Positions 1-39,393 of a DNA stretch of 39,393 nt are shown here, in pieces. The stretch is taken from assembly GCA_017416765.1 (NCBI GenBank), contig JAFQBE010000018.1:1-39393 (forward strand), written 5' to 3'. The notes beneath the pieces are model-generated. The model had not been told where the DNA came from. It ran no database searches and saw only the letters and a list, made by a program, of their open reading frames with translations. A program made the translations under genes and the position numbers. The stretch comes from Clostridia bacterium. GTDB taxonomy: Bacteria > Bacillota > Clostridia > Oscillospirales > Acutalibacteraceae. Each line of letters begins with the position of its first letter. Within the stretch, counting starts at the first letter, position 1.

Positions 1-3000
1 ACAACATTTACCCACGCATTACCTGCGTTTACGTTGTTTTTGCCATCAATCGCTGCAAATTCCCAAAGACCATCTTTGTGATGAAGGGTGTAGCTTGTTT
101 CTTTGTTGGCAAATACATTGAAAATCTTTACTCGGAAATTCAGTTTGCCACCGGAGGTTTCTGTGGGAAGTTCAGTTTGACCTGTATAAGTCGGCTTTCC
201 TGCAGTGACTGTTATTGATTTGCTACTCAGGTCAAGCGGCTTCACCGTAAATGTGAAGGTATCCTGTGAAAGTGTATAACGGGCTTGATTATGGTTGTTA
301 AGAACAACCTTAACCGTGTATGTTCCTGCATTCTGCAATTTGTCAACAGGAGAACCTTGAATGTCAGTTACCTCAACATCGAAACTAAAATTACCGTCAG
401 TAACCGCATCACCATTCGCCTTAGTTATTGTAAAGAAATCCTTTAGATAAAGTGAAACGCCAATATCCATCTTTGGATACCAGTTTGCTTCTGATACAGT
501 CTGCGATACGTTCAATGTCGCTTGTGATACGTTAACTTCAACAGGAATATTCTCAACTACATTGTAATTATCCGTATCTGTCGGTGTAAATTTAACATTG
601 AATGTATTAACACCAACATTACCAACAGATGTAGTTTCGTCATCCTGCCAAGTAAAGCCCGTAGGAAGCTCTATGTCAGCGAGAGTGTCGCCGTAAGCAG
701 CAGTAAGTCCCGTAGGAGCTGTATATGTGGGTGTTGCCTTATGAATGGTCTGCACCATCCTGATTTTTTCACCTATATACACAGGATTCATATCCATATG
801 GATGAAGAATTCCCATTCGCCTGCATCACGGTAGTAATTCGCATCGGGCCAAACCTGAACAGAATAATCCACGTTTCTCACAAGTGGCTGTCCGTTTACT
901 ATGATCGTCTCATTCGGAAGCTGTTGCTCACCGTTGTAGGTTTCTTCGTCAACGGTAATCATATCTGCTGTAATAACAATTTTCTGTGTCCATTGTGCAT
1001 ATATGGTTGTATCTGCATCGAAAACTGTTGAAATTGTTATTTTGTTTCCGCCCTCTGCCGCATCAAACCAACCGTTGAAAACATATCCATCGTATGTAGG
1101 AGTGGGAAGTTCTGCGAGCTTTCCGTCAACCGTCTCGGCAGAAGTTGTTTCGCAAGTTCCGCCGTTTGCATTGAATGTAACGGTAAATATTTCTTTAACC
1201 GCCAGCGTGACAGCCTCGCTGGTAGCTGTTTTCGTGCCAGACATATTTGTAGCAACACACCGATACTGCCAACCGTTCATGTCCGTTGTCACATTATTGA
1301 CGGTATAGGTGGCTGTTGTGCCAGACAGTGTAGAATCAGTCTGATTATAAACAACATTCTCCCACGTCGAGCCATCGTCTTTGCTGAACTGCCATTGATA
1401 AGTGATTGGTGAGTCGCCTGCTGCGGTGATGGAAAAAGTTGCAGATGAACCAACCATCACGCTCTGTGTGGTAGGTTGTGTAACGATTAACACCGGCACC
1501 GGTTGCACATGTGTCTGTGGACCGATGATTTCAGACCACTCACTGTCAGCGGTGGTATAATTATTTCCCTTCGCACGGACAGAGAAGTAAAACTCTGCGG
1601 AGTCTAAATCAGCATCATCAACGATTCCCGATAATATGTTATAAAGATATGCGGAGACCTCGTTGCCCACAGATAACCTTTGCACCAAATGAGCTTCTGT
1701 AGTTCCTCCGGCATACAACTTCAGGGCGTAGCCGGTAGCTCCATCCACCGCATCCCAAAAGGCAGCAGAGGTATAGAGCCATCGTGGATTTTCAGGTGTT
1801 GCCACCCGTGGCACCATTGGCTGTAAAGACAACACGCCATCCGTAAGCTCCACCTCGTATGCATCAGAGTCAGAGGTGAATTTCGTTTTGTCGTCGTTTG
1901 TGACCGTGTAGGTTCCCGCAGTGGTAAAAATATCGGGGATTTCCATTGACACGCCGATATGTGCTTCATTCTCTAATGCACCGGTCACACTCAACTGGAG
2001 TATGTTTTCTGTTCTTGCCAAATATAGGTTGCTTGCCGTGCTACCATCGGCGAGTGTGTTGTCGGTAATTTTTACTCTACCGGACAGTTGAACATCACCG
2101 CCGCCAATGGAATATGCTCCTCCACCGATTTCAGCCTTGTTTCCGGTAATGCTGCCGCCGCTTATACTTACTGTATTAAATGTATCAAGAATTACGCCGC
2201 CACCTTTTTTAGCTGTGATGTTTTCGCTTATTTCACCACCTGACAAAGAAAATGCAGCTCCCTGAATGAGTACGCCGCCACCGTCACGAGCAGCCGAGTT
2301 ATTATGAATTTTGCCTCCGGTCATTGTGAAAACATTGCTTGCGTTACCATTAAAGAACACACCGCCGCCACCGTTAATTTTATTTGTTTCCGGTTCATAA
2401 GTGGATGTGTTTTTATAGATTTCACCACCGTACATATTAAAGGTAGTATAATTCGCAAGTATTCCTGCTCCGTTCTTCACAGTAACATTGTTATGAATCT
2501 TTCCGCCATAGAGGGTAAATTCGGTATAGTTGCAATCCACACCTCCATCAGCGTTTCCTACGATTTCACCAGCGTACATATTAAAGGTGCTGTTTATAGA
2601 GTTGTACCTGTTCAAAACACCTCGTTTTGATGCACCGACGATACTGCCTCCATACATATTGAATGTACCTGAGTTATCGACACTTCCTCCTATAATCACG
2701 CCGCCTGAAATCTCTTGATTGCCACTCTCATCCATTGTCCACTTTCCAGTATCATCTGCTGTAAATTTATGTATGTTATATGAACCGTTGCAGTCACACA
2801 GGTTAAGAGTAGATGCCGTACCACCTATAAGCAAGGCTACCTGCTGATAAATGCTTTCGGAAGCAGCACTTGCGTCCAAAGCAAAACCATTCAGACACAG
2901 ATTCAAAGTCGTGTAAGCGGGAATATTTAATGGTTTTGACAATGCAATGTCCCCGTTCAAATACAGATTGTAGGTTTTTGGATTGCTTTCTTCACCGCCA

Positions 3001-4595
3001 ACAAGGGTAACGGCAACTTTCCCGTCTGATACTGTTGCGGTGATGCCATCAGAAGTATCGCTATCCGTTGCCGTAGGAAATGCGGCATAGGTCACTTCTG
3101 CGCATCCAACGCTGTTATGGTCTCCGATTTCGGTATGCTCTTCACCGCAGATTGAGTGAATGTGACCAATTGCAACCTCCTTAAATGTCGCTGTTACCGT
3201 AACAGCCTTTGCGGGCATTGTGAATTTGTTATCGGTAACTGTAACATTGCCATTATCCGCATCTTTAACTGTAAGGGTGTCAAGCTTATAGCCGTCAGCC
3301 GGGGTGACGGTAAGTGTCACGGTGTCGCCCTCTGCTGCTTCGGACACATCCGCTACGACTGTGCCGTTCTCAATGCTGTCCGAAACAGTAACCGCGTAAG
3401 ACACTTCGGCGGCAGAATCCGCAAAACTTACAATATCAGCATCAAATGCACCGTCGGCATAAAGATCACTCAAATAGTATTTACCGAGCGTGTTTTCAAA
3501 TTGTTTACAAACAAATTCCGTATTTTCACTGATTTTAAGATCGGAATATGTCATGGTGTAATAATCGTGCTCACCCTTTTGAGCCCATTCGCCGTATGCA
3601 AAAGGATCTCCTTGTGCAGCAGAAATACTGTCACATAGAACGGTACAGTTGCTTATTGTCATATCATATCCTATGCAATCACCGATAAGACCTGCCGCAA
3701 CATCATCTGCGATAATTGTTCCGTCTACAATACAATTATCATAGACTTGCACTATTGCTAATGAATCATCCAGGACAGAACATATCAGTCCGCTTGCCGC
3801 ATCAACTCCGGGGGAATTTTTTGCTGTCACATCGGCATTAATTGTATTGTTCTTTACCTGAACGCCAAAATCGTAAGCTGCTTCGTCTGCCCAAAAGCCA
3901 CCCGCAAGACCGCCTGCAAAGTTGCCATCCTCCGATTCACTGTCGTCCGTTACGGTACAACCCTCAACAGAACAGCCTGTGATTTTCAAGCCGTATGCCG
4001 TAAGACCTGCAAGGCTTCCCGCATAGCTGCAGCCGGATGCCATTCCGCTCTGAGTAACCGTACTGTCAACAAGAGAACAATTTTCAAATATACCGCCTAT
4101 CGCCACGGGTGCAATAATCGCGGCATAAATATCTCTTCCTGAAGAAGTCTCCGAATTTATGACTGTCCGGCAATTTTTAAATGTTATATTTCTAACAGTT
4201 GCATCATAAGCATAAATCAATCCGGCATACTGCTCACCTTCTGCTTCTGTTGCGACAAATGTCAGGTTTGAAACAGTATGTTCATTGCCGTCTATTGTTC
4301 CGCCATAAACAATCATCGACCATTCTTTTCCGGTCATATCAATATCGTCCGTAAGCTCAATATTGATTGAATCGTTTCCGGCATTCACAAGATTTGCAAA
4401 AGCAACAAGCTTATCCGGAGTATCGACCTCATAATAATCATCTCCGTCGCTGTCTGCCAATATAACGCCCGTTGTGCTGTCTGTCAGACTTTCCGCTGCA
4501 CTCGCCGCCAGCGTAAAGCTCGGAATAAATGTCATTAGCATAGCAAGCGTAAGCAGCCACGCAGTTAATTTGTGAAATTGTGTTTTTGTTTTCAT
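1..4595 (-). CDS. Large secreted beta-helix / Ig / InlB-repeat surface protein (3' end outside window)
   Basis: The frame is open from an ATG at 4595, preceded by the ribosome site GAAAGGACTG, to the window edge, giving about 1531 visible residues with no stop, so the C terminus is missing. The N terminus is a signal peptide (basic MKTKTQ, hydrophobic WLLTLAMLMTFIPSF, cleavage near ASAA). Residues of about 50-340 have Gly-rich segments such as AGLIYAYDATVRNITFKNC, typical of GLUG/right-handed beta-helix proteins. About 398-471 resembles a bacterial InlB-like repeat ending in FTMPAKAVTVTATF. About 480-850 holds repeated GGGVxxNG / MxGGxIxxN turns of a parallel beta-helix. An Ig-like segment (GSSATFSITA, YQWQFS) lies near 1030-1130, and a Listeria-Bacteroides InlB B-repeat (FNANGG to YAQWT) near 1134-1202. 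MBG-like stretches follow. Such proteins are usually adhesins or matrix proteins anchored by SLH or LPXTG ends; the anchor is not visible. Extracellular location is well supported; the ligand is unknown. Confidence 0.85.
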   Translation of the reverse strand, partial: MKTKTQFHKLTAWLLTLAMLMTFIPSFTLAASAAESLTDSTTGVILADSDGDDYYEVDTPDKLVAFANLVNAGNDSINIELTDDIDMTGKEWSMIVYGGTIDGNEHTVSNLTFVATEAEGEQYAGLIYAYDATVRNITFKNCRTVINSETSSGRDIYAAIIAPVAIGGIFENCSLVDSTVTQSGMASGCSYAGSLAGLTAYGLKITGCSVEGCTVTDDSESEDGNFAGGLAGGFWADEAAYDFGVQVKNNTINADVTAKNSPGVDAASGLICSVLDDSLAIVQVYDNCIVDGTIIADDVAAGLIGDCIGYDMTISNCTVLCDSISAAQGDPFAYGEWAQKGEHDYYTMTYSDLKISENTEFVCKQFENTLGKYYLSDLYADGAFDADIVSFADSAAEVSYAVTVSDSIENGTVVADVSEAAEGDTVTLTVTPADGYKLDTLTVKDADNGNVTVTDNKFTMPAKAVTVTATFKEVAIGHIHSICGEEHTEIGDHNSVGCAEVTYAAFPTATDSDTSDGITATVSDGKVAVTLVGGEESNPKTYNLYLNGDIALSKPLNIPAYTTLNLCLNGFALDASAASESIYQQVALLIGGTASTLNLCDCNGSYNIHKFTADDTGKWTMDESGNQEISGGVIIGGSVDNSGTFNMYGGSIVGASKRGVLNRYNSINSTFNMYAGEIVGNADGGVDCNYTEFTLYGGKIHNNVTVKNGAGILANYTTFNMYGGEIYKNTSTYEPETNKINGGGGVFFNGNASNVFTMTGGKIHNNSAARDGGGVLIQGAAFSLSGGEISENITAKKGGGVILDTFNTVSISGGSITGNKAEIGGGAYSIGGGDVQLSGRVKITDNTLADGSTASNLYLARTENILQLSVTGALENEAHIGVSMEIPDIFTTAGTYTVTNDDKTKFTSDSDAYEVELTDGVLSLQPMVPRVATPENPRWLYTSAAFWDAVDGATGYALKLYAGGTTEAHLVQRLSVGNEVSAYLYNILSGIVDDADLDSAEFYFSVRAKGNNYTTADSEWSEIIGPQTHVQPVPVLIVTQPTTQSVMVGSSATFSITAAGDSPITYQWQFSKDDGSTWENVVYNQTDSTLSGTTATYTVNNVTTDMNGWQYRCVATNMSGTKTATSEAVTLAVKEIFTVTFNANGGTCETTSAETVDGKLAELPTPTYDGYVFNGWFDAAEGGNKITISTVFDADTTIYAQWTQKIVITADMITVDEETYNGEQQLPNETIIVNGQPLVRNVDYSVQVWPDANYYRDAGEWEFFIHMDMNPVYIGEKIRMVQTIHKATPTYTAPTGLTAAYGDTLADIELPTGFTWQDDETTSVGNVGVNTFNVKFTPTDTDNYNVVENIPVEVNVSQATLNVSQTVSEANWYPKMDIGVSLYLKDFFTITKANGDAVTDGNFSFDVEVTDIQGSPVDKLQNAGTYTVKVVLNNHNQARYTLSQDTFTFTVKPLDLSSKSITVTAGKPTYTGQTELPTETSGGKLNFRVKIFNVFANKETSYTLHHKDGLWEFAAIDGKNNVNAGNAWVNV

Positions 4596-4650
4596 AATTT
4601 CAGTCCTTTCAATATGTTTTTGTTATTGTTTTCAAAAGTAATTAAGATTC

Positions 4651-4699
4651 TTTATGTTGTACTTACATACAACATAAAGGGATATATCCCTTTGCTCAA
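4651..4699 (-). promoter_or_regulatory. Putative promoter of the surface-protein gene overlapped by two palindromes
   Basis: On the minus strand TTGAGC (4694-4699) and TATGTT (4671-4676) are separated by 17 bp, each matching 4 of 6 consensus bases. The spacer is almost entirely the palindrome AAAGGGATATATCCCTTT (4676-4693). The -10 lies within an 11-bp-armed inverted repeat, TTTATGTTGTA / TACAACATAAA (4651-4661 and 4668-4678). This is operator-like placement between tetR and the surface gene. No U-run follows the repeat, so it is unlikely to be a terminator. Regulation by the adjacent TetR protein is inference. Confidence 0.5.
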
Positions 4700-4704
4700 A
4701 ATTT

Positions 4705-5391
4705 TTAATACTGTGCTTTTTCTGCGACTTTTTCAAGCATTTCTTGTACGAGTTTTTCAGCGATTTGCTTAAAGTCGAATTGTGAAACAAAGTCGATTGT
4801 TTCTTTTATCTTCTCGTCCGAAACACGGTAAACAAGAAAGGTTGTTTCCAAAAACCGTTTGATTTTTCTCTCCATTGTGAAATACATATCACAGGGAATA
4901 GTCATAAATCCTCGCATTATTCCGCCGGATGCTATTTCAAGCTCATAGAAATCTTTTGTTTCAAGGTGCGGTAAATGTTCCTTAAAAAGATTTTCCAATT
5001 TGCCTGTTATCGTCTGCTGAATAATCTGTGTTGTTGCAGGGAGAGAATAAGCCGCACAGTATAACTCTCGGATATGCTCATTACTTTCAACGATATGTAG
5101 CTGCAAGGTTGTTTCCGCTGCATAAAACAGGATTTTATCGTTTGTTTTACCCTTTAACAATTCCTCCGTATAACCAAACTGTTCGTTAAGAACATATTTT
5201 ACAAGAATTGCAAGGATATTTTCTTTGCTGCCGAATGTCCGCATAAGTACACCTGTATTTGTTCCTGCATCGGCTGCAAGCTCTTTGACCGTTGTCATTG
5301 AATATCCTTTTTGCAGAAACAGTTTAGCTGCTGAATACAAAAGTCTTTTACGGACTTGTTCGTATTTTTCGCCGTGTCCTATGTTTGCCAA
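4705..5391 (-). CDS. TetR/AcrR-family transcriptional regulator
   Basis: This is a 228-residue protein with an N-terminal TetR helix-turn-helix at about residues 14-60 (LLYSAAKLFLQKGYSMTTV, then ELAADAGTNTGVLMRTFGSK), followed by an all-helical ligand-binding or dimerisation domain with no recognisable ligand signature. The start is TTG at 5391, placed by an AAAGGAGG ribosome site about 9 nt upstream; there is no competing ATG. The length is normal for the family. It has its own strong promoter and an inverted repeat between promoter and start (5416-5444), which suggests autorepression. The gene sits just upstream of, and co-directional with, the large surface-protein gene, whose promoter region is rich in palindromes, so control of that gene is a reasonable inference. 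The fold assignment is secure; the effector and targets are unknown. Confidence 0.9.
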   Translation of the reverse strand: MANIGHGEKYEQVRKRLLYSAAKLFLQKGYSMTTVKELAADAGTNTGVLMRTFGSKENILAILVKYVLNEQFGYTEELLKGKTNDKILFYAAETTLQLHIVESNEHIRELYCAAYSLPATTQIIQQTITGKLENLFKEHLPHLETKDFYELEIASGGIMRGFMTIPCDMYFTMERKIKRFLETTFLVYRVSDEKIKETIDFVSQFDFKQIAEKLVQEMLEKVAEKAQY

Positions 5392-5415
5392 GTCTATCCG
5401 CCTCCTTTTATGATG

Positions 5416-5444
5416 TTCGTCTTTGGTGTCGCACCGAAAACGAA
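5416..5444. promoter_or_regulatory. Candidate TetR operator (inverted repeat)
   Basis: Arms TTCGTCTTTGGTG (5416-5428) and CACCGAAAACGAA (5432-5444) pair at 11 of 13 positions around a 3-bp centre. The repeat lies between the tetR -10 box and its ribosome site, where a bound repressor would block transcription. Its sequence differs from the palindromes at 4651-4693. Confidence 0.5.
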
Positions 5445-5465
5445 ACGCATTACATATTTGATAAT

Positions 5466-5494
5466 AGTATAGCAGATTTTTCTTGTAATGTCAA
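5466..5494 (-). promoter_or_regulatory. Sigma-A-type promoter of tetR
   Basis: On the minus strand TTGACA (5489-5494) and TATACT (5466-5471) are separated by exactly 17 bp. That is a perfect -35 and a 5-of-6 -10. It lies about 75 bp upstream of the TTG start of the TetR gene. Confidence 0.8.
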
Positions 5495-5540
5495 TGGGTT
5501 GAGGATATTTTCAGCGGTTTGCACTATTATTTTTTATCGA

Positions 5541-5584
5541 CAAAAAACTGTCGGAAAGTTGGACTTCCGACAGCATTTTTTTAG
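5541..5584. terminator. Bidirectional rho-independent terminator
   Basis: A 9-bp stem CTGTCGGAA / TTCCGACAG (5548-5573) with an 8-nt loop is flanked by T-runs in both orientations: CATTTTTTTA on the plus strand and GTTTTTTGTC on the minus strand. It insulates tetR from the upstream defence-like operon. Confidence 0.8.
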
Positions 5585-5633
5585 ATATTTTATTTTTCTA
5601 TAAATTTTCGTATATACCGCCTACTATGTAGTC

Positions 5634-5795
5634 CTAATTTTGCAAATATAATTTTACAAGCTGCGGTTCGTACATTGTGCCTGCATTATCCCTGATTTTC
5701 TCACGATATTTTTCCTCCGGCAGTGCTTTTCTGTACGAAATCAAATACAGCAAGTAAAGTTTGTGGAACTTTGCATAAAAAATAAACGCCTTGAG
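5634..5795 (-). pseudogene. C-terminal remnant of an HD-GYP phosphodiesterase-like gene
   Basis: Read on the minus strand, this open stretch encodes a peptide containing SYRKALPEEKYREKI, then NAGTMYEPQLVKLYL, ending at TAG (5634-5636). This resembles the last helices of HD-GYP domains, which typically read SDRPYRKALP...EEI..NAGTxFDPxLVxxFL. The HD and GYP catalytic motifs that should lie upstream are absent, because the frame runs straight into the terminator hairpin and the stop of the preceding 171-residue gene. There is no ribosome site or convincing start. The match is short and from memory of the family, so a small unrelated ORF is possible. If correct, it marks a recombination breakpoint near 5795-5820. 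Confidence 0.45.
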
Positions 5796-5812
5796 CACGA
5801 AACTCAAGGCTG
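5780..5812 (-). terminator. Terminator closing the SLOG / methyltransferase / DUF262 operon
   Basis: An 8-bp stem GCCTTGAG / CTCAAGGC (5788-5810) begins about 10 bp after the stop of the last operon gene. On the minus strand it is followed by GTTTATTTTTTATG, a U-rich tail. Confidence 0.75.
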
Positions 5813-5819
5813 TATATGG

Positions 5820-6326
5820 TTAGTCTATCAGAAGCGGTCTTTCAAATTTGCATATTTCAAAACAATCGTTTTCAAATAGTGTGATTTCCATAATATCTCC
5901 AACGGAAAGATTGAGTGTCTTTACGGCAGTAGCGGTAAAGTGTATGCTGTCGCCTTCCAAAACCGCTTTTGTGACTTCTACATTTTCCTGTTTGAAAAAA
6001 TCAAGAGTTATGTCGTTTTCGCCGTCCGTAACGGGATATTCGTCAACATCGTATAAAATGTAGCTGTCTGTGAGAATGTAGTAAAAATCATTTTCCATTC
6101 TGCGAATGAAAGACAAGGCATTTGTCGGAAGCTTTATAACATATCCGTCAAGCACCTCGGCGAAAAAATGTCTGTCCATACCGTTTGTTGCAGCCAAGTC
6201 ATCATAACGCATCATTTCATTGTAAATGTCCGCCATCTCATCAAAATTGCGTTCTTCCATAGCCTTATAAAAGTCTGGTCTGTTTATTTCAAAAGATTTT
6301 TTCCGTAGATCTACAAAATTTCTCAA
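5820..6326 (-). CDS. Hypothetical protein, last gene of the defence-like operon
   Basis: I do not recognise this protein (about 168 residues). It is acidic and soluble, with no signal peptide or membrane segment. The N-terminal half is rich in charged helices (KKSFEINRPDFYKAMEERN). The C-terminal half looks like beta-strands and includes LSVGDIMEITLFENDCFEI, whose LxVGDxxxIxxF pattern recalls small beta-barrel DNA-binding folds such as the AbrB/SpoVT type; this resemblance is weak. The start was chosen as the TTG at 6326, because the AGGAG ribosome site would directly abut an earlier in-frame TTG (6335) but sits 9 nt from this one. It follows the zinc-ribbon gene by about 17 bp and is followed by a terminator, so it is the distal gene of the operon. 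Confidence 0.7.
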   Translation of the reverse strand: MRNFVDLRKKSFEINRPDFYKAMEERNFDEMADIYNEMMRYDDLAATNGMDRHFFAEVLDGYVIKLPTNALSFIRRMENDFYYILTDSYILYDVDEYPVTDGENDITLDFFKQENVEVTKAVLEGDSIHFTATAVKTLNLSVGDIMEITLFENDCFEICKFERPLLID

Positions 6327-6343
6327 ATACTTCAACTCCTATA

Positions 6344-6565
6344 TCAAACCATCAAATGAATATCGCAGGTAAAGCAATCAGTTCGGCCGTGAAGATTTCC
6401 CAAGCTGTCAAAGCGTACCCATTCGCCTTTACATTCGGAGCCGCAGTTCGGGCAAGTAAAGGTATAAGAACCTATTTTGTTTTCAAGACCTGCTGCTTTT
6501 CTTGCTTCGCTATCTGCCTTGAAGAAAGCGGCACACATTTCATCAGTTATCTTTTTTTCAAACAT
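6344..6565 (-). CDS. Small zinc-ribbon-like protein
   Basis: This is a 73-residue protein with paired cysteines CPNCGSEC and, about 30 residues later, CFTC, the spacing of a small treble-clef or zinc-ribbon fold. The start is the ATG at 6565, with AGGAG 8 nt upstream; an upstream GTG (6574) overlaps the ribosome site and is rejected. The stop of the DUF262-HNH gene lies within this gene's ribosome site, so the two are translationally coupled. Small zinc ribbons in such operons often act as nucleic-acid-binding or protein-binding adaptors; that role here is inference. Confidence 0.75.
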   Translation of the reverse strand: MFEKKITDEMCAAFFKADSEARKAAGLENKIGSYTFTCPNCGSECKGEWVRFDSLGNLHGRTDCFTCDIHLMV

Positions 6566-6576
6566 TGTTATCACTC

Positions 6577-7740
6577 CTATTTATTGCCTTTTGCTCTGTT
6601 ATGTGTTTTACAAAGCATCTGACAATTCTTTATATCCGTAGCTCCGCCTTTGCTCCAAGCGGTAACGTGGTCTGCATCCATTTCGGTTATTTTCCATACA
6701 CGGGTTTTATTATTATCGCTGCCGATAGCGCAGAGAGGACAGTTTGACACATTCTTTGCTTTTGCCTTTTCGGTCTGCTGTGTATAAACCGTCTTTTTTG
6801 TCGGCTCGTCAAAGACACGGATGTTAAGGAGCTTATTGTCGGTGCAGCCACCGAGGATGTATTCATAAACGCCCTTTTTGTCTTTTACATAAAAGTCGGC
6901 ATAAAGCTCACGGAGCTTTGCAGACACTTCATCGGGGTTATATGAGTTTGTGTGATACTGCTCGTAAAACTCGCCCCAAGGAAGTCCACGCATTTCACTT
7001 TCAACATCGGTGAACACACTTGATACCCAATCTATAACACTTGTGAAATATGCCTTTAACTCGGTTATATTATCGTCATAGCGGTGCTTGCTCATATAAT
7101 CGTCAATTTTACCTTTGCTTACCCATTCAAGAGCTGTGCGGAGATAATCTTGACGAAGAACACTACCGGAGATATAGGCACTCCATTTTTGGATATTGGC
7201 GTTCTGACTGTTTGAAAATTCCTCTTTTGCCTTTGTAACAAACGGGCCGGAATGAATGGCGTTAGACAATTCCTGCTCGTTTAATGGTATGCCTGCAATA
7301 TTGATAGTTTTGAACCATTCTTTGATTTCGCTTTCCGTACCCTCGCAGATGTAAATGGTAAGCGGTGTTTCCATTATCTTTTTCTGCATATCTTCAGCAA
7401 GACCGGAAAAATAACGAGGTATGCCGTTGCTATCGTTTATTGCAAATTTGCCCGTAACATATCGACCAAAGCTCGTTATACGCTGTTGACCGTCAAGAAC
7501 CTCATACTTGTCCTCGGCAACCTTTGTGAAATAGATAAGACCAAGCGGATAGCCTTTGATAATGGAATCAATAACAGCAACGTCACGCTTGCCGTCTGCA
7601 TATATGTAATTTCTTTGATATTCCGGCTGAATGACAAGTTTGCCGGACAGTCCGAACAGACCTTTGCCCTCGTATTCGTTATATACAAAGCCTTTGCAAA
7701 TGTCGGCTACGGTTATATCGGTTTTTAGGGTTGTAATCAT
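6577..7740 (-). CDS. DUF262 (ParB/GmrSD-N-like) protein with C-terminal HNH nuclease domain
   Basis: This is a 387-residue protein. The N-terminal DUF262 domain carries QPEYQR (38-43) and DGQQR (83-87); the DGQQR motif is the nucleotide-binding or hydrolysis signature of GmrSD, SspE and related DUF262 proteins. The C terminus is a compact HNH nuclease: CPLC (334-337), DADH with H358, N372, then LCKTHN with C377 and H380. The layout matches modification-sensing restriction enzymes, in which DUF262 gates an HNH domain, although the HNH segment here is the short McrA-like kind rather than DUF1524. The start ATG overlaps the methyltransferase stop (ATGA), and a good ribosome site AAGGGGG precedes it. 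Sitting behind an M.EcoRI-like methyltransferase, it is the likely nuclease arm of the operon. Whether it cuts methylated, unmethylated or otherwise modified DNA cannot be told from sequence. Confidence 0.85.
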   Translation of the reverse strand: MITTLKTDITVADICKGFVYNEYEGKGLFGLSGKLVIQPEYQRNYIYADGKRDVAVIDSIIKGYPLGLIYFTKVAEDKYEVLDGQQRITSFGRYVTGKFAINDSNGIPRYFSGLAEDMQKKIMETPLTIYICEGTESEIKEWFKTINIAGIPLNEQELSNAIHSGPFVTKAKEEFSNSQNANIQKWSAYISGSVLRQDYLRTALEWVSKGKIDDYMSKHRYDDNITELKAYFTSVIDWVSSVFTDVESEMRGLPWGEFYEQYHTNSYNPDEVSAKLRELYADFYVKDKKGVYEYILGGCTDNKLLNIRVFDEPTKKTVYTQQTEKAKAKNVSNCPLCAIGSDNNKTRVWKITEMDADHVTAWSKGGATDIKNCQMLCKTHNRAKGNK

Positions 7741-8882
7741 TTTGTTGCCCCCTTTGGTTTAATTAAAATACGCATATAAGGCACTACGGCTTTGCCGGTT
7801 TTATCGTAATAACAAAGATCGGGATGTCCTGCGGATATTTGTCCTGTATTACCTTGTGCATAATAGTCATCAACAAACTGTTGTGACATTCCTTGACCAT
7901 CTTGTAAATATCTGCTTAATTCTATAATTTCAAATTGTTCGGGACAGTATTTATCCAAAAAGCTGATAGGCACTCCCATAATTCCGTCAAAATCACTTGG
8001 TATAGCATCAGTATATGGAACTTCAATGGCATTGTAGTTGTCATATTCACAATATCCCATATTACGGATTTCTTTATGTTTGCTGAATTTTATATTATCA
8101 TCAGCAGTCATTAGTGATAATGGTTGATGTCTGCGCCCGTGTTCAAAATTAGTAAACCAACAACAATTACGGAATTTTACAAGTCCCGTCTTATCGTCAT
8201 ATACCCCATTTGCATAATTAGCGAAATTTTCTCCAATAGGTCTAAAATATGCGTTTCCTCCGCTGAATCCATTACCAAGCCATATCTTGTTTTCTCTTAT
8301 CAAGGGAAATACCTCTTTGTATGTAATGGCGTTCATATTGCCTATGATAATAAACTTCTTGTCAGCTTCGATTATCCAAGCCAAGAACTCTCGAAAGAGC
8401 GAGAATGGCGGATTTGTAACAATTATATCAGCTTCGTTTCTTAACTGTATAACTTCCTCACTTCTAAAATCTCCATCGCCTTCAAGATAGTGCCATTCTA
8501 AATCATCAATGTCTATACTGCCAGATTTGTTGCTATCACGGGTTAAGGTAAATATCTTTCCGTGCGTATTAGTTTTTGTTTCGTCAAATTGAGGGCTATT
8601 TTCTTCAAAGAATGAAAGCTGTTGAAATTTGATTTTTTTACTCTCGGTAGCATAGCTTGTGCTTATCAATTTTTTCAAACCAAAGTTTTCAAAGTTCTGT
8701 GCAAAAAACTTTGTAAAGTTGCTCCATTCAGGATCATCACAAGGGAGCAGAACTGTTTTGCCTTTGAAAACATCAGGGTTATATTCCAAGTAAGCATTTA
8801 TTTCTCGCTGTATATCTTCATACTGAGTATAAAACTCATCGTTTTTTGTGCTTTTCGCATCTTTAAGGTTTGAATGAGCCAT
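7737..8882 (-). CDS. M.EcoRI-type adenine-specific DNA methyltransferase
   Basis: This 381-residue protein resembles M.EcoRI along its length. Landmarks are DEFYTQY (15-21), the SAM-pocket variant CDDPEWSNF (48-56), GDGDFRS (135-141), the catalytic motif IV NPPF (157-160) followed by SLFREFL, the segment ITYKEVFPLIRENKIWLG, and GVPISFLDKYCPEQFEI near the C terminus. Family knowledge: these enzymes transfer a methyl group from SAM to N6 of adenine, GAATTC for M.EcoRI; the target here is unknown. The start ATG at 8882 has AGGAG upstream. The gene begins 5 bp after the SLOG gene and overlaps the DUF262-HNH gene by 4 bp. No R.EcoRI-like endonuclease lies nearby, so the DUF262-HNH protein is the only candidate nuclease partner. 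The family call is confident. Confidence 0.93.
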   Translation of the reverse strand: MAHSNLKDAKSTKNDEFYTQYEDIQREINAYLEYNPDVFKGKTVLLPCDDPEWSNFTKFFAQNFENFGLKKLISTSYATESKKIKFQQLSFFEENSPQFDETKTNTHGKIFTLTRDSNKSGSIDIDDLEWHYLEGDGDFRSEEVIQLRNEADIIVTNPPFSLFREFLAWIIEADKKFIIIGNMNAITYKEVFPLIRENKIWLGNGFSGGNAYFRPIGENFANYANGVYDDKTGLVKFRNCCWFTNFEHGRRHQPLSLMTADDNIKFSKHKEIRNMGYCEYDNYNAIEVPYTDAIPSDFDGIMGVPISFLDKYCPEQFEIIELSRYLQDGQGMSQQFVDDYYAQGNTGQISAGHPDLCYYDKTGKAVVPYMRILIKPKGATK

Positions 8883-8887
8883 AATAT

Positions 8888-9418
8888 CTATTCTCCTACA
8901 AATACATTTACAATTTCCTTCTTCTTTCTTACGGCGTAGTCATAAGCGACCTTTGTACCGCTTTTAGGTTGATAGTCTGTCAAATCTCGACTGCTGTTTC
9001 TTCTTCTCGGCGGTGCATAGTTTTCGTCGTAGTACACCACACAGAAATCAGATTTGTTTATCATTTCCTGATTCCGTTCTACATAGGATGCTTTTCCCGC
9101 TTTTCCCATATGTTCCGGGAAGTATGTTTCTTCATAATGGTTCAGCAGACTATCCTCGTACCAATCGGGAATATGCTGAAAAGCCGACCTCACATAAACA
9201 CGCTTTATGTGGGGATATTTTTCTTTCAACTCGGTTGCAACCTTATGGCATAAGTCATCAAATTCACTTTTGCTGCCGAAATAAAAAACATCAACCTCTT
9301 TTTCCGTGATTAAGACTTCCATCTCTTTTGTCAGTCTTTCTATCAATTCGGGTGTTTCGTTTATTTTTCTATGTCCGAAAAAGCAGCAGCTATGTGATGT
9401 ATCAATTTCTTTATTCAC
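8888..9418 (-). CDS. SLOG-like (YpsA/DUF1273-type) nucleotide-binding protein
   Basis: This 176-residue protein opens with a beta-strand leading to CCFFGHRK (GHR at 15-17), then VFYFGSKSEFDDLCHKVA and an RxYVRSA strand, and later FCVVYYDE and GTKVAYDYAVRKKKEIVNVF. This is the Rossmann-like pattern of the SLOG superfamily (YpsA/DUF1273, LOG, DprA-like), in which a Gly-rich loop and an acidic helix bind nucleotide-derived ligands. The GSKSEFDD loop departs from the usual GGAxGFD. The start is GTG at 9418, the only in-frame start after an upstream stop; its ribosome site is weak. As first gene of the operon it may be a nucleotide-signal sensor, as SLOG domains are in Thoeris-type defence, but that is inference. 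It lies immediately beyond the integrase 3' palindrome. Confidence 0.75.
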   Translation of the reverse strand: MNKEIDTSHSCCFFGHRKINETPELIERLTKEMEVLITEKEVDVFYFGSKSEFDDLCHKVATELKEKYPHIKRVYVRSAFQHIPDWYEDSLLNHYEETYFPEHMGKAGKASYVERNQEMINKSDFCVVYYDENYAPPRRRNSSRDLTDYQPKSGTKVAYDYAVRKKKEIVNVFVGE

Positions 9419-9435
9419 GATAACACTTCACTTTC

Positions 9436-9568
9436 TCCGTCAAATTGATTAAATACTTGATTTAAGGGCAAAAATAAAAGTCGTTAAGTACAATACTTAA
9501 TGACTAACCTTTAATTTTTGCCCTTATCAAGCACTATTCAATTTAGTATGACGGACTAATTTGACGGA
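9436..9568. repeat. Inverted-repeat complex downstream of the integrase (candidate attachment or Int-binding region)
   Basis: A 76-bp near-palindrome spans 9456-9531. Its outer arms begin CTTGATTTAAGGGCAAAAAT (left) and end TTTTTGCCCTTATCAAG (right). Its inner stem GTCGTTAAGTA / TACTTAATGAC closes on a 3-nt loop (9480-9504). It is flanked by TCCGTCAAATT (9436-9446) and AATTTGACGGA (9558-9568), another inverted pair, with TGACGGA once more at 9549-9555. Position next to the int stop suggests an element end or Int-binding sites. It could equally act as a bidirectional terminator between int and the next operon. Confidence 0.6.
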
Positions 9569-10656
9569 TTATAGAGCTTTCCGAGTCTGTCCATTTCCTT
9601 TTTCTTATGCTCCGGTAGTGAATGAGAATAGAGGTTGAGTGTTACCGTAGGCGATGAATGACCGAGTATTTCCGAAAGTGTTTTTATATCCATACCGATC
9701 TCCAAAGCTCTCGTTGCAAAGGTGTGTCGGGTGGAATGGAACTTACGGTACGGAATATCCAATTCCTCCAAAATCTTTTTATATCTCCGGGCATATACAT
9801 TCGGCTCGATAAATTTCCCGTTTCTTTGAATAAGAAAACCACTTCCGTTTTTAATCGCAGATAGCTTTGCAATCAAAAATTTTGGAAGTGGTATATCTCT
9901 GATGGACGATTCACTTTTAGGAGTGGATATTCTCAATTCAGTTTTCTTTTTGCCTTTTTCGCTTTTTACTCTATACAGCGTTTGTACGATAGATATAACA
10001 CCTCTTTTCAAGTCGATATAATCCAAGTCCAATGCACATAATTCGCCAATTCTAATTCCCGTATAGAAGCAAATAAGAATACCAATGTCGTTGGGATTAT
10101 TTGAATTATCTATATACTGCTCAATGGCTTTCTGTTCAGCCTTGTTAAAGACTTTTACCTCTTTTCTTTTAACCTTTGGGAGCTTCATCTTGCGGCATAG
10201 CTCAATGGTCAGCTTTTTCTCATAAGCATCCGTAAGACCTAACCGAAGAACCGAAAATACAGAACGGACACTCTTGGGTGCAAGCTCATTTGATATATTA
10301 TCAACAAAGGTTTGGATGTGCTCATCGGTCAATAGCTTCAGCTTGATTTTTCCGAGTCGCTTTTTAATATGCTTATTGATATTTGATGAATAGGTTGTAT
10401 AGGAGGAACGCTTGATGCGCTTTTGTGATTCAAGCCATTTTTCAAACCACATTGCCACTGTCATATCAGAGGAAATAGGCTTTTGTGCCTTTTGAATATT
10501 GGCTTTTGCAAGCGTTAATTTTTCTTTTGCTTCCTTGTAGGTTTTCCCATAAATATATCCGGGAATAGCCTTGCCATCTACATCATATCCCTTGATATAT
10601 CTGCCTTCCCATCGACCGTCTTTTCTCTTGTAAATGTTTTCACCGTGACGTGCCAT
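9556..10656 (-). CDS. int: Tyrosine recombinase / ICE integrase (Tn916 Int type)
   Basis: This 366-residue site-specific recombinase has three parts. The N-terminal AP2-like arm-DNA-binding domain (residues 1-55, IYKRKDGRWEGRYIKGYD) recognises arm sites. A SAM-like core-binding domain covers about 63-150. The catalytic domain carries R202 (TGIRIGE), K247, H307 and R310 (HSTRH), H333 (LGH) and the nucleophile Y343 (NLYSH). All catalytic residues are present, so it should be active for integration and, with an excisionase, excision. The start ATG follows AGAGAGG at good spacing. No excisionase-sized ORF lies in the 250 bp upstream, where Tn916-like elements often carry xis. Short repeats shared by both flanks of the gene look like its binding sites. 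The neighbouring transfer genes indicate that it mobilises an ICE. Confidence 0.95.
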   Translation of the reverse strand: MARHGENIYKRKDGRWEGRYIKGYDVDGKAIPGYIYGKTYKEAKEKLTLAKANIQKAQKPISSDMTVAMWFEKWLESQKRIKRSSYTTYSSNINKHIKKRLGKIKLKLLTDEHIQTFVDNISNELAPKSVRSVFSVLRLGLTDAYEKKLTIELCRKMKLPKVKRKEVKVFNKAEQKAIEQYIDNSNNPNDIGILICFYTGIRIGELCALDLDYIDLKRGVISIVQTLYRVKSEKGKKKTELRISTPKSESSIRDIPLPKFLIAKLSAIKNGSGFLIQRNGKFIEPNVYARRYKKILEELDIPYRKFHSTRHTFATRALEIGMDIKTLSEILGHSSPTVTLNLYSHSLPEHKKKEMDRLGKLYNPSN

Positions 10657-10675
10657 AAAATTTAACCTCTCTTTC

Positions 10676-10694
10676 TGACTAACTTTTTGACGGA
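10676..10694 (+). repeat. Int-flanking repeat copy upstream of int (TGACTAAC + TTGACGGA)
   Basis: TGACTAAC (10676-10683) followed directly by TTGACGGA (10687-10694) repeats words found on the other side of int: TGACTAAC at 9501-9508 and TTGACGGA at 9561-9568, with its complement at 9436-9443. It lies between the int start and the plus-strand promoter. These are candidate recombinase or accessory-factor binding sites. Confidence 0.45.
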
Positions 10695-10721
10695 GAATTT
10701 ACACAAAATACACTCAAATCA

Positions 10722-10750
10722 TTGATTTTTTAATCATTATATGGTATAAT
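10722..10750 (+). promoter_or_regulatory. Plus-strand sigma-A-type promoter upstream of int, pointing away from it
   Basis: TTGATT (10722-10727) and a perfect TATAAT (10745-10750) are separated by 17 bp on the plus strand. No plus-strand protein gene follows, but a terminator does at 10873-10906. Confidence 0.6.
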
Positions 10751-10756
10751 GACTGT

Positions 10757-10906
10757 GTATATTTTATCATAGACTATTTCTGTAAAGAAGCTATGATCCC
10801 TTGATTTCAGGGCATTTGTGCAGTATTTCCATACAGGATAATTAAGTATTGTACTTGATGAAAAAAATTACTCGGAGATGTTCAGGCGAACACCTCCGAT
10901 TTTTTT
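10757..10906 (+). ncRNA. Candidate small RNA of about 150 nt, opposite in direction to int and the NlpC/P60 gene
   Basis: The interval between the promoter at 10722-10750 and the terminator at 10873-10906 has no ORF beyond a few codons. Within it are a short hairpin, CCCTTGATTTCAGGG (10799-10813 region), and ATTAAGTATTGTACTT (10841-10856), the exact reverse complement of the 16-mer at 9486-9501 beyond int. A transcript is predicted only from promoter and terminator; the region could instead be purely an Int-binding site. Confidence 0.4.
10867..10906. terminator. Bidirectional rho-independent terminator
   Basis: Stem CGGAGATGTTC / GAACACCTCCG (10873-10898, one mismatch) with loop AGGC is followed by a T-run on the plus strand (ATTTTTTTA). 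In the minus direction a T-run also follows (AATTTTTTTC). In the minus direction it would end the long transfer transcript after the NlpC/P60 gene only if read-through RNA reaches it. Confidence 0.8.
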
Positions 10907-13277
10907 ATGAATAGCAGTTCGGTCGTACAACAAAACCGAAGCCGCCTGTTGTGATTACAACATTGTTTGCTCCCGATGAGCAATGAATAACAAGTGTGTT
11001 TCCGCTGCTGTCTTTACCTGCGACAATGCCTATATGAGATTTATCATCATAGACCGCTAAATCTCCCGGTTGTGCAGAACTCCACGAAATACGGGTTCCT
11101 TTTGAAGCCTGAGTGCTTGCACCGTGACCAATGGCTGATTCCGTAAAACCTGCGTTATGAAATGCCCAGGTTACAAAGCCTGAGCAGTCAAGTCCGAAAG
11201 GTCGCATACATCCGGTAGAACGGCTACCCTCGGCGGTAACAAGTTTCATTTTGCCCCATTCGCTATCCCAACCGATAGCAGAGGATTTACCGCCCCAAAA
11301 GTAAGTTACTTTACCTACAAGAGAGCAAGCCTTTTTAACAACAGATTTTCGTTCTGCAGATAGACTATCAGGTAGAGCGTCAATAACATCTTGTGCCGTC
11401 GCATCGGATATTGCCAAGCTCTGCATAGATCCAACATAAGCATCGCTGTTTTCAAGCAAGGTTTCGAGTGCTTCCTTTTGCTTTGCATTAAAGCTATATT
11501 GTGAAACCATTTGGTCTTTTGTCTTTGCCGTTATGGTAATATACAAAACGGTTTCCGATGTTTCGCCGCTTGTTACGGTTTCTGTCCGTGATGAAATCGT
11601 GTGCATATCCCAAAATACTTCTTTGAGTTTTTGTTTCTTTGCATCGTCTATTACAACAACATCCTGCGCCGTGTCGTCACCCGTGCCGGCAACCTTAACC
11701 GAGAACAGAGAAAGAACCAAATTCCAATCCGCTTGTTCGCCCTCCATAACAATTCTGTCATGGGTGGTGTTATCCTCAATATCAGTCAGCTTTTGCGACA
11801 GTTCGATATTACATTCATTCACAATGGAGGAAACGGGAATACTGTTTGCATCAGCCGCTTCATCGGATATGAATATACCAAAAGGACTTGCCGCTATTGC
11901 CGCAACGATTATGACGACAATAAGGATTACCAAAAGAACGACAACACCTATCCAACCAAAGGCGGCAAAAAACGCCGCAGCAGCTTTTGTGACAGCCGCT
12001 ACAATAGCCTTACCGATAGCAACGGCGGCTTTTGCTGTTTTTATGGCGGCAGCCTTTGCTAATTGAGCTGCTTTTATAGCTGCTTGCTTTGCTTTGATAG
12101 CCGCTTGCTTTGCCGCTTTTTTTGCAACCTCTTTTTGAGTTTTAGCCGCTTTGTTTGCAGTTTTAACGGCGTTTCGTGTAGTCTTTTTTGCAGTGTGAGA
12201 ATTTCCGCTTTTAATAACCGATTTTGATTTTCCAACTACATTTTCACGGGTTTTCAAGCCTTTTTTGACATTAGCCGTACTGCGTCTGACATTGGATGTT
12301 TTTTCCTTTGGCTGTCGAGATATAGTCTGCCGTGGTTCAACACGCTCTTGTTGCAGAGAACGCATATAGCTCTCTTTGGTTTTAATCTGCGACTTTTCTC
12401 TCGGAGCTTCAGTAGTGGGTACTTTACCATCACGAAGTTCACTTGTCTTGTGTGCTTTTTCTCCACGAACATCGTTTGACTTTGGAGCATTACCGGAGCT
12501 TTCGCCCGTTTTAGGAGAATTACCACTTTGTACTTCCTCGGCATCCGCTTTTCCTTTACGCTTCAGCTTTGATTCCACATATTCACGCCGGGCATCCTGT
12601 GCGGTTTTAGGTTCAACCTTGCCGTCGGCATAATGAATACTATCTTTTGTTTTTGGTGTAGTAGAAGGTTTATGCTCTTTAACACCGCTACGCATATTAT
12701 CACCATTATGCTCTTTGAGATAGTTTTCTTTTGTTTTAACTCCGTCGGCTTTACTTTGTTTTTCGCCTTGCGATTTCAGGTATTCCTCTTTGGTTTTAAC
12801 ACCGGAGCTTTTCTGCTCACCGCCTTTATCTGCGGTCGGCTCCTGACTATCCCTTGTTTTTGGTTGATTATCAGGCTCTTTTGGAGCTTCGGGATTATCG
12901 GGTGTTTCTTCGGGAGTATCAGGCGTGTCATTTTCTGCCTGTTCTCTTGTTTTAACCTTGTTCGCTCTGTATTCCCGGATGCGATTTTGAGTAAAGGTCT
13001 TTCCCTTGTGATATACCGTATCAGCCGTTGTATATGCGGCACTTTCTACGCTCTCGGCGGCTTCGGTATCTGCTTTCTGCGGTTGCTGTTCGCCACTTTC
13101 CGAACCGAGTTTTGTTTCGATAGCTTTTCGGATCATAGCATCCTTTGCAACCGAGCCTGCGTCCTTTACGGTATTAACAACCGCATCTTTGCTTTTTACT
13201 GCAACTTTAGGTGTATTCTTCGCCGCTGCACCTTTGGGGGAATCCTTTGGTTTCATCTTAATATCTTTTTCGCTCAA
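10905..13277 (-). CDS. Membrane-anchored NlpC/P60 peptidoglycan hydrolase of the transfer system (Orf14/CwlT-like)
   Basis: This is a 790-residue protein. Residues 1-430 are hydrophilic and rich in Lys, Glu, Pro and Ala, and repeat a short motif of the form KTKE.YLK (KTKEEYLK, KTKENYLK, KTKDS, KTKESYMR, KTRENVV). They end in an Ala/Lys helix. One transmembrane segment follows at about 438-465 (WIGVVVLLVILIVVIIVAA). An extracytoplasmic stalk leads to a C-terminal NlpC/P60 domain with catalytic C698 (LDCSGF), H748 (SHIGIV) and H765. Family role: local opening of the cell wall so the mating channel can cross it. The start is TTG at 13277, with GAGG 8 nt upstream. It lies at the distal end of the transfer operon and is followed by a terminator. 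The long cytoplasmic N-terminal tail is unusual compared with Tn916 Orf14 and may scaffold channel components. Confidence 0.9.
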   Translation of the reverse strand: MSEKDIKMKPKDSPKGAAAKNTPKVAVKSKDAVVNTVKDAGSVAKDAMIRKAIETKLGSESGEQQPQKADTEAAESVESAAYTTADTVYHKGKTFTQNRIREYRANKVKTREQAENDTPDTPEETPDNPEAPKEPDNQPKTRDSQEPTADKGGEQKSSGVKTKEEYLKSQGEKQSKADGVKTKENYLKEHNGDNMRSGVKEHKPSTTPKTKDSIHYADGKVEPKTAQDARREYVESKLKRKGKADAEEVQSGNSPKTGESSGNAPKSNDVRGEKAHKTSELRDGKVPTTEAPREKSQIKTKESYMRSLQQERVEPRQTISRQPKEKTSNVRRSTANVKKGLKTRENVVGKSKSVIKSGNSHTAKKTTRNAVKTANKAAKTQKEVAKKAAKQAAIKAKQAAIKAAQLAKAAAIKTAKAAVAIGKAIVAAVTKAAAAFFAAFGWIGVVVLLVILIVVIIVAAIAASPFGIFISDEAADANSIPVSSIVNECNIELSQKLTDIEDNTTHDRIVMEGEQADWNLVLSLFSVKVAGTGDDTAQDVVVIDDAKKQKLKEVFWDMHTISSRTETVTSGETSETVLYITITAKTKDQMVSQYSFNAKQKEALETLLENSDAYVGSMQSLAISDATAQDVIDALPDSLSAERKSVVKKACSLVGKVTYFWGGKSSAIGWDSEWGKMKLVTAEGSRSTGCMRPFGLDCSGFVTWAFHNAGFTESAIGHGASTQASKGTRISWSSAQPGDLAVYDDKSHIGIVAGKDSSGNTLVIHCSSGANNVVITTGGFGFVVRPNCYS

Positions 13278-13283
13278 AGGTCA

Positions 13284-13772
13284 TCACCTCGATTTTCTTT
13301 GCTTATCCTTTATCAGCTTTGTATCACAGAATTTCAGCAGGTCATCAATGGTGTCGTGTTTGCGGCCGTCAAATCTGCCGCTGCCAACCGCAACATTGAT
13401 TTTGTTATATCTGTCCCGGTTCTCAAACTTCATAAAGTCAATAAACTGTGAAATTTGGGAGCGTATATCCTTGTCGGATATGCAGATAAAGTCATCACCG
13501 TCAATGCGATAAATTTCCGCTTTGTCGCCGATAGTTCTTTTCAGCATATTGGCAACAGTCTTTATAGCTTCATCGCCCGTGTGGTGTCCGTAGGCTTTGT
13601 TAATGCGCTTTAAGTCGTTTATATCTACCACGACTACCGTGAGATTATCTAATCTGCTACGGTCGTTTCTGAGCCTTTCAAGACATTCCTCGTAGGCGTT
13701 CCTGTTATGCAGTCCCGTCATAGCATCGCTATATGCCAAGCGGAACAGCTTTTCCATAGCTTTGTTTTTCAT
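13284..13772 (-). CDS. Stand-alone GGDEF-domain protein (putative diguanylate cyclase or degenerate relative)
   Basis: This 162-residue protein is a single GGDEF domain with no sensor region. It begins with DAMTGLHNRNAYEE (16-29; the family reads DxLTGLxNRxxF). It continues with VVVDINDLKRINKAYGHHTGD (metal-site D50) split across strand and helix, and the signature loop is RIDGDDF (89-95). Compared with GGDEF the loop reads DGDDF, so position 1 is D and position 4 is D; activity is therefore uncertain. Active cyclases make c-di-GMP from two GTP. The start is the ATG at 13772, with AAGGAGG 5 nt upstream, rather than the longer open frame to 13826. It is in the same operon as VirB4 and NlpC/P60, so it might link transfer to c-di-GMP or act as a GTP/c-di-GMP binder. 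That link is inference. Confidence 0.85.
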   Translation of the reverse strand: MKNKAMEKLFRLAYSDAMTGLHNRNAYEECLERLRNDRSRLDNLTVVVVDINDLKRINKAYGHHTGDEAIKTVANMLKRTIGDKAEIYRIDGDDFICISDKDIRSQISQFIDFMKFENRDRYNKINVAVGSGRFDGRKHDTIDDLLKFCDTKLIKDKQRKSR

Positions 13773-13829
13773 AGTGTCCTCCTTATAGAAAAATCGGGCG
13801 AAGCTGTAATGCTCCGCCCGTTGCATAGG

Positions 13830-14102
13830 TTAAATCAAATTGACTGCCGAAAGTCTTATCATACCGCTGTTTGACCTTGTAAAAGTAACCTCGATTAAGC
13901 TGTCGGGTTCAATATCACGCAGACCGTAATAGTCATTGTCCTTGTATGCTGCGGCAATAACCTTTTCACCGTTATCAAGGGTGATATATGCAAGTATATT
14001 TTGCTTTTTCCCAAACATCTTGAAATCAAGCTTGCCGGAGAAGGTTCCTTCCTCGGTCGTAAAGCTGTATTCGTTAAAGTCAATTTTGTAGTCCTTTGCC
14101 AT
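13830..14102 (-). CDS. Small hypothetical protein of the transfer operon
   Basis: This 90-residue soluble protein is predicted to be mainly beta-strand (FSGKLDFKMFGKKQNILAY, GEKVIAAAYKDNDYYGL, IEVTFTRSNSGMIRL). It has no signal, membrane segment or catalytic motif, and I do not recognise a family. The start ATG has GGAGG at 9-nt spacing. Its start overlaps the last 23 bp of the upstream zinc-finger-like gene. It precedes the GGDEF gene by about 55 bp, so it is co-transcribed with VirB4. The beta-rich character and small size recall OB-fold or SH3-like accessory proteins, but nothing firmer can be said. Confidence 0.75.
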   Translation of the reverse strand: MAKDYKIDFNEYSFTTEEGTFSGKLDFKMFGKKQNILAYITLDNGEKVIAAAYKDNDYYGLRDIEPDSLIEVTFTRSNSGMIRLSAVNLI

Positions 14103-14265
14103 TGTGGTTTACCTCCATTTCGGTATTTTCTGTTTTGATAAATTTTATACAGCTCGTTCCGGTGTGCAGGTGCAAGTGAGAACAAAAGGGATTTTTATTC
14201 TCAAACAAATAACTATCCGCACTCTTTTTGCAATTCGGGCAGAGCTGCGGACTGTATTTTTTCAT
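14080..14265 (-). CDS. Small cysteine-containing (zinc-finger-like) protein
   Basis: This 61-residue protein has CPNCKK near the N terminus (C9, C12) and further Cys/His (C28, H30, H32, H34, C39) that could complete a metal site. The ATG at 14265 has a strong GGAGGG ribosome site. It starts 15 bp after the VirB4 stop and overlaps the next gene by 23 bp, so it is part of the transfer operon. The function is not recognised. Confidence 0.65.
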   Translation of the reverse strand: MKKYSPQLCPNCKKSADSYLFENKNPFCSHLHLHTGTSCIKFIKTENTEMEVNHNGKGLQN

Positions 14266-14280
14266 TGTATGCCCTCCGTA

Positions 14281-16617
14281 TTATCCTTCACCGGGCTTCG
14301 TGCTCATCAGCTTATAAAGCTCCGTATCGGTCGGAAAATCGTTTACAAATGGTACGATAGAGCCGCCAACCTTAATAAGTCCTCGTCCGGCTCCGGCGTT
14401 GGTGATATAGCTCATCTGCGTATCCGAGATATTGAGCAGATCTGCAAGGTCACGTCTGTCTGAAGGCGATTGATTGAGCATAAGCAAAAATTCGCTGTTT
14501 GAAAGCATACCTCGTGCGGTTTCATTCAAAAGGCAGTCGGAAATGTTCTGTGTGATAGCTGTCAAAAGACCGCCGTATTTTCTGAAACGCTTCCAAGCCT
14601 TCAGCAAGAACTCGGCGCTGTACTGATTCTTAAAGAATAAGTGAGCCTCGTCGATATACACTCTTGTGTATTTGCCTTTCTTTCTGTTCTCAATTACACG
14701 GTTCATAATGTTATCAAGCATAATGAGCAGCCCGATAGACTTCATCTGTTCGCCAAGCTCCAAAATGTCATAGCTTACAATTCGCTTGTTTACATTTACA
14801 TTGCTTTGATGTGCAAAGGAGTTAAGACTACCCGTTGTAAACATTTCAAGACAGAGTGCGAGGTCGTGTGCTTCGGGTTCAGGCTGGTTTAGGAACTCGT
14901 CACGGAGCTGCATAAGTGTCGGTTCTTTGTCCGTTCTGCCGTTCATATAGTCGGCGTAAACTCTGATACAGCATCGGTCAATAATAGATTTGTCCTTTGC
15001 TCCGACACCGCCACCCATACGGGAATTACCGCTTTTCAAGAGTTCATCAAAGATAGATATAAGAAGCTCCGATTTCATAGATACCGGGTTTTCGTCCTCA
15101 ACATCCTTATTGATAGACATAGCATTGATATGGTTTGACGATGTGGAGGATGCTGAGAGCCGTATGCTTTCGCCCAAAAGGTTCTCAACAAGTCGGCTGT
15201 ATTCTCGCTCCGGATCAATGATGATAATATCGTCATTGGTGAAAATGGCTGCAAGGGCAATTTCAAGCTTTGTCGCAAAGCTCTTACCGGAACCGGAAAC
15301 ACCAAGTATGAACCCGTTACCGTTAAGGAGCAGTTTACGGTTACACATCAGAAGATTATGCGATATGGCGTTTATGCCGTAATACAGACCGCCTTTGTCA
15401 ATAATCTCCTGCGTTTTATACGGCATTAAAACTGCGGTGCTTTCTGTTGTGAGAGTGCGCACCGCTTTTATTCTCATCAAACCATAAGGCAGAACCGTAT
15501 TGAATCCGTCCTCTTGCTGATATTTGAGAATACCAAAGTTACAAAGATGCTTTCTGCCGATAGAGAGCAGAGTTTCCGTATCATTGTTTAATTCGTCAAG
15601 TGTGTCAGCCACATGAACGAGAGTGACGGTTACAAACATCATTCTTTGGTCACGGGTTGTAATGTCATCAAGGAACTCTTTGATTTCCTTTCGCATTTGC
15701 TCCATTTCATACGGTACATTTGCAGAAAAGTTATTATTCATATTCTGTTTCTGCTGCCACTTGGTAATATCCGTTTCGATAGCAAGGAGCTTTTTCTGCA
15801 CCTGCTTTACAGCATCATCAGTTGCGATAGGTTGAATGTCAACAGAGAGCATCATACTCCGTGAAAAGTCTGTCAGCTCCGAAAGCATACTGTCTTTCAA
15901 GAATGACGGATATTCCTTTAAGAACAGAACCCTTGCAAACTTATCTCCCATACGGATATGGTCGTTTTTGAACTCGATACTGTCAGGGCAAATTTTATCC
16001 TTAAAAGATTTACCCCTTGCCATTTCTTTTTTCATATCAAACTCAAATCCGGTTTCATCGCCGTTACGGAAGAAGTCATAAAAAAGACGGAGCCTTTCTT
16101 TGTATCCAAGCTCCGTAGTTCGTGAGGACAGCTTTGCAAAATCTGCCGTGAGGTCGTTGCCAACACGGGTGAAGAAAGTGCGTGCTTCCTCGATATTTTT
16201 CTTTTCACTCGACACGGTAATGAATTTATCGTGTACGATGTTGTTACTGTCTGCCATTTTATCAGCGAATATTTCGCCAAGCTCCTTTGCGTAAATATTG
16301 TACTGTTCTTCGCCATTAGGTGTAGCAAGGCTCGACAGAACCTCTTTACTGAGCTGACGGTTGAATATACTGATTTTTGCCATTGCATCGGTTGGCAGAC
16401 CGTTAATAAGTGCGGAATGTGCAAGAAACATTTGAAGCTGATCGTCATCGGAAGCAACAGCATAGTTTATATCCGAAAAACGCCAAGTCTTTGAGTAGAT
16501 GTGACCGCACTTGAAAATTCCGTCCCTATACAGCTTATCTATCGGTATTGATTGCTGTACTGTCTTCGGAATTTTTCTTTTTTCCTTTTTTGGTTTCTTT
16601 TTTCCGAACAGAAACAT
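14281..16617 (-). CDS. VirB4/TraE-family conjugation ATPase
   Basis: This 778-residue AAA ATPase energises assembly of, and transport through, the type IV secretion channel at the inner face of the membrane. The N-terminal part (about 1-400) is the VirB4-specific region. Walker A is GVSGSGKS (439-446), Walker B-like is DIIIIDPEREY (about 466-476), and a second acidic box VYIDEAHLFF lies near 656, followed by KYGGLLTAITQNISD and a C-terminal RDLADLLNIS segment. The length is normal for Gram-positive ICE VirB4 proteins. The start ATG at 16617 has AAGGAGG 9 nt upstream, and the first 83 bp overlap the 3' end of the PrgI gene in another frame, implying tight coupling. All the core ATPase motifs are intact. 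Confidence 0.95.
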   Translation of the reverse strand: MFLFGKKKPKKEKRKIPKTVQQSIPIDKLYRDGIFKCGHIYSKTWRFSDINYAVASDDDQLQMFLAHSALINGLPTDAMAKISIFNRQLSKEVLSSLATPNGEEQYNIYAKELGEIFADKMADSNNIVHDKFITVSSEKKNIEEARTFFTRVGNDLTADFAKLSSRTTELGYKERLRLFYDFFRNGDETGFEFDMKKEMARGKSFKDKICPDSIEFKNDHIRMGDKFARVLFLKEYPSFLKDSMLSELTDFSRSMMLSVDIQPIATDDAVKQVQKKLLAIETDITKWQQKQNMNNNFSANVPYEMEQMRKEIKEFLDDITTRDQRMMFVTVTLVHVADTLDELNNDTETLLSIGRKHLCNFGILKYQQEDGFNTVLPYGLMRIKAVRTLTTESTAVLMPYKTQEIIDKGGLYYGINAISHNLLMCNRKLLLNGNGFILGVSGSGKSFATKLEIALAAIFTNDDIIIIDPEREYSRLVENLLGESIRLSASSTSSNHINAMSINKDVEDENPVSMKSELLISIFDELLKSGNSRMGGGVGAKDKSIIDRCCIRVYADYMNGRTDKEPTLMQLRDEFLNQPEPEAHDLALCLEMFTTGSLNSFAHQSNVNVNKRIVSYDILELGEQMKSIGLLIMLDNIMNRVIENRKKGKYTRVYIDEAHLFFKNQYSAEFLLKAWKRFRKYGGLLTAITQNISDCLLNETARGMLSNSEFLLMLNQSPSDRRDLADLLNISDTQMSYITNAGAGRGLIKVGGSIVPFVNDFPTDTELYKLMSTKPGEG

Positions 16618-16948
16618 CAGCTATTACCTCCTTATATGCTTCTTGCAGGTAGTTCTCGCTTTGATAAGTCCGAACTCCGGCACAGAGAAATTCGCTGTAA
16701 ACAAACGCCACAACAAACTGCTCAAAATTTAGTCCGTTGTATTTGAAAAAGCCTGCCGCCGCCAACGGAGCAGCGCAGACTATACACAGCCACGAAACCG
16801 TTTCTTTGTCAAGCACCTTGCTCAGTCCGAAATAAATGCCGACTGCCGCACCGATAGCCGCAACCGAGCATACAAACTGTCGCATAGAAAGACCGAAGAA
16901 AAGGCTTTCGTGGTAATCCTTGATTTCTTTGTTGATTCTGATTTCCAA
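16535..16948 (-). CDS. PrgI-family type IV secretion membrane protein (VirB3-like)
   Basis: This is a 137-residue protein. An N-terminal amphipathic part (RINKEIKDYHESLFFGLSM) leads into two adjacent transmembrane segments (FVCSVAAIGAAVGIYFGL and VSWLCIVCAAPLAAAGFF). Then comes a cytoplasmic tail rich in lysine. This is the arrangement of PrgI/TcpE proteins, which act with VirB4 and VirB6 at the base of the channel. The start is best placed at TTG 16948, which has AAGGAGG at 9-nt spacing; the earlier TTG (16954) is only 3 nt from it. The gene overlaps the VirB4 start by 83 bp, an unusually long overlap that is supported by good ribosome sites on both genes. Confidence 0.88.
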   Translation of the reverse strand: MEIRINKEIKDYHESLFFGLSMRQFVCSVAAIGAAVGIYFGLSKVLDKETVSWLCIVCAAPLAAAGFFKYNGLNFEQFVVAFVYSEFLCAGVRTYQSENYLQEAYKEVIADVSVRKKETKKGKKKNSEDSTAINTDR

Positions 16949-16962
16949 AGTCAAAAACCTCC

Positions 16963-17538
16963 TTATCTCTCCGGCTCTGTGCGTTTAGGTGCTTTAGGTT
17001 GAAGTTCCGTAGGCTTTCTGCCATCAAGCGGTTTGATAAAGTCAATCTTATCTGCCGCAGACATAGCCTTATGTGTAAGCGGTCTTTGCCACGCCTTTGC
17101 AGTTCTTGCCCAATGAAAGCCGTGCTTTTTCAGCACACCTATCTGTTCTTCAGAGGGCTTTTCATCAAACATAAGCTGTAAGCGGTTATTTGCAAGATTT
17201 ACAACAGCTTCGCCGCCTGCAAATTTCCAACCTTGAAACAGCGTTTCAGGCTTTTCATAAAGACGGTCAATCATAGCCGCAAGCCTGTCAATCTGTTCCT
17301 GATTCTCCTTAAAGAACTGTTCCGGGTATGGTCCCGACATACCATCTTTGACTCTTGAATTAAGGTTGTGTGCCGTGTCATTTTCGATACCGGGACAGCC
17401 GACAACCGTACCGTGTTCTGCATAGTAGTCATTTACATTCTGCATATATTCATTTCGCTGTTCAAAAAACTCTTTATTCTCCAAGAGCTTTGTCAGCTTC
17501 ATTGAATCATCGCTTGCAATTACGTTGTTATAGCTCAT
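16963..17538 (-). CDS. Hypothetical ICE protein with C-terminal AWQR-type domain
   Basis: This 191-residue soluble protein has a C-terminal segment LMFDEKPSEEQIGVLKKHGF, then HWARTAKAWQRPLTHKA. It matches a recurrent domain of mobile-element proteins (pattern F..KP....R..LK..GFRW.....WQR.LT..A) found, for example, at the end of DUF3560-like and anti-restriction-type proteins. The N-terminal half has helices (LTKLLENKEFFEQRNEYMQ) and no catalytic motif I can name. The start ATG at 17538 has AAGGAGG at 8 nt; a TTG six bases upstream is too close. It lies between the VirB6-like and PrgI genes, with about 15 bp on each side. It is probably an accessory transfer or DNA-handling protein; the function is unknown. 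Confidence 0.8.
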   Translation of the reverse strand: MSYNNVIASDDSMKLTKLLENKEFFEQRNEYMQNVNDYYAEHGTVVGCPGIENDTAHNLNSRVKDGMSGPYPEQFFKENQEQIDRLAAMIDRLYEKPETLFQGWKFAGGEAVVNLANNRLQLMFDEKPSEEQIGVLKKHGFHWARTAKAWQRPLTHKAMSAADKIDFIKPLDGRKPTELQPKAPKRTEPER

Positions 17539-17552
17539 AAACAATACCTCCT

Positions 17553-18392
17553 TTAAGTTCCGAGCATTTCTTTGATAATACGGTCAGAACCTTTAATAAG
17601 TCCTACAAGCACAAGCATATTGAAAATAACCTCGCCGATATATTTCCATATCATCGTGACGGTTGTAATGCTCGTGTCAATCGACGGCGTACTTGTGCTT
17701 GCAAAAGCAGAGAATATGATACACGCAAGTACAATTACTGCTCCCTCAAGACATACGCCTACATAAGATTTTACAAAGTGCTTACCCATTTCCGATGTGC
17801 CTTCTCCCGCAAAGGAAGAAAGAGGAACCGGGGCAAGTGCCGTGTACATATACAGACGGAAAAACCGCCCGTAAACGCTCATTATCATAATGAATGACAT
17901 AATGGTTATAAAAAGGCTACCGAGAATTGTCACAAGCCATAACGGGATAGATGCCCAAAAGCCTGCATCCTCAACCGCCGATTCAATAACCGACGGAAGT
18001 GTAACAGATGCCGCACCGATACCGCCAAGACTGCTTGCAATTTGTGTCACAACACCGCCACATATCGTGTAGATAGCTGTCATCAAGTCCATAGCATAGG
18101 TTATTGCCGCTTTTGCCGCAACAAAGCGTATAAAGTGCCTGAGTGCATATTCGGGGCGTTGGAAGTCACGGAAGGATGCCGTTGACTTAAACACCGACAT
18201 AGCAAAAAAGAGGACTAACAAGCCATATCCGATAGCCTGTAAGCCGCCGTTTATACCTTCAACGATAGACCATACAGCACCGCCACGAAAAGACTGTGGT
18301 GATGTGGTGATAAGGCTCCATATTTCCGCCATTTTGTCGTTCCAAGTATTAAAAGCGTTTTCAAGGTTTGCTACAATCCAATTATCGGACAA
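17553..18392 (-). CDS. VirB6/TrbL-like polytopic conjugation channel protein
   Basis: This 279-residue membrane protein has about six hydrophobic segments: GLQAIGYGLLVLFFAMSVF, a region around AKAAITYAMDLMTAIYTI, IPLWLVTILGSLFITIMSF, MYTALAPVPLSSF, GAVIVLACIIFSAFA and VIFNMLVLVGLI. This is typical of the TrbL/VirB6 proteins that form the inner-membrane part of the type IV channel. The start is TTG at 18392, with AAGGAGG 10 nt upstream; an ATG in between is in another frame. A terminator hairpin 25-30 bp upstream separates it from toxN. Its own promoter was not identified, so transcription may depend on read-through from the Maff2/VirD4 or toxN side. The family assignment by topology and position is good. 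Confidence 0.88.
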   Translation of the reverse strand: MSDNWIVANLENAFNTWNDKMAEIWSLITTSPQSFRGGAVWSIVEGINGGLQAIGYGLLVLFFAMSVFKSTASFRDFQRPEYALRHFIRFVAAKAAITYAMDLMTAIYTICGGVVTQIASSLGGIGAASVTLPSVIESAVEDAGFWASIPLWLVTILGSLFITIMSFIMIMSVYGRFFRLYMYTALAPVPLSSFAGEGTSEMGKHFVKSYVGVCLEGAVIVLACIIFSAFASTSTPSIDTSITTVTMIWKYIGEVIFNMLVLVGLIKGSDRIIKEMLGT

Positions 18393-18414
18393 AGGTCATT
18401 CACCTCCTTGAACG

Positions 18415-18450
18415 TAAAAAAGCCACCACTTTTTACGGTGATGGCTTAAA
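18415..18450 (-). terminator. Rho-independent terminator after toxN
   Basis: Stem AAGCCATCAC / GTGGTGGCTT (one G-T pair, 18420-18447), with an 8-nt loop and a TTTTTT tail in the minus direction, lies about 20 bp after the toxN stop. Confidence 0.8.
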
Positions 18451-18469
18451 CGTATAAATTTTATTTAGT

Positions 18470-18955
18470 TTATTTGTAATCCTTGCAAAGTTTCTCCAGC
18501 AATGTAAAATCGTTACATCTTTTAGCAAGTCCTGTTGAATTACCTTTTTCCAACTTATGCTTGTATATAACCAAAGCATTTTTTCTGATTTTCTCTTGAA
18601 TAGATTTTATGTAACGATATTCAGAAAGAAGCAATGAACGATAACGCAAATCTTTTTCCTGAGCAATATCAACATAAGTACATTCCGATTGAGGAACCGG
18701 AAACATATTGTTCAGGTTGATAACTGCGTAGTTCTTAATCTTTATGAAATCAAGCATTTCATCCATTGTTTTATGCTTTGGCTTAAACGATGATAGCGGA
18801 GCAAAATAATCAACATTGTTTATGTGTAAGATTATACCGATATATTTTCGCTCATTTCTTTGTCCCGGCTTTTTATTCAGGAACAGGTGCGGAGCATGGG
18901 GAGATAAGTAATCTATGTATTTGTTGCTTATCTCATAAAATTTAATATTGTCCAT
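18470..18955 (-). CDS. toxN: ToxN/AbiQ-family type III toxin (endoribonuclease)
   Basis: This 161-residue protein follows the ToxN/AbiQ pattern throughout: IKFYEISNKYIDYL at the N terminus, KYIGIILHINNVDYFAPLSSFK (positions 38-58, split here by fold) with the active-loop equivalent APLSSFK (52-58; APLTSPK in ToxN), VINLNNMFPVP (78-88), ALVIYKHKLEKG and the C-terminal FTLLEKLCKDY. Family role: it cleaves A-rich sites in mRNA and in its own antitoxin RNA, and is held inactive in a toxin-RNA complex; many members cause abortive infection against phage or stabilise mobile elements. The ATG at 18955 has AAGGAG at 8 nt; the longer open frame to 19033 runs through the terminator and antitoxin region and is rejected. 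Upstream are an intrinsic terminator, a structured RNA region and a strong promoter, the canonical type III layout. Confidence 0.92.
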   Translation of the reverse strand: MDNIKFYEISNKYIDYLSPHAPHLFLNKKPGQRNERKYIGIILHINNVDYFAPLSSFKPKHKTMDEMLDFIKIKNYAVINLNNMFPVPQSECTYVDIAQEKDLRYRSLLLSEYRYIKSIQEKIRKNALVIYKHKLEKGNSTGLAKRCNDFTLLEKLCKDYK

Positions 18956-18975
18956 AATTTTTTCTCCTTGCGTAC

Positions 18976-19001
18976 AACAAAAGGGCAAGCAAGCTTGCCC
19001 T
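18976..19001 (-). terminator. Attenuating terminator between antitoxin RNA and toxN
   Basis: Stem AGGGCAAG / CTTGCCCT (8 bp, 18982-19001), with loop CTTG and tail TTTTGTTG in the minus direction, lies 20 bp before the toxN ribosome site. In type III systems such a terminator sets the antitoxin RNA to toxin mRNA ratio. Confidence 0.85.
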
Positions 19002-19186
19002 CTGTTACGCTCGCTTTTAGAGTAGCGAAACACTCACTCTTAACTTTCTTGATTAGAGCCAAGAGAAGCTCTCTAAATAAGTTTCTCATTTTGGGCTGAG
19101 ATACACCCGCTGTTACAAATAGAACTTTCGTCCTACAGTATACATTGTATGCAGATTAAGAGCATTTGATACGCTCACATCTCTGC
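18982..19186 (-). ncRNA. Putative type III RNA antitoxin (ToxI-like)
   Basis: The predicted transcript from the promoter at 19193-19221 to the terminator before toxN is about 200 nt and contains no credible ORF. It holds a run of similar-sized hairpins: TCTCA/TGAGA (19084-19101), TTAGAG/CTCTAA (19053-19076) and AGAGT/ACTCT (19019-19040), spaced roughly 28-34 nt. Near its 5' end is a 10-bp inverted repeat TGTATGCAGA/TCTGCATACA (19146-19155, 19182-19191). Family knowledge: ToxI-type antitoxins are tandem pseudoknot repeats of about 34-45 nt. Clear sequence-identical tandem repeats were not visible here, so repeats may be degenerate or structural only. Confidence 0.65.
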
Positions 19187-19192
19187 ATACAT

Positions 19193-19221
19193 ATTGTACT
19201 ACATATTTAGCAAAAAGTCAA
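19193..19221 (-). promoter_or_regulatory. Promoter of the ToxIN locus
   Basis: On the minus strand TTGACT (19216-19221) and TACAAT (19193-19198) are separated by 17 bp; each box matches 5 of 6 consensus bases. An inverted repeat (19146-19191) lies just downstream and could be part of the RNA or an operator. Confidence 0.8.
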
Positions 19222-19278
19222 GAGTTGAGCGAAAATAATGCAATTTTCGTCACTTTGCATTAAATATTCTACTCCGAT

Positions 19279-19340
19279 TACGGAATCACGTCAAGTGAAA
19301 TTACACTTTTTCCACTTTTTACACTCCGGTAAGGTGTAAT
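19279..19340 (-). terminator. Hairpin after the Maff2-like gene (possible terminator)
   Basis: AATTACAC / GTGTAATT arms bracket a region containing ACAC/GTGT and A/T-rich stretches directly after the stop of the Maff2-like gene. The loop is long and the U-run weak, so termination may be partial, allowing some read-through into the ToxIN locus. Confidence 0.35.
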
Positions 19341-19660
19341 TACATAATCATATCGAGAATATCTTTTGCAAAGGCGATAATTACGCCGCCGAAGAATGTT
19401 AAGAAGCCGTTAGCTCTCTGTGAAGCATCGTGAGATTTGAGGGATAGACCGATCTGCACGATACCAAAGCCGAGAAGAATAAGACCGATAGCTTTAATTG
19501 CAGAGAAGATAAAGTCGGAAAGGCTGTTGATGGTGTCAAGCGGAGATGCCGCTAAAACCGTATTTGTCATAAGCGACATCATAAGCACCATAGAAACAAG
19601 TGCCACCTTAACACGTCTTAAAACAAGGGTAACTTTCTCAAGTTTGTTCTGCTTTTTCAT
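19340..19660 (-). CDS. Maff2-family / VirB2-like small membrane protein
   Basis: This 106-residue protein has a basic N terminus (MKKQNKLEKV) and a signal-like hydrophobic segment ending VLAAS. After these comes a second hydrophobic region (FIFSAIKAIGLILLGFGIVQIGLSL) split by a short SHDASQRANG loop from a third (FLTFFGGVIIAFAKDIL). The size and topology fit the Maff2 mobile-element family and resemble VirB2/TrbC pilin-like subunits. The start is the ATG at 19660, with GGAGG 10 nt upstream; the open frame continues further upstream only by running through the VirD4 gene. It begins 8 bp after the VirD4 stop, so the two are co-translated. A role as pilin or channel subunit is inferred from topology and position. 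Confidence 0.8.
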   Translation of the reverse strand: MKKQNKLEKVTLVLRRVKVALVSMVLMMSLMTNTVLAASPLDTINSLSDFIFSAIKAIGLILLGFGIVQIGLSLKSHDASQRANGFLTFFGGVIIAFAKDILDMIM

Positions 19661-19667
19661 TTCGCAT

Positions 19668-21563
19668 TTACCTCCATAATTTAGATTTAATTGTTTTAAG
19701 AAGCGTTTTTGCACGCTCCTTTGCGGATAATTTCTCTTTCTTTTCCTCTTGCTCCGGCGCTGCTTCTTCGGGAGGTATATCCACAAATGCAATACCGGAG
19801 TTTTTAATGGTGTCCTCATTGATGGTAAAGGTGTCATCAATCTTGACAGAAAGGTTCTGCCTGATATATTTGCTCTGCTTGATATGAATATAAGGCTTTG
19901 CACCGCCGTCAGCAGTCAGCTTCACATTCGGATGCGACATTATATCGAATTTCTTATCGACAATAGGCTTTTCGCCACGAATGAAAATAAGAGCATTACT
20001 GTTATCAAGCAAGCGAACCTCATCGAGCGTAAGAAGCTCACGCCCGGTATTTTGATAATTCGTATTGCTTGAACCGTGCTGACCTTTTGTTATACCTCTT
20101 GTACGGGTGTCGATAGTTTCCTTGCCGAGCATTTTGGATATATACTCGTGCGTGGACTGTTCGTTACCGCCAAGATAAAGCATCGTATCACAGTTGCCGA
20201 CCAAGCTCTCCCAACTATCCTTAAAGAGTGCTTTAAGCTGCGCCATATTCTGAATGATAATACTTACGGAAATTCGTCTTGAACGCATAGTCGCAAGCAG
20301 CCTTTCAAAATTATCAGGAAGTGCCACGTTTGCAAATTCGTCCATTACAAAATGAACGGGTATTGGCAGTTCTCCGCCGTGTTCGTGGTCAGCTTTATAA
20401 TAAAGCTCCTGAAACGCCTGCGTATAGAGCATACCGACAAGATAGTTAAAGGAATTATCATTATCGGGAATAACACAGAAAATAGCTTTTTTCTTCTCGC
20501 CGAGCTGTCCGAGTTCGAGATTATCATACGAGGTCATCTTTGCAATTTCGGGCAAATTAAAAGCGGCAAGTCGAACTGCCGCTGAAATGAGTATTGATTT
20601 TGCAGTTTTGCCTGAAGCCTGCTTGAATACCTTGTATTGCTTTAACGCAATATGGTTCGGATTTTCGTCCTCCAATGCTTCAAAAAGCACATCCACCGGG
20701 GACTGATATTCTTCATCATCTTCCATAGTTGCGGCGTTCTCAATTAAGAACATCAGCATTTCAAAGGTCTGTTCTTCGGGTGGAGCTTCGTGCAAGAGAT
20801 AAAGCATAAGTGCTGTATCAAGAGCGATTTCCGACTTCTCCCAAAAAGGATCGTTCTGTGTAGCATTTTTAGGGGTTGTGTTCTGTATGAGGTTTGTAAT
20901 CAGCTTTATAACATCTTCGTCATTTCGTACATACATAAACGGGTTATATCCGTCCGAGTTCTGCGGAGTGATGAGATTAAAAACCTTTACATCATAACCG
21001 TTTTCGAGCAGAAGCGGCGCAACACTACGGAGCATTTCACCCTTTGGATCTGCGATAATAAAAGAGGTGTTGCATTGCATAATGTTCGGCTTTGCATAAA
21101 AACGGGTTTTACCTGCACCTGAACCACCAACAACAAGCACATTAAGATTTCTGCGATGCTTTTTTGCATCAAGTCCGACACGCATTATTTGAGATAAAAT
21201 AAGATTTTTGCTCTTGTCCTTATGGTCGGCGTACCGCTTTGCAATTTGCGAAACGATACCCCATTTTGCCGAGCCATGTTCTTCACCCGGTCGGCGGTTT
21301 TCCCGTGATGAGAAATAGACACCGATACACATTAAATAGAGAAAAAGAGAAATGAGCACAGTTTTTAAGCTGTACTCATTAAGAGAAATATTTAAGGGAT
21401 TGTTGAATAACAAAGTGAGCCTTTCCAAAAGCTCAAAAAGTTTGATGCCTTGCTCATAACAGCTTGCAAGCATAAGCGCAAGCCATATTACAAAAGGCGA
21501 AAGAACAGAAAATAAAATGATTAAAGTTTTTGTGTCATTCTGCCTATTCAACTTGAATCCCAA
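19668..21563 (-). CDS. VirD4/TraG-family type IV coupling protein
   Basis: This is a 631-residue ATPase. Two N-terminal transmembrane segments (FSVLSPFVIWLALMLASCY and LISLFLYLMCIGVYF) precede the conserved ENRRPGEEHGSAKWG. Walker A is GGSGAGKT (about 145-152), IADPKGEML follows, and Walker B is VMDEFANV (about 405), with IIIQNMAQLK after it. The role is to bring the relaxase-DNA complex to the VirB4/VirB6 channel. The start is ambiguous. TTG 21563 lacks a ribosome site. TTG 21551 overlaps the stop (TTGA) of an 11-codon leader ORF that does have one, suggesting translation by coupling. Homologous proteins as I recall them begin close to the KLNR residues found at 4-7 here. The C-terminal tail is charged (EEAAPEQEEKKEK). 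Confidence 0.95.
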   Translation of the reverse strand: MGFKLNRQNDTKTLIILFSVLSPFVIWLALMLASCYEQGIKLFELLERLTLLFNNPLNISLNEYSLKTVLISLFLYLMCIGVYFSSRENRRPGEEHGSAKWGIVSQIAKRYADHKDKSKNLILSQIMRVGLDAKKHRRNLNVLVVGGSGAGKTRFYAKPNIMQCNTSFIIADPKGEMLRSVAPLLLENGYDVKVFNLITPQNSDGYNPFMYVRNDEDVIKLITNLIQNTTPKNATQNDPFWEKSEIALDTALMLYLLHEAPPEEQTFEMLMFLIENAATMEDDEEYQSPVDVLFEALEDENPNHIALKQYKVFKQASGKTAKSILISAAVRLAAFNLPEIAKMTSYDNLELGQLGEKKKAIFCVIPDNDNSFNYLVGMLYTQAFQELYYKADHEHGGELPIPVHFVMDEFANVALPDNFERLLATMRSRRISVSIIIQNMAQLKALFKDSWESLVGNCDTMLYLGGNEQSTHEYISKMLGKETIDTRTRGITKGQHGSSNTNYQNTGRELLTLDEVRLLDNSNALIFIRGEKPIVDKKFDIMSHPNVKLTADGGAKPYIHIKQSKYIRQNLSVKIDDTFTINEDTIKNSGIAFVDIPPEEAAPEQEEKKEKLSAKERAKTLLKTIKSKLWR

Positions 21564-21583
21564 CTAACCGATGTGTATTTCAT
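21548..21583 (-). CDS. Possible 11-codon leader ORF before the coupling-protein gene
   Basis: ATG at 21583, preceded by GAAGG about 10 nt upstream, encodes MKYTSVSWDSS and ends at TGA (21548-21550). The TGA overlaps an in-frame TTG of the coupling-protein gene as TTGA. The coupling gene has no ribosome site of its own, so the leader may drive its translation by termination-reinitiation. A sequencing error or frameshift in the true start is an alternative. Confidence 0.35.
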   Translation of the reverse strand: MKYTSVSWDSS

Positions 21584-21603
21584 ATTGGACACCTTCTTTC
21601 TAT

Positions 21604-21635
21604 GCAAAAAGAGGACAGCGTGTGCCGTCCTCTTA
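21604..21635 (-). terminator. Rho-independent terminator after the secreted InlB-repeat gene
   Basis: Stem AGAGGAC / GTCCTCT (21610-21633) has a 10-nt loop and a TTTTTG tail in the minus direction, just after the stop at 21641. Confidence 0.8.
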
Positions 21636-21640
21636 TTACA

Positions 21641-22150
21641 TTATTTATTGAATTTTGCATTATACTGTTCCATTAAGGCTTCAAGCCTTGTGTGTTGTTC
21701 TACCCATAAAGCCGTTACGGGTGCGCCGGTTTCTTTGTCGGTGTAATCTCCGTAAGCAAGGAGTTCTTCTTTTGTTGCAATATCCGGTGCTTCGGGTTCA
21801 GGCTTCGGGGTTCCGTCATCAAGCCATTTGGCATAGACAACGGTGTTTTCGGTAAGTATGATTTCGTTTACTCGCTCTGTTTTGCTTCTCGGATCAGAAT
21901 ACCAACCGTCAAAGATATATCCGTCTTTTGTAGGAACATAGTCATTGACATTAACAACATCTCCACGGGGCAATTCCAATGTTTTGATAAATGAGCCTCC
22001 GTCTGTTGCGAATGTCAGATAACGGTTTGCGTAAACAATGTTCCAATATCCGATGGGATATTCAATGTCGGCGGCTGTTGCCGTAACAGCCGATGTGCAA
22101 ACGAGCATCAACGCCACCATAAACAAACAAATAACTTTTCTTAACTTCAT
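21641..22150 (-). CDS. Small secreted protein with one InlB B-repeat
   Basis: This 169-residue protein has a signal peptide (MKLRKVICLFMVALMLVCTS, cleavage near ATAA). It carries a single Listeria-Bacteroides InlB B-repeat, running from FATDGGSFIKTL through GYIFDGWYSD to NTVVYAKW. A Pro/Glu linker (KPEPEAPD) and a charged helical tail (TRLEALMEQYNAKF) follow. There is no cell-wall anchor, so it is secreted or held by protein contacts. The start ATG has GGAAGGATG upstream. It is bracketed by terminators, so it probably has its own promoter. The same repeat type occurs in the giant surface protein at the left end. In this context it may be a surface accessory to mating; function unknown. Confidence 0.85.
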   Translation of the reverse strand: MKLRKVICLFMVALMLVCTSAVTATAADIEYPIGYWNIVYANRYLTFATDGGSFIKTLELPRGDVVNVNDYVPTKDGYIFDGWYSDPRSKTERVNEIILTENTVVYAKWLDDGTPKPEPEAPDIATKEELLAYGDYTDKETGAPVTALWVEQHTRLEALMEQYNAKFNK

Positions 22151-22247
22151 AAATCTTCATCCTTCCACTTTTTTATTTATGGCTCTTGCCACATCTTTAT
22201 TTTACAAGGAGAAGAAAATAAAATCAAAAAAAACGGAGAATAAAAAA

Positions 22248-22294
22248 ATTTTTTGTCAAAATATGATAAGGCAGCCGCTTGGACTGCCTTATCT
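22248..22294 (-). terminator. Rho-independent terminator after the SLH protein gene
   Basis: A 10-bp perfect stem GATAAGGCAG / CTGCCTTATC (22265-22293) is followed in the minus direction by an A/T-rich tract including TTTTTTT. It starts about 12 bp after the stop codon. Confidence 0.85.
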
Positions 22295-22304
22295 GTGAAA
22301 GCTC

Positions 22305-25300
22305 TTATTTTACCCAATTCTCAGCATCTTTGTTTGCTACGCCGAGGTGAGTATTTGCAGCTTCCATAATGTCGTAGTATGCCCAATGAGAGTTATTCTT
22401 GAGGTCTGTGAACTTATTGAGAGTTGACACATTCTTATTGATATAATCCTCGTCAGGTGTTCTTTCGGTTGCGTGGTTTGTAACAGTTACAACCTCGGCA
22501 CGGGTGATGTTGTTATCGCCCTTGAATGTGCCGTCTGCATATCCGTTGAGCCAACCGATGTGCTTTGCGTATGCAATATCAGAGTATGCCCAATAGGATT
22601 TTGTAAGGTCTGTATAGTTTACGGTATAGTCGCTCTTTTTAACCTCGTTAAAGAGTGCATAGTAGCGAACCGCCATTGTTACAAACTCTGCACGGGTTAC
22701 GGGTGCGTCAGGTCTGAATGTTCCGTCAGAATATCCCTTAATGATGTCGTACTTTTCAAGATAACCAACATAGCCGTAATACCAATCCTTTGAGGAAACG
22801 TCGGAGAATGTTGCTTTGCCGTTTACAGCTTCGCTTTTTGCTTCAGCAATAAGTCTTGCGAAAATTGCGGCAGCTTCAGCTCGGCTCATATCTGCATCGG
22901 CTCTGAATGTTCCGTCATCATAGCCAAAGATATATGCCTTGTGTTCCTTGCCGGGAAGAATAATAACACCGTTTTCATCTGTTGTTCCGGTTACTTCATT
23001 GCCTTTCTTATCTTTCAAGACAACGGGATAATCAGCTTTAGCTTTTGAGCCGGAAGTTACTGTGATTGTGTAGTAGTTATCATCTTCAAGGAGATTCTTG
23101 CCCGTAGGAAGTGTAAGAGTTGCTTTTGTGCTTGTTACAGACTTCGTTACAGATACGGTCTTTCCGTCTTTATCAACGATTTTAACGGAAGTAGATACAT
23201 AAGAACCTCCGCCACCGCCACCGCCGGAGGAAGGTCTTGAAGAACCACCGCCACCACCGGATGATGTTTTAACCGGAAGTGTTACTTTACCGTTTGCATC
23301 TGTTGTGCCTGCCTTTGATGTGGTCTTATCTTTGATTGTTACAGATACACCCTTAACCGCTTTATCTTCGTTATCGGTTACAGTTACGGTAGTCTGATTT
23401 GAAGTTGTAAGAGTGTGAGTTTCAGGAAGTGTAACAGTTACCTTTCCGTCCTTGATTTCAACCAATGCGTTTCCGATAATGCCTTTAGTGTCTGCCACAA
23501 GAACCTTGTAAGCAGTTTTTACATCTTCGGTATTTTCGCCTTCGCCCGGTTTTGTTTCTTCAACACCGGAGTTACCTTCGTTGTCGGTTATATCCTCATT
23601 AAGCGGAGGGAATACTGCCTTGCCGTTAGCATCTGTAAGTGCTGTCAAAGTCTTTGCAACGGGTTCTTCGGTTGCATCTTCAGCTTTTACCGGAGCTTCA
23701 GTAATGATAACAGTCATATCCTTGACAGATGTTTTGTCAGCCTTGTTCTGAACTGTTACCGTGATGCGGTTTTCATAGTCAAACACATTGCCGTCAGGAA
23801 GAAGAATGGTAATGTTTTCAGCAGTCTTAACCGTGTCATCTTCATTCTTAACTTCTGCGTTGTGTGTAACAAGTGCTTTTTCGATTGCACCTTTTTCATT
23901 TACAACAGTTACGATAAATCCGTCAACCTCGGAATATCCGTTTACATCTGTGTAATCCATATATACCGGAGGTACACTTGCTTTGCCGTTTTCGTCAGTA
24001 AGATTACTTTCGCTCTTATCTTCAGAATCGGTAAATGTAACGCTCATATCCTTAACGGGTTTTTCTTCTGCATCTGTTACTGTTGCAGTAATTCGATTTG
24101 TATAATCAAACATTATACCTTCAGGAAGTTTCACATTGATTTTGCCTTCAACGATTTCGATAAAAGCATTGGCAATAGGAGCTTTTTCGTCCGCAAGAAT
24201 TACCTTGTAGCCATTTACATTTGCTTCACCATTTACATCTGTCATATCTCTGTGAATCGGGGGAACGATAGCCTTGCCGTTTTCATCGGATACAACTGAT
24301 TCAATGTTTTTGTTCTCATCTGTAAAGTTTACCTTAATATCCTTAACGGGATTACCGTCTGCATCTTTGATTTCTGCGGTAATTCTGTTATGGTAGTCGA
24401 ATACAACACCTTCAGGAAGAACCACACTCATAATACCGTCAACAATTTCAATGTAGGCATTTTCAATAGGCTTTGTTTCGTCATAGATTGCTACATCATA
24501 TCCATTAACAACACCTTTACCTTCGGCATCTGTCATATCGGTATTTACCGGAGGAACTACAACCTTACCGTTTTCATCAGTAAGAGCAGTATATGTCTTT
24601 TCATTGATGTCCTGAACAGTTACACTCTTATCACGAACTGCACCGCCGATAGAATCGGTTACTGTTACAGTAATACGGTTTGCGTATGTGATTGTCTTTT
24701 CATCAGGGAGAGTTACTGTAATTGTGTTATCGTCATTGTACTTAACATAAGCATCTGCGATAGCACCGAGTTCATCATTTACGAGAACATTAAGCTCATT
24801 CACATTTACATGACCTTCTTCATCGGTATATCCGTCAGCAGAGGTAGGAAGTGTGATTTTGCCGTAAATGTCGGTTTTGCCTTTTTCAATAAAGTCTGCA
24901 TCACCGAGAGCAATAACGGTTACATCAGCCTGAGCTTCGCCGTTGTGGTCTGTGATAGTTACGATAACGGGATTTTCTCTTGTAGGCTTAATACCTTCAG
25001 GGAGATCTACAACTACATTGTTGCTTTCACCGATATAGATTTCACAATCAGGGATAACAACATTTGCTTTATCGGTTACTGTGATTACGAAAGTTTCTTT
25101 TGTTTCGCCATCTTCTTTACCGATTGTGCCGTTGTCATCGTTGGTGTTTGTCTTGTTGTTCGGAACGATAAGCTGACCGTCTGCGTTTGTAAAGCCGATA
25201 GCCTTGTTTCCGTTTACATCTTCAATGTAAATCTTGAGATTTTCTTTAGGCTGCTGACTTTCGGTGTAGAAAGCAGTAATTGTGGTAGGCTTTGCATAAT

Positions 25301-28061
25301 CTAAAAGTCTGCCGTTTGTCAGCTTAATAGAAACATTGTCATTTACATCAATGGTAAGCTCTGAATTGAAGATAGGTTTTCCGTTTTCATCTGTGAGAAT
25401 AATTGAGTAATCGCCAACTTCAGCTTTTCCATCTTCGTCAGAATTGTCCTTGTCAATTAACTGAGGAAGGTCTGCACTCTGCAATGTTTCACCACAGACA
25501 GTACACTCGATGTGCTTTGAACCTGCACCCTCGATAGTTGCCGGAACATCTACAATCCATTCGGAAGGTGTATGTCCGAGAGGTTCTTTGTAATCTGCCT
25601 TGTAGGTTTCACCGCAATCACAAGTATAGGTTGTATAACCCATTGTCAAGCAAGTCGCATCAGTTACTACCGCTTCGTATTCGTGAGCCAACTTATCTGT
25701 GTAATCTGCAACAAATTCATCATCACAGTTTTTGCAAGAATAAGTTGTGTGACCGAACTCTGTGCAAGTAGGCTCTGTTACGGTCTTTTCGTAATCGTGA
25801 GCAATCTTGTCTGTATAATTGCCCTTATACTCGTCGTCGCAGTCGTTACATTTGAAAATGGTATATCCCATTTCCGTGCAGCTCGGAGCGATTACAGTTT
25901 CGGTGTAGGTGTGTTCCTTGTTTTCAGTATAATCGCCGATATATGACTTTCCGCAGTCCGGGCAAGTATAAACAGCGTAGCCGTGTTCCTCGCAGGTAGG
26001 CTCTACGGTTTCTTTATTGTAGTTATGCTCTAACATATCGGTATAGTCGCCGATATAGCTGTTATCGCAGTCCTCGCAGGTGTATGTGGTAAATCCCATA
26101 GACGTGCAAGTGGGCGCTGTTACATCCGCATTGTATGTGTGAGGTACAGCATCAACATAATCGCTTGCATATTCCTCGTCGCAGTTATCGCAGTTGTAGG
26201 TTGTAAAGCCGTGAGATGTGCAGGTAGGCTCTGTTACGGTTTCGCTGTATTCATGTTCAGCCTTGTCAGTATAATCTCCGATATAGCTGTCACCGCAATT
26301 ATCGCAGGTATAAGTTGTATAACCCATAGCCGTGCAGGTGGGTTCTGTTACCTCTGCGGAATAGTCGTGTCCGATTGCACTTTCAAGAACTGTTCCGCAT
26401 TCCTCACAAAGCTGCGGTTCGGTGCAGGTTGCTTCAGCTCCCGGAGTATGACCGTTAGCGGAGATTGCCTTAATCATCTTTTCGTCGCAGTTTTCACAGT
26501 TATATTCAATAACGCCCTCTGCTTCGCAGGTAGATGATGTTACGGCGTGTCCTTCGTCCCATTCGTGTCCGGTAGGCTCTGTGTAGTCGGAAACATTGTT
26601 AAGACCGCACATCGTACAAGTAGAGGTTGTATATCCTTTTTCGGTGCAGGTAGGTTCTTTTGTCACTCTCTCGTAAGAATGGGATACAAGCGGAGTAAGA
26701 TTTGTGATGTAATTATCTCCGCACAGCTCGCAGGTATGCTCTGTATATCCCATACTCTGACAAGTTGCGTTATGCTTTACGGAATTATACTTGTGTTCGC
26801 CCGTTGCTGTTGTAGTTTGGTAGAAGTCACCGCAGTCAGCACAAAGAGTTAAAACAAGACCGCCTTGCTTGCAGGTAGCTTCACGGATCACAACATCGTC
26901 ATAGTCGTGTCCGAGTGCCGGAGTGTAGTTTCTCTTTTCAAGTTCACCGCAAGTTAAGCACTGAAAGCGCTCATAACCGAGTTCGTCACAGCTTGGCTTC
27001 ACGGTTTCAAGATAGTGATATTCGTGCTCGTGAACGGTAGGCAGTACAATAATTGTTCCGTTTGCATTGTTGTTTTCTTCCTCGTCATCTGCAACAATCC
27101 AAATATACGATACGCCGTTTTCTGTCATTACTTCGCCTGCATAGGCGTAGTCAATTTCATAATAGACAGTATAATATCCCGGCTGTGTGTAATTCGGAGC
27201 AGAGGTTCTTGTGCAGCTATCGGCAGAACTACCGTAACGGATAGAAGTTCTCACACCGGAATCAGAAAGGTCATTTACCGTAAGCGTATGAGCTTCGCCG
27301 TCCTCGGTGCCGTAGTAAGATGTGATAACCGATTTTGCCGTAATATATTCGGCTGTTTCATAATCGCAGGTATCACAGATTTCCGTTACATAAAAACGGT
27401 TATTACCGAGCTGTGCATCAACACTTTCTGTAAAGTCGTGATATTCAAGTCCTTGTGTTGCTCTTGCAAAAGTACCTTTACAGAACTTGCAATATTCTCC
27501 ACGCTTGAGAGTGGTAAGGTGATAGTCCTCGCTATACGGCTCATAGGTGGAGCTGTCGAAGTCCACAAAAAAGTTGTGGTCGCAGGAATACAAGCCATAG
27601 ACATTGTTATTAAAGCTGTAAACGTCGGGACCGCTTACGGTGTTAATCGTTCCGCAGGTCTGACACACAGCCTTTGTCCAATGGTAGCCTGTATAGTACG
27701 CATCAACGCCCGGAGTTCCATCGTCAAGGTTGCCCTTGCTCTCGCCGTCAATACAAGTACCGTCGGAATACATTACGCCACGGTTAAGTGCCGTTTCTCC
27801 CGTCTTGGTATATTCGGGCACACGGTAGGTCACTACCATTGTCTGCTTACGGCAGACACTACAATACTGTGTTTCGTAGGTAGTGGTAGCGTTAACGTCA
27901 AGCTCGTTTGTTCTGTTATTGGATGAAAGCCAACTGTCTGCCGGATCGACATACTCATTACTCTGCGCCGCAAACACATTGGGAATAAAGGTTGCCATCA
28001 TACAGATGGTAAGAATGATAGATACGATAGATCTGAATTTACGATTAGTCTTTTTTGACAT
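22305..28061 (-). CDS. Giant repeat-rich surface protein with C-terminal SLH domains
   Basis: This is a 1918-residue exported protein. A signal peptide (SIVSIILTICMMATFIPNVFA) is followed by a Cys-rich N region. Then come about 14 tandem repeats of roughly 38 residues (about 340-865), each with the pattern H.Y...VTEPTCT..GYTTYTC..C....YTD; paired cysteines suggest small metal or disulphide modules. Residues of about 865-1600 contain repeated beta-sandwich units of about 80-90 residues with NRITV.V.D and DENGK..VPP motifs, resembling Big-1/carboxypeptidase-regulatory-like folds. A Gly/Ser linker (near 1600-1617) and three SLH domains (about 1713-1918; YSDGTFRPDAPVTRAEF) anchor it to wall polysaccharide. 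The ATG at 28061 has GGAGG at 8 nt. It is bounded by terminators but sits between the relaxase/PcfB and VirD4 genes, so a role in donor-recipient adhesion is a reasonable inference. Confidence 0.93.
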   Translation of the reverse strand: MSKKTNRKFRSIVSIILTICMMATFIPNVFAAQSNEYVDPADSWLSSNNRTNELDVNATTTYETQYCSVCRKQTMVVTYRVPEYTKTGETALNRGVMYSDGTCIDGESKGNLDDGTPGVDAYYTGYHWTKAVCQTCGTINTVSGPDVYSFNNNVYGLYSCDHNFFVDFDSSTYEPYSEDYHLTTLKRGEYCKFCKGTFARATQGLEYHDFTESVDAQLGNNRFYVTEICDTCDYETAEYITAKSVITSYYGTEDGEAHTLTVNDLSDSGVRTSIRYGSSADSCTRTSAPNYTQPGYYTVYYEIDYAYAGEVMTENGVSYIWIVADDEEENNNANGTIIVLPTVHEHEYHYLETVKPSCDELGYERFQCLTCGELEKRNYTPALGHDYDDVVIREATCKQGGLVLTLCADCGDFYQTTTATGEHKYNSVKHNATCQSMGYTEHTCELCGDNYITNLTPLVSHSYERVTKEPTCTEKGYTTSTCTMCGLNNVSDYTEPTGHEWDEGHAVTSSTCEAEGVIEYNCENCDEKMIKAISANGHTPGAEATCTEPQLCEECGTVLESAIGHDYSAEVTEPTCTAMGYTTYTCDNCGDSYIGDYTDKAEHEYSETVTEPTCTSHGFTTYNCDNCDEEYASDYVDAVPHTYNADVTAPTCTSMGFTTYTCEDCDNSYIGDYTDMLEHNYNKETVEPTCEEHGYAVYTCPDCGKSYIGDYTENKEHTYTETVIAPSCTEMGYTIFKCNDCDDEYKGNYTDKIAHDYEKTVTEPTCTEFGHTTYSCKNCDDEFVADYTDKLAHEYEAVVTDATCLTMGYTTYTCDCGETYKADYKEPLGHTPSEWIVDVPATIEGAGSKHIECTVCGETLQSADLPQLIDKDNSDEDGKAEVGDYSIILTDENGKPIFNSELTIDVNDNVSIKLTNGRLLDYAKPTTITAFYTESQQPKENLKIYIEDVNGNKAIGFTNADGQLIVPNNKTNTNDDNGTIGKEDGETKETFVITVTDKANVVIPDCEIYIGESNNVVVDLPEGIKPTRENPVIVTITDHNGEAQADVTVIALGDADFIEKGKTDIYGKITLPTSADGYTDEEGHVNVNELNVLVNDELGAIADAYVKYNDDNTITVTLPDEKTITYANRITVTVTDSIGGAVRDKSVTVQDINEKTYTALTDENGKVVVPPVNTDMTDAEGKGVVNGYDVAIYDETKPIENAYIEIVDGIMSVVLPEGVVFDYHNRITAEIKDADGNPVKDIKVNFTDENKNIESVVSDENGKAIVPPIHRDMTDVNGEANVNGYKVILADEKAPIANAFIEIVEGKINVKLPEGIMFDYTNRITATVTDAEEKPVKDMSVTFTDSEDKSESNLTDENGKASVPPVYMDYTDVNGYSEVDGFIVTVVNEKGAIEKALVTHNAEVKNEDDTVKTAENITILLPDGNVFDYENRITVTVQNKADKTSVKDMTVIITEAPVKAEDATEEPVAKTLTALTDANGKAVFPPLNEDITDNEGNSGVEETKPGEGENTEDVKTAYKVLVADTKGIIGNALVEIKDGKVTVTLPETHTLTTSNQTTVTVTDNEDKAVKGVSVTIKDKTTSKAGTTDANGKVTLPVKTSSGGGGGSSRPSSGGGGGGGSYVSTSVKIVDKDGKTVSVTKSVTSTKATLTLPTGKNLLEDDNYYTITVTSGSKAKADYPVVLKDKKGNEVTGTTDENGVIILPGKEHKAYIFGYDDGTFRADADMSRAEAAAIFARLIAEAKSEAVNGKATFSDVSSKDWYYGYVGYLEKYDIIKGYSDGTFRPDAPVTRAEFVTMAVRYYALFNEVKKSDYTVNYTDLTKSYWAYSDIAYAKHIGWLNGYADGTFKGDNNITRAEVVTVTNHATERTPDEDYINKNVSTLNKFTDLKNNSHWAYYDIMEAANTHLGVANKDAENWVK

Positions 28062-28107
28062 TTTTCAATCCTCCATAATTAGAATTTAGTTTGTATGGTT
28101 TTGTGGT

Positions 28108-28141
28108 ATGAGAAAAGCCGCCCTATGTTTAAGGCGGCTCT
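28108..28141 (-). terminator. Rho-independent terminator after the pcfB-like gene
   Basis: Stem AGCCGCC / GGCGGCT (28116-28139) with a 10-nt loop is followed in the minus direction by TTTTCTC. It ends the mobC-relaxase-pcfB unit. Confidence 0.75.
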
Positions 28142-28166
28142 CTGTACCGGTTAGGCTGATATTTTA

Positions 28167-28868
28167 TCATCTGCCTTTTCCTTTCTTTTTGGATTTACTC
28201 TTTTTCTTGCCCGATTGGGTGTGAGGATGTTCACGCTTATGTTCAGGGGCTTTCTTTGCTTTGTCTTTTGCCTGTTCAGCTTTGATTTCCTCAACCTTTT
28301 TCTTTACCGACTTTTTCCCGTTAGTAGGACTGACCTCTTTTTCCGTATCCCCGCATTTCGAGGATTCTTTCTCGTGCGGATTTCCTCTCTTGCGGGGGTG
28401 GGGGTTTTTTGAGTGTTCCTCCGGTTTCTTTTCGGGAGAATCCTTTTCGGGTACATCCTTTTCGGTAGGTTCCTTTTCGGGTTCCGGCTCAATTTCGGGA
28501 GCAGTATATCCCATTTTCTCCATAATGTAATTGAGCTTTGTCACATCGTCCTGCTTTGCGATAATATCGCACAGTCCGCTATTGTTGGTGTTATCCTTTA
28601 CAGCGGTAAAGAGAACGCCGTATTTTTTTGCTTCGCTGTTGAATTTGTTTATATCGCTTTCCTTGATTTGCAAGATGCAAAGTGGTTTATCAGATTTCAG
28701 GAGCTTTTTAAGATTGGTTTTGCCTTGCAGCTTGTTGTCCTCTTTCAAAAGGGCAATAATAATTGCCGCAAGGTTCTTTGCTCCAAGTCCGGTAAGTTTT
28801 ACAACTTCCTCGGTAATCTGTAAGCCTTCTTTTACCATAAGGTCAGCGACTTCGCCGCTTGTGTTCAT
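28167..28868 (-). CDS. pcfB: PcfB-family (DUF3801) conjugation protein
   Basis: This is a 233-residue protein. Residues 1-130 match the DUF3801/PcfB pattern: VVKLTGLGAKNLAAIIIALL, then GKTNLKKLLKSDKPLCILQI, the segment KYGVLFTAVKD and VTKLNYIMEKMGY. The rest is a very charged, low-complexity tail (PEKD and KKSKSKKK-type runs) likely to bind DNA or acidic partners. In pCF10, PcfB is an accessory factor that helps the relaxosome dock on the coupling protein; I assume the same here. The ATG at 28868 has AAGGAGG at 9 nt and lies 26 bp inside the end of the relaxase gene, so the two are coupled. A terminator follows. Confidence 0.88.
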   Translation of the reverse strand: MNTSGEVADLMVKEGLQITEEVVKLTGLGAKNLAAIIIALLKEDNKLQGKTNLKKLLKSDKPLCILQIKESDINKFNSEAKKYGVLFTAVKDNTNNSGLCDIIAKQDDVTKLNYIMEKMGYTAPEIEPEPEKEPTEKDVPEKDSPEKKPEEHSKNPHPRKRGNPHEKESSKCGDTEKEVSPTNGKKSVKKKVEEIKAEQAKDKAKKAPEHKREHPHTQSGKKKSKSKKKGKGR

Positions 28869-30177
28869 TCTGCATTACCTCCTTGTCTGCCTGCTGCTGA
28901 AGCTCATCGGCGTGTTTTTTCTTTTCGGTAATGCGTTCTGCATCGTGGTAGATGTTTTCACATAACCGCATTTCGCTTCGGAGAATACGAAGCTCGGCAT
29001 TGATTTTCTTTGCCTTGTCCTTAACCTCGTCAGCGTTTTCCTCTGTTCGCTCGGTATAAAGTCGTTTACGCTCTGCGACAAGCTCGTCGATCTTAACCTT
29101 TGTTTTTGCGTGGTAGTCTGTAAGGTCAGCAACGCTCTCTATGTTGTTTTCGTAGAGGAACTTAAACTGCTTCTGATAACGGTCAAGCTTTATAAGCTCG
29201 TCACGCATAAAAAATGACACCCTTTGCGGTGTCTGCTTCTTCTTTATTTTCCCGAACAGATACAGATAATGATAATAGAGGGCAACAAAGCCTTTGAGCT
29301 TTGTCGGCTCTATGTGCTTATATGCCTTATCAAAATCAAAGCCGTTTTTGGAAAGCTCGGAAGGCGATGCTGTCTTGATTCCGTTTCGTGCTGCTATGAT
29401 ACGTTCCTGTATTTCGTCAAGAGAATATCCCTTGCCGAGTCCGTCAAATCTTACGGGGTATTTCCCGAAAGGCGGCAGAACGGATGGGTGCGCACTTTTA
29501 CCCGGCTTGCGTTTTATGATATATCCACGCTGTTCCAAGTTTCTCCAAAAGTCCTTCATCGTGTAGGAGCATTTTATGATTTCGTCAAATTCCTCACGCA
29601 TCTGTCCTCGGATGGTAGGCTTGCCTTCTTTTTCAGCTTTCCATTCAGCATAGTGTTTTCCTTTGCCCTTTGGCTCGATAACCGACAGATTGTTTTCTCT
29701 GCACATACGGTCTGATACGGCACGGATTTTGTTGTAGTAGCTCGCCGGGGAGGAATGGTATTTCTCACCGTCCACACAAGACACAGAGTTTATTACGATA
29801 TGATTATGGTAATGGTCTTTGTCAAGATGTGTGCCGATTACAACCTCAAATCTGTCACCGAAACATTCCTTTGCAAACTGTCTGCCGATTTCGTGAACCT
29901 GCTCCGGTGTTATCTCACCGGGTTTGAAAGCCTGTATAAAGTGGTAGCCTAAAACGCCGTCCGTTTTGCCCCACATAGCTTTTGTTTCGCACATTTCAGA
30001 ATATGCGTTACTAAGGCTTGAACAGTTAAGGCAAGATTGCAATAATCTTTGCTCGGACTTATTTGGGTTGATTACATAATCAACAACACCGTTCAGTCCT
30101 GTCTTTTTTGCATTGGCAGCATAGGTCACGCTGTACCATAAATTGATTGTTATAGGTAAAACTTTTGTGATAGCCAT
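28843..30177 (-). CDS. MOBP-type relaxase (relaxase/mobilisation nuclease domain)
   Basis: This 444-residue relaxase nicks oriT and leads the transferred strand. The HUH metal motif is visible as H117 in GTHLDKDHYHNH, with H124 and H126 (HNHIVIN), and the N-terminal region has YVINPNK and several tyrosines (Y15, Y19, Y34) as candidate nucleophiles. GYHFIQAFKPGEITPEQVHEIG is the conserved segment before the HUH motif. The C-terminal 200 residues are charged and helical, fitting a relaxosome interaction domain. The start ATG overlaps the mobC stop (TAATG) and has GGAGG upstream; the 3' end overlaps pcfB by 26 bp. Directly upstream lie mobC and the hairpin-rich candidate oriT, as expected. Confidence 0.95.
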   Translation of the reverse strand: MAITKVLPITINLWYSVTYAANAKKTGLNGVVDYVINPNKSEQRLLQSCLNCSSLSNAYSEMCETKAMWGKTDGVLGYHFIQAFKPGEITPEQVHEIGRQFAKECFGDRFEVVIGTHLDKDHYHNHIVINSVSCVDGEKYHSSPASYYNKIRAVSDRMCRENNLSVIEPKGKGKHYAEWKAEKEGKPTIRGQMREEFDEIIKCSYTMKDFWRNLEQRGYIIKRKPGKSAHPSVLPPFGKYPVRFDGLGKGYSLDEIQERIIAARNGIKTASPSELSKNGFDFDKAYKHIEPTKLKGFVALYYHYLYLFGKIKKKQTPQRVSFFMRDELIKLDRYQKQFKFLYENNIESVADLTDYHAKTKVKIDELVAERKRLYTERTEENADEVKDKAKKINAELRILRSEMRLCENIYHDAERITEKKKHADELQQQADKEVMQNEHKRRSR

Positions 30178-30479
30178 TATCTTTTCACCTCCTTGTATAG
30201 TTTTTCAAATGCCTCACGCATTGCTCTGACTTCTTCAATGCAGATTTCTCCAAGTCCGTTTGCTTTATATGCCATTTGGTTTATGTTATTGCCGATGGCA
30301 GACAGCTCTCGGAGAAGCTGTGCATATTCGTCGGGCGGTCGTGGGCGTATCTCTGTTTCCAAGATAAATTTGCGTAAAAGCTGACAAGCTGTTAAGCCTG
30401 ATTTTTGCATAAGGCTTTGGAGCTTTTTATCTTCCTTTTCGTTGAGTGTTATTTCTCGGCGGATGCTTCGCTTTCGCAC
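30177..30479 (-). CDS. mobC: MobC-like relaxosome accessory protein
   Basis: This 100-residue basic protein has an N-terminal ribbon-helix-helix-like part (RKRSIRREITLNEKEDKKLQ). It is followed by the MobC signature helices (GLTACQLLRKFILE, LLRELSAIGNNINQMAYKAN). Family role: it binds oriT and helps the relaxase open the strands. The start is GTG at 30479, with AAAGGAGG at 8 nt; an earlier GTG (30488) directly abuts the ribosome site and is rejected. It overlaps the relaxase start and lies just downstream of the inverted-repeat cluster proposed as oriT. Confidence 0.92.
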   Translation of the reverse strand: MRKRSIRREITLNEKEDKKLQSLMQKSGLTACQLLRKFILETEIRPRPPDEYAQLLRELSAIGNNINQMAYKANGLGEICIEEVRAMREAFEKLYKEVKR

Positions 30480-30518
30480 AGAAATCACCTCCTTTGATAG
30501 AGCCGCAAGGCAGGGGTT

Positions 30519-30605
30519 TCAGGGGCAACGCCCCAGACAAGCTGCATTTGTACGGACAAATGCTATGCTTGCCACATATCAAAACTACCTACGGCAGTTT
30601 TGATT
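30519..30605. other. Candidate origin of transfer (oriT) upstream of mobC
   Basis: Three inverted repeats are packed in about 85 bp: GGGGC/GCCCC (30522-30534), GCATTTGT/ACAAATGC (30544-30563) and ATCAAAACT/AGTTTTGAT (30578-30604). The position, immediately upstream of mobC and the relaxase, is where oriT lies in this ICE type. The nic site was not identified. Confidence 0.55.
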
Positions 30606-30625
30606 TACCACGACCGCCCATAGCC

Positions 30626-31165
30626 TTAAATATGGTTTCTTGTAACAAAAATCATTGTTTCGATTTTGTTCAGGAAGTCCTCGACTTCCATATCGTAGAA
30701 GTGTTTATACCCGTCTTTTACCGGGTAGCGATAGGTAACATATTCGCTCGTTTTGCCGTTATCCGTTACCCACATTTTGCAGGAGAACACAACCTGAAGT
30801 GTCATATCTTCAAGCAGCCACAGCTCGTAGGCTTCCATAACCTCACTTAAAATAGAGGTATATTTACCGCCCTTGCTTTCAAGCAAAAGTGCGTTCTTGC
30901 CAAACAGTCGGTTGTGTCTGAGCCTGTGTGCAAGCTCGTGAGAGCCGCCTGCTTCAAAGGTACATACAGGGCAAAATCTCCAATACATAATCGGATCAAC
31001 TTCTTCATCCCAATGCACCTTGCAAAGTGCAGCTTCGGCTTCGTCCTCATACTCGGCGATAGCCATACAGAACTTTGTAATGCTCTTTTTGAGCAGTTCC
31101 ATATTGCTCGGCGTTGCTGCATCATCAGCGGTTTTGTTGTTTGTAAAGAATTTGTTTTTCATCAT
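30626..31165 (-). CDS. Hypothetical ICE protein with a possible Cys/His zinc site
   Basis: This 179-residue soluble protein contains FCPVCTFEAGGSHELAHRLR (about 64-83), whose C-x2-C and H-x3-H spacing could bind zinc. It is otherwise acidic with aromatic-rich strands (AYELWLLEDMTLQVVF). I do not recognise a named family. The start ATG at 31165 follows GAGG; a second ATG directly after it is equally possible. It lies between the terminator of the DUF3848 unit and the candidate oriT, and is probably expressed with the mobilisation genes. No membrane segment or signal peptide is present. Confidence 0.75.
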   Translation of the reverse strand: MMKNKFFTNNKTADDAATPSNMELLKKSITKFCMAIAEYEDEAEAALCKVHWDEEVDPIMYWRFCPVCTFEAGGSHELAHRLRHNRLFGKNALLLESKGGKYTSILSEVMEAYELWLLEDMTLQVVFSCKMWVTDNGKTSEYVTYRYPVKDGYKHFYDMEVEDFLNKIETMIFVTRNHI

Positions 31166-31195
31166 TTTTTACCTCGACTTTCATAATTTTTTATA

Positions 31196-31234
31196 TAGAA
31201 AAAGCCTGCCGTATTATTTAACAGCAGGCTCATT
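31196..31234 (-). terminator. Rho-independent terminator after the DUF3848 gene
   Basis: Stem AGCCTGC / GCAGGCT (31203-31230), with a 14-nt loop and a TTTTTC tail in the minus direction, lies about 15 bp after the DUF3848 stop. Confidence 0.8.
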
Positions 31235-31246
31235 TCTCGGTTTGCC

Positions 31247-31600
31247 TTATCTTTCAGGCTCGTGTTTTTTCTTTTGTTTTTGCTTTTCAGCTTCGCTTTC
31301 TTTTACAAGGTCATCGGCGTAATCATCGACAACCTCAAAAAGTCTGTCCATATAGGTCACATCTGTATCTTGCCATTTTTCATAACAAGCTGCGATTGGG
31401 TAATCCAATTTTACAAGTGCTTCTACCTGCTTATCGGATAGTCTGTTATCTTCAAAGGTAATCAGAATATCATCACGCATTGTTTTCTCGTAGGCTTTGT
31501 CAATAATCTGCTCCGGGGGAAGGCGTTTAAGTTCTTCAACATATTCGCTTTGCTCCTTTTGAGCTTTTTCCCACAGTTGCAGTCTTAATGCTTGGTTCAT
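31247..31600 (-). CDS. DUF3848-family ICE protein
   Basis: This 117-residue, highly charged protein has the DUF3848 pattern as I recall it: LWEKAQKEQSEYVEELKRL, an IIDKAYEKTMRDDILITFED segment, LSDKQVEALVKLDYPIAACY and YMDRLFEVVDDYADDLVKE. It ends in a lysine-rich tail. It is found in ICEs of Clostridia with no established role. The ATG at 31600 has GGAGAG upstream, which overlaps the stop of the giant helicase/methylase gene, so the two form one unit closed by the following terminator. Confidence 0.82.
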   Translation of the reverse strand: MNQALRLQLWEKAQKEQSEYVEELKRLPPEQIIDKAYEKTMRDDILITFEDNRLSDKQVEALVKLDYPIAACYEKWQDTDVTYMDRLFEVVDDYADDLVKESEAEKQKQKKKHEPER

Positions 31601-31602
31601 TG

Positions 31603-34600
31603 CTATCTCTCCATTTCTTTTTTAGATTTGTCGGTAGCTTCCATATCCTCGTCAGGCTCTCCAAGGTCTGCACCCTCACGCTCGTGCTTATCCATATTAA
31701 GAAGTGCATCCACAATAGCAAGTCGTTCCAACTTTGCCTGAAGCTCTGCTTCCTGCGGAAACTCTTTTTGAGATTCCACCTTTGCCATTTCAAACTGCCT
31801 TTTTGTTTCTTCAAGGTTTTCTCTTGTAGCTTCAAGACGTTTCGGTAGTCCTTCAAGTGCGTTGTCAAGTCGTTGTATGTTACCGAACACATCGGCACCA
31901 AGCTCCACCTTATGACTGAGCGTACCTTTCAGGGTTACATAGAATTTACTGTATTCAAAGGACAGCTCCATTGAAAAACCTCTGTAATCACCGATAGGTG
32001 TCGGTTCAGGTGTTTTCTGTAAGCGGCATCTTTCAATCAAGGCTTCGCCGGCTTTGTCCTTTTCGTAATAAGCAAGACCGTCTATTGTCATCGGATAGAA
32101 TTTATCCTCTTGCTTTGGATGCTGTGCTACGACTGCAATATCCGATTCAAAGCCTTTTATATGCTCTGTTAGCTCGGCTATTTTCTTCGGATAATACTTT
32201 ATAACCTTATCCTCAAGCTCGTATTTCTGCGACATAAAGCTCGCTTTTATAAGCTTCAGCTTTGCTACTTGCGTATCCAAGTCCATCTTTTCCTTAATAT
32301 GCGGATTGCCTGTTGCAAGAGCTTTTATCTCTGCATAGGAAAGTGCAGTTTCGTCTATATCCTCGGCACTACGAACCGGAGATTTGCTTGTCATAATCTG
32401 TGATATGAATTTCTGCTTATTCTCTACAAGCTGCCACATATAGCTGTCAAAGGTGTCTTTGGTTACATACCTGCGGATATGAACATCGGGGTTCGTGTTA
32501 CCTTGTCTTATAATACGACCTGCACGCTGTTCAAGGTCAGCAGGTCGCCACGGGCAGTCAAGGTCATGGGATGCGTAAAGCAGTCTTTGCACATTCGTTC
32601 CGGCTCCCATTTTAGCAGTAGAACCAAGAAGCACACGCACATCGCCTTTGCGAACTCTTGAAAACAGTTCCTTTTTCTTAACCTCGGTGTCTGCGTCGTG
32701 TATAAACTCGATTTCGCTCTCAGGCACACCGCTTGCTATCAGCTTTTCCCGTATATCGGTGTAAACATTAAATGTGCCGTCGTTCTTCGGAGTAGAAAGG
32801 TCACAGAAAACAAGCTGTGTTCCTCGTCTGTCGGTGGTTTCTTGCCAAATCTCAAAGACCTCTCTTGCACACGCCGATACCTTTGAGCTTTCATCATCGG
32901 GCAAGAGTGGGTTTATAAGCCTTTGGTCAAGTGCTAATTTTCTGCCATCGTTTGTAATTTTCAGCATATTGTCAACGGTCGGATCAACCATTTTATTACG
33001 CACTCTCTCGGCTCGGTCTGCAAGGTCAGAAACCATTTCCTTTTGTATATCGGTAGGTTCTACGGCGATTGTCTTATAGTGCGGTGTAGGTGTCGGAAGA
33101 TTAAGCATATCTGCCGTTTGTATATCCGCAACCTCTTTGAACATTGCCATAAGCTCAGGCAGGTTAAAGAACTTTGCAAACCTTGTCTTTGCACGGTAGC
33201 CGCTGCCCTCCGGGGCAAGCTCTATTGCGGTTATGGTTTCACCGAAGGTAGATGCCCACGCATCAAAGTGTTGCAGGTGGTTTTTGCAAAGAGTGTCATA
33301 CTGCAAATATCTCTGCATTGTGTAAAGCTCCACCATACTGTTTGATACGGGTGTACCCGTTGCAAATATAACGCCTTTACCGCCTGTAAGCTCGTCAAGA
33401 TACTGTGTTTTCATAAAAAGGTCAGAGGACTTCTGTGCTTCAGTCTGTGCGATACCGCCGACATTTCGCATTTTGGTATATAAAAAAAGGTTTTTGTAGT
33501 AATGTGCTTCATCTACAAAAACCCTATCTACACCAAGCTCCTCAAAGGTAACAACATCATCTTTTCGGCTTTGGTCGTTTAGTTTGGCAAGTTTCGCTTC
33601 AAGTGAGCGCTGTGTTTTCACAAGCTGTTTTACGGTATAGCGTTCTGCGTTGTTTTCCTTTGCTTCGATGATACCGTCAAGCACTTCATCAAGCTGCCGT
33701 TGCAGTATTGCTTTCTGTCGTTCTGCTGACATCGGTATTTTCTCAAATTGGCTATGCCCGATGATAACCGCATCATAATCTCCGGTTGCAATTCTGCCGC
33801 AGAACTTTTTACGATTTTTGGTTTCAAAGTCCTTTTTGGTAGCAACAAGGATATTTGCCGCCGGATAGAGTTGTAAGAACTCAGCCGCCCATTGTTCGGT
33901 CAGGTGGTTCGGCACAACAAATAAGGATTTATTGCAAAGCCCTAAGCGTTTGCCCTCCATTGCTGCCGCAACCATAGTCCAAGTCTTTCCGGCTCCGACA
34001 ACATGACCTAAAAGCGAATTACCGCCGTACATTATTCTTGCAACGGCGTTCTTTTGGTGCTGTCTTAATGCTATTTCGGGGTTCATACCGGAGAATGTTA
34101 TATGACTGCCGTCGTATTCACGGGGGCGTGTGGAGTTAAACCGTTCATTATACATTCTTGTCAGAACCTCACGGCGTTCAGGGCTTTTCCATATCCAATC
34201 ATCGAAAGCCGCTTTTATAAGGTCTTGCTTTTGCTGTGCAATAGTCGTTTCTTTTTTGTTGAGCACAGGTTTCTTTCTGCCTTCTTCATCTTCAACATAG
34301 TCGAATATACGGACATCCTTCAGATTCAGCGTTTCCTCGATAATCTTATATGCACTAATACGCTTTGTGCCGTAGGTGTTGACTGCTTTGACACCTTTAT
34401 CAACGCTCTTGCCCGAAATCATCCATTCGCCCGATAAATCGGAGTATTTAACATCAATTCTGCTTCTTGCATAGTATGATGTTTCAAGAAGCTCAAAGGT
34501 AAACTGCTTTATATATTCCGGCGGAATCCAAGTAGAACCAAGACGCACCGTAATTTCACTTGCTGTCAAATCCTGCGGCTGAACCCTTGTAAGTGCTTCA

Positions 34601-37600
34601 ACATTCGGGGCAAATTCGGGGTGTTCTTCCGCTTTTTCCTTTGCTATGCGGAGCTTGTTTCTCACATTGCCCGAAAGGTATTCATCGGCGGTAAGATATT
34701 TTTCGTGTCCTACGCTGTAATCGTCATATAACGGGTTAAGGAATATAACACCTTGCAATTCCTCGCACAGTTCTTCTTCAGACTTGCCGGAAAGAGAGGA
34801 CATAAACTCAATATCAATCCTTGCTTTTTCTCCGAGTGATACCGCAAGAGCTTCAGATGCCGTATCAACATTAGTAATCTCGGTTTTTGCTCCGATTGTT
34901 CTCTTTGTAAACATATCGGCTTTGTGTTCAAGCTCGCCGTTTTCGTCAAGAACCTCAAGGGAGCACAAGAGGAAATATGAGCTGTCATCCGAGAACGCCA
35001 TAGCATTTCCACGGGAGTTTATAAGACCGTATTTTTTTGTGTAGTCGTCATAAAGCGTATTGAGCTTTTCTTGCTGTGCCTTAATATCTGCGTCGGAATA
35101 TCCCTCTGTCTGATACTCTATCAGTTCACGGACACAATCACGAATGCCAATCATACCCTTAATGCGGTTTTCGGCGGTGGAGTTCATTTCCACTTTACGC
35201 ATTATACTGTTTTCACGGAAATAAATATTGCCGTCAACAACTGTATAACTGAAATTCTTTACATTCGGATCAGCGGGGATAGATAAATCCTCATCATTTG
35301 AAATATCCTCATATTCATATTCCGTGATGGTAGCGTGAATATTTTGGATAGCATCATCAAGTTGCTCGGCAAGGGTTGTTTCCGTGTCCGGCTCACACGT
35401 CGGAGTGGGACCAAAAGGACCGCTTACCATTTGCATTTCGCCGAGAATCATATCGGGGTTATCCACAAAATACTGATTTACGGTTATGCCATTTTCAAGC
35501 GTTCCTAAGTGTACCCAATCCGGCATAATATCTGTCATCTTATCTCTTTTCTGTAAAAAGAGTATATCTGCCGTAACCTCTGTGCCTGCATTTGCCTTAA
35601 AAGCATTGTTCGGAAGTCGTATTGCTCCAACAAGGTCAGCTCTCTGTGCGATATACTTTCTTATGTTGGAGTTTTGCTTATCCATAGTGCCGCTTGAAGT
35701 AATAAAAGCAACAATACCGCCGGGGCGAACCTTATCCAAGGTCTTTGCGAAAAAGTAGTCGTGAATAAGGAAATTATGCTTGTTGTATTTCTTATCAAGC
35801 ACCTTGTAATCACCGAAAGGCACATTTCCGATAGCTACATCAAAGAAGCTGTCGGGAAGTGTTGTATCCTCAAAGCCTTGTATTGCAACAGAGTTTTTCT
35901 GATAAAGCTGCTGTGCAATTCGTCCGGTTATGGAATCTATTTCGATACCGTAGATTTTACTCAGGCTCATACTGTCGGGGACAAGTCCCATAAAGTTACC
36001 GATACCGCACGAAGGCTCCAAGATATTACCTTGCTCAAAACCCATATTACCCAGTGCTTTATACATAGCCTTGATTATTACGGGTGATGTGTAGTGAGCA
36101 TTAAGTGTTGAAGCTCTTGCTTGTGTGTATTCTTCGGGGGTAAGTGCTGCATAAAGCTCCTGAAATTCATTTGCCCAATTCGGTTTACTTTCATCAAAGG
36201 CATCTGCAAGACCGCCCCAACCGACATATTCCGAGAGTATAGCTTGTTCTTCGGGTGTTGCAAGTCGTCTTTCAGATTCACATTCTTTCAGAACCCGTAT
36301 TGCTTCCATATTCTTGCGGAACTTTTCTTTCGGGCCGCCGTAGCCGAGTTCGTCATTATCAATGGCGAAGTTACGGCGCTCCGACATCGGTATTTCAGGA
36401 TATACAACCGTATTTGCAACCTTTGACGGTTTAGGCATTTCAAAGGCAGGTGTTATAACCTCGTCGGCTTTTTCTATGCTTTCAAGGTGTGCCTTTACAA
36501 ACTCAATACTTTCTCTGCGAAATATAGGAAAGCCTGTGCTGTTTTCAAAGATTATATCTTTAAGGCTTGCACTACCTGATACATCGTCAACGCTGTCAAC
36601 AATGAATTTACGGTCATCAATGGTAAGTTCTCTGCCGACTAAATCATTTACCTCCGCAGGCTTTTGTTCTTCTTCTGCTTCTGTTGTTGCCAATACCTTT
36701 TCAGCGGACAATATCTTATATGCTTTTCTATCCTCATCGGTAAGAATAACATCAAATCCGCCGTAAGTCAGCTTATCAACATAAGATTCAAGAATGTGCT
36801 TTGGAAATCCGCACATAGCATATCCGTAACCGTCAATGGTCTTTGCTGTGAGCGTAAGTTCAAGTGCGCTCGATGCCTTTTCTGCATCTACGCCGTATAT
36901 CTCATAGAAGTCACCGACAGGAAATAGTACGATGGTTTCGCCGTCATCGTCCTTATGAAGCTCGTTATAAAACTCCATTATCGGCTGTTCTTTTGGCTCG
37001 TAGAACGGTGTAAGCTGTTCATCGGTAAGATATACCAAGTCATCAAAGCTCATTCCCTCAAGCTCGTTTGTTATAAGCTCGGAAAGGCTGTCATACTTGA
37101 TTTCTTCCACTAATGTTTTATCAACATATTTGAGTATGGAAAACTCAATCAGATTTACATTGACTTCGATATTATGTTCGCCGTCCTCAGTAGAGGTAAA
37201 AGCAAGGCTCACGGCTCGTAAGTTCTCATAATCGGCACTTTCCGAATCAAATTCTTCTTTGACATATTCGTTGATAACACGCATAGCTTCGTCAAGCTCA
37301 CTTTGCTGTGCAGGTTTAGGTCTTTCGATACCGGGGAACAGATTATATGTTCCGTTCACATAGCTTTCAAGTGCGTTTGCAGCTTCTTCACGGTATTTAT
37401 AATATCTGTCATCGCTCGGTGTTTCCATTAAAAGAGCTTTCAGTTCCGTCAGCATTTCTGCTGTTTTGTCTGCATCGTCAAGTGTTTTTCTCACGATGGG
37501 TACAGCATCAGAATAGTCAAACCCATTAGGAAACGGACTGTATCTTTCAATAGGAACATTGCTAAAAGCGGTGTAAACGCTTCTTGCAACCTGATTTTTC

Positions 37601-39393
37601 TCATATTCAGTCATATATGCAATATCTTCATTTGTTGCATACCTGCCGTTTCTTACAAGAAAATCAATCCTTTTTTCTACCTGCGACCACGACAACGTAA
37701 CCTTTGAATACGGTTTTGAAAGGTCGCCACGGGATATTTCTAAACCTTTGGAGTCGTGACTTTGCCAACCGTCATCGACAGAGTAAAGAGAACCGCCGCC
37801 GATGCCGTATTCGCTTTTGAGGAAATCTGCTCGCTTTTTGTGGTCAGCTTCACGGAGGAAGTATGAGAGAATACGCATCTTGCCCTCGGATATTCCACTA
37901 CCGTGTGCAAGAACGGTGTCAACCTCGTTTTGAGTTATAAATCGTGTACTCTCAAACGGTGCATATTCTGCCGCAGTAAAGATTTTACGGGGGATGTTCA
38001 GTTCTTCAAGTGCGGTTATTGCTTCCTCGACAGGTTTGATATAATACCTCGGAAACTCTTTCCCGGAAGCGTAGGTTTTATGGACTATATCAATGATTTC
38101 GTTTCTTCTGTCCACATTAGCTAATGCCGCAGTCATACGCTCCATATCTGCCGGGTGTCCGCCCGGTCCCTCAAACTCGTCAAGCTCACCGTTATTGAAA
38201 TAGTCCCACAGCCAATATGCAATCTCGTATCTCTCGTTTTCGGATACCTTATCAAGCTCTGTCTGCGGCATATATCGTCCGAGATCTAAAAGCTCACCGA
38301 TACGCTTTGCGGCATCTTCCCAAGAGAGTGTGTAGCTTACATTTGTGTTTTCATTGCCGTATTGAATTTTAACGCCGCCGTCATCAAACCACGCAGAAAC
38401 ATTACTGCCGTTTATTATGAAGCCTTTACCGCCTGTGCCGTATTCCTTTTTAAGAAAGGTAACATTTTCTTCAAGCGGTCTTTGCTTTTCGTACTGCGTA
38501 CATATTCGCAGCTTACTGTTCTTACGGTTTCCACCGTCAGCGAGTACAACGTCAATAACTTCTTGGGGAATAGAAAAAGCAGGGCGAAACCTTAATCGCT
38601 CTGCTTCTCTTGCCATACTGTCGGCAACATCTTCATTTTCAATAAGGTCAAATAAACTTAGCTGTGAATCAAGTGTCTGACGACTACCTCTTCGGCGGAA
38701 TGTTTGAGGTTGTTCATAAGACCAACCCACAGTTGCGGGTTCTCCGCTTTGAACTGTTCCGTCAGTCCCTCGGCTTTCGCCATCTGTGAAGTCATCTGCT
38801 CGACTTGTTCCTTCGCTGTCTTGTCTATCTCCGACAGATGCTCCAGGAGGGTTCCCTGTATCATCATTGCCGAGTATAGGCTGCGTCTGTTCTGTTTCAG
38901 GAACTGCCTGCGCATCTGTCCGTATTTGCCTATCGGCTCGGTCGTCATCTTCGGCACTTCCAAGTTCGGAATCTGTATTCCGTTCTCCGTTCTGTAACTG
39001 ATTTCCGTCATAGGTCTCATTCCTTTCCGTATCATTATCTGTGTATTGTACCTCTTTGGTTTCATTATACTGTGCTTTTTCGGTTTCCGCAAAAATTTTT
39101 GCCTGATTTTTTTCTTTTTTGATTTCTGCACTTATCGTTGCGGAGATTTCCCGTAGTGCCTGCTCGGATATTGAGCTGACTGCATTACCAAGAACCGAGA
39201 TTGTTTCGGGTGTGCTGAAATCTACAATATGACGAAACTCTCCGTCATCAAAAACCTCTGCCGGGGACAGTCCCAAACGCTCCATAACCATATATGCAAC
39301 AGAGCTTTCAACAGTCCTTTGGAACTCCACATCAATATTGAGTTCGTCCAAGTCCTCCAAAAAGCTCCCGTACTTTGCATATTTCAGTTCGGA
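31603..39393 (-). CDS. Giant SNF2-like helicase / DNA methylase fusion (LtrC-like ICE protein), 5' end outside window
   Basis: The frame is open from its stop to the window edge. The first in-window start-like codon is TTG 39360, but eleven in-frame codons precede it without a stop or ribosome site, so the true start is beyond 39393. At least 2596 residues are visible. Counting from 39360, a tandemly duplicated domain occurs at about 281-386 and 493-595. A MutS domain-I-like module (GDFYEIYGVDAEKA, then LTLTAK, MCGFPKH) lies at about 815-880. An adenine-methylase domain has LEPSCGIGNFMG (about 1113) and the catalytic variant NVPF (about 1177). A superfamily-2 helicase has GHVVGAGKT (about 1784), VDEAHYYKN (about 1947), GTPVSNS and EQRAGRIIRQGN (about 2275). 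Coiled coil closes the protein. Family members travel with ICEs and probably protect or process transferred DNA; the mechanism is unproven. Confidence 0.9.
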   Translation of the reverse strand, partial: SELKYAKYGSFLEDLDELNIDVEFQRTVESSVAYMVMERLGLSPAEVFDDGEFRHIVDFSTPETISVLGNAVSSISEQALREISATISAEIKKEKNQAKIFAETEKAQYNETKEVQYTDNDTERNETYDGNQLQNGERNTDSELGSAEDDDRADRQIRTDAQAVPETEQTQPILGNDDTGNPPGASVGDRQDSEGTSRADDFTDGESRGTDGTVQSGEPATVGWSYEQPQTFRRRGSRQTLDSQLSLFDLIENEDVADSMAREAERLRFRPAFSIPQEVIDVVLADGGNRKNSKLRICTQYEKQRPLEENVTFLKKEYGTGGKGFIINGSNVSAWFDDGGVKIQYGNENTNVSYTLSWEDAAKRIGELLDLGRYMPQTELDKVSENERYEIAYWLWDYFNNGELDEFEGPGGHPADMERMTAALANVDRRNEIIDIVHKTYASGKEFPRYYIKPVEEAITALEELNIPRKIFTAAEYAPFESTRFITQNEVDTVLAHGSGISEGKMRILSYFLREADHKKRADFLKSEYGIGGGSLYSVDDGWQSHDSKGLEISRGDLSKPYSKVTLSWSQVEKRIDFLVRNGRYATNEDIAYMTEYEKNQVARSVYTAFSNVPIERYSPFPNGFDYSDAVPIVRKTLDDADKTAEMLTELKALLMETPSDDRYYKYREEAANALESYVNGTYNLFPGIERPKPAQQSELDEAMRVINEYVKEEFDSESADYENLRAVSLAFTSTEDGEHNIEVNVNLIEFSILKYVDKTLVEEIKYDSLSELITNELEGMSFDDLVYLTDEQLTPFYEPKEQPIMEFYNELHKDDDGETIVLFPVGDFYEIYGVDAEKASSALELTLTAKTIDGYGYAMCGFPKHILESYVDKLTYGGFDVILTDEDRKAYKILSAEKVLATTEAEEEQKPAEVNDLVGRELTIDDRKFIVDSVDDVSGSASLKDIIFENSTGFPIFRRESIEFVKAHLESIEKADEVITPAFEMPKPSKVANTVVYPEIPMSERRNFAIDNDELGYGGPKEKFRKNMEAIRVLKECESERRLATPEEQAILSEYVGWGGLADAFDESKPNWANEFQELYAALTPEEYTQARASTLNAHYTSPVIIKAMYKALGNMGFEQGNILEPSCGIGNFMGLVPDSMSLSKIYGIEIDSITGRIAQQLYQKNSVAIQGFEDTTLPDSFFDVAIGNVPFGDYKVLDKKYNKHNFLIHDYFFAKTLDKVRPGGIVAFITSSGTMDKQNSNIRKYIAQRADLVGAIRLPNNAFKANAGTEVTADILFLQKRDKMTDIMPDWVHLGTLENGITVNQYFVDNPDMILGEMQMVSGPFGPTPTCEPDTETTLAEQLDDAIQNIHATITEYEYEDISNDEDLSIPADPNVKNFSYTVVDGNIYFRENSIMRKVEMNSTAENRIKGMIGIRDCVRELIEYQTEGYSDADIKAQQEKLNTLYDDYTKKYGLINSRGNAMAFSDDSSYFLLCSLEVLDENGELEHKADMFTKRTIGAKTEITNVDTASEALAVSLGEKARIDIEFMSSLSGKSEEELCEELQGVIFLNPLYDDYSVGHEKYLTADEYLSGNVRNKLRIAKEKAEEHPEFAPNVEALTRVQPQDLTASEITVRLGSTWIPPEYIKQFTFELLETSYYARSRIDVKYSDLSGEWMISGKSVDKGVKAVNTYGTKRISAYKIIEETLNLKDVRIFDYVEDEEGRKKPVLNKKETTIAQQKQDLIKAAFDDWIWKSPERREVLTRMYNERFNSTRPREYDGSHITFSGMNPEIALRQHQKNAVARIMYGGNSLLGHVVGAGKTWTMVAAAMEGKRLGLCNKSLFVVPNHLTEQWAAEFLQLYPAANILVATKKDFETKNRKKFCGRIATGDYDAVIIGHSQFEKIPMSAERQKAILQRQLDEVLDGIIEAKENNAERYTVKQLVKTQRSLEAKLAKLNDQSRKDDVVTFEELGVDRVFVDEAHYYKNLFLYTKMRNVGGIAQTEAQKSSDLFMKTQYLDELTGGKGVIFATGTPVSNSMVELYTMQRYLQYDTLCKNHLQHFDAWASTFGETITAIELAPEGSGYRAKTRFAKFFNLPELMAMFKEVADIQTADMLNLPTPTPHYKTIAVEPTDIQKEMVSDLADRAERVRNKMVDPTVDNMLKITNDGRKLALDQRLINPLLPDDESSKVSACAREVFEIWQETTDRRGTQLVFCDLSTPKNDGTFNVYTDIREKLIASGVPESEIEFIHDADTEVKKKELFSRVRKGDVRVLLGSTAKMGAGTNVQRLLYASHDLDCPWRPADLEQRAGRIIRQGNTNPDVHIRRYVTKDTFDSYMWQLVENKQKFISQIMTSKSPVRSAEDIDETALSYAEIKALATGNPHIKEKMDLDTQVAKLKLIKASFMSQKYELEDKVIKYYPKKIAELTEHIKGFESDIAVVAQHPKQEDKFYPMTIDGLAYYEKDKAGEALIERCRLQKTPEPTPIGDYRGFSMELSFEYSKFYVTLKGTLSHKVELGADVFGNIQRLDNALEGLPKRLEATRENLEETKRQFEMAKVESQKEFPQEAELQAKLERLAIVDALLNMDKHEREGADLGEPDEDMEATDKSKKEMER

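Follow-up and report, generated by a model that had tools for sequence, protein, structure and literature searches.

Exchange of putative target recognition cassettes in an EcoRI-family methylase paired with a DUF262-HNH nuclease

The conserved unit of the locus described here is a pair of genes, the first for a PF13651 methylase and the second for a DUF262-HNH nuclease. Two hypervariable segments of the methylase, TRD1 and TRD2, are exchanged separately from one another and with almost no link to the nuclease. Since the methylase exchanges its target segments while the nuclease remains constant, the nuclease is probably directed to its targets by the methylase. We propose, with a probability of about two thirds, that the pair is a compact restriction-modification system, with the sequence specificity of both activities residing in the methylase. 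The evidence comes from the window, a 39,393-nucleotide stretch of DNA from a Clostridia bacterium, and from 186 other loci.

Organization of the locus and conservation of the pair

The methylase gene (7,737–8,882) and the nuclease gene (6,577–7,740) of the window overlap by 4 bp and belong to a row of five open reading frames, all on the minus strand. The row also includes a SLOG-like gene (8,888–9,418), a gene for a small cysteine-rich, zinc-ribbon-like protein (6,344–6,574), and ORF5 (5,820–6,335), which has an uncertain TTG start; these three are neighbours outside the conserved unit. The other gaps between the five reading frames are 5, 2, and 8 bp, and the gap before the zinc protein is 11 bp if its possible alternative ATG start at position 6,565 is used. 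The preliminary description of this DNA reported five co-directional genes closed by their own terminator next to an integrase. The gene arrangement is as described, and a family match in the profile search confirmed a tyrosine integrase at 9,556–10,656. A terminator-like hairpin is present 3′ of ORF5 (5,788–5,810, minus strand), but the scan found five sites compared with 3.3 ± 2.2 in shuffled sequences, so that the hairpin is weak as sole evidence. In the 137 bases ahead of the SLOG-like gene, the same scan listed nothing promoter-like on the minus strand.

Profile searches bore out the proposed identities of three of the proteins. The methylase matches EcoRI_methylase PF13651 with 420.8 bits (cut-off 26.4) over the whole profile (1–345 of 345). 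The N-terminal part of the nuclease matches GmrSD_N/DUF262 (70.9 bits, cut-off 33.2) and its C-terminus the HNH family PF01844 (33.0 bits, cut-off 21.4, residues 350–387). The SLOG-like protein belongs to the YpsA SLOG family (33.3 bits, cut-off 27.7). The zinc protein and ORF5 have no family above cut-off; the CxxC pairs of the zinc protein are present and are the sole basis of the zinc-ribbon label. Among the families matched by the two core proteins there is no helicase of the HsdR or Res type.

The NPPF motif, which is catalytic in adenine methylases, occupies residues 157–160 of the methylase (8,403–8,414, minus strand) and is invariant in an alignment of 24 rows. With this motif intact, the methylase is predicted to methylate adenine at a specific site. 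TRD1, the first hypervariable exchangeable segment, spans residues 204–240 (8,163–8,273, minus strand), and TRD2, the second, spans residues 320–368 (7,779–7,925, minus strand). The AF2 model of the methylase has a pLDDT of 90.5. The DGQQR motif of the nuclease (residues 83–87; 7,480–7,494, minus strand) is invariant in an alignment of 23 rows and is a predicted nucleotide-binding site on the basis of PMC10952713. The DUF262 domain with its DGQQR motif predicts nucleotide binding by the nuclease; cleavage in classical Type II systems proceeds without hydrolysis of nucleotides. The HNH region, delimited by the nuclease alignment and the HNH profile, extends from C334 to the end of the protein (6,580–6,741, minus strand) and includes D357 and H358, both invariant in the 23-row alignment.

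Searches of solved structures by sequence returned none for the window methylase or M.EcoRI, nothing significant for the SLOG-like protein, and no relative of ORF5. Foldseek gave no match of the nuclease at E ≤ 0.001, and its best match was BrxU at 4.4e-3. The DUF262 fold of the nuclease resembles those of BrxU and SspE in VIA-align, which was a second look at Foldseek's list and covers the families in that list.

The five genes had been put forward as a single system, in which the SLOG-like protein would sense a nucleotide signal and regulate the methylase and the DUF262-HNH protein, and the zinc ribbon and ORF5 would be additional components. The co-directional genes, with a single overlap, gaps of 2–8 bp, and a hairpin that follows the last of them, fit this proposal, and co-transcription of the five may well occur in the window's genome. 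However, genes for the SLOG-like protein, the zinc protein, or ORF5 were found near the pair in none of the 186 other loci (tblastn, E ≤ 1e-3; flanks of about 5–8 kb at most, on many short contigs). No relatives of ORF5 were found in 199 other genomes of the family or in 198 other genomes of the phylum. The SLOG-like protein is common without the pair. Relatives of it are present in 87 of 200 genomes of the family (the window's genome is one of the 200), and the closest one (85–87% identity) comes from a genome outside the 27 with a nuclease match, where its gene lies on a 3.1-kb contig next to what we take to be an hcp-like gene. With none of the three accessory genes near the pair in these loci and flanks, the five-gene system was rejected as extremely improbable. 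In a search for the empty chromosomal site, the flank of the element was found in none of ten other genomes of the genus.

The gene order of the methylase and the nuclease is conserved, in contrast to that of the five-gene unit, and the earlier claim that the two belong together was supported. The methylase is present in 176 of the 186 nuclease loci, and in the other ten the nuclease starts within 430 bases of a contig end, so that every judgeable locus (176/176) contains it. The loci, which include near-duplicates, were fetched via the nuclease except for one (L095), fetched via the methylase; they span many phyla, plasmids, and viral contigs. In all but one of the 162 loci in which both genes are long enough (161), the methylase gene precedes that of the nuclease on the same strand. 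The two genes overlap in 84 loci and are separated by 0–50 bp in 59, by 51–200 bp in seven, and by more than 200 bp in eleven. No fusions of the methylase with the nuclease were found in the 186 loci. When the search was centred on the methylase, 21 of 76 loci lacked the nuclease.

The models of PADLOC for Type II systems match both the methylase (MTase_II, 297.4 bits over residues 5–325) and the nuclease (REase_II, 309.7 bits over residues 9–387). Therefore, the parts of the pair are already catalogued, and the preliminary description of the system as undescribed was too strong in the case of the pair; the novelty is in how specificity is divided. A search of an open-access library yielded no description of the pair, the cassette exchange, or the inversion.

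Exchange of TRD cassettes

The mosaic structure of the methylase was analysed in 162 loci, namely the window and 161 of the 186 loci, which have near-full-length genes with the methylase upstream; this excluded L225, in which the methylase is downstream, as well as loci in which a gene is cut or broken. Nuclease identity correlates with that of the methylase framework (r = 0.79), compared with r = 0.06 for TRD1 and r = 0.08 for TRD2. Singletons included, there are 33 TRD1 and 74 TRD2 cassettes. Thirteen of the 16 multi-member TRD1 cassettes combine with at least two TRD2 cassettes, and 23 of the 32 multi-member TRD2 cassettes combine with at least two TRD1 cassettes. Within the window's clade (124 loci), the contrast between framework and TRD is less striking because the link of the nuclease to the framework is itself loose there (r = 0.28).

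The exchange is also apparent from a tree of 152 non-redundant loci, for which only cassettes with at least three members were considered. TRD1 requires 75 changes on the tree (minimum 10), fewer than the 89.6 ± 2.7 obtained after shuffling, which indicates that it retains some phylogenetic signal. TRD2 requires 68 changes (minimum 18). The framework, used as a control, needs 10 changes versus 26.7 in the shuffles.

The exchanged segments have sharp edges. The nucleases of L106 and L107 are identical at 385 of 386 residues, while their TRD1 segments are 25% and their TRD2 segments 17% identical. Similarly, the nucleases of L212 and L213 are identical at 389 of 390 residues, with 29% identity in TRD1 and 16% in TRD2. 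One nuclease accompanied by two unlike methylases was found at L047, L190, and L197. Columns of the nuclease alignment that track the cassettes were sought within the clade of the window, in 113 non-redundant loci, with z thresholds of 4.35 for TRD1 and 4.20 for TRD2. None of the 248 variable columns tracks TRD1, and two (T128 and K170) track TRD2. A planted column with 40% noise reached a median z of 13.7 for TRD1 and 7.3 for TRD2 (minimum 3.3), and with 60% noise 5.6 and 2.2, respectively; therefore, weak or spread-out determinants in the nuclease could escape the test.

An EF-hand-like loop of the methylase was considered as a mark of pairing with the nuclease. It is present in 87 of 165 paired methylases, in 4 of 22 solo or other methylases, in neither of two EcoRI methylases, and not in the one interrupted methylase. 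The loop was dropped as a marker because it is not exclusive to paired methylases.

In Phocaeicola and related contigs, the methylase gene is followed by silent TRD2 cassettes in inverted orientation, flanked by inverted repeats. Such extra cassettes with in-frame inverted repeats were found at L094, L201, L212, and L213, where a tyrosine recombinase gene follows the nuclease gene. L201 and L213 share one set of three cassettes, but its configuration in one is opposite to that in the other; this comparison, like that of L209 with L212, is between different contigs only. In some gut bacteria, the cassette change looks like a built-in flip switch. The window's own locus has no alternative cassettes (TRD-query matches in the window outside the methylase gene: 0 of 220).

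Proposed mechanism and alternative explanations

Based on the behaviour of the two segments, a mechanism of DNA targeting can be proposed. TRD1 and TRD2 would be DNA target recognition domains, each reading a part of the motif. On self DNA, the methylase would modify an adenine within this motif. Unmodified sites on foreign DNA would be located by the methylase or a methylase–nuclease complex, which would engage the DUF262-HNH protein there, the nucleotide-binding domain of which may gate cleavage by the HNH domain. A cassette swap in one gene would change the specificity, so that protection and attack shift together. The logic of marking self DNA and attacking unmarked DNA, suggested in the preliminary description, is the best fit to the data, without the SLOG-like protein as a sensor. 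Points against the proposed system are the lack of methylase–nuclease fusions, the methylase-centred loci without the nuclease, the phylogenetic signal left in TRD1, the two nuclease columns that track TRD2, and the lack of a Foldseek match of the nuclease at E ≤ 0.001.

The nuclease might instead read the modification state of DNA independently of sequence, as do GmrSD, BrxU, and SspE, with the methylase merely setting the state of the host. The state could be, for example, the presence or lack of m6A, or base modifications of phages, and the exchange of cassettes would be mere variation of the host methylation pattern. The resemblance of the DUF262 fold to BrxU and SspE speaks for this explanation, and SspE is described as acting together with host marks (PMC8713573, PMC10952713). 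It likewise predicts that nuclease columns hardly track the cassettes. However, an enzyme that attacks DNA just because it lacks sparse m6A would have to locate unmodified sites independently of sequence, the window nuclease has no DUF1524 domain (none among its matches up to E = 1), and a nuclease that senses phage modifications alone would not be expected to have a methylase in all 176 judgeable loci. We consider modification sensing unlikely.

A classical Type II nuclease would itself recognize the site of the methylase, and the two would change together. The separate methylase and nuclease genes are arranged side by side as in such systems, the methylase belongs to the M.EcoRI family, and the PADLOC matches agree. 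As judged from sequence, co-changing specificities were not found: near-identical nucleases occur with unrelated cassettes, one nuclease can accompany two unlike methylases, hardly any nuclease columns track the cassettes, and TRD2 of the invertible type lies next to a fixed nuclease. A classical Type II system is very unlikely on these grounds. The chances are slimmer still that the pair is an addiction module, in which the methylase guards against or restrains a nuclease of low specificity, the pair mainly maintains mobile elements, and the exchange is incidental. A location on small plasmids, in phage, or in integrative elements, as found for the pair, would suit such a module, as would the methylases without a nuclease and the lack of any judgeable nuclease locus without a methylase, but the sharp-edged exchange of two segments and the recombinase-linked TRD2 set would be left unexplained. 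Roles in restriction and in maintenance can coexist.

If the nuclease is aimed by the methylase, the exchange of a short cassette in the partner gene could re-target one and the same nuclease, which is impossible with classical Type II enzymes. The continual change of target in so small a system of two genes would be accounted for in this way. Some gut Bacteroidota would gain a compact means of varying methylation and restriction jointly. M.EcoRI would fall within a large combinatorial family, the motifs of which could be decoded cassette by cassette. Tentatively, and at somewhat less than even odds, we speculate that the pair represents a restriction-modification type with a mechanism of its own and no more than two proteins, of which a single-chain adenine methylase with two independently exchangeable cassettes, each for a part of the site, aims a nucleotide-gated DUF262-HNH nuclease, spread over many bacterial phyla and mobile elements, with an invertible switch in some Bacteroidota and a cassette pool common to M.EcoRI.

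Comparison with known systems

The pair has its methylase family in common with the EcoRI Type II system (M.EcoRI, PF13651; R.EcoRI, PF02963). R.EcoRI is unrelated to the nuclease of the pair and recognizes its site by itself, and M.EcoRI works beside this independent nuclease, which is a counterpoint to the reading of an aimed nuclease within the same methylase family. In TRD1, two plasmid EcoRI methylases share 66–68% identity with cassettes from nuclease-paired systems and 71% with the solo methylase L289. In TRD2, their identity is 81% with the nuclease-paired L164 and 76–81% with the solo methylases L283 and L328. By sequence, the segments of M.EcoRI belong to the same cassette pool as those of the pair's methylases. 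Between the two plasmid methylases, overall identity is 83%, and the cassettes are the same (95% and 90%), a control with n = 2. The control is limited to these two systems because R.EcoRI (PF02963) is present in one of 299 phylum genomes, at locus L332, which has no PF13651 methylase within its short flanks.

PADLOC would name the pair Type II, but its MTase_II and REase_II models name the class only and say nothing about the nuclease's own specificity. Unlike Type III Mod/Res systems, the pair is without a helicase-type Res subunit, and in contrast to the Type IIL enzymes MmeI and DrdV, its nuclease is a separate DUF262-HNH chain. GmrSD, BrxU, and SspE, which are Type IV or phosphorothioate-linked, have the DUF262 domain in common with the window nuclease. 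They are DUF262-DUF1524 chains of 560–771 residues, whereas the window nuclease has 387 residues and ends in HNH PF01844. Nucleases of the window type also differ from them in having an EcoRI-family adenine methylase as a constant neighbour, which argues against a GmrSD-like action on modified foreign DNA without a partner methylase.

In Type I systems, the recognition segments are located in a separate specificity subunit, whereas those of the pair are inside the single-chain methylase of a two-gene system. In phase-variable Type I systems with invertible hsdS, such as SpnIII, alternative target-recognition sequences recombine via inverted repeats and a recombinase (PMC11868660), and the Phocaeicola-type subgroup has the same elements. 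Exchangeable TRDs serving modification as well as restriction are a trait of Type I or Type III systems; in the pair, the putative TRDs are exchanged next to a constant nuclease, which would use them to find its target.

Conservation of the methylase–nuclease pair

ORF calling confirmed the five genes of the preliminary description, all on the reverse strand: those of the SLOG protein (8888–9418), methylase (7737–8882), DUF262-HNH nuclease (6577–7740), small cysteine-rich "zinc" protein (6344–6574), and ORF5 (5820–6335). Profile searches supported the families named for three of the products. The SLOG protein is YpsA-type (33.3 bits, cut-off 27.7), the methylase matches the EcoRI_methylase profile (PF13651) over its full length (420.8 bits), and the nuclease contains GmrSD_N/DUF262 (70.9 bits) and HNH (33.0 bits) domains. 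The cysteine-rich protein and ORF5 matched no family above the cut-off. The methylase and nuclease genes overlap by 4 bp. The terminator proposed to close the operon corresponds to a terminator-like hairpin 3′ of ORF5, which is, however, weak in comparison with shuffled sequence. Another hairpin, at 5547–5574, has T-runs on both strands and is located between the operon and the TetR-type gene.

Relatives of the nuclease were collected from 27 of 200 Acutalibacteraceae genomes with matches at E ≤ 0.001 (16 loci extended), from 127 plasmid and 9 phage records with matches (ten fetched), from genome contigs (80 loci kept out of at least 546 confirmed), and from viral contigs (80 out of 157). One fetched record, L095, was found through its methylase instead of the nuclease. 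The resulting 186 loci, with near-duplicates counted, each contain at least part of the nuclease gene. The methylase is present in 176 of them; in the other ten, the nuclease starts 1–426 bases from a contig end, and the tail of the methylase is still visible in three (L126, L141, L243). The conserved unit is the pair of methylase and nuclease. The co-occurrence expected of a five-gene defence system holds for these two genes but not for those of the SLOG protein, zinc protein, and ORF5, which were found near none of the 186 loci. ORF5 has no relatives in 199 other genomes of the family or 198 other genomes of the phylum. Of the 200 family genomes, counting that of the window, 87 encode SLOG relatives; the closest (85–87% identical) lies on a 3.1-kb contig of genome G190, beside a gene that we take to be hcp-like, and this genome falls outside the 27 in which the nuclease was matched.

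The methylase gene is upstream of the nuclease gene on the same strand in 161 of the 162 loci in which both genes are long enough. The spacing is an overlap in 84 loci, 0–50 bp in 59, 51–200 bp in 7, and more than 200 bp in 11. The sole exception is L225, in which the methylase lies downstream of the nuclease. According to record titles, the hosts include Bacillota, Bacteroidota, Pseudomonadota, Chloroflexota, Spirochaetota, Verrucomicrobiota, and others, as well as several Patescibacteria-type lineages. The pair is also carried by actinobacterial plasmids, 9-kb plasmids, and a Flavobacterium phage, where the intact pair neighbours the tape measure gene and is encoded on the other strand (L090, 3781–6143). 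An Enterococcus faecium plasmid carries it near optrA and erm(A) (L087), an E. dispar plasmid has optrA between the methylase and DUF262 genes (L335), and both genes are fragmented in a Paracoccus marcusii plasmid (L091).

Mosaic structure of the methylase

Initial alignments had a mean identity per column of 54% (nuclease, 23 rows) and 36% (methylase, 24 rows). The variability profile of the window and 161 loci delimited two hypervariable segments of the methylase, TRD1 (residues 204–240) and TRD2 (320–368), which presumably read the DNA. For both segments, pairwise identities among the 124 loci of the window's clade are bimodal, mostly 10–30% with a second group at about 50–90%. Single linkage at 60% identity produced 33 TRD1 and 74 TRD2 cassettes, singletons counted. 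Among multi-member cassettes, 13 of 16 TRD1 are joined to at least two TRD2 cassettes and 23 of 32 TRD2 to at least two TRD1 cassettes; TRD1 and TRD2 identities are hardly correlated (r 0.08). The edges of TRD1 swaps are sharp: across 506 pairs of close methylases that differ by such a swap, identity is 1.00 at G203 but 0.09 at N204, and is back to 1.00 at W242, with F213 constant inside the segment. Judged from these comparisons, the methylase is a mosaic, and the nuclease is not. An EF-hand/dockerin-like loop at methylase residues 79–134 is present in 87 of the 165 paired methylases, in 4 of the 22 classed as solo or other, and in neither of the two EcoRI methylases.

Four loci, L094 (Phocaeicola massiliensis), L201, L212, and L213, contain an 18–25 bp inverted repeat where TRD2 begins in the methylase gene, translated in frame as QFEILG or FSILG. 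The partner arm follows after 308–350 bases, and extra TRD2 cassettes lie on the opposite strand, one in L094 and two in each of the others. A tyrosine recombinase 62–100% identical to that of L094 is encoded 3′ of the nuclease in these loci and in L209. The TRD2 region of the four loci is probably an invertible-type cassette, with putative inversion. The cassette "KTW" is active in L213, and "DRG" and "QTQ" are silent; in L201, the active cassette is "DRG" (74% identity to the silent copy in L213), and "KTW" and "QTQ" are silent. Despite these common cassettes, identity between the two nucleases is only 64%. At the contig edge of L209 (same contig as L345), a reverse-strand piece matches the active cassette of L212 with 100% identity across 23 residues. 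Inverted TRD2 copies also occur in L225 and L237, with no L094-like recombinase within the fetched stretches. L094, L212 (4127–4978), and L213 (2469–3320) have an extra gene between methylase and nuclease, presumably of BRO-N type. A second TRD2-like segment 3′ of the methylase, in the same orientation, is found in L045, L139, and L219 and is possibly a tandem reserve cassette. In the window, no TRD-like segment was found outside the methylase gene (0/220 query matches).

Near-independence of nuclease and cassettes

Nuclease identity correlates with that of the methylase framework (r 0.79 across all loci, falling to 0.28 in the window's clade) and hardly with that of TRD1 (0.06 and 0.04) or TRD2 (0.08 and 0.09). 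A single TRD1 cassette, present in 25 loci, accompanies nucleases down to 34% identity. A nuclease tree was built from 152 non-redundant loci, and cassette labels were mapped onto it as states. TRD1 (127 rows, 11 states) required 75 changes, with a minimum of 10 and 89.6 ± 2.7 in shuffles, and TRD2 (88 rows, 19 states) 68 changes, with a minimum of 18 and 70.6 ± 2.0 in shuffles. The control label, the methylase-framework cluster (96 rows, 4 states), required 10 changes against 26.7 in shuffles. Therefore, TRD1 retains some phylogenetic signal and TRD2 hardly any.

The column test covered 113 non-redundant loci from the window's clade: none of 248 nuclease columns tracked TRD1 and two, T128 and K170, tracked TRD2 at a family-wise 5% threshold (z 4.35 and 4.20, respectively); 5 and 10 methylase framework columns passed. 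When a four-letter column was planted, its median z was 13.7 for TRD1 and 7.3 for TRD2 (minimum 6.1 and 3.3) at 40% noise, and 5.6 and 2.2 at 60% noise. The test should reveal a clear single-column determinant of the cassette in the nuclease, whereas weak or spread-out ones could escape.

Direct cases were also observed. The nucleases of L106 and L107 share 385 of 386 residues and the frameworks are 96% identical, with TRD1 at 25% and TRD2 at 17%; the corresponding values for L212 and L213 are 389 of 390, 94%, 29%, and 16%. In L047, L190, and L197, one nuclease is accompanied by two long methylases with 72–86% identical frameworks, 9–15% identical TRD1, and 8–13% identical TRD2.

Relation to EcoRI and other restriction systems

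The methylases of two plasmid EcoRI systems (L333, L334) were compared with the collection. Their TRD1 is 66–68% identical to that of nuclease-paired L121, L166, and L177, a cassette found in 14 loci with 11 different TRD2 cassettes, and 71% identical to that of solo L289. For TRD2, identity is 81% with nuclease-paired L164, whose TRD1 differs, and 76–81% with solo L283 and L328. By these identities, the segments of M.EcoRI belong to the same cassette pool as those of DUF262-HNH-paired and solo methylases. Among 76 methylase-centred loci, the nuclease was present in 47 and absent in 21, the downstream sequence was too short in 6, and 2 lacked an EcoRI-type methylase. Solo methylases draw on the same pool: L286 and the paired L220 have identical TRD1 segments. 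EcoRI methylates GAATTC, and EcoRI-like cassettes can therefore serve as anchors for decoding. RAATTY is reported (PMC4889913) for a Campylobacter methylase, M.CjeNI (Cj0208), which may belong to this family.

PADLOC models MTase_II and REase_II match the window's methylase (297 bits) and nuclease (310 bits, residues 9–387), and so both core proteins are already catalogued as Type II components. The system had been proposed as undescribed, which does not apply to its components; searches of an open-access library yielded no recognisable description of the pair or its cassettes. Classical Type II identity is unlikely: the joint change of nuclease and methylase, its sole defining feature checkable by sequence, is missing from the pair. 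In its proposed logic, the pair resembles Type I and Type III systems.
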